Positions 1 to 64,000 of a DNA stretch of 64,000 bases are shown here, in pieces. The DNA is from Armatimonadota bacterium (GTDB taxonomy: Bacteria; Armatimonadota; UBA5829; DTJY01). Each line of letters starts with the position of its first letter. Position 1 is the first letter of the stretch. A program made the translations under genes and the position numbers. Where the stretch lies: the NCBI GenBank assembly GCA_029907255.1, contig JARYMF010000005.1, forward strand, positions 1-64,000, written 5' to 3'. Below the pieces are notes generated by a model that was not told the DNA's origin, ran no database searches, and saw only the letters and a program-made list of their open reading frames with translations.

Positions 1-143
1 GGCTTCTCCAGGAGGGGGAGGGTGTAGCAGCAAAAATACTTCGTAATCTTGGTGTGGATGTTGAAAGGGTAAGGGAGGATGTTTTAAGGGAACTCCAGTC
101 GATGACACCTCCTGAGGAAGAAGAGGAGGAAGAAGAGTGGTAG
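1..143 (+). CDS. Clp N-domain protein, C-terminal end (cut by window edge)
   Basis: Only the last 46 codons are inside the window; the first complete codon is at 3 and the stop TAG is at 141-143. The visible peptide begins LLQEGEGVAAKILRNLGVD, which resembles the end of the second Clp N-terminal (R) repeat of ClpC/ClpA-type unfoldases. In those proteins an AAA+ domain would follow. Here the reading frame ends soon after with a proline and a run of eight acidic residues closing in EEW. I therefore infer a stand-alone Clp N-domain protein, perhaps an adaptor or decoy, rather than a full unfoldase. The upstream part cannot be seen, so an unusual domain order is possible. Confidence 0.6.
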   Translation, partial: LLQEGEGVAAKILRNLGVDVERVREDVLRELQSMTPPEEEEEEEEW

Positions 144-151
144 TTTACTCG

Positions 152-180
152 TTGACAAATCCCTAGGCGCTTGATATTCT
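152..180 (+). promoter_or_regulatory. sigma70-type promoter for the GNAT gene
   Basis: A perfect -35 box TTGACA (152-157) is followed by a 17-bp spacer and TATTCT (175-180, 4 of 6 matches to TATAAT). It lies just after the stop of the Clp N-domain gene and about 60 bases before the next start codon, so it should drive that gene independently. Confidence 0.7.
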
Positions 181-241
181 AAGAGCAAATATCAATTTTA
201 TATGTATTAGCTTTTAGACAGTTTGCCTCAGGAGACTGCGT

Positions 242-835
242 ATGCAATGCACGATTTGCGGGGCTAATGCGTTATTCGTTTGTGGTCGGAGCGGCCGCCC
301 TGTTTGCGCCGAGCACGCCCGCATCGAGGTAGTATCGAGACTTAGTTTCGGCTCATCCGACAGCCTTTCGGTAAGAGAAGCAACCTCTGAAGATTACTCA
401 CGAATAAAGCAGCTAGCAGAATACTTTAAAGGCAAGACAAAAGTAAGTTCCCTGGATAAAGAATATGATTTATTGAGCTTGCCAGCCTACGTTGCGGATT
501 CAAATGGCAACATAGCTGGAGTGCTTTCCTATGCAATTGAGCCCGAGGTTTTGGTAATCGTAATGCTCGACGTTCTACCTGGATATCAAGGTTTGGGAGC
601 AGGTAGCATGCTCGTAGAACGCCTTATTGAGAAGGCTTCGTCCGAAAAAAAGAAAGAAGTTTTGGTTTCCACGCCTAATGATGACCTTCCGACAATTTAC
701 TTCTACCAGAAGAATGGCTTCCAAATATATGAGGTGAAACCCAACCAAATTGCCAAAGACAACGAGGTCCAAGTAGGGTTCGCTGGAATACCACGAAGGG
801 ATGAAATACGGCTTAGGCGACAATTAAAAATCTAG
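242..835 (+). CDS. GNAT acetyltransferase with N-terminal Cys/His motif
   Basis: 197 residues. Residues about 45-165 form a Gcn5-related N-acetyltransferase fold; the acetyl-CoA loop is visible as YQGLGAGSMLVERL, and YFYQKNGF is the usual C-terminal beta strand and helix. GNAT enzymes transfer acetyl from acetyl-CoA to an amine; the substrate cannot be told from sequence. The first 25 residues contain C3-x2-C6 and C22-x2-H25 with an extra C14, a spacing that could hold a zinc ion in a small treble-clef-like knuckle. This is not part of the normal GNAT domain. An AGGAGA Shine-Dalgarno at 230-235 supports the ATG. The gene has its own promoter and a terminator right after it, so it is probably monocistronic. 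Confidence 0.8.
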   Translation: MQCTICGANALFVCGRSGRPVCAEHARIEVVSRLSFGSSDSLSVREATSEDYSRIKQLAEYFKGKTKVSSLDKEYDLLSLPAYVADSNGNIAGVLSYAIEPEVLVIVMLDVLPGYQGLGAGSMLVERLIEKASSEKKKEVLVSTPNDDLPTIYFYQKNGFQIYEVKPNQIAKDNEVQVGFAGIPRRDEIRLRRQLKI

Positions 836-862
836 TTCTAGAAAATAAGCTATCAAAGAAAG

Positions 863-894
863 AAAAATGGCGGGAAATACCCCCCGCCATTTTT
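863..894. terminator. bidirectional intrinsic terminator
   Basis: Inverted repeat AAAAATGGCGGG / CCCGCCATTTTT with an 8-base loop. The GC stem is flanked by A-tract and T-tract, so it works for both converging transcripts: the GNAT gene (plus) and the metallophosphoesterase gene (minus). Confidence 0.85.
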
Positions 895-925
895 ATTAAA
901 TCTCGCCCAAAGTCTGGTGAGATTT

Positions 926-3061
926 TTAATTCGCCGTGGTTGAGCTTCCTGAGATAGCCGTTATACTACCATCCATGCCAGTGACGAAGGCAACGCCGTC
1001 TTTTGCCTCAACGCTCGACATTACGAAAAGACGCGGAGTAACCTGATAAGTCCACAAAAGGCTGCCATCTGAAGCTGATAAAGCTTTTAGCGTGCCAGTG
1101 TTTGTGCATACATAAACTACGCCATCGCGCTCAGTCGGGGCCGCTGGCATGAACCGTACGCCAGCATTTACACTCCAGACATCTTTCCCCTCAAGGTCTA
1201 TTTTTGTGACATTATTCGAATCGCCTCTGAGGTATACATGCTGTCCGTCCTCGGATAGCCCCACCCCTGCGCAGTTATCGCGGTGGTCTAATATATTGCC
1301 CGAAGCGGCGTCTATTATGCTTAAACTCATGTTCCTATCTGCAATAAACACCTTGCCATTTGAAACAACAGGCCCACAATCAGCTGGGCTATAATATCTA
1401 GCTGCAGGCTTTGTTGCTGAACCATAGCCGACACATTTCCATTTTGTGGTGCCAGTCTTAACATCAACAGCATAAACATAAGTATCCCAAGCGCCAAAGT
1501 AAACAGTATCGCCGTCAACAAATGGTTTGCTCTCAATAGTATAGGCGGCGTCATCATTCGCCCACACTAATTTTCCAGATGAATTGAGCGCATAGAGCTT
1601 GGAGTCGTTGCATCCGAATATTATCAAATCACCTGCCAACACAGGTGAAGAATAAATAGGACCGCCTGCATTATATGACCACTTTAACTTGCCATCTATG
1701 CCAACAGCATAGAACTTGGCGTCACCCGAACCAAAATATACTGTATCATTCACCACAAGTGGCTGACACAGTATCTCGCCGCCTGTCTTGAAAGTCCAGA
1801 GCAGTTTACCATCCGAACGTTTAAAAGCATAAAGCTTGCCGTCAGTAGCACCAACATAAACTGCATCATTAGTAACGGCAGGAGCACCCTTGCATGAACC
1901 ACCCGCGAATGCTCGCCAAACAGCTTTAGCACCCGAAGATGATTCCGTGTAGAAGCTTACCGATTTTTGGAAGGTTCTACCATTTTCATCGGTAAAAGTA
2001 ACTTTTAGATAATGAGCGCCAGGCTGAAGCTGGCGTATATCCAGCGAATCTTTGTACTGCTCCATCTCCAACACAAAATCGCCAACGACTTCTCCATCAA
2101 CTTTATAGGTTGCCACATTTATGCGGCTAGTATTGCCAGTAATAGTTACAATCACAGGAACTGATTCGCCTGTATATACTTTGTTCTCCTGAGGCTCTAA
2201 TATCTTGATTTCAGGATAGGTGCTTCTCATTGAAAGAGGTTTTTGAAGAATCGGTATAGTAGCATCCCTTTCGCCTGCTTTTTTATACGCAACGCGAAGG
2301 ATGCCATCCTTTACAGATACTATGCTAAACCCTGGGTCAGGCTTCAAGAACGAACCACCAGTTACAAGATCATAACCCGCCGCGTTTGCAAGAACATGCC
2401 CATGTGAATGCCCAGCCATCATAAGAACGACATTATAAGGGCGCAAAATATCTACAAGCCTATCGCACTCGAATTCGCTTGCAAACTCACTTCCATATAG
2501 GGGGTGATGAAAGAATAGAAAAACCGGCGTAGTAGGCTTAACCTTCTTGATATCCTCTTTTAGCCAAAGAAGCTGTTCGGTCGTGATGGTCGGACGAGGA
2601 TCTTGAGGTGTGGAGGTATCCAAACCAATAAAGTGGCAACCGTTAAAATCAAATGAATAGCAATGCGACCCATGCCATCTTCGAAGTGCACGGCGTATAC
2701 AATACCAAGTACCGTCATGATTGCCAGATTGGTTGTAGACGGGAATTTTTACATTCTTCCAGCAGTTAAGATAAGCATCGAGACCACCTTGGAAAGGACC
2801 AAACTCTGTAAGGTCGCCAGTTACTATCACAAAAGACGGCGCAGGCACTGTTACTTTATAAGGCAACAAGTTTATTTCGCCGAGATTTGCAATTTTGCCT
2901 ATTACCGATTGCGTTGAAGACATACTATCAGGCAGATGTGAGTCGCTACCATGGATAAAAGTAAAATCTGGGATATCTTGTGCCCATCCAAATGAGACAA
3001 ATAACAGTATGATGGCCAGGCTGGCAAGCAATACTGGCCTTAAAATAAAAGTAGACCGCAT
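926..3061 (-). CDS. secreted metallophosphoesterase fused to PQQ-type beta-propeller
   Basis: About 711 residues. A hydrophobic signal peptide (residues 5-28, ending near GWAQD) sends it out of the cytoplasm. The calcineurin-like metallophosphoesterase domain (about 33-260) has all metal-ligand motifs: D40-x-H42, G82-D83, G113-N-H-D116, HH near 185 and G217-H-S-H220. A linker with an Ig-like look follows. Residues about 390-705 are repeated PQQ-type blades, each with a pattern like VYVGATDGKLYAF followed by LLWTFKTG. Such enzymes cleave phosphodiesters or monoesters; the propeller probably binds a partner or surface. The start is ATG at 3061, with AGGAGG seven bases upstream; a TTG one codon earlier is less well placed. 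It converges on the GNAT gene. Confidence 0.85.
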   Translation of the reverse strand: MRSTFILRPVLLASLAIILLFVSFGWAQDIPDFTFIHGSDSHLPDSMSSTQSVIGKIANLGEINLLPYKVTVPAPSFVIVTGDLTEFGPFQGGLDAYLNCWKNVKIPVYNQSGNHDGTWYCIRRALRRWHGSHCYSFDFNGCHFIGLDTSTPQDPRPTITTEQLLWLKEDIKKVKPTTPVFLFFHHPLYGSEFASEFECDRLVDILRPYNVVLMMAGHSHGHVLANAAGYDLVTGGSFLKPDPGFSIVSVKDGILRVAYKKAGERDATIPILQKPLSMRSTYPEIKILEPQENKVYTGESVPVIVTITGNTSRINVATYKVDGEVVGDFVLEMEQYKDSLDIRQLQPGAHYLKVTFTDENGRTFQKSVSFYTESSSGAKAVWRAFAGGSCKGAPAVTNDAVYVGATDGKLYAFKRSDGKLLWTFKTGGEILCQPLVVNDTVYFGSGDAKFYAVGIDGKLKWSYNAGGPIYSSPVLAGDLIIFGCNDSKLYALNSSGKLVWANDDAAYTIESKPFVDGDTVYFGAWDTYVYAVDVKTGTTKWKCVGYGSATKPAARYYSPADCGPVVSNGKVFIADRNMSLSIIDAASGNILDHRDNCAGVGLSEDGQHVYLRGDSNNVTKIDLEGKDVWSVNAGVRFMPAAPTERDGVVYVCTNTGTLKALSASDGSLLWTYQVTPRLFVMSSVEAKDGVAFVTGMDGSITAISGSSTTAN

Positions 3062-3208
3062 CAAAAAACCTCCTGAAAGGGATAATGAGGATTATTCAGA
3101 ATAGGAGTTCATCATTGCAAGGGGAAAATCCTCCGGAGAATGTTCAATCGAACCCTTAGGCATATGAATGTGTGGTTTATGTAATTTTGTGAGGTTCTAT
3201 CGTTTGAA

Positions 3209-3240
3209 TTACAAGCCAGCTCAGGCTAAACTGGTTGTAA
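3209..3240 (-). terminator. hairpin after the response regulator gene
   Basis: Minus-strand TTACAACCAG and CTGGCTTGTAA can pair (ten base pairs with one bulge, about 11-base loop) eight bases after the regulator stop codon. There is no clear T-tract, so it may be a weak terminator or a 3'-end stabiliser. Confidence 0.4.
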
Positions 3241-3247
3241 GCCGCCA

Positions 3248-3949
3248 CTACTTATTGTTGTTAAATTCGAACCTATAGCCAACTCCCCAAACGGTAGCTA
3301 TCCTACATGAAGAATTATCTCTTTCAATTTTTCGCCTTAGCCGCTTGACATGCTGGTCAACTGTTCGCTCATCGCCAAAAAACTCATCATAATCCCAAAC
3401 CTGTTTAAGGAGCTGCTCACGAGTGAATACCCTGTCCCGATTGCTTGCCAAATGCCAGAGCAAATCGAATTCTTTTGGAGTTAGGCTTACCTTTTCGTTA
3501 TTAACCCTTACTTCCCGTGAAAGAAGGTTGATGTAGAAACCGGGGAAGTTTAGAACCTGCTGGTCTTCTTGGCTTGCCGCCTGCTTCGTGCGCCGCGAGA
3601 CTGCCTTTACTCGGGCGATGAGCTCACGCGGGCTAAACGGCTTTACTACATAGTCATCCGCGCCCATTTCCAACCCAAGTACTCTGTCGAACTCATCACC
3701 TTTGCCTGTTAGCATAATAATTGGGACATCAGAGAAACGTCGAATTTCGCGGCATACTTCTATTCCATCTAACTCTGGGAGCATAAGGTCGAGGATTATC
3801 AAATTGGGCCGGTGCTCGCGGGCAACCGCTAGTCCTTCCTTTCCGTTATAAGCACACACTGGCTCGAATCCGGCCATCTCCAACTGAAGCCTTACCAATT
3901 CGCAAGTGTTTTCATCATCGTCAACTACAAGAACTTTTTGTTTAGCCAC
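3248..3949 (-). CDS. OmpR/PhoB-family response regulator (orphan)
   Basis: 233 residues from a GTG start at 3949. The receiver domain (1-120) has the acidic pair D10/D11, phospho-acceptor D54 in NLIILDLMLPELDG, T81 and K103. The winged-helix DNA-binding domain (about 135-230) carries the usual LTPKEFDLLWHLASN and ending GVGYRFE. A GGAAGAGAGG-like Shine-Dalgarno precedes the GTG, and translation from it gives the standard family length; in-frame TTG codons further upstream would add an unneeded tail. No histidine kinase lies next to it, so its signal is unknown. It has its own strong promoter about 300 bases upstream and a structured leader. Confidence 0.88.
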   Translation of the reverse strand: MAKQKVLVVDDDENTCELVRLQLEMAGFEPVCAYNGKEGLAVAREHRPNLIILDLMLPELDGIEVCREIRRFSDVPIIMLTGKGDEFDRVLGLEMGADDYVVKPFSPRELIARVKAVSRRTKQAASQEDQQVLNFPGFYINLLSREVRVNNEKVSLTPKEFDLLWHLASNRDRVFTREQLLKQVWDYDEFFGDERTVDQHVKRLRRKIERDNSSCRIATVWGVGYRFEFNNNK

Positions 3950-4244
3950 GGTTAAAAACCTCTCTTCCGTTGAACGCTTTAAGATCTTAGTGTTGCTGTT
4001 GCATAAGGCTTTCAATTAGACCTGCGGGAAATATTAATACCACAGGGTTGCAAAACCCTATAAAGATAAGCAAACGGTTTTCCAATTAGTGCTCCCGCCA
4101 TCCGTCAGTCATCCATGAAGATGCGCCCAATCGAAGATTGCACACCCTGCGGTTTTGCGGCTTCGGAAGGTGGACGCTGGGCTGACCAAATATTCGGCAT
4201 ACAATGTTTTCGCTCGAGGCTTTTGCGAGAGCCAGCTACAAAAA
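3950..4244 (-). other. long structured 5' leader of the response regulator
   Basis: From the predicted start site near 4238 to the GTG at 3949 there are about 290 untranslated bases. Several hairpins can be drawn: TGTGCAATC / GATTGGGCGCA around a three-base loop (near 4125-4147) and AGGGTT GCAA AACCCT (4044-4059). I could not match it to a riboswitch class I know. Short reading frames here lack Shine-Dalgarno motifs and family resemblance. Confidence 0.4.
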
Positions 4245-4273
4245 AGTATAAGTATTTGTAACCGTTTTGTCAA
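4245..4273 (-). promoter_or_regulatory. strong sigma70-type promoter upstream of the response regulator
   Basis: On the minus strand TTGACA (4273-4268), 17-bp spacer, TATACT (4250-4245). It lies just beyond the end of plsC and points at the regulator gene. Confidence 0.75.
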
Positions 4274-4289
4274 TAGCTCAGTGTAAAGT

Positions 4290-4934
4290 TTAGGATTGTT
4301 TTCTTTTGGTTGCCTTAGGGTCACCTGCTTCGGCTAGAAGGCTAGCAATCGCATCCATTGTTCGACGCCCAACTTCCTCTAAGGCTTCGCGTCCATGGCT
4401 TCCCTCATACAAGTCGTCAAAGGTAATCGGCTTGCCATAGACTACTTTAATCGGATGTCTTCTAGGAAGCTTAGAATGAGGACCTAGTACTTTATCTGTT
4501 CCCAAAACAGCAACTGGCACAACCGGCGCCCTTGATTTGAGTGCTATGAGGCCAATGCCTAGCTCCGGGTCCTTCAGTCTTCCATCAACACTTCTAGTAC
4601 CCTCTGGAAAGATGCAAACCACACGCCCTTCTTCCAACATCTTAATCGCCTTCTTGAGGGCAGCTCGGTCTGCCATTCCGCGCCGAACTGGAAAGGAGCC
4701 AACAGCACGTATGAGCTTGCCGAGTATGGGTACTTTGAAAAGCTCTTCCTTTGCCATATAATGAACTTTTCGATTCATTCCACATCCAACTACAGGGGGG
4801 TCCGCAAAGCTCCTATGGTTGGGCGCAAGAATAACACCGCCGGTAGGAGGTATATTTTCAGCACCAACTGAAGTTAACCCACCAAGTAGCCAAAATGCCA
4901 GCCTAAAAAGTGTGCGTCCAAGGTAGTACAGCAT
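4290..4934 (-). CDS. plsC: 1-acyl-sn-glycerol-3-phosphate acyltransferase
   Basis: About 214 residues, the normal size for PlsC. It adds the second acyl chain to lysophosphatidic acid at the cytoplasmic face of the membrane. The catalytic NHxxxxD motif is N39-H40-RSFA-D45, and the glycerol-phosphate motif FPEGTRS is at 109-115; an N-terminal hydrophobic stretch (about 8-20) may anchor it. The start is uncertain: ATG at 4934 (used here) or an in-frame TTG at 4949; neither has a strong Shine-Dalgarno. It lies just after the DUF763 gene and is probably co-transcribed with it. Confidence 0.88.
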   Translation of the reverse strand: MLYYLGRTLFRLAFWLLGGLTSVGAENIPPTGGVILAPNHRSFADPPVVGCGMNRKVHYMAKEELFKVPILGKLIRAVGSFPVRRGMADRAALKKAIKMLEEGRVVCIFPEGTRSVDGRLKDPELGIGLIALKSRAPVVPVAVLGTDKVLGPHSKLPRRHPIKVVYGKPITFDDLYEGSHGREALEEVGRRTMDAIASLLAEAGDPKATKRKQS

Positions 4935-4973
4935 TTCTCGATTCGACAAACAAATTTTTATATTTTAAAAAAC

Positions 4974-6056
4974 CTAGAAATCGTAGAATCGGCTTAGATT
5001 GCGTAGCGCGTCTAATTTCTCTGTATTCCCTATTTTCGCTTGTTCAACAGCCCGCTTTACAACCTCAATCGAGCGGTCATATAATTTGCGGTTTACAGGG
5101 TATGGATGTCCGTCTTTTCCTCCGTGCGCGAAACTGTATTTAGCAGGGTCGCGCGTTGAGGCAGGTGCCCCATAAGCAAGGTCTGCAATCATAGCAAGGG
5201 CTCGAACAGTCTTTGGCCCTACACCTTCTATTTCTAAAAGCTGCCGAAAATTCTCAGGCCTGCGTTCATATGCCTTTAAAAGGGTTTTTTCAAGCGAACG
5301 CGGCGAAAGGTCAGTTATGAGGACTTCATGATGTTTCGGAAGGTTAAGTTCTTTCATGCGCTCGATTTCTTTTGCAAGTTTCTCAGGCCTCTCTGACGCG
5401 AGAACAGCAGAGGTGCGCCGTGACTCCTCCGCCTCTTCTGCCACCATATTCAGCACAAACTGACTTTTAGAATCAGAGCAAACAGCGGCATGGGGCTCAC
5501 ACACGAAGTCCTGCATGCTAGTCGAAAGCCAATGATACCGCCGTGCCCAGCGATTTGTTTCATTCATGCCTTGTTGAACAACTGCCCATTCGCCATGCTT
5601 ATTAAAAATAAACACATGGTGATAGAGCTGATAGCCATCCTGAACAGCCGTGTTATCCACTTTTGCTGACATCCGGCTTGCATACACTAATTTCGAAGGA
5701 TCAAGGTTGAGTGAAAAGCGGTCGGCATAAGCCAGAATTTCCTGGGGAGTTCGACGGGAGACACTGCCCTTTCCGCCAGCAACAAAGAGACCTATCTCAT
5801 CTTCTATGCCCTTCAGACCCTCCTTGATGGCACCACAAACGGTAGTTGTGACCCCGGAGCTGTGCCAATCGAACCCCAGGACACATCCTAAAGCTTGGAA
5901 CCAATAAGGGTCCGAAAGCTTGGCAAGCACCTCGCTTGTGCCGAACTCTATCACCATGAGGGAAATAATCTCACGTGATAGCTTTGTCATTCTTGAAAAA
6001 AGCCATGCAGGCGCAGTTCCGCCATGCAACGGCAGATTCGCAGTACCTGTTCTCAT
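4974..6056 (-). CDS. DUF763 family protein
   Basis: 360 residues matching the DUF763 family, recognised by its invariant opening MRTGTANLPLHGG followed by WLFSRMTKLSREI. The family is shared by archaea and some bacteria and has no assigned function. Near residues 270-293 there is a helix-hairpin-helix-like segment, LLEIEGVGPKTVRAL, which in other proteins contacts DNA backbone; a nucleic-acid role is therefore an inference. The ATG at 6056 fits the family start exactly. It lies between purH and plsC on the same strand. Confidence 0.85.
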   Translation of the reverse strand: MRTGTANLPLHGGTAPAWLFSRMTKLSREIISLMVIEFGTSEVLAKLSDPYWFQALGCVLGFDWHSSGVTTTVCGAIKEGLKGIEDEIGLFVAGGKGSVSRRTPQEILAYADRFSLNLDPSKLVYASRMSAKVDNTAVQDGYQLYHHVFIFNKHGEWAVVQQGMNETNRWARRYHWLSTSMQDFVCEPHAAVCSDSKSQFVLNMVAEEAEESRRTSAVLASERPEKLAKEIERMKELNLPKHHEVLITDLSPRSLEKTLLKAYERRPENFRQLLEIEGVGPKTVRALAMIADLAYGAPASTRDPAKYSFAHGGKDGHPYPVNRKLYDRSIEVVKRAVEQAKIGNTEKLDALRNLSRFYDF

Positions 6057-6114
6057 GCTACTTTTACTCTCTGTATTCTGAAATCATCAATTTTAATATT
6101 TTTGTTCCTTCGGA

Positions 6115-7287
6115 TTAGTGATGGAACAGGCGAATACCAGTAAATGCCATTACCATACCGTACTCATCAGCGGCTGCAATAATTTCATTATCTCGCGTTG
6201 ACCCCCCTGGCTCGGCTATGTATTTTACGCCTGTCCTGCTTGCGCGATCAATGCTGTCCCGGAATGGGAAGAAGGCATCGGAGCCTAGTGAGACTCCTGT
6301 AAGCTTGTCAAGCCAGTGTCGTTTCTCCTCTTTTGTTAAGCGCTGAGCACCAGGCAAGTTTTCTCGCATAAGCGCTTCTTCAGGAGGAGTCAGGTCATCG
6401 CAGAGAAACTCATCAATGGCATTATTCTTCTCAGCGCGATTCAAGCCACTTCTGAATTCCAATTCAAGCACTTTTGGATGCTGTCTCAGCCACCAGAGAT
6501 CCGCTTTTCCGGCGGCCAGTCGAGTGCAGTGCACTCTAGATTGCTGGCCTGCACCAACGCCTATAACCTGGCCATCGTAGGCAAAGCAAACAGAGTTCGA
6601 TTGGGTATATTTTAATGTAATCAGTGCAACAACTAAATCTCGCTGAGCATCTGGTGGGATTTCCTTTTTCGCTGTTACAACATTCGCAAGTACGCTGGCA
6701 TCAATCTTAATATCATTGCGTTTCTGCTCAAGTGTTACGCCAAAAACTTGCCTCTGCTCAATCTCTGGCGGATTATAATCTGGGTCAATGCGGAGAACTA
6801 AATACTTGCCTTCACGCTTCTCTCGCAATATAGCTAGTGCATCCTCGTCGTATGCTGGCGCTATAACACCATCTGAAACCTCGCGCTTGATAAGCTGTGC
6901 AGTAGATAGGTCGCAGGTATCGCTCAAAGCAATGAAATCGCCAAATGAGGAGACCCTATCCGCACCGCGAGCACGAGCGTAGGCAATAGCGAGCGGAGAT
7001 AAGTCCATATCATCAACAAAATATGCCTTTTTCAAAGTATCAGACAGCGGCAATCCCACGGCAGCTCCAGCTGGGCTCACGTGCTTAAATGACGCTGCGG
7101 CCGGTAGATTGAGCGCCGCCTTAAGTTCTCGGACTAGCTGCCAAGCGTTCAGAGCATCAAGAAAATTAATATACCCTGGCGCGCCGTTTAGGATTTCTAT
7201 TTTGGGACTTCTGTCAGTCAAGATGACCTGTGCAGGTTTTTGATGTGGATTCATACCATACCTAAGTGGAATAACTTGCTGATCCAT
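6115..7287 (-). CDS. purH: AICAR transformylase (PurH-type, without IMP cyclohydrolase domain)
   Basis: 390 residues corresponding only to the C-terminal half of bifunctional PurH. It transfers formyl from 10-formyl-THF to AICAR in the ninth step of purine synthesis. Visible family motifs are RYGMNPHQ (9-16), the catalytic Lys-His pair K68-H69 in [14 protein letters not shown], and [19 protein letters not shown]. The N-terminal MGS-like IMP cyclohydrolase domain of ordinary PurH is absent and its absence is not a truncation: the start ATG has GGGAGGA six bases upstream. The last step (FAICAR to IMP) must therefore be done by another gene outside this window. purC lies 37 kb away. Confidence 0.88.
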
Positions 7288-7347
7288 TTATTTTCCTCCC
7301 TTATATCCGGCTAAATTAATAATTTTATAATCAGGTCACCAGAACCT

Positions 7348-7377
7348 ATTATACTTCCAATTTTTGCCTACTGCCCA
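7348..7377 (-). promoter_or_regulatory. probable promoter of the AICAR transformylase gene
   Basis: Minus-strand TGGGCA (7377-7372), 18-bp spacer and a perfect TATAAT (7353-7348), just downstream of the nrdJ terminator. The -35 box matches the consensus at four of six positions. Confidence 0.5.
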
Positions 7378-7380
7378 CGT

Positions 7381-7414
7381 AAAAATAAAAAGCCTGGGCG
7401 TTTTTTGCCCAGGC
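7381..7414 (-). terminator. intrinsic terminator of the nrdR-nrdJ operon
   Basis: GCCTGGGC / GCCCAGGC stem (7414-7407 with 7399-7392) with a seven-base loop, followed on the minus strand by TTTTTATTTTT. It sits about 140 bases after the nrdJ stop. Confidence 0.88.
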
Positions 7415-7549
7415 GATCGGCATTCAATAGATATTGGCGCTCCATTGCGGTCCATTCCGCTCATTCGCCAGTCACGCCGAAACAATGATAGCTTTTCCCA
7501 CGCCTAATGTCAAGAAGACTCCAAATCTGCAACTTTTGCTGCAAAGCGC

Positions 7550-9778
7550 CTACCCGCACTTGGAGAACCCGCAAAAGCGGCAAACAATGCATCCAGATTC
7601 GTGTTCGACAGCACTGCCGCAGTCAGGGCAAGCACCAACAAGATTGTCTAGCGGGCTCTGCCATTTGCTTACTGTCTCTACCGGCTCGCCTGTCTGCTTG
7701 TATTGAAGGTAATGTTCAAGAGCAATTCCAATAGCATCGGGACATGAGAGTACTCGGCCTCCTTGATCCCATGCTGGCGAGGGACAAACATTCCCCCTCA
7801 GCTGTTTGATGATGGATTCAGGCTTAACCCCAGCTCGAAGAGCCGCCGAGATAACGCGCGACACCGCATCAAGCTGAGATGAGGCACATCCACCAGATTT
7901 TCCCATTCTAGCAAAAACTTCACATAGACCTTCGCTATCTTCGTTTATCGTCACGTATAGATTTCCGCAACCCGTTTTAACTTTCTCGGTCACACCAAAC
8001 GTCCGAACCGGCCTTGGTCGCGGCTGAAGCACACCGGTCTCGGAATTTGATGTAGATTCCTTTTTGCTAGTGCCAACGCTCAGCACTTGTTCTTCACGGC
8101 TGCCGTCCCGGTAGACAGTAACGCCTTTGCAACCCAAACGGTAGGCAAGCTTGAAGACTTCCGCTACATCTTCGGTTGTTGCGGAATTCGGGAAGTTGAC
8201 GGTTTTCGAAACCGCATTGTCTACGTATTTTTGGAATGCTGCCTGCATCTTTACATGCCACACAGGCGCAATGTCGTGAGCCGTAACAAATATGCGCTGA
8301 ACTTCCGTTGGTACTTCGGCTATTCCTTTTACTGTGCCACGTACAGCGATTTCCTTCATCAGGGCATCGCTATAGAATCCTCGCTCTCTGGCAATTTTCT
8401 CGAATAATGGATTGACTTCTACAAGCTGGGTCCCATCGAGAACTGTACGGATGTATGCAACTGCAAACAGTGGTTCTATTCCGCTTGAGCACCCAGCGAT
8501 TATTGACAGAGTACCAGTTGGGGCAATGGTTGTCACTGTTGCATTTCTCATTCGGGTTCCCTCTGGCACATCGTAGATGCTTCCCTCGAAATTTGGAAAT
8601 GCTCCTCGTTCAGCGGCAAGTTCCGCGGACATCTGTCTAGCTTCGGTTTGGATGAACGACATCACTTCCTCTGCCAAAGTGATTGCTTGCTCAGAATCAT
8701 AAGGTATACCTAGCATAATTAGCATATCTGCAAAGCCCATAACCCCTAGCCCAATCTTGCGGTTGCCTTTGACCATCTTATCAATTTGCACCAGAGGGTA
8801 TTTGCTGACATCAATGACGTCATCAAGGAATCTAACCGCCATCCTAACGGCCTTCCCCAATCTCATGTAATCTACCGCAGGCTCACCTCCAGAGTTAGCA
8901 ACGAATTTTGACAAATTAATTGAGCCCAGATTACATGCCTCATAGGGGAGGAGCGGCTGTTCACCACACGGATTTGTCGATTCAATCTCTCCAAGCTTTG
9001 GAGTAGGGTTGTCACGGTTGATACGGTCAATGAAAATAATCCCCGGCTCACCGTTCCGCCACGCCATGTTTACTATCAAATCGAAGACTTTGCGCGCATT
9101 TAGCGATTTTGTTTTTTGGCCTGTGCGAGGATTGATTAGGTCGTAGTCCTGATTTTTCTCGACAGCTTCCATGAACTGTTCGGTAACAAGAACGGAGATA
9201 TTGAAATTGGTAAGCCGGTTGTTGTCCTTTTTTGCTGTAATGAAATCAAGGATATCAGGGTGATCTACACGCAGGCAACCCATATTCGCTCCCCTACGGG
9301 TGCCGCCCTGCTTAATAGCCTCGGTAGCCGCGTTAAAAACCTCCATAAAGGAAATTGGGCCACTGGAAACGCCGTTGGTAGATTGGACGACGTCTTTCGC
9401 TGGCCTGAGGCGTGAGAATGAGAATCCCGTGCCCCCACCACTCTTATGAATGAGCGCAGTGTGCTTGATGGTTTCGAAGATGCTCTCCATTGTATCTTCG
9501 ATAGGCAAAACAAAACATGCGGCTAGTTGGCCCAGCTTCCTTCCTGCATTCATCAGCGTAGGACTGTTTGGCAGGAATTCTAGCTCTGACATCATTCGGT
9601 AAAACTCGGCTTCGATTTCCCTGACCTCATCATCGGACTTACCATACAGACGCTCTGCTGCCGCGACCGCATTAGCGACGCGATGGAACATACCCTCGGG
9701 CGTTTCAATTGGGTTGCCCTGCTCATCTTTTCTAAGATAACGCCTTTCTAAAACAGTGATTGCGTTCTTGGTGAGCAT
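7550..9778 (-). CDS. nrdJ: adenosylcobalamin-dependent ribonucleotide reductase (class II)
   Basis: 742 residues. It reduces ribonucleotides to deoxyribonucleotides with AdoCbl as radical generator, independent of oxygen. The active-site motif NPCGEQPLLPYEACNLGSINL-like region (C271, E273) and the N-terminal redox cysteine C88 are present, and GGGTGFSFSRLRP is the typical substrate loop. The C-terminal 130 residues form the NrdJ-specific tail ending in paired cysteines (CPDC, CRFCGFSKCG) that re-reduce the active site or bind zinc. Start ATG with TTAGGAGG upstream. It follows nrdR by 178 bases on the same strand and is closed by a terminator. Confidence 0.95.
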   Translation of the reverse strand: MLTKNAITVLERRYLRKDEQGNPIETPEGMFHRVANAVAAAERLYGKSDDEVREIEAEFYRMMSELEFLPNSPTLMNAGRKLGQLAACFVLPIEDTMESIFETIKHTALIHKSGGGTGFSFSRLRPAKDVVQSTNGVSSGPISFMEVFNAATEAIKQGGTRRGANMGCLRVDHPDILDFITAKKDNNRLTNFNISVLVTEQFMEAVEKNQDYDLINPRTGQKTKSLNARKVFDLIVNMAWRNGEPGIIFIDRINRDNPTPKLGEIESTNPCGEQPLLPYEACNLGSINLSKFVANSGGEPAVDYMRLGKAVRMAVRFLDDVIDVSKYPLVQIDKMVKGNRKIGLGVMGFADMLIMLGIPYDSEQAITLAEEVMSFIQTEARQMSAELAAERGAFPNFEGSIYDVPEGTRMRNATVTTIAPTGTLSIIAGCSSGIEPLFAVAYIRTVLDGTQLVEVNPLFEKIARERGFYSDALMKEIAVRGTVKGIAEVPTEVQRIFVTAHDIAPVWHVKMQAAFQKYVDNAVSKTVNFPNSATTEDVAEVFKLAYRLGCKGVTVYRDGSREEQVLSVGTSKKESTSNSETGVLQPRPRPVRTFGVTEKVKTGCGNLYVTINEDSEGLCEVFARMGKSGGCASSQLDAVSRVISAALRAGVKPESIIKQLRGNVCPSPAWDQGGRVLSCPDAIGIALEHYLQYKQTGEPVETVSKWQSPLDNLVGACPDCGSAVEHESGCIVCRFCGFSKCG

Positions 9779-9804
9779 CTTCGACCCCTCCTAAGAAAAT
9801 TTTA

Positions 9805-9930
9805 GCCGGATTCCACCGGCGAAAAACCTCTAAGTAATGCAAACGCAGGGCTGAATCCAGAGTGATCAAAATTTCAATGCAGTCTGAAGACGACCCTGAC
9901 TTTGTAAATTGTTATCCAGCCGAAGCTGGA
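9805..9930 (-). other. nrdR-nrdJ intergenic hairpins
   Basis: In the gap between nrdR and nrdJ two small hairpins are visible on the minus strand: TCCAGC-TTCG-GCTGGA (9930-9915, a stable UUCG tetraloop) and GCCGG-TGGAAT-CCGGC (9820-9805) just before the nrdJ Shine-Dalgarno. They could process or modulate the transcript. I see no B12-box, so this is not a cobalamin riboswitch. Confidence 0.4.
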
Positions 9931-9956
9931 CAGCGCCGTTGGCATTTGTGTGCTCT

Positions 9957-10421
9957 TCAATTGCCTGCCAAATCTGCATCAAGAACTTCTACGAGTTCTT
10001 TGAACTGCGTTACATCTTCGAATTGACGGTAGACAGACGCAAATCTTACATAAGCAACTTGGTCCAGGCGTCTGAGCTTCTCGATAACCATATCGCCAAT
10101 CTCGGATGAGCGCACCTCCTTTTCACCACGATTGTAGAGTGTGCGCTCAATTTCATCTGCGGCAGCTTCAAGTTGTGCAACGCTAACCGGCCGCTTCTCG
10201 CAGGCAGTAATCATTCCCTTAAGTAATTTTGAACGGTCGAAAGGCTCCCGCCGTTCGTCTTTTTTCACCACGACAAGACGAAGTTCTTCTATTTCCTCGT
10301 ACGTAGTAAATCTCCTACCACATTCGAGGCATTCTCGGCGACGGCGGATTCCCTCTCCATCACGAACCGAGCGGGAGTCTAAAACCTTGTCATTATTTTG
10401 ACCGCAATAAGGACATTTCAT
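9957..10421 (-). CDS. nrdR: transcriptional repressor NrdR
   Basis: 154 residues, the standard NrdR length, starting MKCPYCGQ at 10421. The N-terminal zinc ribbon has C3-x2-C6 and C31-x2-C34; the ATP-cone (about 49-139) senses ATP/dATP through motifs such as VVKKDERREPFDRSKL. NrdR represses ribonucleotide reductase genes when dATP is high. A longer in-frame reading to 10511 would run through the promoter and operators, so the internal ATG is chosen despite a weak Shine-Dalgarno. It is the first gene of the nrdR-nrdJ operon and very likely controls itself through the two boxes upstream. Confidence 0.95.
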   Translation of the reverse strand: MKCPYCGQNNDKVLDSRSVRDGEGIRRRRECLECGRRFTTYEEIEELRLVVVKKDERREPFDRSKLLKGMITACEKRPVSVAQLEAAADEIERTLYNRGEKEVRSSEIGDMVIEKLRRLDQVAYVRFASVYRQFEDVTQFKELVEVLDADLAGN

Positions 10422-10441
10422 GATAAAACTTGGATGCGCAT

Positions 10442-10457
10442 CCACAAGATATTGTGG
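10442..10457 (-). promoter_or_regulatory. NrdR box (proximal)
   Basis: CCACAAGATATTGTGG is a near-perfect 16-bp palindrome fitting the NrdR consensus acaCwAtATnTwGtGt. It covers the predicted transcription start of nrdR. Confidence 0.8.
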
Positions 10458-10464
10458 TGTTTTT

Positions 10465-10493
10465 AGATTATCACACAATATATTCCATGTCAA
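10465..10493 (-). promoter_or_regulatory. nrdR-nrdJ promoter
   Basis: Minus-strand TTGACA (10493-10488), 17-bp spacer, TAATCT (10470-10465). The spacer holds one NrdR box and the start region holds the other. Confidence 0.8.
10473..10488 (-). promoter_or_regulatory. NrdR box (distal)
   Basis: ACACAATATATTCCAT matches the left half and centre of the NrdR consensus. It starts 31 bp from the other box, three helical turns, as in known paired NrdR sites, and lies between the -35 and -10 elements. Confidence 0.75.
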
Positions 10494-10552
10494 GGGATTT
10501 ATTAAAAACAAAAAAAGTTTTCTAAAGTTTTTTCAATTTAGCGGTTCTAAGC

Positions 10553-12553
10553 TTATGAGGCAAACTTCCCAGGCCAAAAGTCATACGTCGGGATATCGAG
10601 GACTATGCCAATGATTGTCCACAAGCATCCGATTGTGATTTCGCCGAGAATCAATCCATAGAAGAACGGAAGTGCTCGTTTGTATTGAGATAGCCCGCCG
10701 AACTTTAAAGTGAGGAGTTTTGCAGTGCTCCCTATGAAAAGCGGCATCCAAAGCTGTGCCACTCCCCAGCTACTCGCAAGGCCATATGCTAAAGGATGGA
10801 ATGGGAACCAAAGAAAACGAACTCTCATCCATCCGAGGAACATCGAGCCAAGGAACCCAACACCAACAAACATAAATGCCGTTGGGTTCGGCGGAAAAGG
10901 CTGTTTCATCCAGCCTGCAAGTTGGTTATAAACTTCTTTCCCAAAGCCGAGTGCCCACTGCTCCATATTTGCAGTGGCGCCACCGTTTTGATAGTAGGTG
11001 TGCAGGAGCATCCAAAACCCAATTGGCATAGCGTAGATTGCGGCAATTCCAACAGCATAAAACATTTGGCGGGCATGGCTATCTGTCCGTTCCGAGAGCT
11101 TGTAACCCTCCATTTCGTGCGGTGATGGATGGCTTGCATAAGTTCTGTTAAACCAATAAAACATTGAGAATCCAACCAAATCTTGGGGGGAAAGATTTTG
11201 CGTCCCGGCTGCTGTTACTATGGGATTTTGAGGACCCATTACGTGCATGTCGTGCGTTGGGAAACCAAGTTCAGCTCGAATTCGACTTACAATGACTGCA
11301 AACATAAAATAAAGTACAAAGAAAATAACTATTATTAATGGTGACATACCCATCCGATAGGCAAAAAGACTGAGGAATAGAATGCCAGCAATTGCTCCAA
11401 GAATTGCTGTTCGGTAGCTGATTGCCTCTCTTGATTCATCAATTTCGCGGGTTTTTAGGAATGCCGTTCGGAATACCTTTTTAAGGTAGTGGCGACCGGT
11501 CCACATACTCATAACAAAAAAGCCAAGATATGCCCCATATGCCTGGCTGTTTACAAACGGATAAGCTCGATCAAAACCGCCGCCAACAACCATCAGCTCA
11601 TGCAACCCCAGCAAATGACTCGCCACCAACTCGAGTTTCACAAGCCAATAAAAGAACCAGCATGAGAATGAAAGTTCAAACGGCATCAAGAATGCAATGC
11701 CGATTGCCCAAAAATAGAAACCCAGGGGAATTCCACCCATTGATTTCCAGGGTTGGTTGACGATGTACTTACCAATGTCCCTGCGCACGATTTGGATATG
11801 GGGAACAGATGGGAAAAGATAATTTAAGCCGGCAAGCAGGGTTAGCATGCCCGAGAAAGCAAAACCTATCCACATATATTTGTTTTTAAATAGCGAACCC
11901 GTCTCGTCGGTCATTTCTAAAGGAAGCATTACCACAGGGAATGTCAATCTCTCGGACTCTATCCAGTGCTTGCGAAATATACTATTTATACAAAGCATGG
12001 TTATTATCAAAACAAAGCAAAACACAGACCAAGAAATGACGGGTATTATCCACGGAGTAAAGTTTGCTGGGTCGTAGAGCGTCGAATTACCATAATAGAA
12101 GTTCCGCAATGACTTCGGGTCGCTTACTGTTAGCCATTTTGGCAGACGGTGAAGGAACATGTTCGCCCAGTTGTTTTCTGGCGATTGGAAAAAGAATGCA
12201 TAGCCAATCAACGAGACAAGGATTTCCATCATGTTGTGCGAAAGTACAGCACTTGTTATGGAAACCATGATGTAAATAGTTGTTAATTCAGCCCTACTAA
12301 GGGCAAATTTTGGCCACTTGCTCCTTACTCCCATATTGATTAGAGTGAGAACGAGCAAGGTAAAGAGGCAGTTATAAAACGGAGCGGCATAAGTTGCAAA
12401 CGAATAACGCACGACCTCCATCTGCACAATCCAATAGTCGTTAATAATGGTCAGAATGAAGGCGATAAAAACAACACGCTTAGTGAGGCCTTTTTGTGGT
12501 TTCGCTGTGGTCTCAACAGTCTTTGTTGTTCTAATCTCAGTAGGGGTACTCAT
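10553..12553 (-). CDS. DUF6785/DUF6784-type multi-pass membrane protein
   Basis: About 666 residues with some 12-14 hydrophobic segments spread over the whole chain after a 25-residue polar N-terminus. The motif ESERLTFPVVMLPLEMT and the late WFPFHPLAYGLASSW are shared with the second copy at 60633. These large proteins are common in Armatimonadota, Planctomycetes and Lentisphaerae genomes, have no known function, and remind me of oligopeptide-transporter-like permeases. The ATG at 12553 is preferred over a TTG two codons earlier. It is the last gene after the glycoside-hydrolase-like pair on the same strand, so a role in uptake of a sugar or its derivative is possible but unproven. Confidence 0.7.
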   Translation of the reverse strand: MSTPTEIRTTKTVETTAKPQKGLTKRVVFIAFILTIINDYWIVQMEVVRYSFATYAAPFYNCLFTLLVLTLINMGVRSKWPKFALSRAELTTIYIMVSITSAVLSHNMMEILVSLIGYAFFFQSPENNWANMFLHRLPKWLTVSDPKSLRNFYYGNSTLYDPANFTPWIIPVISWSVFCFVLIITMLCINSIFRKHWIESERLTFPVVMLPLEMTDETGSLFKNKYMWIGFAFSGMLTLLAGLNYLFPSVPHIQIVRRDIGKYIVNQPWKSMGGIPLGFYFWAIGIAFLMPFELSFSCWFFYWLVKLELVASHLLGLHELMVVGGGFDRAYPFVNSQAYGAYLGFFVMSMWTGRHYLKKVFRTAFLKTREIDESREAISYRTAILGAIAGILFLSLFAYRMGMSPLIIVIFFVLYFMFAVIVSRIRAELGFPTHDMHVMGPQNPIVTAAGTQNLSPQDLVGFSMFYWFNRTYASHPSPHEMEGYKLSERTDSHARQMFYAVGIAAIYAMPIGFWMLLHTYYQNGGATANMEQWALGFGKEVYNQLAGWMKQPFPPNPTAFMFVGVGFLGSMFLGWMRVRFLWFPFHPLAYGLASSWGVAQLWMPLFIGSTAKLLTLKFGGLSQYKRALPFFYGLILGEITIGCLWTIIGIVLDIPTYDFWPGKFAS

Positions 12554-12605
12554 CAACAATTAACCAATTAGCATGTAATCAGGATAGTTTTCTTTTTGTT
12601 TACCG

Positions 12606-14372
12606 CTAACCCAATGCCATATCTATGAATAAAGCCGCCGTCCAATGGTAGTCCTTTATACACTGGGCCACCTGCCAGCTTCCAATTTGAATGCCTTGCT
12701 TACCTTTTCGGCTAAGTTTTGAAGGCGACTTCGAAGCTCTGCTGTCGTAAAACTCGTATATAACTCCATCCTCTGCATACCAGCGCGCAATCTCGCTCAA
12801 TGTTATTTTCTTTATTTCGTCAGCCAAAGTTAGGTAGCCATATCGAATCAAGCCTTCTATGACCATATAGTTGAAGTTAATCCAAACCGGCCCCCGCCAC
12901 ATATCATCTGAGAACGAAGGCTCGTCCAACGAAACGCTAGGGATGGGAAACTTAAGCCAAAATTCGTCAGGGTTTCTCAGATGTCTCACAAGGTCTTCTG
13001 CTTGGCTCTCACTGCATACTCCAGCAAATAAAGGAGTAAATCCTGCTATCGTTTTAAGGTCAATCTGTACTCCATCGGGTGTTAAATCATAATAAAAACC
13101 CTCGCTAGCATTCCACAGCCGCTCATTAATCAAGGCTATACGGCTGTACTTAAGGTCTGCCCAAATGCCAGCTTCATTAGAAAGCCCCAGCCTTCGAGCA
13201 ATTTTCTCAAGGTAGGCAAGGTCGTTGACTAAATACGCATTTAAATCAACCGCGTCACCAACAGGTTGGTCAAACCGCGGAGAGTTATCCATACCAGAGG
13301 CATTGCTACTCGGCCATTCACACAAGCCGCTCTCATCTTTGTCAAGCTCCCTGCAATCATAAAGTAACATTGCCTTTAGCCGCGGGTAGCAGTATTGGAG
13401 GAACTTCTCGTCTCGTGTCGTCTCATACACTTTCCACGTAGCCCATGAAAGGAGTGGCGGCTGAACAAGTAATGAGTCTTGTTCGTCATTTGGCGTCATC
13501 ATATGAGGGATGAATCCGTCAGGCCTTTGCTTTGACAAAACAGCCTTTATTGAATTCATCGCCCACTTTGGTGCAAAATGCCTCAAGCCAAGTGCATGAA
13601 ATGCGGAATCCCATATCCACATATGCTTATGCGGCCAGCGGTCGGGTGTGGTCCAATCGAATTTAATACGCCCCTCAGCCCTGTTGCAATTTACTTTTTG
13701 GACCGACGCACATTTGTAATAAGTTTTGAGGAAAAGTTGGTCTTCAAATTCGGGCAACGGCAATTTTTCAAAAAAGGCAAGGCGATCGTTATAAATCTTA
13801 CCTAAGTCCACAGTCAGCGCCCGTTCGGCATCAGCAAGCCTTGATCCAGTCGGCATATTAAATGAGTAAGTCAACACAAACCTTATGCCTTGACCCTCTC
13901 CAAGCGACGCACACAGCTTCCCTTCGGAAACGTGCAAATTAGCGCCCTTGCCCATGAGAATAAGTTCCTCGGGCCCTGCTTTGAATATTATACTCGTGGC
14001 GTCCTCGACCTCTAACGCTCCCTGCATCATAATAACGATAGAAACATCTTGGGGTGACTGCGACTCTACAGCGAATATTTCGCCTGCCACAGTTTTTTCG
14101 TCGAGGAATAAATATCTTAAACGCAGCCTGCCGTTTCGCAAAGTAATCAATGAAGAAATGACATCACATGCGACTACCTCATCTTCAATGGAGCAAATAG
14201 GAGGGAAATGAAACATCAAAGAGGCAGGAGTATTGGTGTGAAAATCAATACCCCTACCCTCGCTAGAGGTCGAACCTACAAATGGATGAGCCCAATCTGT
14301 TGGGCCATCAAAACCGGAGAATGCAAAGAGCGCTCCGCCTTTTCCCCAAATGTTTGGCAGATTGCCCCTCAT
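12606..14372 (-). CDS. GH63/trehalase-like (alpha/alpha)6 glycoside hydrolase
   Basis: About 588 residues with no signal peptide. The N-terminal 200 residues look like a beta-sandwich and the rest an (alpha/alpha)6 barrel. Typical landmarks are MWIWDSAFHALGLRHFAP (251-268), SGMDNSPRF (359-367, whose D362 is the candidate general acid) and GPVWINFNYMVIEGL. This pattern is closest to GH63 mannosylglycerate/glucosylglycerate hydrolases and related trehalase-like enzymes; GH37 or GH15-type activity is an alternative. The substrate is not certain. ATG at 14372 follows the stop of the upstream gene by one base, so the two are translationally coupled; a TTG six codons earlier is possible. Confidence 0.7.
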   Translation of the reverse strand: MRGNLPNIWGKGGALFAFSGFDGPTDWAHPFVGSTSSEGRGIDFHTNTPASLMFHFPPICSIEDEVVACDVISSLITLRNGRLRLRYLFLDEKTVAGEIFAVESQSPQDVSIVIMMQGALEVEDATSIIFKAGPEELILMGKGANLHVSEGKLCASLGEGQGIRFVLTYSFNMPTGSRLADAERALTVDLGKIYNDRLAFFEKLPLPEFEDQLFLKTYYKCASVQKVNCNRAEGRIKFDWTTPDRWPHKHMWIWDSAFHALGLRHFAPKWAMNSIKAVLSKQRPDGFIPHMMTPNDEQDSLLVQPPLLSWATWKVYETTRDEKFLQYCYPRLKAMLLYDCRELDKDESGLCEWPSSNASGMDNSPRFDQPVGDAVDLNAYLVNDLAYLEKIARRLGLSNEAGIWADLKYSRIALINERLWNASEGFYYDLTPDGVQIDLKTIAGFTPLFAGVCSESQAEDLVRHLRNPDEFWLKFPIPSVSLDEPSFSDDMWRGPVWINFNYMVIEGLIRYGYLTLADEIKKITLSEIARWYAEDGVIYEFYDSRASKSPSKLSRKGKQGIQIGSWQVAQCIKDYHWTAALFIDMALG

Positions 14373-14373
14373 T

Positions 14374-16863
14374 TCACTCGCCCTGTGCAAAAGTAGCTGC
14401 TTTTAATTTATCGGTAAGGAAAAACTCCACGTTATATTCACAATTGACAATCTTTGGGACGAGGATGCGAACACACTCCCAATCACCCTCAAGATCAAGT
14501 ATAAAGACAGCCCATGAGAAGCCCGAGCGAACACGTGGAATAAGCGGTGGCACCCTATATGGTTCCATCCAAACACCATCAAGCCATACGGCACATTGAG
14601 CAATTCTCGGGTCAAGTGAGGGCCGGAAAGGCTTCCCATCCTCAAAATATCTGATAATTATGACCATGGAGCAATCGGTTGAGTGTGGCCAATCTTCGCG
14701 ACATGCGCTACTACTGTAGTATGGTAATAAGCGGAGTTTGATGTTTGACTGCGGCTTAATATTGCCCTCTTTGGTAGCCAAATAGACCAGGTTTTGCTTC
14801 CCGAAATTGATATAGCTATAATCCCTAGTCCAAGGATAAAGTACAGAGAAACCAGCTTCTCCGTTTACTCCCATTGGGTGGTTGTTTATATACAATTCGC
14901 CTTTTAGGCCACTAATATCAATCATTAATGGAAATGATTCCCAAGTACGAGGCAATTCAGGTCGGCAACGAAATGCCAGTCCGGTACCAAAATCTATTGT
15001 TTCCAATGGTTGGGTAATTTCTGTTATTACACCTTCCGGTGGCAGTACGAGCGTAACAGGGATTTGCTCATTTTCCGTTCGCCTAAATTTCCTTTCCAAT
15101 AACTCGATATGTTCATCGGATGGCTCTACTTCAAGCCATTTTACCTCCCAAGGGTCAATATGAATATGAAAGCTGCTGCCTGGAAGGATCGCCCATGCCG
15201 CATGTTCTGGGAAAATTTGAACGCAGATATTTCTCACTGACGGGTCACAGTGCAAATCCTCAGCACGAAGCTCCAAGACTTTTGTTTCCCAGGAGGGATT
15301 ATAAAGGGCTACCAAGCCTCGGCCATGTATTGCGCTTGAAAACCCATATACCTTTCCTAATTCTGGCTTTCCGATGACGCGCTGAAGCAAACCAATACTC
15401 GCACGGTGAGCGTTCCTCACTTGTACAAGACGCTGAAGGAAAAGCCTATCGTCATCATCCAACAAATGTAGCTCTCCTGAAAGCATTATTCGGCCGGTTC
15501 GGGAAAGCGACATAATCAAATCACGTTTCCAAAACTGCTTTCCTGACCAGAAAGGCCGGTCCGAATAACCAATGTAAATGCCGTTATCCACTTCAAATAA
15601 GCAATGCCTAAGGTCATTATGCAATATTTGACTATGCCTCAAGCTTGGTGCTGGAATCTCGGCTGTGCCATCACCATCCTCGGAAACGAAATCAGCGTAT
15701 TTTAACCACCAAGGCGAACATTGGGATGTCGAGACTTGGATTACAATCTCAGGGTCAGCTGCTTTGAGATAAGAGAACAATTCTATCAATTTTCGAGCGC
15801 GCAGATTTAGCTGATATTTATTAGAAAGCGCATTGTCTTGGGTGCCCAAATGAAAGGAGATAAACTTTAGCCCACTATTCATTAATCCCAAGAGGAAATC
15901 CCGGGGGTCCCCAATTTCCAACAAATGACTAAAATCAAAGCTAATACCTGGCTTAAGGCCGGCGTTTTTTATTTTTTCTAGGGTGCTACCTAAACCATCG
16001 GGAAAACATTCGTCTCCTGAAGAGAAAGCTGGCACAACATCACAGTCTGCAAAGTCGAGAATAAAATACTCAAATGGTATACGCCAATTCGTTTTCAAGT
16101 CGAAGACATGTCTTAGTTGTTCCGCTATTATATGTTCACTTGGACCTTCACGCTCATGGGCACCACGAGAAGAGTACCAACAGTGAAAATGCTTGCTTTT
16201 ATTAACCCTCACCTCTTCGATATAGCTTAAAACCTCAGCCTCAATCTCTCTAGTGCAAAGTCGGAAGATAGCACGCTCGGTCTCAAAAGTTTCACCTGGC
16301 TTGATTATCGACGCCGGATAATATTCTAATGAGACTAACGAGTCCCTAATAATGTTTTCGGATTCCGGAAACTCAATTGCGGTGAATGCGCTGTTTCCAA
16401 TGACTACCGGCAAACCGCGCCCGCCTCCCGAAAGGTCTACGTCCTCAGGCACCTCGAACCTATCAAGCACTACGTCGAAAAGCATGAGGGATTTTTCGTC
16501 GATATTTTTAATTAATAGTTGCTTTGATAACTGAGGACCTACCCCTGCGCTCACACGAAGCTCTATTTCTAATTCGGGATTATGATGTCTGAAAAAGAAA
16601 ATTAAACCCGAACCCTCGGATTCTCGTGCTTCCAAAAAATCGGCATTAGCGGGATTGATTTCAATAGATGGGGCACTCTCACCTGGTGAGCTGACGCGGA
16701 GAATAAACTCGCATACGTGCGCCAGCGACAACTTCATGGTATTCCTGGCGTCACCAATAACTCCACTTCGGAAACCCGACCCAAGGTCAAGCATCCGGTA
16801 GACAACATCGTTACCTATATAAATAGTGCCTTCAGAATTAGCCTGGTTGGAAATTTTTTGCAC
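14374..16863 (-). CDS. GH36-like large cytoplasmic protein
   Basis: About 829 residues, no signal peptide. The central part looks like a TIM barrel of the alpha-galactosidase (GH36/GH31) group: FEYFILDFADCDVV, then FPDGLGSTLEKIKNAGLKPGISFDFS, later LIMSLSRTGRIMLSGELHLL. The N-terminal 220 residues and the C-terminal 280 are beta-rich, as in GH36. Of the usual catalytic acids I can point only to the aspartate in ILDFAD with low confidence, so activity is not assured. GTG at 16863 has GGTGGA upstream and begins three bases past the stop of the DUF6807 gene. It is part of a tight operon with the GH63-like gene. Confidence 0.55.
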   Translation of the reverse strand: MQKISNQANSEGTIYIGNDVVYRMLDLGSGFRSGVIGDARNTMKLSLAHVCEFILRVSSPGESAPSIEINPANADFLEARESEGSGLIFFFRHHNPELEIELRVSAGVGPQLSKQLLIKNIDEKSLMLFDVVLDRFEVPEDVDLSGGGRGLPVVIGNSAFTAIEFPESENIIRDSLVSLEYYPASIIKPGETFETERAIFRLCTREIEAEVLSYIEEVRVNKSKHFHCWYSSRGAHEREGPSEHIIAEQLRHVFDLKTNWRIPFEYFILDFADCDVVPAFSSGDECFPDGLGSTLEKIKNAGLKPGISFDFSHLLEIGDPRDFLLGLMNSGLKFISFHLGTQDNALSNKYQLNLRARKLIELFSYLKAADPEIVIQVSTSQCSPWWLKYADFVSEDGDGTAEIPAPSLRHSQILHNDLRHCLFEVDNGIYIGYSDRPFWSGKQFWKRDLIMSLSRTGRIMLSGELHLLDDDDRLFLQRLVQVRNAHRASIGLLQRVIGKPELGKVYGFSSAIHGRGLVALYNPSWETKVLELRAEDLHCDPSVRNICVQIFPEHAAWAILPGSSFHIHIDPWEVKWLEVEPSDEHIELLERKFRRTENEQIPVTLVLPPEGVITEITQPLETIDFGTGLAFRCRPELPRTWESFPLMIDISGLKGELYINNHPMGVNGEAGFSVLYPWTRDYSYINFGKQNLVYLATKEGNIKPQSNIKLRLLPYYSSSACREDWPHSTDCSMVIIIRYFEDGKPFRPSLDPRIAQCAVWLDGVWMEPYRVPPLIPRVRSGFSWAVFILDLEGDWECVRILVPKIVNCEYNVEFFLTDKLKAATFAQGE

Positions 16864-16864
16864 C

Positions 16865-18013
16865 TTATTCCACCGCCACAACAGGCGGGTTGATATATCC
16901 GTGATACTTCTCAGCTACGTTTCCGGCAATCACATCGCCGCTATGAATATATATCCGATAAGCAAATGGAAATATCTCTCCAGCCTTTAAAATGTAGCTC
17001 CCATCAACGTTGGGGTCTCTTTTATATGCCGATAAAGCAAATGGATTCGCAGTCATAAGGCCATAATCTCGAACATGCCAATAAGTAGGATATCGGAAGT
17101 TAGCTGGATTATCAAATATCGTAATTCCAACGGTTTGGCTTTCTACCGGTCCAGAGTAATCACACCAATGTGCGCGCTTTCCCCAAGTTTCAATTTCAGT
17201 AACGCCGCCGTATGAGTTTGTAATCAAGCCTCCCTTGTTGCCATCCATACTCGTGGCGACCCTAATCGCCACTATGCCGCCTTCTTTGGTATCACCAAAC
17301 CGAACGTCACCTTGGGTTGCTTTGAATACGACGCGTAGGTCTATCAAACGGGCATGTTCTGTTACATTGTATACGATAACTTCGCGCTCTTCCTCCATTA
17401 TCTTATTTCCCGAGGAATCGAGCCAATCATTCAACGTTTTTATCCGTCCAAAAGCTGGGCCACTGCTTTTATCGAGAAACTCTTTGTGCACGGTCACAGC
17501 ATGGCCAGGTTCCTCAGACCATCCATCCGCACCGTTTAGATCACCAAAAGCAACCCACAAAGACCTATGGTGTTTGTGGTCGCTAGTTTCGCCAGGGACA
17601 TCCTTCTCCATTGGAAAGCGCCTGGTCACGTTTACACCGCCTGGACCTATTAAAGGAAACATAAATGGCCTTGGGAGATCAGATACGTAGTGATAGGCTG
17701 TAAACAGCTTCCCGCCTATCCTAAACTCGACTTTTTTGCCATCATCAATAAGATTCACGCCATCGGTCGTACTAGAAGAACAACCTATCTCAAATTCACG
17801 GCTTTCTCCCTTTGGTAAAGCATCAACTACTATACAAAGATGGATGCAATCTCCCTGCCTGTTCATGACCTGGGCTGGAATTGCCCGGCCCGTTCCAATC
17901 TCGACAAGAGAAACACCCAAGTCTTTTGGGTCTTCCATCCCATCTATTGCTACAATAACTGGCTCATTGTAGTAGCTATGCCTAACTGCTTTGATTGAAA
18001 TCTTCCTAGCCAA
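16865..18013 (-). CDS. DUF6807 (PmoA-like) family protein
   Basis: 382 residues, no signal peptide. The family signature SDHKHHRSLWVAFGDLNGADGW is visible near residues 142-165 (quoted core HHRSLWVAFGDLNG), followed by beta strands to the end. These proteins are often labelled methane-oxygenase PmoA-like, but they are not particulate methane monooxygenase subunits; they occur next to sugar oxidoreductases and hydrolases in Planctomycetes, Bacteroidetes and Armatimonadota, and their reaction is unknown. The start is TTG at 18013, with GGTGG eight bases upstream and no in-frame ATG nearby. First gene of the operon reading to 10553. Confidence 0.75.
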   Translation of the reverse strand: MARKISIKAVRHSYYNEPVIVAIDGMEDPKDLGVSLVEIGTGRAIPAQVMNRQGDCIHLCIVVDALPKGESREFEIGCSSSTTDGVNLIDDGKKVEFRIGGKLFTAYHYVSDLPRPFMFPLIGPGGVNVTRRFPMEKDVPGETSDHKHHRSLWVAFGDLNGADGWSEEPGHAVTVHKEFLDKSSGPAFGRIKTLNDWLDSSGNKIMEEEREVIVYNVTEHARLIDLRVVFKATQGDVRFGDTKEGGIVAIRVATSMDGNKGGLITNSYGGVTEIETWGKRAHWCDYSGPVESQTVGITIFDNPANFRYPTYWHVRDYGLMTANPFALSAYKRDPNVDGSYILKAGEIFPFAYRIYIHSGDVIAGNVAEKYHGYINPPVVAVE

Positions 18014-18152
18014 CTTTCATTCCACCAATCAACTCTAGACTTACTTATCTTCGCGAGAAGTGAATCCCGCCTTTGTGTGGCATGACTTGTACAACTAACC
18101 CGCGTTTATTAGACGCACAACAAGCTAATTTTGTGCAATTCCACGGTTATCT

Positions 18153-18182
18153 AATCTACTACTTTAAGGCTTTTGGTGTCAA
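18153..18182 (-). promoter_or_regulatory. promoter of the DUF6807-glycosidase operon
   Basis: Minus-strand TTGACA (18182-18177), 18-bp spacer, TAGATT (18158-18153). Its -35 box is 13 bases from that of the divergent dehydrogenase promoter. Confidence 0.6.
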
Positions 18183-18195
18183 CCAAACTTTGCTC

Positions 18196-18224
18196 TTGAC
18201 TTATAAGATATCGCCAGGTAAGCT
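18196..18224 (+). promoter_or_regulatory. promoter of the hydroxyacid dehydrogenase gene
   Basis: TTGACT (18196-18201), 17-bp spacer, TAAGCT (18219-18224). Back to back with the operon promoter above, so one regulator could act on both. Confidence 0.55.
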
Positions 18225-18254
18225 GGGGATAACAACCAAAAATGGAGACACATT

Positions 18255-19253
18255 ATGCACAAGATACTTATCCTTCCTGGACCAACACTCAGGGCTCGAC
18301 TCTTCAGCCAAGAATCGCTAGCTAGACTCAATGCTCTTGGCGAAGTTGTTGTAAACCCAAACGACCGAAACTACACCGAAGAAGAGCTTTCTTTGCTTAT
18401 ATCAGGATTCGATGCCTGCATTACGAGCTGGGGTTCGCCACGATTTGGTCCTAACGTCATCGCAAATGCAGGTAAACTGCGTGTTATCGTCCACGCCGCC
18501 GGTTCAATCAAGGGAATAATTACACCTGAGGTCTTCAAACGAGGTATCACCGTTTGCACATCACAACCAGCAATGGCTATTTCAGTAGCTGCAATGACAG
18601 TAGCTATGATGGAAATCATGCTTAGAAATGTGGTCAACTTAGCTACTGCCATCCGTACACAAAAAACCTGGCGGCCCCACGGAGTTGCAGAACCACGAGA
18701 ACTGAATGGCAAGCGCGTTGGCATCGTTGGTGCAAGCCTTATCGGGCGCGAAGTAATTAGATTTATTAAACCATGGGATGTTGAGCTTTGTATCTATGAT
18801 CCTTACATTACTCCTGAGGAAGCTGAGAACCTTGGGGCAAAAAAGGTTTCCTTAGAGGAACTGTTCGCAAAATGCGACGTAATTTCAATCCATGCGCCGC
18901 TGACGGAAGAAACCCGCCACATGATTCGCCGTGAGCATTTGCAGTCAATTAAGGAAGGAGCGGTGCTGATTAATACCGCGCGAGGGGCAATTATAGACCA
19001 CGATGCACTATTGGAAGAATTGAAAACAGGTCGGTTCACCGCAGCTTTAGATGTAACCGACCCCGAACCTCTTCCAGATGGTCACGAGTTCTTTGCGCTT
19101 GAAAACGTTGTCTTTACGCCACACATTTCAGGAGGCACACCTGAGATGGTTCGCCGCCAAGGAGAGGCAGCAGTCCACAACCTTGAAATCTTTTTCTCCG
19201 GCGGGACTCCTTCGCGCCTTGTTACCGAGGAGATGTTGCCTCGGATTGCATAA
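18255..19253 (+). CDS. D-isomer-specific 2-hydroxyacid dehydrogenase
   Basis: 332 residues, the normal length. It interconverts a 2-hydroxyacid and a 2-oxoacid with NAD(P). The nucleotide loop is GASLIGRE (159-166), and the catalytic residues are R243 in NTARGAIID, E271 in the DPEP segment and H290 in TPHISGG. The specific substrate cannot be read; the neighbours suggest a sugar-acid-derived compound rather than 3-phosphoglycerate, and there is no ACT domain as in many SerA. ATG with GGAGA six bases upstream. It is divergent from the DUF6807 operon and its 3' end overlaps folE2 by 32 bases tail to tail. Confidence 0.9.
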   Translation: MHKILILPGPTLRARLFSQESLARLNALGEVVVNPNDRNYTEEELSLLISGFDACITSWGSPRFGPNVIANAGKLRVIVHAAGSIKGIITPEVFKRGITVCTSQPAMAISVAAMTVAMMEIMLRNVVNLATAIRTQKTWRPHGVAEPRELNGKRVGIVGASLIGREVIRFIKPWDVELCIYDPYITPEEAENLGAKKVSLEELFAKCDVISIHAPLTEETRHMIRREHLQSIKEGAVLINTARGAIIDHDALLEELKTGRFTAALDVTDPEPLPDGHEFFALENVVFTPHISGGTPEMVRRQGEAAVHNLEIFFSGGTPSRLVTEEMLPRIA

Positions 19254-20046
19254 GCGTCTCTTGGTGGTATGCGTATGCGTTGTGGGCGTGAATCGATTCC
19301 TCTGATTCACACTCAACTTCAAACCACCGAAGGCGAGGCTCCTTCCGAAGAACGAGAACGCAGTCACGCACAACATCTTCGACGAACTTTGGAGTCATAA
19401 ATGCACGCTCAGTAACGAATTTCTCATCTTCGCGCTTGAGGATTGGATAGATTTGGGCACTCCCTTGCTGTTCCAAAATGTGGACGAGTTCCTCAATCCA
19501 AAGCGATTTTCCTGGAACAAAACGCACACTTGCTCGAATGAAAGCCCTTTGGTTGTGTGCTCCAACCTCCGATATGGCTTTACTGCAAGGACATACAATA
19601 TTAATTGGGACATTAACTCGGAGTGTAAAGTCAAATGTCTTCCCATTTAGGTCGCCACAAAACGCACTGTCATAGCCGAGTATGCTCCTCAGCTTTGATA
19701 CAGGCGCTTGTTTTTCGATGAAATACTTAAATCTGATGTTAACGTGCGCCATCTCAGCTCGAAGGTGATCCTTGGTTTGCTGAAGTATCAACCTGACTTC
19801 ATGGCCTGAAACTGGACGGTTGCGCCATTCCTCCAATATCTCAATGAATCGGCTCATGTGTGTGCCCTTGTAATAGTGGGGCAGGTCCGCCATCAGGTCT
19901 ACGGTAGCCAGAACAGTTTGATGGCCATCCTCCATAGCCTTGATTTGAAACGGAATTTCAACGCCTTTGACGCCGACCCGCTGAAGGTATACCTTCCTTC
20001 GGTCATGGCTGCTCTGAGTATCCACTAATGTCTTTGATTTATCCAA
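19222..20046 (-). CDS. folE2: GTP cyclohydrolase I, type IB (FolE2)
   Basis: 274 residues. It converts GTP to 7,8-dihydroneopterin triphosphate, the first step of folate synthesis, by the metal-tolerant type IB enzyme that replaces zinc-dependent FolE. Family landmarks are DLPHYYKGTHMSRF (53-67), VCPCSKAISE (151-160, catalytic and metal-binding cysteine region) and GAHNQRAFIRASVRF. The start is TTG at 20046 with GGAG upstream; no in-frame ATG is available near the family start. Its last 32 bases overlap the end of the convergent dehydrogenase gene. folP is at 35221, unlinked. Confidence 0.92.
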   Translation of the reverse strand: MDKSKTLVDTQSSHDRRKVYLQRVGVKGVEIPFQIKAMEDGHQTVLATVDLMADLPHYYKGTHMSRFIEILEEWRNRPVSGHEVRLILQQTKDHLRAEMAHVNIRFKYFIEKQAPVSKLRSILGYDSAFCGDLNGKTFDFTLRVNVPINIVCPCSKAISEVGAHNQRAFIRASVRFVPGKSLWIEELVHILEQQGSAQIYPILKREDEKFVTERAFMTPKFVEDVVRDCVLVLRKEPRLRWFEVECESEESIHAHNAYAYHQETLMQSEATSPR

Positions 20047-20176
20047 AGTCCAGCTCTCCGTAACGCATTCTTATTTTACATTTACTTTTAGAACAGCATG
20101 CACCTTCATAGCTATTAAGCCTTTGACGATTCCCTTTATTTTTATGGTGGCAAATGTTTTATCACAAGGTGTTCCG

Positions 20177-21928
20177 TCACCACCCAGCCGCATAGGCCGT
20201 CTCCATACGAGGCGAGGCGGCGCCAAAGATCACATCATTGTGTTTTTGAATTCCAAGCACCCTGCCAAAAGCCCATGGTCCACCAACAGCAATTATGTGG
20301 CCTCTCCGCGCCAACTCTTCTCGAATGCTTTCGGGTATGCGCTCTTCAACAGCTAACCGCTTGGACAACATAGTGCGTGGATAGAATGAGCTTGGAAAAT
20401 GAGATGTGTGGAATAATGGTGCATCCACAGCTTCCTGAACATTCATGCCAAAGTCCACAACATTCAAGAAGAACTGAAGCGTCCATTGGTCTTGCATATC
20501 GCCGCCAGGGGTACCAAACGCCATAAACGGCATGCCGTCCTTAATACATAAAGACGGTGTGAGAGTCGTTCTTGGCCGCTTGCCAGGTTGAAGTGCATTT
20601 GGCCGACGTGAATCTAGGAAGAACATTTGTCCCCTGGTGCCAAGCGGGAAGCCGAGACCTGGGACCGCCGGCGACGACATCAGCCATCCGCCACTAGGGG
20701 TAGCTGAGAACATGTTTCCAGCGGCATCAACGACGTCTAAATGAGTTGTGTCATGGTCGGCTGAATCTGACTCATTTGGCGGCGCGACAAAAGCTGGGTC
20801 ATATGGCAAAGGTCCACAGCCAACATCTCCCGGCCTAAACTCATCAGATGCCTGCCGTTGGTCTATCAATCCCCTTCGGGAATCCGCATAATCTTTCGAC
20901 AGAAGAATGTCAAGCGGCACGTCATCGAACTCAGGATCGCCATAATATGCCTCCCTGTCTGCAAAGGCAAGCTTAGCACACTCGATTATTGTATGGATAT
21001 AATCCGCTGAGTTATGACCCATTTTTCCAAGGTCAAAACCTTCCAGAAGGTTTAATTGCTGTAGAAAAACCGGCCCCTGAGACCATGGGCCGCACTTAAA
21101 CACATCATATCCACGGTAGTTGACAGTCACGGGGTCCTCTATTCGGCTTCGGTAGCCCGCGAGATCATCATACTCAATCAATCCAGAATGCGAAACGCCG
21201 GTTGCATCCTTCACTTTTGTGCTCTGGGCAAATTCTGCTATCCTTTCAGCAATCTCGCCTTTATAGAAAGCATCCCTAGCAGCTTCAAGAGCGCCATCAC
21301 GGCCCCTTTTTGATGCTTCTTTCTCCACTTGGATAATCTTCCGGAAAGTAGCTGCCCAGTATGGCTGGCAGTAGATTTCTCCAATTTCGGGAACTTTGCC
21401 GTTAGGAAGAAATGCCTCTGCAGAAGTTGGCCATTCTGAAAGAAATTTTTCCGCATGAGTGCGCAGGACATTTCTGAGATGGGCATACATAGGGAAACCA
21501 AACTCTGCAAGCTCAACCGCTGGCGCAAGCACTTCGGCAAGCGTCATTGTGCCAAACTCCCGAAGCGCCGTCACCCACGCATCGAAAGCTGCCGGCACGG
21601 TGGCGGGAAGGAAGCCGTCTCCTGGAATTAAACTAATTCCTTGTTTTCTAAACCATTCAATGGTTGCCCGCTTTGGAGCCGTTCCCTGCCCATTGATTGC
21701 AAAGACCTTCCTGTGCTTAGCCGAATAAATCAATATTGGCACCTCGCCGCCAATTCCATTAAGCTGGGGCTCAAGAACCGCAAGACAAAAGCCAGCGGCA
21801 ACCCCTGCATCAATTGCATTGCCACCTTGATGAAGAATTCTCAGCCCTGCATCCGTTGCAAGGTAATGTCCGGTTGAAATCACCGCGTGTGTGCCCATTA
21901 TTACAGGCCTGGTAGTGAATCCTGCCAA
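20177..21928 (-). CDS. ggt: gamma-glutamyltransferase family protein
   Basis: 583 residues. An Ntn hydrolase that cleaves itself before the nucleophile threonine, here T394 in DHDTTHLDVVD; the upstream part has LNGIGGEVPILIYSA and the downstream part the usual PSGGW and SSPAVPGLGFPLGTRGQ. It should hydrolyse or transfer gamma-glutamyl groups from glutathione-like compounds. There is no signal peptide, unlike classical periplasmic GGT, which suggests a cytoplasmic ywrD-type enzyme or gamma-glutamyl-polyamine/peptide role. TTG start with GAGGAGA six bases upstream. It follows the PHP gene by 14 bases, so the two are co-transcribed. Confidence 0.88.
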   Translation of the reverse strand: MAGFTTRPVIMGTHAVISTGHYLATDAGLRILHQGGNAIDAGVAAGFCLAVLEPQLNGIGGEVPILIYSAKHRKVFAINGQGTAPKRATIEWFRKQGISLIPGDGFLPATVPAAFDAWVTALREFGTMTLAEVLAPAVELAEFGFPMYAHLRNVLRTHAEKFLSEWPTSAEAFLPNGKVPEIGEIYCQPYWAATFRKIIQVEKEASKRGRDGALEAARDAFYKGEIAERIAEFAQSTKVKDATGVSHSGLIEYDDLAGYRSRIEDPVTVNYRGYDVFKCGPWSQGPVFLQQLNLLEGFDLGKMGHNSADYIHTIIECAKLAFADREAYYGDPEFDDVPLDILLSKDYADSRRGLIDQRQASDEFRPGDVGCGPLPYDPAFVAPPNESDSADHDTTHLDVVDAAGNMFSATPSGGWLMSSPAVPGLGFPLGTRGQMFFLDSRRPNALQPGKRPRTTLTPSLCIKDGMPFMAFGTPGGDMQDQWTLQFFLNVVDFGMNVQEAVDAPLFHTSHFPSSFYPRTMLSKRLAVEERIPESIREELARRGHIIAVGGPWAFGRVLGIQKHNDVIFGAASPRMETAYAAGW

Positions 21929-21942
21929 CTGATTCTCCTCGA

Positions 21943-23298
21943 CTAGCTGTTTTTTAGAAATTGAATAATAGTTTCAGGATCATTTATATCCTTGAGGCGC
22001 CCATCTATCTTCATCGAAGGAGCGATTGACTTGCCGACTTCGACAAAGAACCGCATTCTGGCACCTTCATCCCGCCCAAAAGCCGCATATGCCTTTTCGC
22101 TAAACCAGCCAAAATCCGCGTATCTCGCAAGAACGGTATGCCCATAGATGCACCGTGCACCATCGACAAAATCTTTCACATAAGGCTTCAGTTCTGGCGC
22201 CGAGAAGTTGTCTACAAAGGGCTGTCCCGCCCTGTTCATTTCCGTACCAACGGAGATTGGCATTCTAAAATCTCTTGCAGCCCGCACGACTTCGTCCAAT
22301 TTGCGGAGCTTGAGCGCTTTCTCGGCAGGATCCTTAATGTTCCAATTCCGGTCAGGGATAATGTTAACCGAAACTACACCCTTTGAACGAAGTAGTGCAA
22401 GAAACTCTATCGTATTTTCCTCGCCTGCATTAGTACCATCCAGCCACGCAATCATCGGCAGGGCATCCATTCCATGAATCATTTGGACTGCTTCCTCAAT
22501 GGTAGGAAAGCTTCCGCTATCCGGCGGCACGTACCCTACCCCGCCAAACTTCATAAGTTTCGATCTCATTATCTCATGAAACTTTGGCGTATCAGGTATA
22601 AGTGTCGCCACCTCTTCTTTTGATATGCCTAACTTTTCTGACCAGAATGATGCAATTTTGTCCATATTTCCGCCAAATACTTGCTCAGCCTTATACTCAT
22701 AAGCTTTCAAAAGATGGCGTTCAGTTGCATTGCCCGAAGGAGTCAAAGGAATTACATCCGATTCATAGTCAAGCTGAACATCACCCAGGTATGCATTCAC
22801 CCTTGCCATTAAGCCGATATTTCGCATGCGGACTGTCTGAGCCATTGACCTAAGTATGCGCTCCGCTTCGCTTCCTGCAGGAGGTTGCTTAAAGCATCCC
22901 GCCGCCATAAAGTAGGCAATTCCCGGCTCATTAGGAGAGCTCATCACTTTATCCTCAAGCTCCTTAATGAAAACACGGGTTTCAAGGCCAACAACTGTTT
23001 TCAGCCCAAGAATCTCGCCTGCCGCAAGAAACTCATCCATGCCGTCTAGGACATCAAAATCCACTATTCCTGATATCTCCAAGCCATACTTTAGGCTCTC
23101 CCATGCAATGCGGCTTGGCGACCAGCCATTCGCATTGAAGGAAAAGAATGTGTGGAAGTGAAGATTGACCTCTTCTTTCGGCGGCGGCACCTTAATCTGC
23201 CCTGATTGAACTTGCAATGCAAGTTCTTCCAAAGCGGCACGGCGCTCATTATGGTCAAAACTATTGAGTTGCTGTTCGAGAGCTACTTGGTTGGACAA
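21943..23298 (-). CDS. PHP-domain-like metal-dependent hydrolase
   Basis: 451 residues. The N-terminal 45 residues are helical; then NLHFHTFFSFN (H47-x-H49) opens a PHP (polymerase and histidinol phosphatase) fold, with an acidic IVDFDVLDGMDEFL and a late VGTEMNRAGQPF and GHTVLARYADFGW holding further metal ligands. PHP enzymes cleave phosphate esters or act as related hydrolases; no polymerase or HisK features are present, so the substrate is unknown. Residues 110-300 are an insertion unlike simple PHP proteins. TTG start with AAGGAGG nine bases upstream. It is co-transcribed with ggt. Confidence 0.7.
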   Translation of the reverse strand: MSNQVALEQQLNSFDHNERRAALEELALQVQSGQIKVPPPKEEVNLHFHTFFSFNANGWSPSRIAWESLKYGLEISGIVDFDVLDGMDEFLAAGEILGLKTVVGLETRVFIKELEDKVMSSPNEPGIAYFMAAGCFKQPPAGSEAERILRSMAQTVRMRNIGLMARVNAYLGDVQLDYESDVIPLTPSGNATERHLLKAYEYKAEQVFGGNMDKIASFWSEKLGISKEEVATLIPDTPKFHEIMRSKLMKFGGVGYVPPDSGSFPTIEEAVQMIHGMDALPMIAWLDGTNAGEENTIEFLALLRSKGVVSVNIIPDRNWNIKDPAEKALKLRKLDEVVRAARDFRMPISVGTEMNRAGQPFVDNFSAPELKPYVKDFVDGARCIYGHTVLARYADFGWFSEKAYAAFGRDEGARMRFFVEVGKSIAPSMKIDGRLKDINDPETIIQFLKNS

Positions 23299-23329
23299 TT
23301 AAAGCGGCCTCCTTCATCAGCAAGGTCTT

Positions 23330-23674
23330 CTATTCACCACAAAAGAACTCATCGTCATGCTGCCATGCGGGCACACCAACAATCAGGCATTTAACCTCGC
23401 CATAGGCCCTGTGTGGCAAGCCAGGCGGAATGAGAATAGTTACGCCTGGCTCTAAAGGAACCACCTCATCACCTAGTTCCATCTCCCCAATACCTTCGAG
23501 AATATAATAAAACTCGGTAACCTTTTTATGGTAATGCTTTTTGGAATCAGTGATATAGGTTACGTGGATATTGGCAACAGGTGTGTCTTCGCATGTTATT
23601 ATCCTCGTGCTCTCACCGCAGGGGCATTGTATTGTAGGAACTTCTTCAAGTTTTCGGTAAATATAATTAGCCAT
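23330..23674 (-). CDS. small cupin protein
   Basis: 114 residues with a single cupin_2 barrel. The first motif is HYHKKVTEFYYILEG (metal-type H-x-H...E) and the second IPPGLPHRAYG. The protein could bind a metal and a small sugar or acid, or act as an isomerase, but cupins are too diverse to say. ATG with GAGGGG upstream. It lies 31 bases before the PHP gene and 92 bases after the cysteine hydrolase gene on the same strand, inside the polysaccharide-related run. Confidence 0.8.
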   Translation of the reverse strand: MANYIYRKLEEVPTIQCPCGESTRIITCEDTPVANIHVTYITDSKKHYHKKVTEFYYILEGIGEMELGDEVVPLEPGVTILIPPGLPHRAYGEVKCLIVGVPAWQHDDEFFCGE

Positions 23675-23766
23675 GATTTTCCCCTCTGGGGCAACAAAAT
23701 TTTTAAACCTACCAGCACAATTTTGAAATTAAGTCAATTGCAAAACTCCACAATGCATCTATATTA

Positions 23767-24693
23767 CTAAGCTACCCTCAACGCTTTAATAAAATCGTCT
23801 ACGTCGAAAACAAAGCCAAACGCAAGGGCAACGCGCCAAAGAGCTTCTTCTTTGTGAAGCTCCTCCCGTGCACTTTCCTTGTTTTCCACAGCAGTAGTCG
23901 CCTGCCTGATTACAGAACACATTATCCCCCGCTTTGACATGTCCGCCATTCCGCCCGGCGAGAGAAGCAGACACCAATTAATCGCAAATCCGGTGTAAAT
24001 AAGATGATTCACACCTGCTTCCTTACACAAAGCAAACAATTGGTTGCCATTCTCAGCGATTCCCTCATCCCCAACAGGCTTTGCTGCTGGATGAAAATCG
24101 AGATTTTTAAAGCCTTCTGCCACATCCGCTGCATTATGACGACCAACAGAAACTCGGTCATCCCTGAACTTTCTTAACTTTTCGAGAATCGGGTCAGCTT
24201 TTATGCTTTCAAGTCGCTCAGGTTCAGCACCTGCCAACTTAACTGCTCGCTGATAACCAGGATATTGACTGTAGTAATAGCTGCTGCCGCCGACCACATG
24301 GAAAAGCTTAAAGCCAGCTTCTCGAACCGCCGAAAGCAGCTTAGGAAAAACAGTTTGACAGATTTTATTGGCTCTAGGAATATATTCGACCGCCCTATGC
24401 CAGCCTGGGTATTTTTCCCTCGTGCCCATATCCCATGCATGCATTACGACAAGCGCCGTGTGGTCACGTGAAATTTCGATTTCTGCCTTCTTCCATCCGC
24501 CATAGCCCTCAGCTGGAACATCGAGACCGAAATCGGCATCGAACTGCTGGTAATAGCTTGCTGGAAGGGTAATAATTTCCGGTAACTTAGTTTTCTGCGA
24601 CATATCATCCGCCTTAGTTTCATTACACAAAGTAATCTCCCCAGCGACTATAAAACCAGCTGCCCGCTTTAAAAATTCGCGTCGTGTAGGCAT
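23767..24693 (-). CDS. TAT-exported isochorismatase-like cysteine hydrolase
   Basis: 308 residues. The N-terminus MPTRREFLKRAAGF is a twin-arginine signal. The body fits the isochorismatase/cysteine hydrolase superfamily: an aspartate in ALVVMHAWDMGTREKYPG, and the nucleophile cysteine region HLIYTGFAINWCLLLSPGG where the usual form is GxxTxxCV. The middle (about 100-190) is longer than in small nicotinamidases. Substrates in the family are amides and vinyl ethers; here it is unknown. It starts 19 bases after the heparinase gene stop with little Shine-Dalgarno, which suggests coupling in the same operon. Confidence 0.7.
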   Translation of the reverse strand: MPTRREFLKRAAGFIVAGEITLCNETKADDMSQKTKLPEIITLPASYYQQFDADFGLDVPAEGYGGWKKAEIEISRDHTALVVMHAWDMGTREKYPGWHRAVEYIPRANKICQTVFPKLLSAVREAGFKLFHVVGGSSYYYSQYPGYQRAVKLAGAEPERLESIKADPILEKLRKFRDDRVSVGRHNAADVAEGFKNLDFHPAAKPVGDEGIAENGNQLFALCKEAGVNHLIYTGFAINWCLLLSPGGMADMSKRGIMCSVIRQATTAVENKESAREELHKEEALWRVALAFGFVFDVDDFIKALRVA

Positions 24694-24712
24694 CTTGTTC
24701 TAACAAACTGAA

Positions 24713-27508
24713 CTATTTAATGACATTCAAACTAGTGGCCTTGATATCTTTGGCACTGCCGGAGACAAGCAAGGCATTTCTTTCATCAATGGCTAGCTCA
24801 ATTAACTCTGGTTTGCCGTTAAAAGCTATTTTGACACCATCGACCTCAAGGAAACTACCCTTACACACGATTATTTTTCTGATTTTCCCCTTTTTATCCT
24901 GTCGAACCATGCAAAGCTCAGCATCCGTTTGCATATCCCATTCCTTTTGGACAAGGATACCGTGTGTGCTTTCAATATCTGATGAGGTGATTAAATCGCG
25001 ACTCCCATCTGCTAATAGTATTTCGACTGCCACTTGATTGTCTGAGCATGGTTCGCCTTTGGCATCTGAGAGAAAAAGCCTCCGAATCTCCTTAATGGCA
25101 GACCTACTTTCATACGGTTCCATTACCGCAACAAAGGTCGAAGATAAGTCTCCAGCAGTCGACCTCCTGCGCGTTATGATTCGCGGTATCCATGCGTCCG
25201 CAGTAGTGCTTATGCCGAGTGCAACCCATGCCTCAGCAACATACGCCTCAGCACCGTGAGTCAGGTCGGTATATCGGAAATGAATATCAGAGTCTTTTGG
25301 AAGATATTCGTATTTATCTTCAATCTTCCAATCAACGCTCCAGGGAATCTGAGGGGTGGAATCAACTTGGAAATTACGCATTTGCGTGCCGTAGCCATAA
25401 TCTGGTGCTGGTTTGAGTGACAATCCGTCTGTTGAAATAGTTCCGAAATGGCTTCCGGTAAACTTAGCATGATCAGTTCCCCCAGCTACCCGGAACACAT
25501 CAAATATATAAAAACCCGTTTCCGAAATATCCACAAGGGCTATCAAACGCTCAAACCGCCTGGTGCCGACTGGCTCCCCTCCTGCTGCTCGAATTGCGTG
25601 GAACTCCGCACCATCAGCCCATAGTGTGGAGGTGCCAGCACCGCCAGCATGATCTTTTCCGTCCACCACCACCGTATTGTGCGCCGCCGCCATGCCATAC
25701 CATGTTGCCCTAGGTGATCCCCAGCCGCCAAATTGGACAGGCTTGTAGCCGAAGTCAGGCAGGAGGTCGAGACCTTTTGCAAAGAGGCCTAGGTGCATGT
25801 GATTTGCATGCCCATGTCCGCCCATTGAGTCATACTGAAGCCATGCTGCGCGAGCGTTCTTACCCGTGCCAGACCGAAGGATTGCTATATGCCACTCCTT
25901 TTTGTTGACACTCTTTTGCTCTATGGTTGGTCCAACTCGAGCAATTACATTGCGGACATTCCGTTGAAAAGCTTCGGGGTCATCGCAGAACAAATCGTAT
26001 GGGAGGTTTTCCAATTTGTTTTCGTTCGCATGGTAAAGCACTTTGACAAAATTGGTATCTCCAGTCACCTCATACAAGCGCCACAGGAAGCTAAACATCG
26101 ATGGAGTAAGTGCAAACGTCCACATACTACCAGCCGCCGGGTCTTTGGAGAAAATCACTCCGACATAAGAGGTGCACTTCCGAGCAAAACTTCCAGCGTC
26201 ACCTACACAAGGATAGTATTCTTGCATGCACCAGGTGTCGATATGAAAGCGAAACATATCATGAATTCTCGGATGCCGCCTAAGAGCATTCGCTAGAAAA
26301 TCCGAGTCAATTCTTGAAAACTGTTCTAGCAAGCCAGCGACGCTCTGAATGGTGATTGCCGAGTATCCAGACAGTCCCTTTTCTCCAGTTACGCCATCCA
26401 CAGCGGTGGCACGCTCCATCATTGCATCAAATACAGCCATCACTTGGTCTTTATTTGTGGGCCAACCCAAGATTGCCATGATAACTATCTTAGTAATCTC
26501 TGCACGAGGATAGTTGGAATGAATTTTCGCTGGATTGGCCAAAGCATCGCGCAAAATGCGGTCCTCAATGTTGCGGCATATATCTTCCGCAGAGGTCTTT
26601 CGGCTAGTGATACCAAAAAGCTTTGCTTTCTGCGAAAGAAATTCAATCAGCTTTCTGTCTTCAAAAATGGCATCCGAAATCATATCGTATGCCATTGCAA
26701 GCTCGCGGGTTTCTTCGCATGCATCATGCCACACAGAGACATATCCGTTGCCTTGGTTCCGCCCGTCGTATAAATCTGCCTGAGACATGAAATCAAAGGT
26801 TGGATAAAGATCAGCAACCCTATCAAGGAGTATAGCAGCTTTGTGAGCATATCTGCGGTCACCGGTAACTATATATGCAGATGCAAGGTTTCGAATGCCG
26901 CCAAGAACCGCCTGTTTCCATTGGCCATAAATCAGATATGCGCCAATGAATTGCCACTTCCTTCCACCTTCCACGTAACCTGTGCCATCATCCACACCGA
27001 ACTTATGGAGTGGGTCCTCTGGATTTGGATGCTCGGTATTGAAGAGAAGTGTTCGGTTGGCCCTCTTTGGATCAAAAATGCCATGTTCATCAAGGCCAGA
27101 AAGATAGAATTTGTAGAAATCATTCTTTGGGAAGAACTCTTTACAATGGGGGCATTGAACCTTCCATGGATGATTCAGTGCGTCATGGCGCCAGCCATAC
27201 ATGGGAACAGGTTTCTTGCAAGCAGGACAGTTGCCATCAGAAAGCACATGCCACGCCCGATGAATAGTTGGCCCAAACATGAGCGCCCAAAGCTCATCAT
27301 CTGACATCTTCAACCAGGGTTGCGCCGCCTTAATAATTGCATTCTTTTGCCCAGCCATCCATTGGTATTTTGAAATATTTTTCCGGGCTTTCGCTACTAG
27401 TTCTGGTGGGAAGAAAACGCTATATCTTTTGCCGCCCTCAACAGCGCCAGCATGCGCCGATGAAGCAAGCATCAGCAGGGTGATCACTAAAAAGTATGAC
27501 AATTGCAT
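24713..27508 (-). CDS. secreted heparinase II/III-like polysaccharide lyase
   Basis: 931 residues with a signal peptide (1-20, ending SSAHA). The N-terminal helical toroid (about 30-520) has an early zinc-ribbon-like insertion with C94-x2-C97 and C119-x2-C122. The heparinase II/III C-terminal beta-sandwich begins near 560: WLQYDSMGGHGHANHMHLGLF has the typical catalytic His region, and AAAHNTVVVDGKDH the conserved HNTVVVD motif. Such enzymes cut uronic-acid-containing glycans (heparin, alginate, ulvan or similar) by beta-elimination. ATG with GGAGGAGA upstream. It lies between the sialidase and the cysteine hydrolase genes. Confidence 0.85.
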   Translation of the reverse strand: MQLSYFLVITLLMLASSAHAGAVEGGKRYSVFFPPELVAKARKNISKYQWMAGQKNAIIKAAQPWLKMSDDELWALMFGPTIHRAWHVLSDGNCPACKKPVPMYGWRHDALNHPWKVQCPHCKEFFPKNDFYKFYLSGLDEHGIFDPKRANRTLLFNTEHPNPEDPLHKFGVDDGTGYVEGGRKWQFIGAYLIYGQWKQAVLGGIRNLASAYIVTGDRRYAHKAAILLDRVADLYPTFDFMSQADLYDGRNQGNGYVSVWHDACEETRELAMAYDMISDAIFEDRKLIEFLSQKAKLFGITSRKTSAEDICRNIEDRILRDALANPAKIHSNYPRAEITKIVIMAILGWPTNKDQVMAVFDAMMERATAVDGVTGEKGLSGYSAITIQSVAGLLEQFSRIDSDFLANALRRHPRIHDMFRFHIDTWCMQEYYPCVGDAGSFARKCTSYVGVIFSKDPAAGSMWTFALTPSMFSFLWRLYEVTGDTNFVKVLYHANENKLENLPYDLFCDDPEAFQRNVRNVIARVGPTIEQKSVNKKEWHIAILRSGTGKNARAAWLQYDSMGGHGHANHMHLGLFAKGLDLLPDFGYKPVQFGGWGSPRATWYGMAAAHNTVVVDGKDHAGGAGTSTLWADGAEFHAIRAAGGEPVGTRRFERLIALVDISETGFYIFDVFRVAGGTDHAKFTGSHFGTISTDGLSLKPAPDYGYGTQMRNFQVDSTPQIPWSVDWKIEDKYEYLPKDSDIHFRYTDLTHGAEAYVAEAWVALGISTTADAWIPRIITRRRSTAGDLSSTFVAVMEPYESRSAIKEIRRLFLSDAKGEPCSDNQVAVEILLADGSRDLITSSDIESTHGILVQKEWDMQTDAELCMVRQDKKGKIRKIIVCKGSFLEVDGVKIAFNGKPELIELAIDERNALLVSGSAKDIKATSLNVIK

Positions 27509-27571
27509 AGAAAGCTCTCCTCCGCTTCAAAATATAACCCTGCCATTCTTCTACGTAAGCAAAAGCCCCTC

Positions 27572-28693
27572 TCAAAAATCCTCTTCTCTAAACCTATAGC
27601 CTCGTATCTGCGCCTTTGGTGCATCATCAACTATGTAATTAACGGCAAAAAAGCAACCCTGCTCAATTTCGACCCAGCCGGTATAACCACCATCCGATTT
27701 TGGGCTTCGGTCATGATCAAGAGGCAAGATAACTCCAAACTGTTTTGACCTGTCAGTCTCCAGTGCGCTTTCAACCGACTCAAGGTAGGCGAAGGTATTT
27801 TTTGCCCATGCGCCTGCACCACCTGGTTGATGGCGATAGGTTATCATGACTTTTCCACTTTTTGTAAGATGAGCAACAGGACGATGGCCAGCCATCATCA
27901 AGGTTTCGAAAGGCCCTTCCCAAGTTTTGCCACCATCGTTTGAAATTGATTTATATATTGGCAGACCTTTGCCGCTGTTTTCCCGCATATAGCACACAAG
28001 CTCGCCAGTCGGAAGTTGGAGAATAGACGCTTCGCAGAAATTAAAGCCTTCTCTCGCCGCAATGGTGATAGGTTCGCTCCAGGTTTTGCCGCCGTCTATG
28101 CTTCGGCTCACGCACTGGAAGGTATTTCCCCGCCGAAACTGAGTTGCCAACAGCCAATCACCGTTCGCAAGCTCGATAACTTCATCGGGCATGATGCCAT
28201 GAACGCCAGTTTTATGTTCAGCAGACCAGGTTTCCCCATAGTCATTGCTGAAAAAGAACACTATATCCGAGCCTGCCCCACCCTTCTCATCATCAGCTGG
28301 CGGAGTTTTGAATACATCACAAATCAGCAGTATACGTCCATCCTTTAGCTGCTGAACCTTCGGGCAGTTATATTTCAGCAGAACGCCGTCCTTCTGGTGG
28401 CTCTCAGCCAAGATTTTTCGTTCTGAGAATGTCTTGCCATTGTCATCGCTTATCCGCACAACTAATCTGCAAAAATCTTTTGCAACATGGGAATCGCTCT
28501 CTCGATATGTAAGTATTATTCTTCCATTGTTGCATCTTGCTAAGCTTGGAAAACATTCGTATAGGGAATCATCCCGGCTGATGGTGAATTTTTCGATGGT
28601 GTATCCGACTCGTGGCTTTTCCATGGCAGCTCCTACATGAAAACTTAGCAATAGAAAGAAACAAATAATACCTGTAGAGCAACCCACATTCAT
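27572..28693 (-). CDS. secreted exo-alpha-sialidase/BNR-repeat protein
   Basis: 373 residues with a signal peptide (about 1-22). A six-bladed sialidase-like propeller is marked by repeated Asp boxes: SDDNGKTFSE, SNDYGETWSA, SIDGGKTWSE and SNDGGKTWEG. An arginine in IILTYRESD and acidic residues in between could form the carboxylate-binding site, but the family also holds lyases and hydrolases of other sugars. Exo-sialidase is the usual label; true sialic acid release is not assured. It begins six bases after the CBM9 gene ends, in the same operon as the heparinase-like gene. Confidence 0.8.
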   Translation of the reverse strand: MNVGCSTGIICFFLLLSFHVGAAMEKPRVGYTIEKFTISRDDSLYECFPSLARCNNGRIILTYRESDSHVAKDFCRLVVRISDDNGKTFSERKILAESHQKDGVLLKYNCPKVQQLKDGRILLICDVFKTPPADDEKGGAGSDIVFFFSNDYGETWSAEHKTGVHGIMPDEVIELANGDWLLATQFRRGNTFQCVSRSIDGGKTWSEPITIAAREGFNFCEASILQLPTGELVCYMRENSGKGLPIYKSISNDGGKTWEGPFETLMMAGHRPVAHLTKSGKVMITYRHQPGGAGAWAKNTFAYLESVESALETDRSKQFGVILPLDHDRSPKSDGGYTGWVEIEQGCFFAVNYIVDDAPKAQIRGYRFREEDF

Positions 28694-28699
28694 AGCGTT

Positions 28700-29455
28700 C
28701 TACTTGCAAAATACAAGCACGCCAAAGTTTTTCGGCTGATGAAACACGCCTGGTGAAAGGGACCACGAAAGGAATTGATCGTCTTCCTTAGCTGGCCCGG
28801 CACGCTCACAACGAAACATATTGGCTCTCCACGAATCGCCTATTTTTGGAGGGACATTAACTTTCCTGCCTTTAAAATCCAACCAAGGGATGGCCATTTC
28901 GGCAGTCCACTTCTCATCCTTGTCGTTTCGATTGTCGAGCGTTCCGTAAACCTTTACGCCAGTCTTCAACCCTTTGACATTATAGCGTGCAAGTGTAGCA
29001 GCTTTAGCTTGAAAACCAGCGCGCGTAATGTTTAAGTCAACGACCACATTGCGCGGGCTGATGTCTATCTCCCAGTAGTGCCGCCCACAACCTTCGGGAT
29101 CTATGAAAATCTCAGCTGCTTCTTCAGCATAAACGGGGTCATCGAACTTGGTATAATTGCTCCAAATATCATCGTCCCAGCAGATGAAGGCTACATAAAG
29201 ATATTTGTCATCCCATAGAAGCTTTGCTGTAGTTCGAGCCTCTTGAAGGTCTCCAGGCTGAAATACTTCTTTAAAGGGCGAAGTTTCGGGCGCATGGCCC
29301 CATTCTTCCTCGGTAAGGACACCGTCAATTGTTATTGGAGCCTTTGTCCTGTGGACTTCATAATACGACCACTGGGATGGGTCAACAATGGTCGGTTGGA
29401 CTTTGATTACTGTCTGACAAATAGCAACATAAGCCAGAAGAAGAAGCTTAGCCAA
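28700..29455 (-). CDS. secreted CBM9-like carbohydrate-binding protein
   Basis: 251 residues. A short hydrophobic N-terminus (1-14) is a probable signal or lipid anchor; the rest is a family 9-like carbohydrate-binding module: ITIDGVLTEEEWGHAP, YLYVAFICWDDDIWSNY and EIFIDPEGCGRHYWEIDISPRN. These proteins bind sugars or reducing ends of glycans and often stand as free proteins beside secreted hydrolases. Start TTG with GGAGG seven bases upstream. It is the first gene of the sialidase-heparinase-hydrolase run. Confidence 0.8.
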   Translation of the reverse strand: MAKLLLLAYVAICQTVIKVQPTIVDPSQWSYYEVHRTKAPITIDGVLTEEEWGHAPETSPFKEVFQPGDLQEARTTAKLLWDDKYLYVAFICWDDDIWSNYTKFDDPVYAEEAAEIFIDPEGCGRHYWEIDISPRNVVVDLNITRAGFQAKAATLARYNVKGLKTGVKVYGTLDNRNDKDEKWTAEMAIPWLDFKGRKVNVPPKIGDSWRANMFRCERAGPAKEDDQFLSWSLSPGVFHQPKNFGVLVFCK

Positions 29456-29486
29456 TTAATTCCTCCGTTCTCTTAGGGAAACTTGC

Positions 29487-31979
29487 TTAAACTACTATAT
29501 TTACCAACTTCCCTGGAACAACAATAACCTTTCGCACAGGTTTATTATCTAGGAACGACTTGATTCTTTCGCTTTCTAAGGCAAGCCGCTCAAGCTCTGC
29601 GCGGTCGGTGTCCACGGGTACCTCAATTCTATCTCGGACTTTGCCGTTTATTTGAAGCACAATTGTAACTTGCTCAACCTTCGCAATCTCAGGGTCGAAC
29701 TCAGGCCAGCTCTGCTGGTATGTGGTGCCTGATTTCCCCAGGCGCTCCCAAAGCTCATCTGCCAGGTGAGGAGTAAATGGACTGAGAAGCAACACAAGGT
29801 TTTCCATAGCTTCAGACAAAACAGCAAAGCTGACAGCTGACGGGTTAGAGCCAATGGCATCCAAATAATCTGCCATCTCATTCACCATTTCCATTAGAGC
29901 ACTCACCGAAGTATTGAAGTGGAAACGCTCAATATCTTCGGTAACCTTGCGAATTGTTTGATGGGTTTTTCGACGCATATTCCGCTCAGGCACGCTCAGG
30001 TCTGCGCCTTTGAGCTTTTCCCTCCAAGACGAATCGAAGTTTGCGGAATTTGCGTTAAAGAGGCGCCAGACGCGATTTAGATACCTAAAAACCCCTTCGA
30101 TGCCCTGATCGCTCCATTCAGCGTCCTGGTCGGGAGGTCCGATAAATAAAATAAACATGCGCCCTGTATCCGCGCCATACTTGCTACAAATATAATCCGG
30201 GGAGACCACATTGCCACGAGATTTGCTCATCTTAAAGCCATCTTTATAAATCATGCCCTGGGTAAATAGGCGTGTAAATGGCTCAGAGAAATTAATCAAG
30301 CCAAGGTCCTTAATTACTTTTGTAAAGAACCTGGAGTAAAGTAAGTGGAGTACTGCATGCTCAACGCCACCGACATATTGGTCAACAGGCAGCCAAAAGT
30401 CAACTGCATCCTTGTCAAAAGGCATTTTTTCTTCATGCGGACTTGCGTATCTTAGGAAATACCAAGACGAGTCTATCCATGTCGCCATGGTATCAGTTTC
30501 GCGTCTTGCTTTTCCACCACATTTAGGACAATCCGTATACAAAAACGTGGCTGATGTTGTAAGTGGTGACTCACCTTTACCGGTAAACTTCACATCCGTT
30601 GGCAGGACAACGGGAAGCTTATCTTCGGGAACAGTCACCATACCACATTTCTCGCAATAAACAATTGGGATTGGCGTGCCCCAATAACGCTGGCGAGAAA
30701 TAAGCCAGTCGCGCAAGCGGTAGCTTATTTGCCGATGGCCTATATTATGTTCCTCCATATAATCTGCAATAGCCTTCTTGGCTTCTTCGCTTGGCATACC
30801 ATCGAATGGCCCCGAGTTGATTTGAATACCTGGTTCGATATAAGCTGCCACCATATGGTGAGGATCCTGGGGCGCTTGACCTGGAGGAACAATAACCTCT
30901 CGAATTTCCAAGCCATACTTCTTTGCAAACTCAAAATCACGTTCATCATGCGCTGGGACCCCCATGACCGCGCCTGTTCCGTATTCTAATAAAACGTAAT
31001 TCGCAATCCAGATTGGAACTTTCTCTCCATTCATTGGATTGATAGCGTTAGCCCCAATAAACATGCCAATCTTTTCCAGTGTAGTTGATAGGCGCTCTAT
31101 CTCACTCAACGTTCGCACTTTAGCCACAAAATCTTTAACAGGCTTTTCATACTCCGTGCCAGCAGTGAGTTTTGCTACTAGTGGGTGCTCGGGGGCAAGA
31201 ACCAGATATGTCACGCCATAAACAGTATCCTGACGTGTAGTGTAAACAGGAACATCGTCGCCAGTCTCTGCAACTTTGAATTTAATGACGACCCCTTCGC
31301 TGCGGCCAATCCAATTACGCTGCATTGTCCGCACACGCTCAGGCCATTCTTCTAACAAATCGATATCCTGCAGTAAGCGATCAGCGTATTCTGTGATTTT
31401 GAAGAACCACTGTTCCAAATCTTTTCGAACAGCAGTGCTGCCACAACGCCAACATACGCCGCCTTCGACTTCCTCATTCGCCAACACAGTCTGACATTCG
31501 GGGCACCAGTTCACTGGCGCAAGCTTCTTGTATGCCAAGCCTTTTTCTAGAAACTTTAGAAAGAACCATTGGTTCCACTTATAGTATTCTGGAAGGCATG
31601 TTATGACCTCGCGGTCCCAATCGAAGGAAATCCCAAGTTGGCCAAATTGCTCGCGCATCCTAGCAATGCAATCCATCGTCCATTTAGCTGGATGGATGCC
31701 GCGTTCAATAGCAGCGTTCTCAGCAGGCAGCCCAAAGGAATCAAAACCCATCGGGTGGAGGACATTATATCCTTGCATTACTTTGCAACGAGAAATAACA
31801 TCGCCTATGATATAGTTGCGCATGTGGCCCATGTGCAACTCGCCAGAAGGATATGGGAACATATCGAGGTAGTAATACTTTGGCTTTTCAGGGTCGTCCC
31901 GAGTTTTAAATAGTTGGGCTTTAGACCATCGTTCTTGCCACTTTTTCTCGATTGACTGAAAATCGTATTTCTCTGCCAT
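29487..31979 (-). CDS. leuS: leucyl-tRNA synthetase
   Basis: 830 residues. It charges tRNA-Leu. HIGH-like motif PYPSGELHMGHMRNY near 41-55, CP1 editing domain in the middle, zinc-type cysteines in CPECQ and CWRCG, and the KMSKS motif in FKMSKSRGNV. The C-terminal part is the anticodon-binding fold. The ATG at 31979 is preferred to upstream in-frame codons because it matches the family start MAEKYDF and has AAGGA before it. It follows the presenilin-like gene by 59 bases and may share its transcript. Confidence 0.97.
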   Translation of the reverse strand: MAEKYDFQSIEKKWQERWSKAQLFKTRDDPEKPKYYYLDMFPYPSGELHMGHMRNYIIGDVISRCKVMQGYNVLHPMGFDSFGLPAENAAIERGIHPAKWTMDCIARMREQFGQLGISFDWDREVITCLPEYYKWNQWFFLKFLEKGLAYKKLAPVNWCPECQTVLANEEVEGGVCWRCGSTAVRKDLEQWFFKITEYADRLLQDIDLLEEWPERVRTMQRNWIGRSEGVVIKFKVAETGDDVPVYTTRQDTVYGVTYLVLAPEHPLVAKLTAGTEYEKPVKDFVAKVRTLSEIERLSTTLEKIGMFIGANAINPMNGEKVPIWIANYVLLEYGTGAVMGVPAHDERDFEFAKKYGLEIREVIVPPGQAPQDPHHMVAAYIEPGIQINSGPFDGMPSEEAKKAIADYMEEHNIGHRQISYRLRDWLISRQRYWGTPIPIVYCEKCGMVTVPEDKLPVVLPTDVKFTGKGESPLTTSATFLYTDCPKCGGKARRETDTMATWIDSSWYFLRYASPHEEKMPFDKDAVDFWLPVDQYVGGVEHAVLHLLYSRFFTKVIKDLGLINFSEPFTRLFTQGMIYKDGFKMSKSRGNVVSPDYICSKYGADTGRMFILFIGPPDQDAEWSDQGIEGVFRYLNRVWRLFNANSANFDSSWREKLKGADLSVPERNMRRKTHQTIRKVTEDIERFHFNTSVSALMEMVNEMADYLDAIGSNPSAVSFAVLSEAMENLVLLLSPFTPHLADELWERLGKSGTTYQQSWPEFDPEIAKVEQVTIVLQINGKVRDRIEVPVDTDRAELERLALESERIKSFLDNKPVRKVIVVPGKLVNIVV

Positions 31980-32038
31980 CACCCTCATCCTTACAAGACC
32001 GGCAATTATCACCGGGGAAGTATGATTTAATAAATTTC

Positions 32039-32857
32039 CTATCTTCGCAGAAAGAAAAACCCTGCCACAACAAGAAACGCTAGGAGAATTGCTCCCGCAT
32101 AGATTATAGCAACAAGCTCATCGCGTTTGAGCCTAAAATATCTCAAATTCATGGCTATTACTGCAACCCCCATGGGAACTAAAGCAGGCAACGCAGTTCT
32201 ATAATATAGAACTAGCAGCATCGAAGCTGTCAAAAGCGCATAACCCAACCAAAAAGAGCCTTTTATGTTCATTTGAAAGCGATACAATACACTAAAGAAT
32301 AGGGCTAGAAATACAAAGTCGCCAATGCCTATCATAGTAATCGGTTGAGGATGTCCAATGGACGGCACCTGCACCGATGCGGCTGCCACCGTAGGCATTG
32401 CGTTGGTTAAAAGATGGCTCAAAGGCCCCCAAGTAACGCTCCAGTAATCCACCAGCGCAGCGAAAATGGCGGCGGGTAAAAGCAAGTTCGGTTCGCTAAT
32501 AATAAAGCTAACAAGGTAGCCTATGGAACCAGCCAAAAGCATCATAGAAAGCGACCGAGTTGCAAGTATGCAATCCACCAATAAGGGGTTTGTTATCTTC
32601 ACATTTAGCATAATATAGGTCAAGGCGATCGTCAAAGCAAAATTGGGAACTGCAACAAACAAAGCAGATATTGGCCTTAATTGCATCCGAGCGATTACTA
32701 GCATCAGAGCCAATTGCACTAGCATGAAGGCGCAAATTGAAATAAACGCCGCTACATCCGGCCGCAGCAGCTTAATCCGGAGCATAGGAAGGCCAATTCT
32801 CATAAACAGGTAGAGGGCCAATGCACCAATGCACCAGCCCACATGGTTAAGCCGCAT
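32039..32857 (-). CDS. presenilin/SPP-like GxGD intramembrane aspartyl protease candidate
   Basis: About 272 residues, almost all hydrophobic, with roughly nine membrane segments. Three features agree with the presenilin/signal-peptide-peptidase (A22) family: an aspartate inside a helix, D137 in AALVDYWSV; the motif GIGD at 177-180 at the start of the next helix; and PAL at 224-226 in TALPALVPMG. Families with this set cut transmembrane helices inside the membrane using the two aspartates. The sequence is short and divergent and lacks the classical YD tyrosine order (here DY), so the call rests on motifs. A GTG at 32869 is an alternative start. It is upstream of leuS. Confidence 0.55.
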   Translation of the reverse strand: MRLNHVGWCIGALALYLFMRIGLPMLRIKLLRPDVAAFISICAFMLVQLALMLVIARMQLRPISALFVAVPNFALTIALTYIMLNVKITNPLLVDCILATRSLSMMLLAGSIGYLVSFIISEPNLLLPAAIFAALVDYWSVTWGPLSHLLTNAMPTVAAASVQVPSIGHPQPITMIGIGDFVFLALFFSVLYRFQMNIKGSFWLGYALLTASMLLVLYYRTALPALVPMGVAVIAMNLRYFRLKRDELVAIIYAGAILLAFLVVAGFFFLRR

Positions 32858-32888
32858 ACTTTTATCCACTTATCTGCAAATAGGCACT

Positions 32889-32917
32889 TTGACAAAGATT
32901 ATACCATATAGTAGAAT
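32889..32917 (+). promoter_or_regulatory. promoter of the ANTAR/kinase operon
   Basis: TTGACA (32889-32894), 17-bp spacer, TAGAAT (32912-32917). A GGGGAGGAG Shine-Dalgarno follows before the GTG at 32951. Confidence 0.75.
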
Positions 32918-32927
32918 TTTCGAACAA
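32898..32927 (-). promoter_or_regulatory. overlapping promoter of the presenilin-like gene
   Basis: On the minus strand a perfect TATAAT (32903-32898) sits inside the spacer of the plus-strand promoter, with TTGTTC (32927-32922) 18 bp upstream. The two promoters occupy the same DNA, so only one polymerase could bind at a time. Confidence 0.5.
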
Positions 32928-32950
32928 GTTGAAGCGGGGAGGAGTAATTG

Positions 32951-33529
32951 GTGCAGACACTTCGTATACTCATTGCTGACGACGAATCAATCATTCGGCT
33001 AGATTTAAGAAAGATACTCGAAAAAATGGGCCACCAGGTTGTAGCAGAGGCAGGCGACGGCGAAAAAGCTGTGGAACTTGCTCGGTTGCTCAAACCTGAT
33101 CTTGCCATTCTCGACATCAAGATGCCAAAGATGGATGGACTTGATGCGGCAAAGATAATCTCGGAGGAAAAGATTGCGCCTACCATACTCTTGACCGCAT
33201 ACAGCCAGCAGGACCTCATAGAAAGAGCCAAGAAAGCTGGGGTTTTTGGCTATCTAGTCAAGCCCTTCAAAGAAGCTGACCTTCTGCCTGCTATTGAGGT
33301 AGCAATCTCCCGCTATCAAGAAAAGGAGGCTCTTGAAAAAAATGTTGGCGACCTCCAAGAGAAACTAGAAATCCGCAAGCTAATCGAGCGTGCAAAGGGA
33401 ATACTCATGGAGAAACGCGGCATGAAAGAACAAGAAGCTTTCCGCTGGATTCAAACACAAAGCATGAATACTCGAAAAACAATGAAGGAGATTGCAGAAG
33501 CGATCATCCTGACGCAAGATATGGGATAG
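32951..33529 (+). CDS. ANTAR-domain response regulator (PdtaR/EutV-like)
   Basis: 192 residues. The receiver domain (1-120) has D10/D11, phospho-acceptor D55 in LAILDIKMPKMDG and a lysine in VKPFKE. A helical linker leads to the ANTAR RNA-binding domain (about 135-190): KLIERAKGILMEKRGMKEQEAFRWIQ. Phosphorylated ANTAR proteins bind paired hairpins in leader RNAs and prevent termination. GTG at 32951 is preferred over TTG at 32948 because GGAGGAG is six bases from it. The kinase gene begins one base after its stop, so the two are a cognate pair. Confidence 0.93.
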   Translation: MQTLRILIADDESIIRLDLRKILEKMGHQVVAEAGDGEKAVELARLLKPDLAILDIKMPKMDGLDAAKIISEEKIAPTILLTAYSQQDLIERAKKAGVFGYLVKPFKEADLLPAIEVAISRYQEKEALEKNVGDLQEKLEIRKLIERAKGILMEKRGMKEQEAFRWIQTQSMNTRKTMKEIAEAIILTQDMG

Positions 33530-33530
33530 A

Positions 33531-35249
33531 TTGGGTAGCCAATTTCGCTTGCTTCCCATGCTCCCAATGCCTAAAACTCCCATGAACCAACTTATAGAGA
33601 AATATAGCAAACTTGAGGCAGAGAACAAACATCTTCGAGAAATGCTGGCAGAGCGCGATATCGAAATCGAAGCTCTCAGGCGGCTTGGGCAGGCAATCGG
33701 CTCGACATTCGATACCCAGCATTTGCTTGATGTGGTTGCCGACATAGCTGTCCAAGTCACAAAGACCGATACTTGCTTCATCTACCTCCTTGATGACGAA
33801 AGCGAAGAGCTTGTTCTTAGAGCAGCCAAAGGTGCTGATAGAGAATTGCTCGGCAAGATAAGAATGAAGGTTGGCGAAGGAGTCACGGGTTGGGTAGCAC
33901 AAGAACGAAAACACGTAGCGCTTGACAGAGACGCATTTAGGGATCGCCGTTACAAAGCCTTCGCCGGGCTAAAAGAAGACCGCTTTCATTCCATGCTGTC
34001 TGTTCCTCTAATAGCAGGCGAGCAACTTGTTGGCGTTATTAATATTCGCACGAATCCGCCCCACAAATACACTGAAAGCCAGATACGCTTGATGGAACGC
34101 ATAGCTGAACAAGTAGCGAATGCCGTTCAAAGTTCGCGCCTCTACAGAAACATGGAGACTCAAGTGTCGCGCCTTTCAACCTTATCCGAAGTCAGCCGCT
34201 CAATGACTTCCGGCATGTATCTCGACGAAATACTTGGTCTTATTGTTAACATGACTGCCGAAACGATGAATTTTAAAATCGTGACCGTCATGCTTGTAGA
34301 TGAGGAAAAGCAAGAGCTTGTAATCCGTGCCACACAGAGCACCAGCCGAGAATATATATTCAAGCCAAACCTCAAGCTTGGGGAGAGCCTAGCAGGCAAA
34401 GCAATTCAAGAAGGCAGGCCAATTACTGTTCTCGACGTCAAGAGCACTCCTGAATACCGATATCCTGATATTGCCCGAAAGGAAGGGCTCTGCTCAATGA
34501 TTTCTGTTCCGCTGCGCGTCCGCGAAAAGATAATTGGGGTGCTCAATTGTTACACAGACAAACCACATGTCTTCACGAATGGCGAGATTGGAATTCTCAC
34601 AGCGCTTGCTAGCCATGCGGCTCTTGCCATTGATAACGCAAAGCTTGTCGTCAAGTCAGCAATCATCCAGGAAATGCACCATAGGGTTAAAAACAACCTG
34701 CAGACAATAGCTAGCCTCCTACGTTTACAAATGCACTATGCAAAAAGTAATTCTGTCGAAACCGTGCTACAAGAAAGCATTAACCGTATCCTCAGCATAG
34801 CTTCCGTCCATGAAGTTCTTTCTCAAGAAGAAATGGATAACGTCAACATTAAGAAGGTTGCAGAAAATATCTTAGCTGCAACCTCCCAAAGTCTCCTATC
34901 GTCCGAAAAACAAGTTGAAACGTCATTAAGTGGTCCGGATATCCTACTTCCTCCGGCAAAAGCCACCTCAGTGGCTCTCATCTTAAACGAACTCATTCAA
35001 AATGCGTTCAAGCATGGATTTAAGACTCTTGATAAAGGGAACGTTGCCGTAAAGTTTTCAGAGGATGAACGTGAAATTGAGATTGCAGTAATAAATGACG
35101 GCACGCCGCTACCAAAAGGATTCGACCTCCGCCAGAACCGCAACTTGGGGCTTCAAATCGTAGAAAGCCTTGTCCGCGATGACCTCCATGGCCGCTTCTC
35201 ACTAAAAAGCAACAGAAGGATTACGGCAACGGTTGTGTTTCCGAAATAA
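33531..35249 (+). CDS. GAF-GAF-HisKA_2 sensor histidine kinase (PdtaS-like)
   Basis: 572 residues, no membrane segment. A short coiled coil (18-50) leads to two GAF domains (about 55-205 and 215-370). The HisKA_2 dimerisation helix has the phospho-acceptor region EMHHRVKNNLQTIASLLRL (H384), and the HATPase domain has the N box LNELIQNAFKHGF and LGLQIVESLV. It should phosphorylate the ANTAR regulator next to it, as PdtaS/PdtaR and EutW/EutV do; the GAF ligands are unknown. The start is uncertain (TTG at 33531 one base after the upstream stop, or ATG at 33558/33582). Its 3' end overlaps folP by 29 bases tail to tail. Confidence 0.9.
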   Translation: MGSQFRLLPMLPMPKTPMNQLIEKYSKLEAENKHLREMLAERDIEIEALRRLGQAIGSTFDTQHLLDVVADIAVQVTKTDTCFIYLLDDESEELVLRAAKGADRELLGKIRMKVGEGVTGWVAQERKHVALDRDAFRDRRYKAFAGLKEDRFHSMLSVPLIAGEQLVGVINIRTNPPHKYTESQIRLMERIAEQVANAVQSSRLYRNMETQVSRLSTLSEVSRSMTSGMYLDEILGLIVNMTAETMNFKIVTVMLVDEEKQELVIRATQSTSREYIFKPNLKLGESLAGKAIQEGRPITVLDVKSTPEYRYPDIARKEGLCSMISVPLRVREKIIGVLNCYTDKPHVFTNGEIGILTALASHAALAIDNAKLVVKSAIIQEMHHRVKNNLQTIASLLRLQMHYAKSNSVETVLQESINRILSIASVHEVLSQEEMDNVNIKKVAENILAATSQSLLSSEKQVETSLSGPDILLPPAKATSVALILNELIQNAFKHGFKTLDKGNVAVKFSEDEREIEIAVINDGTPLPKGFDLRQNRNLGLQIVESLVRDDLHGRFSLKSNRRITATVVFPK

Positions 35250-36474
35250 ACCGAACAATAGCATCGGTCATCCTCGCCACCTTTGCCATTTGTTCTACAT
35301 CATGCACCCGAACGATATTTGCTCCGTTGGCAATACTAATGGCCACAGTGGCGGCAGTACCTTCCAAGCGCTCGGTTGGTGGGAGTTCGCCCAGAATTTT
35401 GCCTATGAAGGATTTTCTTGATGTACCTATCAAAATGGGGAAGCCGAGCGACTTGAAATCACGCAGTTTACTGATAATCTCCAGGTTATGTTTAACAGTT
35501 TTGCCAAAACCAATACCAGGATCAATAATTACGTATTCTTCTGGCAAGCCAGCCTCGACCACTTGCTCAATGCGCTGGCGGAGAAATTTCATGACCTCAG
35601 ATACCACATCTTCATAGACAGGATTATCTTGCATGGTTTGTGGATTGCCCTTCATATGCATGATTATCACAGGAACTTTTCGCTCGGCGGCAAGTGCCCT
35701 CATAAGCGGATTTACAAAGCCTGTGATGTCGTTGATAATGCTTGCGCCCGCATCCAGCGCTGCACGTGCGACTTCTGGCTTATAAGTGTCAATTGAAATC
35801 GGAACTGATACACGCTTCGAAAGCTCCTGAATTACTGGAACGACCCTGGCAAGCTCTTCTTCAACAGGCACGGGTTCGGCGCCAGGACGGCTTGATTCGC
35901 CGCCGATGTCAATCACATCAGCACCTTCATTTACCATCTCCAAGCCGCGCTTAATGGCAGCGTTTTTATCTACATACAATCCTCCATCTGAGAAGGAATC
36001 GGGCGTAACATTCAATATCCCCATGATTAGGGTGCGCTCGCGCATAGTAGAATAGAACGACTGGAGGCAAACAGGGAGCTCACCTGGAGAAGGCATAAGC
36101 GAAATTGGATTACGGTAATTTTCGATTGCCAAAGCTATTTCGTCGGCGATTTCTGGCAATGAAAACTGCTGTTCGTGGAGGTCATGAATCACCTGGTCAA
36201 AAACCTTCCCAGTACCCATGAGCAGTACGTCTGAGTGCTCAATACGACCGGTGATGCAGTCTCGATGGATGGCTGCGTCTCCACCCTTTGCCAGCATTTC
36301 TTCCTTAAGGATGAGCGCCGCTGGGGTTCGCACGTTGTCCAGCTTGATAACATAGTGTTCTGCTTTCGGAAGCATTCTGATGACGCCGGCCCACTCCGCT
36401 CCGATTCTCGTCATCTCGGCTTCCAGGTCATCCTGCTTCCGAGAGGTATAGACCCTAGCGTTGTGCCCACCCAT
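35221..36474 (-). CDS. folP: dihydropteroate synthase with N-terminal extension
   Basis: 417 residues. It joins p-aminobenzoate to dihydropterin pyrophosphate to make dihydropteroate. The TIM-barrel starts near residue 148 with GILNVTPDSFSDGG, then DVIDIGGESSRPGA, and ends GTSRKSFIGKI and VRVHDV. Residues 1-135 are an extra domain (WAGVIRMLPKAEHYVIKL, RTPAALILKEEMLAKGGD) seen in the long DHPS of some anaerobes and archaea; its role is unknown. ATG with GGAG upstream. It converges with the kinase gene. Confidence 0.93.
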   Translation of the reverse strand: MGGHNARVYTSRKQDDLEAEMTRIGAEWAGVIRMLPKAEHYVIKLDNVRTPAALILKEEMLAKGGDAAIHRDCITGRIEHSDVLLMGTGKVFDQVIHDLHEQQFSLPEIADEIALAIENYRNPISLMPSPGELPVCLQSFYSTMRERTLIMGILNVTPDSFSDGGLYVDKNAAIKRGLEMVNEGADVIDIGGESSRPGAEPVPVEEELARVVPVIQELSKRVSVPISIDTYKPEVARAALDAGASIINDITGFVNPLMRALAAERKVPVIIMHMKGNPQTMQDNPVYEDVVSEVMKFLRQRIEQVVEAGLPEEYVIIDPGIGFGKTVKHNLEIISKLRDFKSLGFPILIGTSRKSFIGKILGELPPTERLEGTAATVAISIANGANIVRVHDVEQMAKVARMTDAIVRFISETQPLP

Positions 36475-36541
36475 GCTCTTACTCCAACATGCACTCTTAT
36501 CCCAAGTTCAATTAATCAAACACAAGTAGGAATAAGAGCGA

Positions 36542-37327
36542 TTAGTGGTAAAACTTTTGCTTCCATTCAGCCCAGACTTCCGGCAATTCTTCAAATTGAA
36601 TTTGTTTGAGTGTCGCCATTCCGGAGTAGCTAAGATAGAATCCTCTTTCCAGGGCTGCCGCCTCAGGGTCGCGAATTAGCTTTGCGCGGAATATGTAATC
36701 CTCTGCCGCTAGCATGAGTATATGGCGGAGCTGGTAGTTGTCCAGAACCTCGATTGCTTGTCTAGCCTCGCGCGCTGTATCCTCATCGGGCTGCATTTCC
36801 AACACCCTAGTGAACTCCTGAACAGCATTGCCGATGTCGCCCTTCTGCTGATAGAGCACTGCCTTCTTAAAATGATTTAATGGTGACATAGGATCTAGAC
36901 TTATCAATTCATTTGTAACCTGCAGTGCTTTTTCAAGCATTCCTTTTTGAAGATAAGCTATGCTGAGAACGTCTCGTGCACTTAGGCTATGTGGTGAGTA
37001 CTTGAGGAGTTCTTTTGCCTCTTTTATCGCATCATCAACTCGCCCAAGCTCCAGCAGGATTTCCAGAAGCAGATCGCGGCTCCGAAGATCATCCGGCTTG
37101 ATTCTCAGGGCACGCTTAGCTGCCAGAATGGCGTCATCCATCCTTCGCTGGCTTCTGCAAAGCACAGCTAACCGATAATATAAAAGCGGCTTGTCTTTGG
37201 CCGTACGAATGGCTTTGCTCAGAAGCTCGATTGCCTTCTCAAACTCCCCATTCGCCTCAAGTTCGTCCGCTTTCTTTAAATAATCAGCCGACGTCAATCT
37301 TTTCTTTCGATTCTGTTGAGCTGACAC
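36542..37327 (-). CDS. TPR-repeat protein
   Basis: About 261 residues, no signal peptide, built from five to six tetratricopeptide repeats in residues 15-180 (for example YLKKADELEANGEFEKAIELL and AYLQKGMLEKALQVTNELISLDP), then a C-terminal region of unclear fold. TPR proteins are adaptors for protein partners; none is indicated here. The start is ambiguous: GTG at 37327 has GAGAGGGCGG upstream and is used here; GTG at 37345, one base after the stop of the previous gene, is the alternative. Confidence 0.8.
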   Translation of the reverse strand: MSAQQNRKKRLTSADYLKKADELEANGEFEKAIELLSKAIRTAKDKPLLYYRLAVLCRSQRRMDDAILAAKRALRIKPDDLRSRDLLLEILLELGRVDDAIKEAKELLKYSPHSLSARDVLSIAYLQKGMLEKALQVTNELISLDPMSPLNHFKKAVLYQQKGDIGNAVQEFTRVLEMQPDEDTAREARQAIEVLDNYQLRHILMLAAEDYIFRAKLIRDPEAAALERGFYLSYSGMATLKQIQFEELPEVWAEWKQKFYH

Positions 37328-37346
37328 GGTAATCCGCCCTCTCACA

Positions 37347-38381
37347 TTATAGTTTGACAGGCTGGCCAGTCCGTGCCGATTGGTAAACAGCGAGAATCAC
37401 TTCAACTGCGTGCCTTGCCTCAGCACCGCTCACCATCGGCTCCCTATCTTCTTTCACAGCAGCAATTAAGTCCGCAATTTGCGCCTGATGGCCGTGCTGA
37501 GAAATAGCGGTTGGGTCGGAAGATGCATTGCCCACCTGGTCTTGAAGGCTTTTTGTGACCTCTTGCTTATCCTCGCCAGGCACGTCCCAGCGAACGATAT
37601 TTTCACCGTCTACAAGTATTGTCCCCTTCTCGCCATGAAACTCCAATCGGTGATTCATACCTGGCGTCACAGAAGTCGTTCCTTCCAGCACGCCAAAAGC
37701 TCCATTTTTGAATCGAATTGCGGCGACTGAAGTATCCTCCACTTCAATTTTCCTTACAAGATGGTCGGCAAAACCGAAGATTGTGTCAATCGGCCCCATT
37801 ATCCAGCGGAGAAGGTCAACACAGTGAACGCCTTGGTTCATGAGCGCTCCGCCGCCGTCGAGCGCCCAGGTTCCACGCCAAGCCGCGCTATCGTAATATT
37901 CCTGACTTCGGAAATATTTAAGATACGCATCGCCCAACACAAGCTTGCCCAACTTGCCAGCATCAATTGTTTTCTTGACAAGCTGCCATAACGGCGATGT
38001 GCGCCGCTGGAAGATGCACGCAAGCTTAACTTTCTGTTCGGCACAGGTTTGGATCAACTTGTCTATCTTTTCAAGGCTGATATCAATAGGCTTCTCAGTC
38101 ATCACATGCTTTCCAGCAAGAGCGGCGTCGACTCCCATATCCGCATGCATACCGCTGGGCGTACATATAGAGACGATATCAATATCATCTCGCTTGAGCA
38201 TCTCTTTGTAATCAGTATATGCGTACTTCGCGCCAAAATCGTTTTTGATTTTCTCCGCCTTTTCTGGAACGATGTCGCATACAGCAATTAATTCCGCATC
38301 GGGAATTCTGCTAACTGCTCCGGCGTGCCAAGGTGCGATTACGCCGCATCCAATAATACCGTAACCAACTTTGTCTTTCAT
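37347..38381 (-). CDS. Gfo/Idh/MocA-family oxidoreductase
   Basis: About 344 residues. The N-terminal Rossmann domain starts YGIIGCGVIAPWHAGA (G-x-G-x2-[GA]), with TEKPIDISLEKIDKLI carrying the conserved EKP motif; the C-terminal part is the GFO_IDH_MocA beta-sheet domain. These enzymes oxidise or reduce sugars, inositol or related polyols with NAD(P). No TAT signal, so it is cytoplasmic. ATG at 38381 has GGGGGAG five bases upstream; the eight extra codons upstream are not needed. It precedes the TPR gene. Confidence 0.9.
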   Translation of the reverse strand: MKDKVGYGIIGCGVIAPWHAGAVSRIPDAELIAVCDIVPEKAEKIKNDFGAKYAYTDYKEMLKRDDIDIVSICTPSGMHADMGVDAALAGKHVMTEKPIDISLEKIDKLIQTCAEQKVKLACIFQRRTSPLWQLVKKTIDAGKLGKLVLGDAYLKYFRSQEYYDSAAWRGTWALDGGGALMNQGVHCVDLLRWIMGPIDTIFGFADHLVRKIEVEDTSVAAIRFKNGAFGVLEGTTSVTPGMNHRLEFHGEKGTILVDGENIVRWDVPGEDKQEVTKSLQDQVGNASSDPTAISQHGHQAQIADLIAAVKEDREPMVSGAEARHAVEVILAVYQSARTGQPVKL

Positions 38382-38495
38382 CAAACTCCCCCTGTTAGTA
38401 GCCATTCAGCTAAGTTCACGTTTTATTTTTCTCCATAAACACAAAATTTCCTTTATGAATTGAAATGCAACATTGAGCATTTACATTTGGGAAAA

Positions 38496-39395
38496 CTACA
38501 TGCGGCTAAGCCAGTATTCGAGGATTTGGGTGGGTTTGAAGTCGCGGAGACGAAGATCTGTAGGATAAGCACCATCGAGGTATTTTTGGGAAACGAGGCC
38601 TATTAATTCGCTTTCATCTGCCTCAACGTCATACTTTCGCGCTTCCTCTACGATAAAGTCGAAAATTCGAGGAAGAGCCACAAGATCAGGGCGCGTTACA
38701 TTCATCGAGACCTGTGCTTTTGAGCGACTCTCAAGCCAAACGCTAATTGCCTTGACGCCTGGCAAGTGTGCGTTATCATTTCGCACCTTGCGCGCGATAT
38801 CTGCAGCAATCTCCATGTCATCACTTTGGAGATTGACATTATATGCGACAAGGGGACCACGTGCGCCAACCACTACCGCGCCTGCGGACGGGTGAAGTCG
38901 CTTTGGACCGACATCGGGAGCACGTTCACCTTCTAAGCCAACTTCCGCAAGGCGCTCGTAACCTCCACGGCGCACATCAGCAAGGTTAGTATGGTGAGCC
39001 TTTATGGCTGACTTTTCATAAAAATAAACTGGAACGCCCAGGGTCTCAGCGATTTCCTGCCCTATTTCATGGGAAATTGAGACACACTCAGCCATTGTAA
39101 TGCCCCTAATGGGGACAAGGGGGATAACGTCTGCGGCGCCAATTCTTGGGTGGCCGCCAGTATGTTTTTGCATGTCAATAAGCTCGACTGCTCGGGTCGT
39201 CGCCGCTAATACTGCTTCTCGAACACCCTCTGGCCCACCAAGAAAAGTAACAACCAGACGATTGTGATCAGGGTCTGAAGAATAATCAGCTAGCGTAACC
39301 GACTTAACAGTCCTCACAGCATCCACAATTGCCTGGATGACGGACTGATTTCTGCCTTCACTGAAGTTAGGCACACATTGAATGATTGCACTCAC
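38496..39395 (-). CDS. ftcD: glutamate formimidoyltransferase
   Basis: About 299 residues, typical for the single-domain enzyme. It moves the formimino group from formiminoglutamate to tetrahydrofolate. Landmarks: IIQCVPNFSEGRN at the start, LADYSSDPDHNRLVVTFLG, and MQKHTGGHPRIGAADVIPL, whose histidine is the catalytic base. The cyclodeaminase domain of the mammalian fusion is absent. GTG at 39395 matches the family start and has AAGG upstream; an ATG at 39449 overlapping the ftsH stop (ATGA) would add 18 residues and is possible. There are no hut genes beside it. Confidence 0.9.
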   Translation of the reverse strand: MSAIIQCVPNFSEGRNQSVIQAIVDAVRTVKSVTLADYSSDPDHNRLVVTFLGGPEGVREAVLAATTRAVELIDMQKHTGGHPRIGAADVIPLVPIRGITMAECVSISHEIGQEIAETLGVPVYFYEKSAIKAHHTNLADVRRGGYERLAEVGLEGERAPDVGPKRLHPSAGAVVVGARGPLVAYNVNLQSDDMEIAADIARKVRNDNAHLPGVKAISVWLESRSKAQVSMNVTRPDLVALPRIFDFIVEEARKYDVEADESELIGLVSQKYLDGAYPTDLRLRDFKPTQILEYWLSRM

Positions 39396-39445
39396 AGCTG
39401 ACCTTGAGGAATAGCATAAACGCTGGCTATCCTGGAGAGCATGAA

Positions 39446-41371
39446 TCATGCTACGCCAGGTTCGAGACGAGGCTTGCTGTCTGGCGCAAGATTTGGCTGC
39501 TCCAGTTTTTCCGTCTGTTCACCAGATGAATTTGGCGTTTCGCCCTTGCCTTCAGCCTCCGAACTCTTCTTGCCGTACATGAGCTCTTCAAGCTCCTCGC
39601 GCTCGATAGTCTCCTTTTCGAGGAGTACATTTACTATCTCAACCACTTTTTCTCTTTTTTCCTGGAGAATTGTCTCGGCGCGCTTATAACACTCATCGAT
39701 GATTCTGCGGACCTCGTTATCGATTGCTTTTGCCATTTCCTCGCTGTAGTTTCTATCCTCCATCAGGTCACGCCCAAGGAACGGATTTCCATGCTTTCTG
39801 CCGAAGGTAACCGGGCCAAGTGTCTCACTCATCCCAAACTCACAAACCATACTTCTAGCAATTTCCGTTGCCCGTTCCAAATCACTATTCGAGCCGGTCG
39901 TGACTTCGTTAAAGAAAATCCGCTCCGCCGCACGTCCACCCAGCAACCCTGCGATGTCATCAAGCAACTCGCTTCTTGTTGTCAGATACTTGTCCTGAAG
40001 TGGAAGCTGCATCGTATAACCCAGCGCAAGTCCGCGAGGTAATATGGATACCTTGTGCACCGGGTCGGTGAGCGGCAGAAGTTCCTGGACGATTGCGTGA
40101 CCGACTTCGTGATACGCCACCATAATCTTTTCTTTTTCGCTGATTATGCGGCTTTTCCTTTCCGGACCCGCAATCACACGGTCAATGGAATCTTCAAAAT
40201 CCTCCATTTTGATTTTGGTGCGCTCACGCCGCGCCGCCAGTAGCGCTGCCTCGTTCACAAGATTCGCTAAATCTGCACCAGAGAAACCAGGAGTCCTTCG
40301 AGCGAGGTTTTCGATGTTTACATCAGCATCGAGTGGCTTGCCCCGCATGTGCACGCGAAGAATAGCTTCTCTTCCTTTTGCGTCGGGGTGGTCAACAACT
40401 ACGCGTCTATCAAAACGACCTGGTCTGAGAAGCGCCGGGTCCAAAACATCTGGTCGGTTAGTCGCTGCAATAAGGATAACGCCGGTGTTCGGGTCGAAGC
40501 CATCCATCTCGACTAGAAGTTGGTCAAGTGTCTGCTCTCGCTCATCGTGACCGCCGCCGAGACCCGTACCTCTCTGACGCCCAACCGCATCAAGCTCATC
40601 AATAAATATCAGACTAGGCCTGTTAGCCTTTGCTGTCTCAAATAGGTCGCGAACGCGTGATGCGCCCACACCTACGAACATTTCAACAAAGTCTGAACCG
40701 CTGATATGGAAGAAAGGTACTCCTGCTTCTCCTGCAATGGCTCGTGCCAACAATGTTTTGCCGCACCCAGGAGGACCTAGAAGCAACACGCCCTTCGGAA
40801 TCTTTGCTCCTAATGCCTGGAATTTCTTTGGATTCCGTAGGAATTCAACGACTTCTTGTAGTTCCTGCTTAGCTTCATCTACTCCAGCAACATCATCAAA
40901 CGTAACTTTCGGCACGTTCTCAGAGAACCGCTTCGCTCGACTGCGGCCAAAAGAAAGTGCTTGGTTCCCGCCAATCTGTGCCTGCCGGATAATGAATAGG
41001 TAAAAGATTGCAAGTATTCCAACCATCGGCAGAACCGTGAAAAGCAGGCTCTGCATGAATGTTGAAAGAGGCGGACCAGCATATTCAAGTACCCCACCTT
41101 TTTCTCTTATTGCCCTGGAGAGCGCCGATTTCTCATCGTCGCCAGCACCGGCAAGCATTACGATGATCTTTCTATCGGTGGTGGTGAGGTTTGCCTCCAA
41201 ACGGTCCTCACGCCACTTTACCTTAGTAACATGCCCCTTTTCGACTTCCTTCCAAAAAGTGGAGTAATCCATCTGCTTGGCTGTCCGCCCGGGCGCGAAA
41301 GGCTCCCTTATGATGTACAAAGCAGAAGCCAAGATCATCAATATCAAAAAGGTTTTAAAGAACCTGGACAA
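39446..41371 (-). CDS. ftsH: ATP-dependent zinc metalloprotease FtsH
   Basis: About 641 residues. A membrane-anchored AAA+ protease that removes damaged membrane proteins and short-lived regulators. Two membrane segments (about 5-22 and 108-130) flank a small outer domain. The AAA domain has Walker A GPPGCGKT (199-206), Walker [12 protein letters not shown] and the second region of homology [21 protein letters not shown]; the protease has HEVGH near 425. A proline-rich acidic tail ends the protein. TTG at 41371 with AGGAGG eight bases upstream is chosen; TTG at 41377 has too short a spacing. It follows tilS as in many bacteria. Confidence 0.97.
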
Positions 41372-41438
41372 GCTCAATTCCTCCTCTTATTACCTCGCAT
41401 TGGAGGGTACTTGATTATACCACTTTGCATCGTCAAAC

Positions 41439-42845
41439 TCAAGTTCGCAATGGATTAGCAGCTAGGCGCAAGAAAGTCTGAGTCGAACTGGTTACTTTTG
41501 CCAACTCTGAGACGGCCAATCCAACTACCCATATGATTTTCTCACTGTCTTCAATAACAGGCGTTCTGTATCTCATTTGCCGCGGGATTTTCTCATCAGT
41601 AAATAGGTCTTGCAGCTTCTTAGATCCCACCATCCCAAGAGGCTGAATGCGGTCTCCTGGCCTCCAATTCCGTGCAATAAGCTTTCCTCGGATAGCGTCA
41701 TAATCAAGAACTACCTCCATACTTCCTCGTGGCCGCAGAGGCTCAATCTTCTCTGTAATAATCTCAGCCTCGATGACAAGGTCGGCCTCTGCAATGACTG
41801 TCTTGCCAGGAACCGCCAGCTCATACTTATATATAATCGGCTGGTCAGGCGGCCTTTCTGAATAGAAAGAAATTAACCTCCCGCTTTTTTCTACAAATAT
41901 GCCTCCTGGAAGCTCATATCGAAATCCCCCAACGGTTGCTATAAGCCGCAGAAGCTCTTCAACATGTTTGTAGCCCAAATCTGTAATTTCGCCTTTGATC
42001 GCCCTATATGCCTCACGAATAACACGGCGGCGTATCGCAAGGGGTTCGACCTCAAAAACAGACGAGTCCAAATGGACTGATTTTCCATCTCTGCTTTTAG
42101 TATTTTGAATGAAGGCTTCTTTCGCCTTTTCATCAAGATACGCTGAATCCGCCCGCGCAAGTTCCGCTAGCTGCAAAATCACAGTATCAATATCGGGGTT
42201 GAACAAGCGCAACGTTGGAAGGAGCTGTAGGCGAATTCGATTTCTAGTATAAATTGGAAGGAGATTGGTTTCATCTATCCGCGGCTGAAGGCCAGCTTCT
42301 TGAACATATTCAGTCACGTCTTTGCGCCGCACGCTTATTAAAGGGCGAATTATTTTTCCTCGCACCGGCGGCATCCCAACGAGACCGTCGATTCCGGTGC
42401 CGCGGATAATGTTCATTAAAACTGTTTCCACTTGATCATCCGCTGTATGCCCAAGAGCTATTCGAGAGGCGCCGATTTTCTCCGCGGTATTTTCAAGGAA
42501 CTCATATCGAACGAGCCGCGCAGCCTGTTCGGCTGAAATCCTCAAAGTTTTTTGGATTTTCGGCACGTCCACCTTTTCGACGCTGTACGGGATTAAAAGG
42601 TTCGCTGCCAGCGAACGAACATATTCCTCATCTTTATCTGATTCCTCACCCCGAAACGAATGGTTGAGATGGGCGACATGGAGAGAAATACCAAGTTCAT
42701 CTCGGAGAGTCCAAAGCGCGTGCAGAAGGGCTACCGAATCGGGGCCTCCCGAAACGGCAACGAGAACCTTCTCACCCGGTAATAGCATTGTATATTGTCG
42801 TACCGTGGTGAGCAGCGATTCAATCAGCCTGTGTCTTTCAATCAT
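41439..42845 (-). CDS. tilS: tRNA(Ile) lysidine synthetase
   Basis: 468 residues. It converts C34 of the tRNA-Ile CAU anticodon to lysidine with ATP and lysine. The PP-loop SGGPDS is at 32-37, with IALGHTADDQVETVLMNIIRGTG as the second signature; the C-terminal TilS domain includes LIARNWRPGDRIQPLGM. ATG at 42845 overlaps the stop of the upstream gene as ATGA, so it is translationally coupled to it, and ftsH follows 67 bases later. Confidence 0.95.
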   Translation of the reverse strand: MIERHRLIESLLTTVRQYTMLLPGEKVLVAVSGGPDSVALLHALWTLRDELGISLHVAHLNHSFRGEESDKDEEYVRSLAANLLIPYSVEKVDVPKIQKTLRISAEQAARLVRYEFLENTAEKIGASRIALGHTADDQVETVLMNIIRGTGIDGLVGMPPVRGKIIRPLISVRRKDVTEYVQEAGLQPRIDETNLLPIYTRNRIRLQLLPTLRLFNPDIDTVILQLAELARADSAYLDEKAKEAFIQNTKSRDGKSVHLDSSVFEVEPLAIRRRVIREAYRAIKGEITDLGYKHVEELLRLIATVGGFRYELPGGIFVEKSGRLISFYSERPPDQPIIYKYELAVPGKTVIAEADLVIEAEIITEKIEPLRPRGSMEVVLDYDAIRGKLIARNWRPGDRIQPLGMVGSKKLQDLFTDEKIPRQMRYRTPVIEDSEKIIWVVGLAVSELAKVTSSTQTFLRLAANPLRT

Positions 42846-44038
42846 TCAAAGAGAAGATCAATAAGACGGAAGCCTTCGTCTACCCTAAGCTTTGTTTCAG
42901 GGACAGCCCGTTCATCAAACGGCAGGTTAGTTTTGGCTGGTTCAAACGAAGAGAAGAGCACAAAGGGTACCGGGTCAGTCACATGGGTCTTCGTTTCAAT
43001 TGGCGTGGCATGATCCGGAGTAACCAAAATTCGAAACCTTTCAACACCCTTTAAGCCTTCAAGTATGGTACCGAGCACCAATTTATCCACGTTCTCAATT
43101 GCCTCGATTTTTTTGTCTATATCACCGATATGGCTAGCTTCATCTGGTGCTTCGACATGCACAAGAACGAAATCTCGGTCCCTAAGGGCCTCAACCGCCG
43201 CCTTACCTTTCCCCTCGAAATTTGTGTCAAGGTAACCAGTAGCACCTGGGACATTCACAACTTTTAAGCCCACGGCACGCCCCAGGCCCTTTAGCAGGTC
43301 AACCGCCGCCACAACTGCTCCTGTGCGGCCAGTCTTCGCAAGGAAGTTGGGCATATCAAGCGCTCTTCCCTGGCCCCACGGCCATATCATATTTGCAGGA
43401 TTTTTCCCTTCTTCTCGCCTGCGTTTATTAATCGGATGACTATCAAGAATTTCCAGCGAGTCATAAATTAAGCCTCTAAGCATATTTTCCCCATCACCAA
43501 GAGGAAAATAATCCTTAATCGCCTTGCCTATGATATTATGCGGCGGCTCGGTTTTAACTTCGGCCGAACCATCTCTCCAAACCATGATGTGGCGGTAGCT
43601 TACACCCGGATAAAACTGAACTTTCCGTGTACCAAGTTTTTCATTTACAAGAGTTATCAACTCGCGAGCTTCATCGGTGGACACATGGCCGCCGCTGTAG
43701 TCAATCATTATTGTTCCGTCGGAACTCACAAGATTGCAGCGAAAGGCAACGTCCCTTTTTTCAAGCGGAATCTCCATGCTGACGGCTTCTATTGGTCCAC
43801 GTCCTGTGTAATACTTCCGCGGGTCGTAGCCAAGAAGGGACATAGCCGCAACATCACTACCAGGCTCCATCCCCTCGGGAATCGTGTTCACCACGCCAAC
43901 CTGCCCATTTGATGCCAGGTGGTCCATAAACGGCTTGCGCGCTACCTGCATTGGCGTCTTCCCATCTAACTCAGGAATCGGCCGGTCTGCCATGCCGTCT
44001 GGTATAAGAAGTATATATTTTACATTTTCAGCTGTCAT
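42842..44038 (-). CDS. ApgM-family protein, candidate homoserine kinase
   Basis: About 398 residues of the archaeal-type cofactor-independent phosphoglycerate mutase (ApgM) superfamily: YILLIPDGMADRPIPELDGKTP, TIPEGMEPGSDVAAMSLLGYDP with the catalytic serine, LVHVEAPDEASHIGDIDKKI and VTPDHATPIETKTHV as metal ligands. A subgroup of this family has been proposed as homoserine kinase in genomes lacking ThrB, typically near hom and thrC. Both genes are just upstream here with only purC between, so that role is likely; phosphoglycerate mutase is the alternative. ATG at 44038 matches the family start; upstream codons are not needed. Confidence 0.85.
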   Translation of the reverse strand: MTAENVKYILLIPDGMADRPIPELDGKTPMQVARKPFMDHLASNGQVGVVNTIPEGMEPGSDVAAMSLLGYDPRKYYTGRGPIEAVSMEIPLEKRDVAFRCNLVSSDGTIMIDYSGGHVSTDEARELITLVNEKLGTRKVQFYPGVSYRHIMVWRDGSAEVKTEPPHNIIGKAIKDYFPLGDGENMLRGLIYDSLEILDSHPINKRRREEGKNPANMIWPWGQGRALDMPNFLAKTGRTGAVVAAVDLLKGLGRAVGLKVVNVPGATGYLDTNFEGKGKAAVEALRDRDFVLVHVEAPDEASHIGDIDKKIEAIENVDKLVLGTILEGLKGVERFRILVTPDHATPIETKTHVTDPVPFVLFSSFEPAKTNLPFDERAVPETKLRVDEGFRLIDLLFE

Positions 44039-44115
44039 TTTCTTTATTCTTAAATAAGCGTCAACAAAGCATGTAATTTGGTATGACACTAGCTTTAAAA
44101 GGAAGCTTATGGTTC

Positions 44116-45048
44116 TTATGCAAGCGATTTACCAACAATTCGCCGATATGCTTCGCGGTATTTCTCGGCTGTTTTTTGAACCACGTCATCTGGCAAAACA
44201 GGAGGTGGCGGTTCTTTATTCCAGCCTATACTCTCCAGCCAATCCCGCACATATTGTTTGTCGAAACTCGGCTGAGGCCCGCCTGGCGAATAAGTATTCA
44301 CATCCCAAAACCGTGAAGAATCAGGCGTAAGGACCTCGTCAATTACAATAATTTTGTCGCCCAACCTGCCAAATTCGAATTTTGTATCAGCGATGATTAT
44401 GCCGCGGGAAGCCGCGTAGTCTGCCGCTAAGGCATAGATTGCAAGGGTTTTCTCAATCAATATATCAGCGTCAGTTTTTCCAATCATCCGCTCCATTTCT
44501 TGGATACTTATGTTCAGGTCATGCCCCGTCTCAGCTTTGGTCGCCGGAGTAAATATCGGCTCGGGAAGCTTATCGGACTCTCGAAGGTCCGAAGGTAGCA
44601 AATGACCATGAAGGTCAACAAATTTGTCTCCAGCGGCCTGGAGCGCAGCCTTGTATTCCTTCCATGCCGAACCTGAGAGATAACCCCGAACAACGCACTC
44701 AACCGGAAATGGCTTAGTCTTGGTCACAACCATCGAACGTCCATCTAGTAAATCCCTTAGGCTCTCAACATCAGCGACGCCATGTGCATCCAGCTCTTTT
44801 AAAATTTCGTCTGTATCGGCCGTGACCAAATGATTTTCGACGACATTTTTTGTAAGCTCGAACCAGAAAAGCGAAAGTTGAGTGAGAACACGCCCTTTGT
44901 CTGGAATCCCATTTGGCATCACAACGTCAAATGCTGAGATTCGGTCAGTCGCCACAATCAGCAGTTTGTCACCAAGGTCATAGACGTCTCGAACCTTACC
45001 AGTTCGGAACTTTGGCAATCCTTGGATGTTTGTAGTGAGCACAATCAC
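44116..45048 (-). CDS. purC: SAICAR synthetase
   Basis: 310 residues, slightly longer than the bacterial norm because of a C-terminal extension as in the yeast ADE1-type enzyme. It condenses CAIR with aspartate in purine synthesis. Landmarks: [29 protein letters not shown], the [18 protein letters not shown] segment and [15 protein letters not shown] start at 45048 with GGAGGA ten bases upstream. It is inserted between thrC and the ApgM-like gene on the same strand. Confidence 0.95.
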
Positions 45049-45093
45049 TTTGCTTTCGTCCTCCTTTAATATTTAAATAGAAAACCAAGCAAA

Positions 45094-46176
45094 TTAGTAT
45101 CCAATTGCCTTTAAAATCGCTTTAAGATCGGGTTCAATGGTTACGGGATTTGTGGCAACCTTAATGGCACGGTCGGGATCTTTCAGTCCATGGCCTGTAA
45201 GAACGCAAACGACGGTCGCTGGTTCAGTAAAGTAGCCCCGTCTAGATAGTTTATAAACGCCTGCGACAGAAGCAGCCGACGCTGGTTCGCAGAAAATTCC
45301 CTCAAGGCTAGCAAGCATTTTGTATGCTTCCAAAATCTCGTCATCGGTGACTATATCAATTAAGCCGCCAGATTCATCACGCGCTGCGACTGCCTGCTTC
45401 CAACTCGCTGGATTGCCAATACGAATGGCAGTTGCAATTGTCTCTGGCTTTTCGACGGGATGGCCAAGCACAATTGGTGCCGCACCCGCCGCTTGAAAAC
45501 CAATCATTTTTGGCAGTCGGTCAATCTTCCCATGCTCTAGATACTCCTTATAACCTTTCCAGTATGCAGTGATGTTGCCTGCATTACCTACTGGAATTGC
45601 ATGATAATCCGGTGGTCCACCTAGAACATCGCATATCTCAAACGCGCCTGTCTTCTGTCCTTCAATTCTATAAGGGTTAATCGAGTTAACAAGAGTTATC
45701 GGGTAATTAGAAGTGATTTCCTTTACTAAGTTTAGGGCATCATCAAAGTTCCCTTTGATTTGTAAAACCTTCGCCCCATGAATCATCGCCTGCGAAAGTT
45801 TCCCTAGTGCGATATTTCCCTCGGGAATCAATACAATGCAATCAATTCCAGCTCGTGCGCAATAAGCCGCCGCGGATGCCGAAGTATTGCCAGTTGATGC
45901 GCACATAACCGCCTTGGCTCCCTCTTCGATGGCTTTAGAAATAGCCATTGTCATCCCGCGGTCTTTGAACGAGCCAGTTGGATTCAGTCCCTCATATTTC
46001 AGGTATATCTTGAGGTTTGGTGCAATTTTACGAGCCAAATTTTCCGCTCGAATTAAAGGTGTGCTTCCCTCCAGGAGCGTGATTATGGGAGTCTTTTCAG
46101 TTACAGGCAAGTACTGCCGATATCTCTCAATGACGCCGACTCTTCGAAAAATATCCGTTTGCTGGTCAAGAACCAT
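45094..46176 (-). CDS. thrC: threonine synthase
   Basis: 360 residues. It makes threonine from O-phosphohomoserine with PLP, bound by K71 in NPTGSFKDRGMT; the phosphate-binding loop is PVGNAGNIT. This is the short (class II-like bacterial) form with no N-terminal regulatory domain. ATG with GGAGGA inside the end of hom; the two genes are two bases apart, so the hom-thrC order is tightly coupled. Confidence 0.96.
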   Translation of the reverse strand: MVLDQQTDIFRRVGVIERYRQYLPVTEKTPIITLLEGSTPLIRAENLARKIAPNLKIYLKYEGLNPTGSFKDRGMTMAISKAIEEGAKAVMCASTGNTSASAAAYCARAGIDCIVLIPEGNIALGKLSQAMIHGAKVLQIKGNFDDALNLVKEITSNYPITLVNSINPYRIEGQKTGAFEICDVLGGPPDYHAIPVGNAGNITAYWKGYKEYLEHGKIDRLPKMIGFQAAGAAPIVLGHPVEKPETIATAIRIGNPASWKQAVAARDESGGLIDIVTDDEILEAYKMLASLEGIFCEPASAASVAGVYKLSRRGYFTEPATVVCVLTGHGLKDPDRAIKVATNPVTIEPDLKAILKAIGY

Positions 46177-46178
46177 GT

Positions 46179-47465
46179 TTATTCCTCCACCCTAATCCAA
46201 TTGCAAATTTCCGACACTTCCTGGAGTCTGCCCATTTCTTCCATTGCCTTGCGGAAGTTGCGCTCGGCAACTACATGTGTTATTAGAACAATCTCCGCTT
46301 TGTCACCTTGTGAATCCTTCTGTACAACCGATGCTATGCTCACCTGATTATCGCCAAAGACCTTTGCCAACGCAGCTAGCACGCCCGGACGATCTGCAAC
46401 CAGCATCCTGACATAGTAACGCGCTTGGATTGCTTCTATCCCTTGAACCGGCTTTTCGTCTTGGAATGGAAAAGGTAGGCGGGCATTTGAACCTGCATTG
46501 ATATTACGCGCAATTTCCATTATATCGCCAACAACAGCGCTTGCTGTTGGCAACGAGCCCGCACCACGGCCATAGAACATCACATCTTGGACGAAGTCAC
46601 CACGGACATAGATAGCGTTGTAAACATCGCTCACCGAAGCAAGCGGATGTCTTGCGGATATCAACGTCGGATGCACTCTAGCCTGAATGCTTTGGTGATT
46701 TGCGCGTGCTATCGCCAACAGCTTGATTACATAGCCCAGCTCCTTTGCGTATTCTATATCGCGCTGCGCCACCTTGGTTATCCCTTCGGTGTATATTTGG
46801 CGAACATCTACTACCGAACCGAATGCAAGCGATGCCAGAATGGCGATTTTGTATTGTGCATCATAACCTTCGATGTCGTTGGTTGGGTCCGACTCAGCAT
46901 AACCTGCCTTTTGCGCCTCTGCAAGTGCTTTGGCAAAATCTTTGCCTTCTTTATCCATCTTAGTGAGAATATAGTTGGTTGTGCCGTTGACAATTCCCAT
47001 AACCTCGGTGATTCGGTTTGCTGCCAGGTATACGCGCAGAGGACCAATGATTGGAATGCCTCCACCAACACTACCTTCGAAGTAGAGGTCAAGACCGTTA
47101 TCTTGAGCTTCAGCAAGAAGGGTTCGCCCTTCTTTTGCGATTAGTTCTTTGTTCGCAGTAACAACGTGCTTGCCGTTTTTGAGAGCACGACGAATAAAAT
47201 CGCCAGCCGGCTTTACGCCTCCAATCAATTCTACGACGATATCTATCTCTGGGTCATCGATAACTTTGGAGACATCGGTAGTGAGTAAGCTGGGGTCAAC
47301 TTTGACAACTCGTGGTGTGGAAATGTCAAGGTCGCAGATTACAGAAAGTTCGATTCTCGAACCAACTTTGCGACGAATTTCTTCTGCATTCTCTAGTAGA
47401 AGTTTGGCTGTCCCAGTACCGACTGTCCCGAATCCAATAAGTCCGACCTTAATTAGAGGCTTCAA
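46179..47465 (-). CDS. hom: homoserine dehydrogenase
   Basis: 428 residues. It reduces aspartate semialdehyde to homoserine with NAD(P)H. The Rossmann loop GFGTVGTG is at 11-18, TANKELIAKEG and YAESDPTNDIEGYDAQYK are the usual substrate-site motifs, and the C-terminal 80 residues are an ACT domain (VRMLVADRPGVLAALAKVFGD) for threonine feedback. TTG start with GGGAGG five to six bases upstream. First gene of the threonine/purC/apgM/tilS/ftsH run. Confidence 0.96.
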   Translation of the reverse strand: MKPLIKVGLIGFGTVGTGTAKLLLENAEEIRRKVGSRIELSVICDLDISTPRVVKVDPSLLTTDVSKVIDDPEIDIVVELIGGVKPAGDFIRRALKNGKHVVTANKELIAKEGRTLLAEAQDNGLDLYFEGSVGGGIPIIGPLRVYLAANRITEVMGIVNGTTNYILTKMDKEGKDFAKALAEAQKAGYAESDPTNDIEGYDAQYKIAILASLAFGSVVDVRQIYTEGITKVAQRDIEYAKELGYVIKLLAIARANHQSIQARVHPTLISARHPLASVSDVYNAIYVRGDFVQDVMFYGRGAGSLPTASAVVGDIMEIARNINAGSNARLPFPFQDEKPVQGIEAIQARYYVRMLVADRPGVLAALAKVFGDNQVSIASVVQKDSQGDKAEIVLITHVVAERNFRKAMEEMGRLQEVSEICNWIRVEE

Positions 47466-47560
47466 CCTTTCCTCCCAAACATTATCAAAATGCCCATAAT
47501 TGGGGGTAAGGAGTGAAAAGTACCGACGGTACCATTTTTCCTACCAAATTGTATATGCCC

Positions 47561-48049
47561 TCACTCAGTTACTGAGGTATCTATCGTCATCAGAATATCG
47601 CCTTGCTGGACAAGCTTGGCGTTCTCAACCAAAATTGCGACTACTTTGCCACCTTGCTCAGCTGGTATCTCACTAAACACCTTCATGGCTTCGATTAATC
47701 CTACTGTCTGCCCTGGCTCAATGATGTCGCCAACCTCCACATAGGGCGGGGAATCAGGAGAAGGACAGCTGTAGAACACGCCGACCATGGGAGCCCGCAG
47801 TTGGTATAAGTGTTCTTCGGAAGTAGTTGCCTCTGGAGCAGTGCTTTCGACCTCAGCTGGACCCTCCTCCTTAGGTAATTCGGCAACAGTTGTAAGATCA
47901 ACACTAGGCATTAAAGTAACGGCGCGGTCTTCCTCAGCCTTGATTGTGACGCTAAAGCCTTCCTCTTCAATCGTCAGCTCTGTAAGGTTGTTTTCTTCCA
48001 CCAATGAAACCAATTTTTCAAGTTTTTCGTAATCAATATTTGAGCTCAT
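47561..48049 (-). CDS. accB: biotin carboxyl carrier protein of acetyl-CoA carboxylase
   Basis: 162 residues, the usual AccB size. The C-terminal biotinyl domain has the biotinylation motif EAMKVFSEIPA (K123) and the thumb-like APMVGVFYSCPSPDSPPYV; a Pro/Ala/Glu-rich linker (about 50-80) joins it to the N-terminal helix. It carries the carboxyl group between biotin carboxylase and carboxyltransferase in fatty-acid synthesis; accC is not next to it in this window. ATG with AAGGA ten bases upstream and a strong promoter 90 bases above. Confidence 0.95.
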   Translation of the reverse strand: MSSNIDYEKLEKLVSLVEENNLTELTIEEEGFSVTIKAEEDRAVTLMPSVDLTTVAELPKEEGPAEVESTAPEATTSEEHLYQLRAPMVGVFYSCPSPDSPPYVEVGDIIEPGQTVGLIEAMKVFSEIPAEQGGKVVAILVENAKLVQQGDILMTIDTSVTE

Positions 48050-48137
48050 GGGCAGGCAGTCCTTTTGCCAAGTATTCGTTTTTTACTACTTTGTAAGCTT
48101 TCGCTTTGATATCCTAATTTTCACTGATGTGATGCTA

Positions 48138-48166
48138 AGTATAACATTCAGAGCCCAGCATGTCAA
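48138..48166 (-). promoter_or_regulatory. accB promoter
   Basis: Minus-strand TTGACA (48166-48161), 17-bp spacer, TATACT (48143-48138). The -35 box is half of the palindrome TGTCAATTTGACA (48161-48173), whose other half is a -35-like TTGACA on the plus strand pointing at csrA. Confidence 0.75.
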
Positions 48167-48220
48167 TTTGACATAACGCTAAAAAGGTGAAAAAGATAGA
48201 GCATAAACAGTAAATCTTTG

Positions 48221-48372
48221 AAACAAAACTTGTGTTTTGTTTAAGATTAGCCGATAATTCCAATTGCTAGTGAATAAATCTGGCAATTGTACTAGGCTGG
48301 CGGATATTTTGCATAACCCAAACTGTCAGGGGGAAAGCACATGTCATTACCTCGAGGCGTTTGAGCCGCCTC
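48221..48372 (+). other. structured csrA leader
   Basis: The 338 bases between accB and csrA hold no gene. Three inverted repeats lie on the csrA side: AAACAAAAC / GTTTTGTTT with a four-base loop (48221-48242), CAATTGC / GCAATTG (48261-48289), and GAGGCG / CGCCTC (48354-48372) immediately before the Shine-Dalgarno AGGAGAGG. The GGA-bearing region next to the last hairpin is where CsrA could bind its own message. Confidence 0.45.
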
Positions 48373-48387
48373 AGGAGAGGTAGCCCA

Positions 48388-48618
48388 ATGTTAGTCTTGG
48401 CCAGAAAAGTTGGCCAGCGAATCGTCATCGCCGGTGACATAGAGATCACTGTAGTAGAGATCCGTGGCGAGCAAGTTCGTTTGGGGATCACAGCGCCCAA
48501 GAACGTTTCAATTTACAGGAAAGAGCTTCTTGAGCAAGTAACGGCTGAGAACATAGAAGCCGCAGCCACTGCCCAAGACAACAACGAACTGCTCAACCAT
48601 GGGGAGAAAAAGGAATAA
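48388..48618 (+). CDS. csrA: carbon storage regulator CsrA
   Basis: 76 residues, slightly longer than E. coli CsrA (61). It begins MLVLARKVGQRIVIAGDIEITVV, the invariant family start, and holds the RNA-binding region VRLGITAPKNVSIYRKEL. CsrA dimers bind GGA motifs in leader RNAs and change translation or stability. The C-terminal tail after residue 60 is polar and acidic. The ATG at 48388 has AGGAGAGG upstream; the in-frame TTG nine codons earlier is rejected. It stands alone between two minus-strand genes, with no flagellar genes nearby. Confidence 0.96.
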   Translation: MLVLARKVGQRIVIAGDIEITVVEIRGEQVRLGITAPKNVSIYRKELLEQVTAENIEAAATAQDNNELLNHGEKKE

Positions 48619-48621
48619 CCT

Positions 48622-50052
48622 CTATAGACGCTGGAGGGCGCGTTCGATAGTCCAGCGCAGGTCGGGGTCTGCTGTCTTTGCCATTTTTTCCAAGCTTGGT
48701 TTTGCTCGGTAGTCTCCAATAAGTCCCAGCGCATAAGCCGCCCATTTTGATGAAGCACCTCCCGAAGCAAGCACCTTAAGCAACGCAGGAGTTGCATTTG
48801 TGCCAATCACTGCCAATGCGCGACATGCGCGGTACTTGACCACATCGCTAGCATTTGAACTGAGCACTGAAACCAGCTTGGGAATAGCTTTGTCACCTAT
48901 ATAAGCAAGAGAATCAACTGCTGCCTCTGCTACTCTTCCGTCTGGATCTCCCAATAATTTTACAAGCGGTTCAAGCTCAAGAGTTGCAGTCTGCTCACCA
49001 AGTCCTTTAGCAGCTGATAGGCGTATTACTGGGTCAGGATCGCTAGCAAGTACTAGCAAAACCTTTGCAGCTTCGGGCGAATCAATCTTTTCGAGCACGG
49101 CCGCTGCTGCTCTTCTCAAGTCCCGCGGGCCTGACATGGCAGCAACTACTGGTCCTACCGCCGGTGCTCCAACTCTCTGCAAGCTGGAGATAACCGAAGT
49201 TCTAACTTTCAAGTCAAAATCTGTTAATGCCGCAACTAAAGCCTTAATTGCCTTTTCCCCGCCAACGACGCTTAGCGACCGGGCAGCACGTGCGCGCACC
49301 TCTCCATCGTCGTTGGGATTGCTAAGAACTTCTATAAATATATCTGTCGCTCTTGGATCGCATATCGTGCACAAAGAGCTGATTGCCACCCGTCGCACGG
49401 CCGCAATGTCACGGGTGCTTTTAATTAGAGCGGGCGTTGCCTTCATACTGCCTATCTTGCCAAGACATACAGCCGCGGTCATTCGCACATCCTGATCTTT
49501 ATCTCTAAGCAACTCGACGAACGCCGGAACACTAGGCTCGCCAATCCGAATTAACACATCGCTTGCCGCCGCCCTTGTTTCAGGGGCTCGCACAGCTTCC
49601 TTAACCTTGGGGATTGCTGGTGGCCCAATTGCAACAAGTGCATTCGAAACACCTTTGCGCACGTTTTCGTCGGAATCTTTTAACGCGGGCACAAGCAAAT
49701 CTATGTGGTCCCTGCCTAGCACGACAAGTGCTGCTGCAACTCTGTTGCGAACCGTAACTCTTGGATCTTTGAGGAGAACCAAGCATTGCTTTACCGTCAT
49801 TGGCCCAGGCATGCGTCGGATAACTGTGCGTATGATGTTTATGCGCTCAAGGCGCGTCATTTCCTGCATTATATCAAATAATCGATCACGCTCCATGAGC
49901 TCCCTGGCGGCGGCAATCTTTTGTTGTTGAGTGCCATAGCGAAGGTCGTGAGCCAACCTACTCATCTCTACGTGATTTGTAATACCTTTGGTAATACCAT
50001 AAAGAATTACTCCGACAATCAAAATTCTCCAGAATAGTTTTTTCTTATTCAA
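48622..50052 (-). CDS. membrane-anchored HEAT-repeat protein
   Basis: About 476 residues. One N-terminal hydrophobic helix (about 5-22) anchors it; the rest is a superhelix of about eleven HEAT/PBS-lyase-like repeats of about 31 residues, for example DPDPVIRLSAAKGLGE, KDQDVRMTAAVCLGKIG and DFDLKVRTSVISSLQRVG. HEAT repeats are protein-binding scaffolds. TTG at 50052 has AGGAG eight bases upstream; GTG at 50061 is the alternative. It follows the kinase gene on the same strand, so a role as scaffold or substrate of that system is an inference. Confidence 0.85.
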   Translation of the reverse strand: MNKKKLFWRILIVGVILYGITKGITNHVEMSRLAHDLRYGTQQQKIAAARELMERDRLFDIMQEMTRLERINIIRTVIRRMPGPMTVKQCLVLLKDPRVTVRNRVAAALVVLGRDHIDLLVPALKDSDENVRKGVSNALVAIGPPAIPKVKEAVRAPETRAAASDVLIRIGEPSVPAFVELLRDKDQDVRMTAAVCLGKIGSMKATPALIKSTRDIAAVRRVAISSLCTICDPRATDIFIEVLSNPNDDGEVRARAARSLSVVGGEKAIKALVAALTDFDLKVRTSVISSLQRVGAPAVGPVVAAMSGPRDLRRAAAAVLEKIDSPEAAKVLLVLASDPDPVIRLSAAKGLGEQTATLELEPLVKLLGDPDGRVAEAAVDSLAYIGDKAIPKLVSVLSSNASDVVKYRACRALAVIGTNATPALLKVLASGGASSKWAAYALGLIGDYRAKPSLEKMAKTADPDLRWTIERALQRL

Positions 50053-50102
50053 CTTAGCCACTCCTAACTAATCCAACTTGGGAAATCATTCTTTATTTTT
50101 GC

Positions 50103-51698
50103 TTACCTTAATAGTATCGCAAAAGATGCAAGCGAAATAAAGAGTAGTGCAATCGCCCACAGCCGCCAGCGCGATGCTGTTAGTAATTGCGCTACGATTA
50201 GCAAGCACAACACTGTGCCAACTGCCGACGTGATTATAATCTGGCTAGCTCCAAGCGTCGAATTACCTTCCGCAAAAGACTTCACCATACCAATGATAGC
50301 ACCTAAGCCAACGCCAGCAATTACTCCAGGAACAAACCTCTCGAGAATTCCCAAATCGGCAGCCATGCTAATGATAAAGAGCATGGCGGCAAGAAGGCCT
50401 GCTATAATTAATCCAACCCCAATTACTCCGCCCTTGCCCATCACTGCAGGCAAAAGTGGAAGCATGCACATGACAAGAAGTGGTACATACCACCAAAATA
50501 CTTCTTCGAACTGCCTTCTTGCTGGCAGAATTTCCACAACCGCCGGGATAGTAATCGTTTGGCCATCTACTTCCAATGTTAGATGGTCCTCATAAATGCC
50601 AGGCTGCCAAACATTTCCCCCTTCAGCAACCAAAAACAGACTCTGCTTGCGGCGGTTGAAAACCTGTGGGCTGACACTCAGCCATCCCGGCTGAGAAGCA
50701 ACTCTCCCTTTTGTTTTTCCTCGCCCCGGCACGCGAACTCGCAGCTTCAGGCTTTTTGTTTCTCCCTGGCGAACTTTACCAAAGTTCAATTCGTCCAGCG
50801 AGAGTTCAATTTCTGGATTCTTGAACTCTTCTTTATTTAAAGCAGGCAGATCCTCGAAATGTTTAGAGCCTGTTTGTAAAACCGACCTATCAATGCGCCC
50901 CAGGATAAATTTTAAGTCATCCCGCAACTCAGCTGCACTTTGGTAGCGGTCATATTTATCCTTCGCCAGTGCTTTGCAGATAACCTGCTCCAAATCACCT
51001 GGTAAAGATGGTTCGAGTTCGGTAATTGGAATTGGCGTGTCTTCCTCGACCGCCCGCTTCCACGAGAATGGGTCCTTTGGCTTTGCTGCTTGGAAAGGGC
51101 GCTGTCCAGTGAGCATTTCGTAGAGAGCAACGCCGACCGACCAAATGTCCGACCTATGGTCCGAATGCTCTTCTTCCTCGAAGTCCTCTGGCGCCATATA
51201 TGCGTAGGTTCCTGCACCACCTGCATAAGAACCGCTTCCTAAAATCTCCGCGAGGCCAAAATCCACAATTTTCGCTTTTCCATTCTCAGAAAGCAGAATG
51301 TTGGCTGGTTTGATATCGCGGTGGACAATATGATTCTTATGGGCAAAATCAAGCGCATCGCATACTTGAATGGCGATTCTCAATGCCTCTTCAGGCGGAA
51401 GTTTTCCCCGGCGGCGCATGTACTCGTGAAGGTTTGTTCCTTTCACGTACTCCATGTCAATTACCAAGTGCCCGTTTATCTTGTCAACACTGTTCACCTG
51501 CACTATATTTGGATGGCGCAGGCGGTCGAGCACGCGCGCCTCCTCAATAAACCGTGCCTCATCCGCAGCCTGGAGACTTATCTCCTTTAAAGCAACATGC
51601 TTGCCAAGGAGGGTATCCCATGCGAGATATACAATGCCCGAAACTCCATGGCCAAGCACATCGAGCTTTTCATATTTTCCAATTTTTCCTAGCGCCAT
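50103..51698 (-). CDS. membrane Ser/Thr protein kinase
   Basis: 531 residues. The Hanks-type kinase domain (1-270) is complete: glycine loop LGHGVSGIVYLAWD, K38, HRD at 126-128 in IVHRDIKPANILL, DFG at 146-148 and a normal activation segment ending APED. Residues about 300-400 are a beta-rich Ig-like segment (LNFGKVRQGETKSLKLRVRVPG, QPGWLSVSPQVFNRRKQ). The C-terminal 130 residues have four to five membrane helices, so the kinase faces the cytoplasm from the N-terminus. The start ATG has no clear Shine-Dalgarno and lies 36 bases after the phosphatase gene. Confidence 0.93.
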   Translation of the reverse strand: MALGKIGKYEKLDVLGHGVSGIVYLAWDTLLGKHVALKEISLQAADEARFIEEARVLDRLRHPNIVQVNSVDKINGHLVIDMEYVKGTNLHEYMRRRGKLPPEEALRIAIQVCDALDFAHKNHIVHRDIKPANILLSENGKAKIVDFGLAEILGSGSYAGGAGTYAYMAPEDFEEEEHSDHRSDIWSVGVALYEMLTGQRPFQAAKPKDPFSWKRAVEEDTPIPITELEPSLPGDLEQVICKALAKDKYDRYQSAAELRDDLKFILGRIDRSVLQTGSKHFEDLPALNKEEFKNPEIELSLDELNFGKVRQGETKSLKLRVRVPGRGKTKGRVASQPGWLSVSPQVFNRRKQSLFLVAEGGNVWQPGIYEDHLTLEVDGQTITIPAVVEILPARRQFEEVFWWYVPLLVMCMLPLLPAVMGKGGVIGVGLIIAGLLAAMLFIISMAADLGILERFVPGVIAGVGLGAIIGMVKSFAEGNSTLGASQIIITSAVGTVLCLLIVAQLLTASRWRLWAIALLFISLASFAILLR

Positions 51699-51733
51699 GG
51701 TTATTGATACTGAATAATTGGTGTTTAATTAGG

Positions 51734-53086
51734 CTATGGACCATTAGACACTTCACTTTGAGCTTTAACGCGGATTACCTTCAGCCGCCCACTATCAATT
51801 ACGAATATGTTCCCGTCCTTATCTACTGCGAGTGCTTCAGGAGCAACAAGCTTGCCCTCTCCAATCGTCCTTAGGAAAAGACCATCGGGCGCAAACTTTA
51901 CAATTTGCTTTCCAACGGGGTTGGAGATGTAAAGATTGCCTTGAAAATCTGAAGCAATCATAAACGATGCCATAGATGGCTTAGGTTTCAGCAAGTCGTT
52001 CGCCGCAAGGGTGCCGAGAATAGCACCAGAAGAATCCAACCTGAGCAAACGGCCCTCTCTATCAACAACATGTATAAACCCCTGCTGATTGAGCAAGAGA
52101 ATTTTGCCCTGAAGCGGTACATAGCTAAGTGAGACCGGTTCATCATACTCGATATTTGCAAGACTTATACGCCGCGTCTGGGCTTTCTTAATGGGGGGCG
52201 GCTTTAGGTGCCTCGACGGAAGCAAGTTGCTCCCGCAAAGCCCAATCCCGATTCCCAAAAGCAATCCAATTATACCAATGAATATCGAAAAGCTGCGTTT
52301 ATTCCTGGGCATGGCTGGTGTAATGCTCTTATCCCATCCATAGGCTGCAACAACGGCGGTTATATTATCTGAACCACCATTCCTCAGCGCCGCATTCACA
52401 AGCTCGTCGCACGCCTCCTCAGGACCAGACACACTAGCTAGGATGGATTTTATTTCAACCTCAGAAACAGGAACCGTCAAACCATCTGTGCAGAGAAGAA
52501 GAATATCGCCAAGTTTCAAGTCGGTAGAGCTTATCTCAGGCTCTGCATCTGGCTCTATACCTACCGTGCGAGTTACCACATTGCGGAACCGACTTTTGCG
52601 CGCTTGCTCTTCGGTTATTTCGCCTGCCTTGATTTTCTCAGCAACGAATGAGTGATCCTCTGTTAGACGGCAAAGTTCTCCGTTGCGAAAAAGGTAAGCG
52701 CGACTATCACCCATGTGCCCCAAGTAAACCTGTTCGCCTTTGACTGCGGCAACGACACAAGTGGTCCCCATGCCCTGAAGTTCGGGGCTAGATGCTGCCT
52801 GCCTATAAATGGCATCATTTGCTGCTTTAAAACTGTGCGCTAACGCTCCTTTGATGTCCATAATTCCACTGACTAGCTGGGAAAGGAGCACATCCCGGAT
52901 GGTGTTAACAGCCATGACGCTTGCTACTGAACCAGAAGATCTTCCACCCATGCCATCTGCAACAATGTATAGACCATCAAGTACCCCTCCGAGTTGTTCA
53001 GATGGAACAGCTAGGCAAGCATCCTCGTTTGAAAGCCGCTTTCCTTTGTGAGTCTTATATGACGAACTTAAGGTCGGGATAGCCAT
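51734..53086 (-). CDS. PP2C-type phosphatase with membrane helix and NHL-like propeller
   Basis: 450 residues. PP2C phosphatase domain (1-250): N20-E-D22, VADGMGGRSSG with D44, MGDSRAYLFR and GGSDNITAVV, all the metal-binding acids. A membrane helix (about 268-290, FSIFIGIIGLLLGIGIGL) follows, then a region of NHL-like repeats (about 330-450): GFIHVVDREGRLLRLDSSG, FQGNLYISNPVGKQIVKFAPDG and DKDGNIFVIDSG. So the phosphatase is inside the cell and the propeller outside. It would reverse the action of the kinase next to it. An N-terminal-only family member would lack the outer part. Confidence 0.9.
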   Translation of the reverse strand: MAIPTLSSSYKTHKGKRLSNEDACLAVPSEQLGGVLDGLYIVADGMGGRSSGSVASVMAVNTIRDVLLSQLVSGIMDIKGALAHSFKAANDAIYRQAASSPELQGMGTTCVVAAVKGEQVYLGHMGDSRAYLFRNGELCRLTEDHSFVAEKIKAGEITEEQARKSRFRNVVTRTVGIEPDAEPEISSTDLKLGDILLLCTDGLTVPVSEVEIKSILASVSGPEEACDELVNAALRNGGSDNITAVVAAYGWDKSITPAMPRNKRSFSIFIGIIGLLLGIGIGLCGSNLLPSRHLKPPPIKKAQTRRISLANIEYDEPVSLSYVPLQGKILLLNQQGFIHVVDREGRLLRLDSSGAILGTLAANDLLKPKPSMASFMIASDFQGNLYISNPVGKQIVKFAPDGLFLRTIGEGKLVAPEALAVDKDGNIFVIDSGRLKVIRVKAQSEVSNGP

Positions 53087-53195
53087 ATCTACCTGTTATA
53101 AATCTCTCCTCAGCAAGCCTATCACATACACAACAAATAACGTGAGGCATGCCAAAAACACATATTTCAATATCCCTAGGGTATAACTAAAGAGA

Positions 53196-54329
53196 CTAAT
53201 CCATTTCAAAGCCGATCTCTACTTTCCCTACAACTATCTTATCGCCTGGCAGAAGCCTCACCGGCGAGTGTGCAGGCACTAGCTCGCCATTGATTCTGGT
53301 TCCGCTGCGACTACCGAGATCCTCCAAGTAAAAAATTATCCCGTCAGGCGAGAACACCCTGGCATGTTGACTTTCCACGCCGGCATCTGTAATGCGAACA
53401 TCAGAAGTCAGGGACTTGCCAATAATGACCTCCGATGCCAACAGAAATTCTTCTTCAGTTCCGCATGGAGTCTTGAGTAACAATCGCGGGCGTCTTGCAC
53501 ACGAAGTAGCTAGCGGCGGAATCTTCGGTTCGGCTGCCGAGCTTTTGAAAACCATTTGTGTTGCGCCAAGCCTGATGTGGTCGCCATCTCTGAGTAAGTG
53601 ACTTTCAATGCGCTCGTCATTCACCCAAACGCCGTTTGTGCTGTTCAAATCCCTAATCTTGAAGCCTTCTTTGCCAAGGGTGATTCGAGCATGCCTTTTC
53701 GAAACCATTCCATCCTTATCAAGAATCAAATCGTTACCTAACCGCTTTGATCTTCCGATTAAAATGTCGGGCTTATTCAGCATAAATTGTTGGACTCTCC
53801 CATCAACATGGTTAACAATGAGAGTTGGGGGTGCAATCGTTGCGTCATCCCATGTCTCGACGGCGGGTATGGTGTGTTCCTCTTCGAGCTTATAAGGCAT
53901 TTGTGGACCAATTTGATTGGACATTTCAATTTCCTTCTCAGCAGGACGAACATCCCATTTGCACTTTACCCTTAGTTTTTCTAGCTGAGATTTGCCTTCC
54001 TCAACGGATAGTTCTTCGATGGTAAAATCCAGCGGTCCACGAAGGTAGTATTTATTCTGCGCCATATACTTGCGGAGGGCTGATTCGAGCTCTGCTTTGT
54101 CTAGAAATGCCAGAAGGTAGTCTCTTTCCTCGTCACTCTCAAAGTTGAGCTCAAGTATATATTTATTCGGCACATAAACCTTGCCATCAATCCCCTCCTT
54201 GCGGTTATCCTCCATAGCATTGATGATCCTTCGCAGCACATCCTTTGGCCGAATATCGCTTTCTGCATCGCCAAACCAGGATTCGTACCAACCAGCGAAG
54301 GCTTTGTTCAGTTTCTCAAGTATATCCAT
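53196..54329 (-). CDS. double-FHA protein with FhaA-like N-terminal domain
   Basis: 377 residues. The N-terminal 130 residues resemble the DUF3662/FhaA domain (AFAGWYESWFG, IRPKDVLRRIINAMEDNRKEG, VYVPNKYILEL). Two FHA phosphothreonine-binding domains follow: one near 190-260 (ILIGRSKRLGNDLIL, VSKRHARITLG, DLNSTNGVWVN) and one near 300-372 (VIIGKSLTSDVRI, VESQHARVF, DLGSRSGTRING). It can read phosphorylated partners of the kinase and so links the module. ATG with AAGGGG nine bases upstream. It is the first gene of the FHA-PP2C-kinase-HEAT run. Confidence 0.92.
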   Translation of the reverse strand: MDILEKLNKAFAGWYESWFGDAESDIRPKDVLRRIINAMEDNRKEGIDGKVYVPNKYILELNFESDEERDYLLAFLDKAELESALRKYMAQNKYYLRGPLDFTIEELSVEEGKSQLEKLRVKCKWDVRPAEKEIEMSNQIGPQMPYKLEEEHTIPAVETWDDATIAPPTLIVNHVDGRVQQFMLNKPDILIGRSKRLGNDLILDKDGMVSKRHARITLGKEGFKIRDLNSTNGVWVNDERIESHLLRDGDHIRLGATQMVFKSSAAEPKIPPLATSCARRPRLLLKTPCGTEEEFLLASEVIIGKSLTSDVRITDAGVESQHARVFSPDGIIFYLEDLGSRSGTRINGELVPAHSPVRLLPGDKIVVGKVEIGFEMD

Positions 54330-54432
54330 TTTCAGCGTCCCCTTCGTGGAATCACCGCTGCTGTATATTAATACGAGAGGCTGCCAATATTTGTTGGCAA
54401 GGCTTTGTTTGGCTTGTCAATTATGGCAAGAC

Positions 54433-55290
54433 TTAAGTCATAATACTTTTACTACGCTTCAGGATATCGTCAATTTGCTCGGTTGATTCAAAGCCGACAA
54501 TTATGGAATCAATGCAATCAAGGCCAAGTACATACTTAAGCGAAGCATCACGCTCCTCAGCTATTGTCCCCTCGCCCAGAATTTTAATCCCAACGACGGC
54601 CTTCCCTGCGTTATGCAGTTTCTTTATCACCGTCACTACCTCGGAAGGTTGACCGTCCATTTTCGCGCCCTTGTGGTTAATACGAACAAGGGCAAGATCT
54701 ACCCAAGAGTTCTCAATCGCTGACTTCATCGCCTCAAGCGAATGGATTGAAATTCCATGTGCTCGGATAATCTTCTTTTCCTTCGCCGCAGAAAGCACAT
54801 CCATAATTTCGCGCTGGTCAGCAGCCCATGTGCCCTCGGTTACGCAGTGAACCAAGAGGATATCTATATAGTCGGTACCGAGCTCTAAAAGAAACCGGTC
54901 TAAATCCTGCTGAGCGTCTTTGCACGTGCGGTACCATATCTTAGTTTGGATAACATAATTTTCCCGAGGTATTCGCCTGAGAGCAGCACGAACATACGAG
55001 TGTGTACCATAGATATCTGCAACGTCGAAATAGTTCACTCCAAGGTCATAAGCATAATTGATTAAGCGGGAAAACTTAACCGTTCCGAGTTTGGTTTGGT
55101 TTGAACGCTTGTCCCAGCCTTTTGTACCAGTACCAAAACCGAGATAGGAAACCCTGATGCCGGTTTTGCCAAGTACTACACGGTCGGTTAGCGATGCAAG
55201 CTTTCGCTCCGAATTGGCAAGCAACTTAGGCGAATATGCAGTAGCTATGGCACCAGTCAAGAATTCACGTCTAGTTATCTTAGGAGACAT
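54433..55290 (-). CDS. TAT-exported aldo/keto reductase
   Basis: 285 residues from ATG at 55290 with GAGGTGAAA upstream. The N-terminus has a twin-arginine signal TRREFLTGAIATAY. The TIM-barrel aldo/keto reductase follows with the catalytic tetrad D89, Y94, K117 and H148 (FDVADIYG, IQTKIW, DILLVHC). Export of an NAD(P)H-linked enzyme is unusual, but such TAT-AKRs are common in Planctomycetes-like and Armatimonadota-like genomes. The start is two bases after the stop of the DUF2961 gene, so the two are coupled. The substrate is unknown, perhaps a sugar released by the DUF2961 enzyme. Confidence 0.85.
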   Translation of the reverse strand: MSPKITRREFLTGAIATAYSPKLLANSERKLASLTDRVVLGKTGIRVSYLGFGTGTKGWDKRSNQTKLGTVKFSRLINYAYDLGVNYFDVADIYGTHSYVRAALRRIPRENYVIQTKIWYRTCKDAQQDLDRFLLELGTDYIDILLVHCVTEGTWAADQREIMDVLSAAKEKKIIRAHGISIHSLEAMKSAIENSWVDLALVRINHKGAKMDGQPSEVVTVIKKLHNAGKAVVGIKILGEGTIAEERDASLKYVLGLDCIDSIIVGFESTEQIDDILKRSKSIMT

Positions 55291-55292
55291 TT

Positions 55293-56804
55293 TCACCTCA
55301 CACGAAAGCGCAGTATAGACACAACTGCATTGCTCCGAGGCTTGAGATTCTTCATCACAACCGGTATGCGGCCGGTTGAAGTATCGCTTGCAGCAATTGG
55401 AACCTCGATCCACCTACCTGATTGGAAACCCTCATATTCCCCTATTAACCGTCCTGCTACCGTGATGGACTGTTTCCGGCCACCACCAAAATTGTCTGGG
55501 TCGATAATAAACATGCGCAATGTTCCTGAAACCCCTTTCGGACAAATGATGTCGAATTCAAGCGAATCAAAATCAGCCCAGCAGTAATTAACAGGACCTG
55601 GCCAAGGCGAACCTGAGAATGAATAGCCTTTCTTTAAAACAAAATCCCAGCCCTCTGCGAGGTATTCATCCTCATTCTGTAATCTACCGCAATGCACGAC
55701 AAAAGTCTCTCCGGGCTCCGGAGGCTCGGTTTTAGCTTGGGGCACTACAAAAGGCCGGCGACTTCTTGCCGGCGGTAGCGGAGAAAACAGCATATGCGGC
55801 TCTTTCTGATACCAATATGCCACGCTTGAAATTTGGAGGGGGTTCTCGGATTTAGAGAACTCTTCGCGGAAGAAAGGCGCTTCGTTCTTGCCAAAGCCGA
55901 CTGTCATCCTTAACGATTTTTTAAATGAAATGCAGTCATTAAGAGTAAAACGATATGCCGCCGCACCATTTAGAAACGGCTGGTATCCAGTATATGCAAA
56001 GCTATTCTCCTGCTTGGGGAATCCCCAGCTAAAGCCAAATGAATCCTCTAGACCTTGCCATTCAATGGATGGTTCTGCCTCTCCGTCAATGTAGAATTTA
56101 ACATTTTCATCTACTGGATATCCTCCCGACGGATTGCCAACATGACGGATGGTAACATTCCAACCAATAAATTGTCCCCTGCCCCGTGCTTCGAAAACCT
56201 TATAATCTTCCTTGCCAAGAAGGAGCGTCTTCTGCCGCCAAGTAGCATGAAAATATCCGACGTCCGGCGGCAATGACTTAAGCGTGCGGTAGATAACGTA
56301 GCTATAACACGGGTTTGCCGACCACGAACCGTTTGGATAGCGCGGATTGTCCGTTTCGACCTCAACTCGGGCCGACTTGGCGAATGGCATTGGGAAATAG
56401 CAATTCCATCCACGCTTCTTGTTAACAAGGGCCGATTCCACACGCTCAAGAACACCATTGGGGTCACAGAAGAAATCTACAAGCGGTGTCTCAACACTAG
56501 GATTTTTCTCGCCATCCCAATAAATTCTAAGTATAGTATCGCGATTCAACTTCATCGCCTGCGGAAGTGCAAAGTGAATCATTGTAATGATCCCTGGCCC
56601 CTTTAAATCAGCAATTATGACTTTGCTTCGCCCTTCGCCAAACTGCATTTCCTTTGGGTTCTCACCCCAAAGCGCGTTCACCTGTTTAGTTTCCCCTTCC
56701 CAGAGGCGACAGATTGATTCCACTTGGGGATAGATGTCAAGCGCAGCCTGGCAAATAATTACGTTGAGGAACATAGCTAACACAAGGGCAACCTTTGATA
56801 CCAT
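55293..56804 (-). CDS. secreted DUF2961 (GH172-like) protein
   Basis: 503 residues with a signal peptide (about 1-20). The double jelly-roll DUF2961 family is recognisable: GPGIITMIHFALP, ILRIYWDGEKNPSVETPLVDFF, and a conserved NCYFPMPFAKSARVEVE. This family includes GH172 enzymes that act on fructofuranosyl or arabinofuranosyl linkages; the substrate here cannot be read. The C-terminal 100 residues are a further beta-sandwich, possibly carbohydrate-binding. ATG with GGGAGG upstream. Its stop is two bases from the aldo/keto reductase start. Confidence 0.82.
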   Translation of the reverse strand: MVSKVALVLAMFLNVIICQAALDIYPQVESICRLWEGETKQVNALWGENPKEMQFGEGRSKVIIADLKGPGIITMIHFALPQAMKLNRDTILRIYWDGEKNPSVETPLVDFFCDPNGVLERVESALVNKKRGWNCYFPMPFAKSARVEVETDNPRYPNGSWSANPCYSYVIYRTLKSLPPDVGYFHATWRQKTLLLGKEDYKVFEARGRGQFIGWNVTIRHVGNPSGGYPVDENVKFYIDGEAEPSIEWQGLEDSFGFSWGFPKQENSFAYTGYQPFLNGAAAYRFTLNDCISFKKSLRMTVGFGKNEAPFFREEFSKSENPLQISSVAYWYQKEPHMLFSPLPPARSRRPFVVPQAKTEPPEPGETFVVHCGRLQNEDEYLAEGWDFVLKKGYSFSGSPWPGPVNYCWADFDSLEFDIICPKGVSGTLRMFIIDPDNFGGGRKQSITVAGRLIGEYEGFQSGRWIEVPIAASDTSTGRIPVVMKNLKPRSNAVVSILRFRVR

Positions 56805-56843
56805 TTTTGAACCTCCCTAAGAATACTGAGGTAAAGTTTAGCA

Positions 56844-56899
56844 CATGGTTTATTTGCTAAGTTCCGCAGGGCTTCCTAGAAATCCTTTAGCAAACCATG
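56844..56899. repeat. inverted repeat between DUF1648-like and DUF2961 genes
   Basis: Left arm CATGGTTTATTTGCTAA and right arm TTAGCAAACCATG can pair as 13 base pairs with a four-base bulge around a 26-base loop. It may be a terminator-like hairpin for the small membrane protein gene or an operator in the 160-base gap; there is no T-tract. Confidence 0.45.
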
Positions 56900-56968
56900 C
56901 TATTTCCTTTGCGAAGATTTGCCCACGTCAGCTATGCTTTGCAAACACTTATGAAGATATAAGAAAAC

Positions 56969-57361
56969 TCAGTGAAGACGGAATGCAGATGCCTGTAAAA
57001 CTGTGAACAATGCCGAGAGTAATATCAGAAAGACGGCATTGCCTGCATCTAATATTCGCCGTCCTTGCTCATCCCGGCGGGCAAACATGATTAGTATAAG
57101 CATGCCAATTTGGCCACTAGGAAAGAGGAGGAAAACAGTCCACGAGGGAATGGTGTTATATGGAGTAGCCGAGCCTGCCCAACCTGATGGTATCTGTTCG
57201 GGAAGGCGAGGGTAAACGATAACTGCCATCACCATTTGAGCGATGAAACCGAGTATAATGGCAATTAGCGATGCAAGAAAACCTGCATATGTCCGCTTTG
57301 GCTCTTTTATCGGTTTTGATTGATTTTGAAGTTTTTGTTGATTCTTCTTTTGCTTCGCCAT
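56969..57361 (-). CDS. small DUF1648-like membrane protein
   Basis: 130 residues: a very basic, Lys/Gln-rich cytoplasmic head (1-23), then three membrane helices. Between the first and second helix is YPRLPEQIPSGWAGSATPYN, which resembles the DUF1648 signature (YPxLPxxIPxHWN). DUF1648 proteins often accompany two-component or growth-phase regulators, but no function can be assigned. ATG with AGGGAG three bases upstream. Divergent from the IMPase gene. Confidence 0.75.
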   Translation of the reverse strand: MAKQKKNQQKLQNQSKPIKEPKRTYAGFLASLIAIILGFIAQMVMAVIVYPRLPEQIPSGWAGSATPYNTIPSWTVFLLFPSGQIGMLILIMFARRDEQGRRILDAGNAVFLILLSALFTVLQASAFRLH

Positions 57362-57407
57362 GGTCTCCCTGGATGTTGAACTTTTTTCATTAGTAAATTA
57401 ATTATAC

Positions 57408-57436
57408 ACTTTATGGTCTCCTTCTGCGAATGTCAA
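57408..57436 (-). promoter_or_regulatory. promoter of the DUF1648-like gene
   Basis: Minus-strand TTGACA (57436-57431), 17-bp spacer, TAAAGT (57413-57408); a perfect TATAAT at 57406-57401 is an alternative -10 but has too long a spacing to the same -35 box. Confidence 0.5.
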
Positions 57437-57555
57437 TTATTCGAATATTGCAGAGCGCGGTAACTGCATATTTTCCTAGATGTTACGGCTACTTTTTCTG
57501 CCCGACGCTGAGGAAAAATAAACCTAGAAACTCCAACACATAATGCGCCACTAAG

Positions 57556-57585
57556 TTGACGGCCGAGAGATTGAACCTATATACT
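57556..57585 (+). promoter_or_regulatory. promoter of the IMPase-like gene
   Basis: TTGACG (57556-57561), 18-bp spacer, TATACT (57580-57585). The start codon is 59 bases downstream of the -10 box. Confidence 0.6.
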
Positions 57586-57643
57586 TTGCATGTAATTGAA
57601 TCTTGCTAGTTCAGCGCTTGGAATGCCGCGGAGATTGTAATCT

Positions 57644-58579
57644 ATGGAACTACCGAAAACGTTGGTCGAGCTTGCATATGCTATCCGCGCAACAGTACGA
57701 CCCCATATCGGCTTGCAAACATCGAGGTTGGTAAAAGGGAAGTCAGTTAGTGGCGACGAGGCATTTGAAATAGATAAAATTGCAGAACAAGCCATAGACG
57801 ACTTCATCCGAAAGCACGAGCTTCAGGTCGCATATTATTCAGAAGACCGTGGGCTAGTGAAGTTTGGAAAACCTGAATATGTCTTAATCATCGACCCAAT
57901 TGACGGCACTCGCCCAGCAATGGCAGGTTTCGAAAGTTGCGTCGTTTCCATCGCGCTTGCTCCATGTTCAGAGGATATTCGCCTCTCTGACGTTGTTTTT
58001 GGCTGTATTCTCGAGATTAAAAATGACCGATTATTCACAGCTAGTCGAAAGGGCTTTGCAAGCATTCGTGAAGGCGAGCGTGAACTACCGGTGACGCTTT
58101 CGGCAAATGAGGAGTTAGACAAGATGGCTTGGACCTTTGAACTTGCAGGTCGGCCAATCGAACTGGTGACTGATGTCCTATCGCCGCTAATAGACAAATC
58201 CTCCCTAAGAGGCGGAGTCTTCGTTTTTAGCAGCACTGCATACTCTCTAACACGACTTCTAACAGGTCAGTTGAGCGCAGTAGTAGACGTAGGAAACCGA
58301 ATTTTCCGTGATTTCCCAGAGACACGCAATCGTTTCATCCAAGCCGGAATGGGAACCGTAATGGGTTTATTCCCTTATGACATCGCAGCAGCGGTGTTAA
58401 TTGCTGAAACTGCTGGCTGCACCGTAACAGATGCTTATGGAAACAAACTCGACGATACTTTGCTATTGAACGCTTCTGAGTCAAATATTCGCAGTTGCAT
58501 TGCCACATCGAACCCTCGGCTGCATGAACTTATACTTTCCACCATTGAATCACGAATGGAGGAACTCTCAATTGCATAG
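57644..58579 (+). CDS. inositol monophosphatase-family phosphatase
   Basis: 311 residues. The Mg-dependent sugar-phosphatase signatures are E67 in SEDRG, DPIDGT at 84-89 and the C-terminal PYDIAAAVLIAETAGC, where the family has WDxAA. It should dephosphorylate inositol phosphate, a sugar phosphate, fructose-1,6-bisphosphate or PAP; the sequence does not decide. ATG with GGAG ten bases upstream. The last bases overlap the TTG start of the secreted protein gene, so the two are coupled. Confidence 0.85.
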   Translation: MELPKTLVELAYAIRATVRPHIGLQTSRLVKGKSVSGDEAFEIDKIAEQAIDDFIRKHELQVAYYSEDRGLVKFGKPEYVLIIDPIDGTRPAMAGFESCVVSIALAPCSEDIRLSDVVFGCILEIKNDRLFTASRKGFASIREGERELPVTLSANEELDKMAWTFELAGRPIELVTDVLSPLIDKSSLRGGVFVFSSTAYSLTRLLTGQLSAVVDVGNRIFRDFPETRNRFIQAGMGTVMGLFPYDIAAAVLIAETAGCTVTDAYGNKLDDTLLLNASESNIRSCIATSNPRLHELILSTIESRMEELSIA

Positions 58580-60173
58580 ACAAAAGACACTCGGAATCTT
58601 AATTTTAGTGGCTCTAGCCATAGTCACTTGCTCTTCCGTCCACTCATCCGAATCACAACAACCTATCTACGAATTAAAGGACTATGGCGGTGGGCACTTA
58701 CTGACCCATTTCAACTCAAAACCAAGCAAGATTACCTTGCCACGCATTTGCAATAATCCCCTGGTATTTGAGTTGGGTCGTGAGAATAAACACCTAAAGG
58801 AAATTCAAGCTCAGACCACAAAATCAAGCATTACTTTCCTCGCAAAACCCCTCACGAATTATGAAATAATAGAGGCTTCTGACTTCATTAATAACGTAAT
58901 TCGCTCATTATGTGCTCAAGACCCCTCTGGCTTGAGCTATAAAAAGAAGCTTGAGATATTGCGGCAAAAGATAAGTGAGGTCAGCGCGGAGCTTGAGTCG
59001 GGTTTCGATGAATCGCTCGCTTATAATAAACGATTGTTGACGGAAGCATATTGCGCCCTTTTGCCCATCAAATTTAACATCAAGATGGATTACCCATCAG
59101 AAACTAATGCAGATTATAAGATATTCGCAGGTAGAAAATTCGGGGTAAAGTGCACAATCCATAATTTTGGAAGGGAGAATATAATAAAGCCAAATGTCCG
59201 ATTGTCAGTGCCAGATGAGTGGACGTGTGAGCTTGATGCATCACCTAGCTTAATAGCCAACCTCAGTCCTGGCAAGTCAGCGGAGTTTACTTATAATATT
59301 AAGGCTCCAAGAAATAGCCTCTATCGGCCAAGGGTTTTCCCAATCATTGGGGAACTATCGTTTGAACACAATGGGGCACAAATCAAATTAAATTATCCCT
59401 TTGAAGTGCAACTTGTGGATCCATTCACGGCAAGACAAAAAATTGTCAAAGCGACGCCTGAAAAAGTGTTAGCCAAAATCGAGCTTGAAAATGCTTTTCC
59501 AAAACAAAGAATGGAAAACGTTACTATTTCGCCATTCCTGCCAGTTAATCTATCGCTAAATCAGGAGAAAAAGACCATCAGCTTTTACCAGAAAGCCAGC
59601 TTTTACGTTACATACATCCGTCCGAAAGGCGACGAATTAAGACAACGCTCGACATGGATAAGTATATCCGTAGATGAGCATCCAGTGCGACTCAGGACTG
59701 TGGCAGAGGTGGTGCTACCGCTTGGAACAACCTCCGAAGCTCGGGGCTTATGGATGAACAAATGCGACGACGGGCTGAGCGAGCCGAAAATCATTGGGGA
59801 AACTCCTTGCCGTCAGACAATGCCTAATCCCCTTAGCCCAACTCGGTACTTATATTTTGGGGTGAGCGACAACATGCCGGTAAGCGGAAAAACTTACATA
59901 ATCGTTGACTACTATGATGGAACACAAGGGTCATTTTCATTACAATACGACTCTACGGCAAATACTGAACCTTTTAATGGAGCATATAAAGATGCGGGCA
60001 AAACCGTCCGGTTAATGGGAAGCGGTATCTGGAAGCGCGAGACATTCGTTCTTGAAGATGCGATGTTCGCAGGGCGGCAGAATTGCAACTCTGACTTCCG
60101 GCTCGTAGTGCACGACGGCGACCTAGCCGTGAAACAGATAGCAGTCTCCAAGTTCCCAGTGACCACCGATTAA
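58572..60173 (+). CDS. secreted protein of unknown function
   Basis: About 533 residues. TTG at 58572 with GGAGG nine bases upstream gives a clean signal peptide (KTLGILILVALAIVTCSSVHS); a longer reading to 58500 is rejected because it loses it. A helical stretch with charged heptads (about 95-150) precedes an Ig-like/NEW3-like region (GRKFGVKCTIHNFGREN and SPGKSAEFTYNIKAP) and a C-terminal beta-rich part (YIIVDYYDGTQGSFSLQYDS, GIWKRETFVLEDAMFAG) that could bind carbohydrate. I do not recognise a catalytic domain. Its cysteine in VTCSS is not a clear lipobox. Confidence 0.7.
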   Translation: MHRQKTLGILILVALAIVTCSSVHSSESQQPIYELKDYGGGHLLTHFNSKPSKITLPRICNNPLVFELGRENKHLKEIQAQTTKSSITFLAKPLTNYEIIEASDFINNVIRSLCAQDPSGLSYKKKLEILRQKISEVSAELESGFDESLAYNKRLLTEAYCALLPIKFNIKMDYPSETNADYKIFAGRKFGVKCTIHNFGRENIIKPNVRLSVPDEWTCELDASPSLIANLSPGKSAEFTYNIKAPRNSLYRPRVFPIIGELSFEHNGAQIKLNYPFEVQLVDPFTARQKIVKATPEKVLAKIELENAFPKQRMENVTISPFLPVNLSLNQEKKTISFYQKASFYVTYIRPKGDELRQRSTWISISVDEHPVRLRTVAEVVLPLGTTSEARGLWMNKCDDGLSEPKIIGETPCRQTMPNPLSPTRYLYFGVSDNMPVSGKTYIIVDYYDGTQGSFSLQYDSTANTEPFNGAYKDAGKTVRLMGSGIWKRETFVLEDAMFAGRQNCNSDFRLVVHDGDLAVKQIAVSKFPVTTD

Positions 60174-60316
60174 GGAAGGGGCTGACCAGTAACAGCTAGA
60201 AGTAGATACGCTCTGTACGCTGCCAGGACTGTTATTATCGGGAATTCCGACTCAGTATTTGGCCTAACCTTAGCACCTGTACAAAGATCAGCCCTTTAGG
60301 ATCTTAACAAAGCAAC

Positions 60317-60517
60317 TTAAAGGGGAGAAACGTTAGCTGCTTGCGGTCCCTTCGCACCATCCACGATGTCAAACTGCACAGTTTGCCCCTCGGACAGGCT
60401 TTTGTAGCCGTCCATGCTAATTGCGGAGTAGTGAACGAAGACATCCCTGCCTTCCTCGGTTTCGATGAAACCATAACCCTTGGCGTCGTTAAACCATTTT
60501 ACCTTTCCGACAGGCAT
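60317..60517 (-). CDS. cspA: cold-shock protein
   Basis: 66 residues, one cold-shock domain: [16 protein letters not shown] with RNP1 (KGYGFIE, 13-19) and RNP2 VFVHY (26-30). It binds single-stranded RNA and DNA and melts structures at low temperature. ATG with AAGGAGG eight bases upstream. The 5' leader has a CTGGGC / GCCCAG hairpin (60541-60560), which may tune its translation. Paralogue number cannot be judged from one window. Confidence 0.96.
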
Positions 60518-60569
60518 ATCTCATACCTCCTTGCATCTTGCTGGGCAAGCAACCGCCCAGGGTTAAATA

Positions 60570-60598
60570 ATTTTATCGCATCTCTTTACTTTAGTCAA
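60570..60598 (-). promoter_or_regulatory. cspA promoter
   Basis: Minus-strand TTGACT (60598-60593), 17-bp spacer, TAAAAT (60575-60570). It gives a leader of about 50 bases. Confidence 0.75.
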
Positions 60599-60632
60599 GT
60601 ATCTTTAAATCAGAAATTGTAATTTTTTATAT

Positions 60633-62645
60633 TTAAGGCCAAGGAAATTCAGGAGTGGGGGCACCAGTCAAAGCGCTAATAAGGGTCCAAATTACAGCCA
60701 TGCCGAACTCACCCAGTACCATTCCCAAAACCCAGGGTCTAGCCCTGACATATAGGCGCATTCCACCATAGCGAAGTATCACGGTCTTGATAAGCCATGC
60801 AACGAAGCAAGAAAACCAAAAAACAGTCATAGTCCAGGAAATACATAGGGCATAGCCAAGTGGATGAAATGGCCACCAATAGAACATCGCACGCATGTAA
60901 GCAAGAAATACGGTGAAAACTACGCCAACAATGAAGAACACAGGCGCCTGCCATGTTCCTGGGATTGAGTTCGCCATGTGGCTCTGATATTCGGAGAACG
61001 CCCAAACCGGGTTGCCTTGGTATGTATACCAATACATGGTGAGTGCACCCTTGGAATACGGCAACCACAGCTGGATAATCCCGGCAATTACGAGCGCCGC
61101 AAGGATTGCGACGACAAATACTGGGAGGAATGTCCTACGCCGAACATTCGCACCATCGGAAATTTTCAAACCATCGAGGAAGCCGGTTAGCAGTAACCCA
61201 CGCTGGTCGCGCAGGAATGCTGCGTCAAAGAAAGCAAGCATTGTCATATTTCCGGGGCCTAGTGAATGGACAGGCGCAAACAAACGGTAGAAATCAACAG
61301 GCCTAAAGGAGGTTTCAGTCATTAGCATGCCAGCTTCTGCTGTACTCCGTGCCATTACGAGCGCAATTACAAAAATGAAAACGCCAAATTCGAGAAGTGC
61401 TATCCAAAACGACATTCCAGCCAAATAAGACCAACCAATGATTAGCGCGAAACTAATTAACAATCCCCAAAAAGCTACTGAGTAAGGCATCACCTCATCG
61501 CCGTCGTCCACCTTTCCAGCGCCCATTGCCGCTTGAACAACCTTCTTGAGGTGAGGGATAGCAACATAAATCAGATAGCCCGCTAGAACAACATATGCAC
61601 CCGCGACTTGGTAGCCCACGAAGAGGTGGGTGCCGTACATCGGCATTCTATACAAATCCATACCAAACGACGCCGCAATAACTCCTTGAATACGTGCAAG
61701 AATTGCAAAAACCCAAAGCGCGAAGAGCAAATCCGATGGCAATAGAAAGAAAAAACCAATCGCTGCAAACGAGAAGTATATGGGCGTAAAATACATTTCC
61801 GTCCACGGCGGATTCACAAGATATTCGTTTAGAGTCTTATGCAACGGAATTTCAGGCACGTTTGGATACCAATTATGCAAGCCATTAAATCCAAATACCA
61901 ACACCGGCAGCGCAATTCCGCCCCATAAGAGTTTATTCTTAAGCAATGGCCGCGCCTGATCTTCCTTAACAAGCTCAAGAGGTGGCTGGACGAGTGGGAA
62001 TGAAAGTTTCTCGTTGTCCACCCACTGCCTTCTAAGAATTGTTGCCAAACAAAGGAATGCAAAAATGACAAGAAGTACAAGGACACCCCAAGCAAGGAAT
62101 GGCGTAATCCATGCATCCCATGGGACAGCTTCTCCAGCTCTAAGCCGCTCGTAGAAACGCAATGCCACAAACTGTTTTGCTTCACCCTGGGGGTCAAATG
62201 GTACAATCCACTTCTTGATATAAGGGTAGAATAGTTCCTGCCACCTATTAGTTGAGTTTGCAAAATAATTTGGAGTAACTAATAAAGGAATAATCTTCTC
62301 CATTATGCCACGCGAGGAAATCATCGAGGCAACTAGCATCATACAGTAAATCATCATCAGCTCGCCAGCGGACAAGCCAAATCTACTTCGAAGCCTCTGC
62401 ATTCCTTTATTGAGCAAAACTATGAAAAAGAAGATACCAATAACAGCAGGCGGCATTTGAAGAAAACCAATTTGGATGCGCATGATGACCAACTCGGCAT
62501 ATGAAACCACAAAACAAGTGGCGGCAACCAACGCAAGGCCAATCATGAGCGCTCGAAAAGATATGCCAATCCGCCCGCTTCGATACTCCGAAACACTGGT
62601 ATTCGCCTGTTGCCTAATTTCCTTCCGACTTGCTTCCATTACCAT
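60633..62645 (-). CDS. second DUF6785/DUF6784-type membrane protein
   Basis: About 670 residues with a polar N-terminus (1-35) and some 12-14 membrane segments, so far the same plan as the protein encoded at 10553-12553. The two share DNEKLSFPLVQPPLELV versus ESERLTFPVVMLPLEMT, an NPPWTEMYFTPIYFSFAAIGF versus NQPWKSMGGIPLGFYFWAIGI stretch and the FHPLGYALCISW end. ATG at 62645 or 62639 is chosen; a TTG ten codons earlier lacks a Shine-Dalgarno. It has its own promoter 100 bases upstream and stands alone between cspA and tsaC. Confidence 0.7.
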   Translation of the reverse strand: MVMEASRKEIRQQANTSVSEYRSGRIGISFRALMIGLALVAATCFVVSYAELVIMRIQIGFLQMPPAVIGIFFFIVLLNKGMQRLRSRFGLSAGELMMIYCMMLVASMISSRGIMEKIIPLLVTPNYFANSTNRWQELFYPYIKKWIVPFDPQGEAKQFVALRFYERLRAGEAVPWDAWITPFLAWGVLVLLVIFAFLCLATILRRQWVDNEKLSFPLVQPPLELVKEDQARPLLKNKLLWGGIALPVLVFGFNGLHNWYPNVPEIPLHKTLNEYLVNPPWTEMYFTPIYFSFAAIGFFFLLPSDLLFALWVFAILARIQGVIAASFGMDLYRMPMYGTHLFVGYQVAGAYVVLAGYLIYVAIPHLKKVVQAAMGAGKVDDGDEVMPYSVAFWGLLISFALIIGWSYLAGMSFWIALLEFGVFIFVIALVMARSTAEAGMLMTETSFRPVDFYRLFAPVHSLGPGNMTMLAFFDAAFLRDQRGLLLTGFLDGLKISDGANVRRRTFLPVFVVAILAALVIAGIIQLWLPYSKGALTMYWYTYQGNPVWAFSEYQSHMANSIPGTWQAPVFFIVGVVFTVFLAYMRAMFYWWPFHPLGYALCISWTMTVFWFSCFVAWLIKTVILRYGGMRLYVRARPWVLGMVLGEFGMAVIWTLISALTGAPTPEFPWP

Positions 62646-62748
62646 GTTTTCTTGCAGACGTAATCCAGGCGCCAATTGTAGAAGGAAATAATCATTCCCT
62701 CGACAGAGGCCATAATATCGTGGTTCCTTTCGAAGAGGATACGAATAG

Positions 62749-62778
62749 AGTATAGCTATTGAACCAGGCGCATGTCAA
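62749..62778 (-). promoter_or_regulatory. promoter of the second DUF6785-type gene
   Basis: Minus-strand TTGACA (62778-62773), 18-bp spacer, TATACT (62754-62749). Confidence 0.7.
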
Positions 62779-62804
62779 TGGCCAGCTAACGCTAGCATGC
62801 TGGT

Positions 62805-63452
62805 TTACGCTATATATGGTAGGAGCATTTCCCAAGTGATGCTGCCTGCACGAAGTACCCTGGGTGGCGTTTCCGTTACATCAAGGACGGTTGACGAAAC
62901 TTGGATTTCGGTAGGACCAGCATCAATGACAAGCTCAATCTTTCCTTCTAAATAGGTCAGCACCTGCTCCGCGGTTGTTGGAGGAGGTTCACCGGAAGTA
63001 TTAGCACTTGGGGCTACGATTGGCGTCCCCGCCTTCTTAATTAAAGCAAGCGCAACCGGGTGGTCTGGAATGCGAATGCCAATCTTGCCCGTTCCAGCAG
63101 TTATTAGTTTAGATACACGAGGAGATGCACGCAGTACCAATGTAAGCGGCCCAGGCCAGAAGTGCTCCATAAGCCGCTTCGCTACGTCCGAAATCTCTAC
63201 AGCAAGCGAAGAAACATCTTCAACAGATGCTATCTGCACCGGCAGCGGATTATTCTTTGGACGCCCCTTGACCTCAAAGACTCGTTCCACTGCCCTCTCA
63301 TTGAAAGCATCAGCACCTAAGCCGTAGACTGTTTCCGTAGGAAAAGCTACCAGCTCCCCTCGCCTGATTGCCTGAGCCCCTTGGAGAATCACCTGGGGGT
63401 CGGGGCTTTCTGGATTAGTTCTTAACACAAGTGTGCGCATTGTATTTACCAA
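62805..63452 (-). CDS. tsaC: threonylcarbamoyl-AMP synthase
   Basis: 215 residues of the Sua5/YciO/YrdC family (short TsaC-like form). It makes threonylcarbamoyl-AMP from threonine, bicarbonate and ATP for t6A37 of ANN-decoding tRNAs. Landmarks: PTETVYGLGADAFNERAVERVFEVKGRP, the FWPGPLTLVL helix and APSANTSGEPPPTTAEQV. There is no Sua5 C-terminal domain. TTG at 63452 has AAAGGG six bases upstream; ATG at 63440 is the alternative. It overlaps the end of prmC, as in many genomes where the two are adjacent. Confidence 0.92.
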   Translation of the reverse strand: MVNTMRTLVLRTNPESPDPQVILQGAQAIRRGELVAFPTETVYGLGADAFNERAVERVFEVKGRPKNNPLPVQIASVEDVSSLAVEISDVAKRLMEHFWPGPLTLVLRASPRVSKLITAGTGKIGIRIPDHPVALALIKKAGTPIVAPSANTSGEPPPTTAEQVLTYLEGKIELVIDAGPTEIQVSSTVLDVTETPPRVLRAGSITWEMLLPYIA

Positions 63453-64000
63453 TCACTACCCTTTCCACGCCACCCAGGTCGCGCTTTGAGCGTATATGTG
63501 TGAATCCTGCCGAAGCTAGTAATGCCTTCACGGCATCTGACTGCCCGCAACCGACCTCCAAAATCAGCAGGCCACCCGGCTCCAAGTATGATGGTGCCTC
63601 ACAGGCAATTCTCCTGTGGTACTCAAGGCCGTCGGGCCCTCCATCTAGCGCTACCAGTGGCTCGTATCGAAAAATCTCTGGCTGAAGATTTGGAATCTCG
63701 TCTGTAGGTATGTACGGCGGGTTTGAAACAATGACACTAAAGGTCAGACCTGCCAATGGCTCGAGAAGGTTTCCAAGCCGAAGTTTGATTCTCTGTGCCA
63801 AAGCGTGTTTTTCCACATTTCTGCGTGCAACCTCAAGTGCTTGCTCGTATGAATCCGTACCAAAAACCATCGAATCGGGAACTGACTTTGCCAATGCAAT
63901 TGCAACTGCACCGCTTCCTACTCCAACCTCGGCGACCATTGGTGACGCAATGCCTCTAAGAGCTGAAAGTGCAGTCTCAACTAGGACTTCGGTTTCCTGC
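63415..64000 (-). CDS. prmC: peptide chain release factor N5-glutamine methyltransferase (5' end outside window)
   Basis: The minus-strand frame stays open to the window edge, so the N-terminal helical domain is missing; 194 codons are visible. It methylates the GGQ glutamine of release factors with S-adenosylmethionine. The visible part begins QETEVLVETALSAL, then VAEVGVGSGAVAIALAKS (SAM loop) and VIVSNPPYIPTDEI with the catalytic NPPY motif. An in-frame ATG at 63939 exists but would remove the conserved ETE helix, so it is not the true start. Its end overlaps tsaC by 38 bases. Confidence 0.95.
   Translation of the reverse strand, partial: QETEVLVETALSALRGIASPMVAEVGVGSGAVAIALAKSVPDSMVFGTDSYEQALEVARRNVEKHALAQRIKLRLGNLLEPLAGLTFSVIVSNPPYIPTDEIPNLQPEIFRYEPLVALDGGPDGLEYHRRIACEAPSYLEPGGLLILEVGCGQSDAVKALLASAGFTHIRSKRDLGGVERVVIGKYNAHTCVKN

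Follow-up and report, generated by a model that had tools for sequence, protein, structure and literature searches.

The stretch of Armatimonadota DNA analysed here (the window, 64,000 nucleotides) carries on its minus strand, at 32039-32857 (start codon ATG at 32857, last base of the stop codon at 32039), a gene for a protein of 272 residues that is a candidate presenilin-fold intramembrane aspartyl protease. Presenilin, an enzyme linked to Alzheimer's disease, cleaves proteins within the membrane, and enzymes of this type have been studied as eukaryotic and archaeal proteins. An alternative in-frame GTG start at 32869 would give a product of 276 residues, and the source genome (G000) has one copy of the gene. 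An initial annotation, made from sequence alone, had singled out this reading frame and three elements within it, and all of them are found at the positions it gave. D137, the first putative catalytic aspartate (codon at 32447-32449, minus strand), lies in helix 123-142, the equivalent of presenilin TM6, and is invariant in 48 of 48 sequences; GIGD at residues 177-180 (32318-32329, minus strand), which aligns to GLGD385 of presenilin-1 (PS1), contains the putative second catalytic aspartate, D180, and starts helix 178-193, the equivalent of TM7; and PAL at residues 224-226 (32180-32188, minus strand), with an invariant P224, forms the start of the TM9-equivalent helix. The claim that the order and spacing of these motifs are those of GxGD aspartyl proteases held as well, this being the sole match to D...GxGD...PAL at presenilin-like spacing among the 346 stop-to-stop frames of the window of at least 60 residues. 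The pattern is not a product of chance, because it is conserved: five residues are fully invariant in 48 homologues, as set out below.

As also annotated initially, the gene stands upstream of leuS (leucyl-tRNA synthetase by Pfam, 29487-32012, minus strand), which follows directly downstream on the same strand and is likely to be co-transcribed with it; the same arrangement recurs in several lineages (L031, L038, L040, L042 and L057). After leuS, still on the same strand, come genes for a BNR-repeat protein and a CBM9-like protein (27572-29455). Divergently oriented on the plus strand are genes assigned by Pfam to an ANTAR response regulator (Response_reg plus ANTAR, 32948-33529), which the protease gene faces divergently at most loci of the window's class, and to a histidine kinase (two GAF domains, HisKA_2/HWE and HATPase, 33531-35249). 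The promoter of this response-regulator operon, TTGACA-17-TAGAAT (32889-32917, plus strand), matches the consensus at 11 of 12 positions, and within its -35/-10 spacer, on the opposite strand, lies the extended -10 motif of the protease gene, TGGTATAAT (32898-32906, minus strand). The word CTTTGACAAAG, within 32889-32917, is palindromic around its central base.

This nested layout, TGnTATAAT within the spacer of TTGACA-17/18-TAnAAT, is present in 18 of 30 loci (L001-L030), down to about 30% protein identity; the search required the words TGnTATAAT and TGTCAA, and the operon -10, scored afterwards, has 5 of 6 bases in all. The overlap of promoters claimed at the outset is thus confirmed as sequence motifs and as a conserved layout, while the further suggestion that expression is tied to the two-component system remains an inference. 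Because two polymerases could hardly use both promoters simultaneously, we infer that the two are mutually exclusive, and transcription of the protease gene and of the ANTAR operon would in that case exclude or tune each other. The two-component operon adjoins the protease gene only in the window's class, other classes having other neighbours. In Fimbriimonadia-type loci (L046:2355-4738 and L055:1905-4068), for example, a queA-like gene, a gene of unknown function and a glycosyltransferase-like gene precede the protease gene, the last two of these four overlapping by a few bases. Since neither leuS nor the operon is constant across classes, the neighbours reveal no substrate.

The gene belongs to a family that is nearly universal in the phylum. 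A first genome search found a homologue in 37 of 41 genomes, and a profile search found a relative, mostly in one copy, in 269 of 291 Armatimonadota genomes (186 of the 194 of good quality). A nucleotide-pattern scan of genome contigs returned 38 loci when the alignment was used and no match when a single protein was the query. One divergent member is labelled Abditibacteriaceae (L058). The profile search detected no copy in three near-complete genomes from a single genus (g30: G040, G237 and G238) or in two genomes of 1.5 Mb (g99: G167 and G168); these well-covered lineages without the gene would be useful natural controls. A spread beyond the phylum, suggested by labels of Methanoregulaceae (L060), Actinomycetota (L042) and Bacillota (L048), is not borne out. 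These are probably mislabelled or misbinned genomes, since all three sequences group inside Armatimonadota clades, L060 and L042 have gene neighbours in common with them, and the genome of L060, titled a Methanoregulaceae archaeon, has no PF06550. As for unusual arrangements, one genome has two tandem neighbouring copies (G059:C1:5630809-5632593), nearly all others having one, and two loci (L067:4853-7705 and L068:5239-8373) encode long variants of 950 and 1044 residues, with a CarboxypepD_reg-like domain (below the Pfam cut-off) N-terminal to the presenilin-like domain and more than 500 residues without assignment C-terminal to it.

Conservation within the family is concentrated on the motifs. 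Thirty sequences share G113, P128, D137, G177, D180, F183, P224, N237 and E247; across 48 more divergent homologues (20-96% identity) only D137, G177, D180, F183 and P224 remain invariant, residues that correspond to the catalytic aspartate pair, the GxGDxxF motif and the PAL motif of presenilin. At position 179, 27 of the 48 have Gly and the other 21 have Ala, so that the motif reads either GxGD or GxAD, the latter as GPAD. The switch between them needs two steps on the tree, a single step not being excluded. In PS1, G384A is the only substitution at that position reported to leave the enzyme active (PMC3316526), and the GxAD of this family is equivalent to that active human mutation. The third motif also varies, reading PAL in 31 sequences, PLL in 8 and PGL in 7 (n = 48).

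By sequence, the family is all but invisible to existing libraries. Even at E up to 10, the window protein alone matches no Pfam, NCBIfam or PDB entry, and no Pfam or NCBIfam family matches the family at its cut-off. The profile searches proposed in the initial annotation were run, and none of PF01080, PF04258 and PF06550 matches the window protein at the curated cut-off; the best PF01080 E-values among homologues are 0.052-0.22, and PF06550 has matches in none of 201 genomes of the phylum. The protein is therefore not a recognisable member of PF01080 or PF06550. A PF01080 search of the source genome also gave no match, but its control was likewise without signal, so that this result is uninformative. 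Such a lack of library matches is not unusual for the superfamily, given that human PS1 itself, as a phmmer query against the PDB, fails to find the chains of SPPL2a and PSH.

What sequence link there is comes from pooled alignments. Searched against all PDB sequences, the whole-family profile has a single match below E = 10, the C-terminal fragment of PS1 (2KR6), with an alignment spanning GxGDF...PAL and E-values of 0.02 and 0.015. The profile of the Fimbriimonadia-type subfamily alone matches nothing in the PDB, so the link rests on the whole-family profile, and the similarity to PS1 must be called marginal. An HMM-HMM comparison with single-sequence PS1 gave a probability of only 25%, over residues 156-227. 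We also scored short conserved blocks against PS1 (a sequence identical to that in PDB 5A63), with p-values taken from local shuffles. For the TM6 core block (ALFDVWLVFVPEGPVGQ), taken from the Fimbriimonadia-type subfamily, the best PS1 position is SVYDLVAVLCPKGPLRM, the D257 site (p = 0.006), and the whole-family TM7 block has its best position at the D385 site (p = 0.011). These are the two best of seven blocks tried, uncorrected for that choice; the PAL block alone is not significant and does not single out PS1, and the A2 TM6 block (rank 48) and the A3 TM7 block (rank 2) fail to do so as well.

An AlphaFold2 model of the window protein, built from a 30-sequence alignment, has a mean pLDDT of 93.3 and a pTM of 0.89, and when it is compared with the PDB by VIA-align the first 24 entries are all presenilin-1, presenilin-2, SPPL2a or PSH, with Z from 14.7 to 9.2, the first unrelated entry following at 6.8. 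Foldseek likewise ranks presenilin, SPPL2a and PSH first for this model, though weakly (best E 0.039). A second model (pLDDT 78.1), built for a distant subfamily from 14 GPAD sequences of the Fimbriimonadia type, finds presenilin or SPPL2a in its top 14 entries among solved structures (Z 12.9-9.0), with the first unrelated entry at 7.0. Both models match presenilin-1 slightly better than SPPL2a or PSH. The caution due to helical bundles applies here, and in both models the A22 rows stand clearly apart from the others; AlphaFold2 predictions may also draw on training with presenilin structures. The lower-ranked matches include transporters and HGSNAT, at Z of about 7 or less. A better match to a transporter family, which the initial annotation had named as an outcome that would refute it, was thus looked for and not found, since unrelated membrane proteins, transporters included, score clearly lower (at most 6.8 and 7.0).

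The models also indicate how the protein departs from presenilin. Of the nine main helices in the prediction, the fifth and sixth carry the catalytic pair, where A22 enzymes have it in the sixth and seventh of nine, and an additional helix follows PAL. The structural match begins at residues 33-39, opposite the start of presenilin TM1, and the matched part has three helices, not five, before the first catalytic helix, so that two of presenilin TM2-TM5 are apparently missing; from the models and the fold match we infer one extra helix before TM1 and another after TM9. Between the two catalytic helices the window model places short helices (145-159) followed, before TM7, by a β hairpin (161-166/169-177, from DSSP of the model; 32327-32377, minus strand), and the second model has the same elements. 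A TM6a helix and a hybrid sheet have been described for substrate-bound γ-secretase (PMC7248309, PMC9282858), and the predicted short helices and hairpin are the counterpart of TM6a and β1/β2 in substrate-bound presenilin.

Among characterized proteins, presenilin-1 and -2 (MEROPS A22A, PF01080), the catalytic subunit of γ-secretase, are structurally closest, sharing the overall TM1-TM9 fold (Z 14.7; 3.1 Å over 193 residues), the GxGDF and PAL motifs and, ahead of TM7, a hairpin and a short helix resembling TM6a. In members of the Fimbriimonadia type, DVWLVFVPEGPV after the first aspartate follows PS1 DLVAVLCPKGPL without a gap. On the other hand, the window protein has 272 residues against 467, lacks the long cytosolic loop bearing the autocleavage site, has unmatched extra helices at both its N- and C-termini as well as an apparently reduced TM2-TM5 region, has no Tyr before its first aspartate and is predicted to be oppositely oriented. 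The presenilin partners nicastrin, APH-1 and PEN-2 are not expected in bacteria. With signal peptide peptidase (SPP) and the SPPL proteases (A22B, PF04258) the family shares the fold (SPPL2a, Z 13.3), the catalytic pair, PAL and the predicted orientation, but it is bacterial, undetectable by sequence and without a protease-associated domain. The archaeal presenilin homologue PSH/MCMJR1 (PF06550; PMC2947513) is, like it, a stand-alone prokaryotic enzyme with the same motifs and a similar fold (Z up to 11.4), yet it scores lower structurally than presenilin, its profile is absent from the 201 genomes of the phylum, and GxAD variants, which distinguish the present family from PSH, make up nearly half of the members sampled. 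Several features of A22 are present, namely an aspartate pair in adjacent membrane helices, GxGD, a C-terminal PAL and a presenilin fold (in two predicted models); the YD motif at the first aspartate is absent, being VD in the window protein and VD, ID, FD, AD, LD or TD across the family. Because of this absence, we file the proteins as a separate new family with a presenilin fold and do not place them in a named A22 subfamily.

SPP and presenilin have opposite orientations in the membrane, the TM6-TM7 loop of SPP lying on the non-cytoplasmic side. In 46 of 48 sequences of the family, Lys and Arg are richer in the TM5-6, TM7-8 and post-TM9 loops, a bias that, by the positive-inside rule, places the TM6-TM7 loop outside the cytoplasm, as in SPP and not as in presenilin. 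The remnant signal peptides cleaved by SPP have an N-in topology (PMC13252537), and an SPP-like orientation, itself inferred, would make N-in helices the probable substrates, among them leftover signal peptides and proteins held by a signal anchor. We would nonetheless lean slightly against a signal-peptide role as such. Of 101 genomes tested, all have M50 site-2 proteases and 61 have S49 (SppA-type) matches; the cells therefore have other enzymes for such proteolysis, and the idea of the protease gene as a simple replacement for them is not supported.

Taken together, the gene likely encodes a presenilin-fold intramembrane aspartyl protease of a new bacterial family, and the initial reading of a presenilin/SPP-like intramembrane protease is supported as to the kind of protein. 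Its motifs, their invariance, the match of its predicted fold to solved presenilins and its near-universal presence in Armatimonadota are established here, as are the nested divergent promoters; activity and the Asp-Asp distance are unmeasured, and proteolysis is inferred. In the proposed mechanism, D137 (TM6 equivalent) and D180 (TM7 equivalent, in GIGD) would form the catalytic pair, the PAL loop (P224) and the TM6-TM7 hairpin would shape the substrate site, and the protein would cleave transmembrane helices.

One might instead suppose a presenilin-like orientation, in which the enzyme cuts N-out (type I) proteins and frees cytoplasmic fragments, with the ANTAR system controlling or reading out the signalling. 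The slightly better fold matches to presenilin-1 than to SPPL2a or PSH, and the conserved promoter overlap with the ANTAR operon, speak for this; against it, the charge bias runs the other way in 46 of 48 sequences, and only in the window's class does the operon adjoin the gene, which occurs throughout the phylum and has other neighbours elsewhere. We regard this reading as unlikely. Less likely still, and to our minds very improbable, is a presenilin-fold protein that is not a protease, one engaged, for example, in lipid or ion handling, with the two aspartates serving in, for instance, proton or metal transfer. The 21 of 48 members with GxAD rather than GxGD, and the transporters and HGSNAT among the lower-ranked fold matches, could be cited in its favor. 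However, both aspartates, F183 and P224 never change in a protein that is otherwise mostly variable, GxAD is the one substitution tolerated in PS1 (PMC3316526), and the transporter matches fall well below those to A22.

That the protein is a GxGD enzyme like the type IV prepilin peptidases (A24, PF01478) can be all but ruled out. A24 enzymes are also membrane proteins with two aspartates and a GxGD motif, but neither Peptidase_A24 nor any other Pfam family matches the window protein at E up to 10, and the PAL motif and helix order follow presenilin. No A24 chain of the FlaK/PilD type appears among the listed fold matches, an absence that by itself excludes nothing.

Presenilin-type enzymes are not wholly without precedent in bacteria. 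Raut, Glass and Lieberman (2021, Proteins 89:232, cited in PMC9263693) reportedly found presenilin/SPP-type enzymes in bacteria of the Candidate Phyla Radiation (CPR), where they are reported to be scattered and possibly transferred from DPANN archaea. In contrast, the Armatimonadota family is near-universal within a single phylum and has diverged too far for the known profiles to recognise it, although no direct comparison with the CPR enzymes has been made. In the literature searched we found no paper joining Armatimonadota with an intramembrane protease or presenilin, and no phylum-wide, divergent bacterial family of presenilin-type enzymes.

Because a near-universal Armatimonadota protein combines a predicted presenilin fold with the active-site residues, an overlooked bacterial branch of presenilin-type machinery is probable. 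A bolder reading, which we hold only as a possibility, is that this is an ancestral, phylum-wide presenilin/SPP branch with a reduced N-terminal half and an SPP-like orientation, acting as a signal-peptide peptidase, in which GxGD became GxAD once or twice, a naturally occurring parallel to the Alzheimer mutation G384A. Natural GxAD enzymes would allow the effect of that mutation to be examined where selection has favoured a working protein, and the family would supply small stand-alone enzymes for structural and mechanistic study. A family conserved throughout a bacterial phylum, mostly in one copy per genome, would also bear on the origin of the presenilin fold, and an unannotated, near-core gene of the Armatimonadota gains a testable function.
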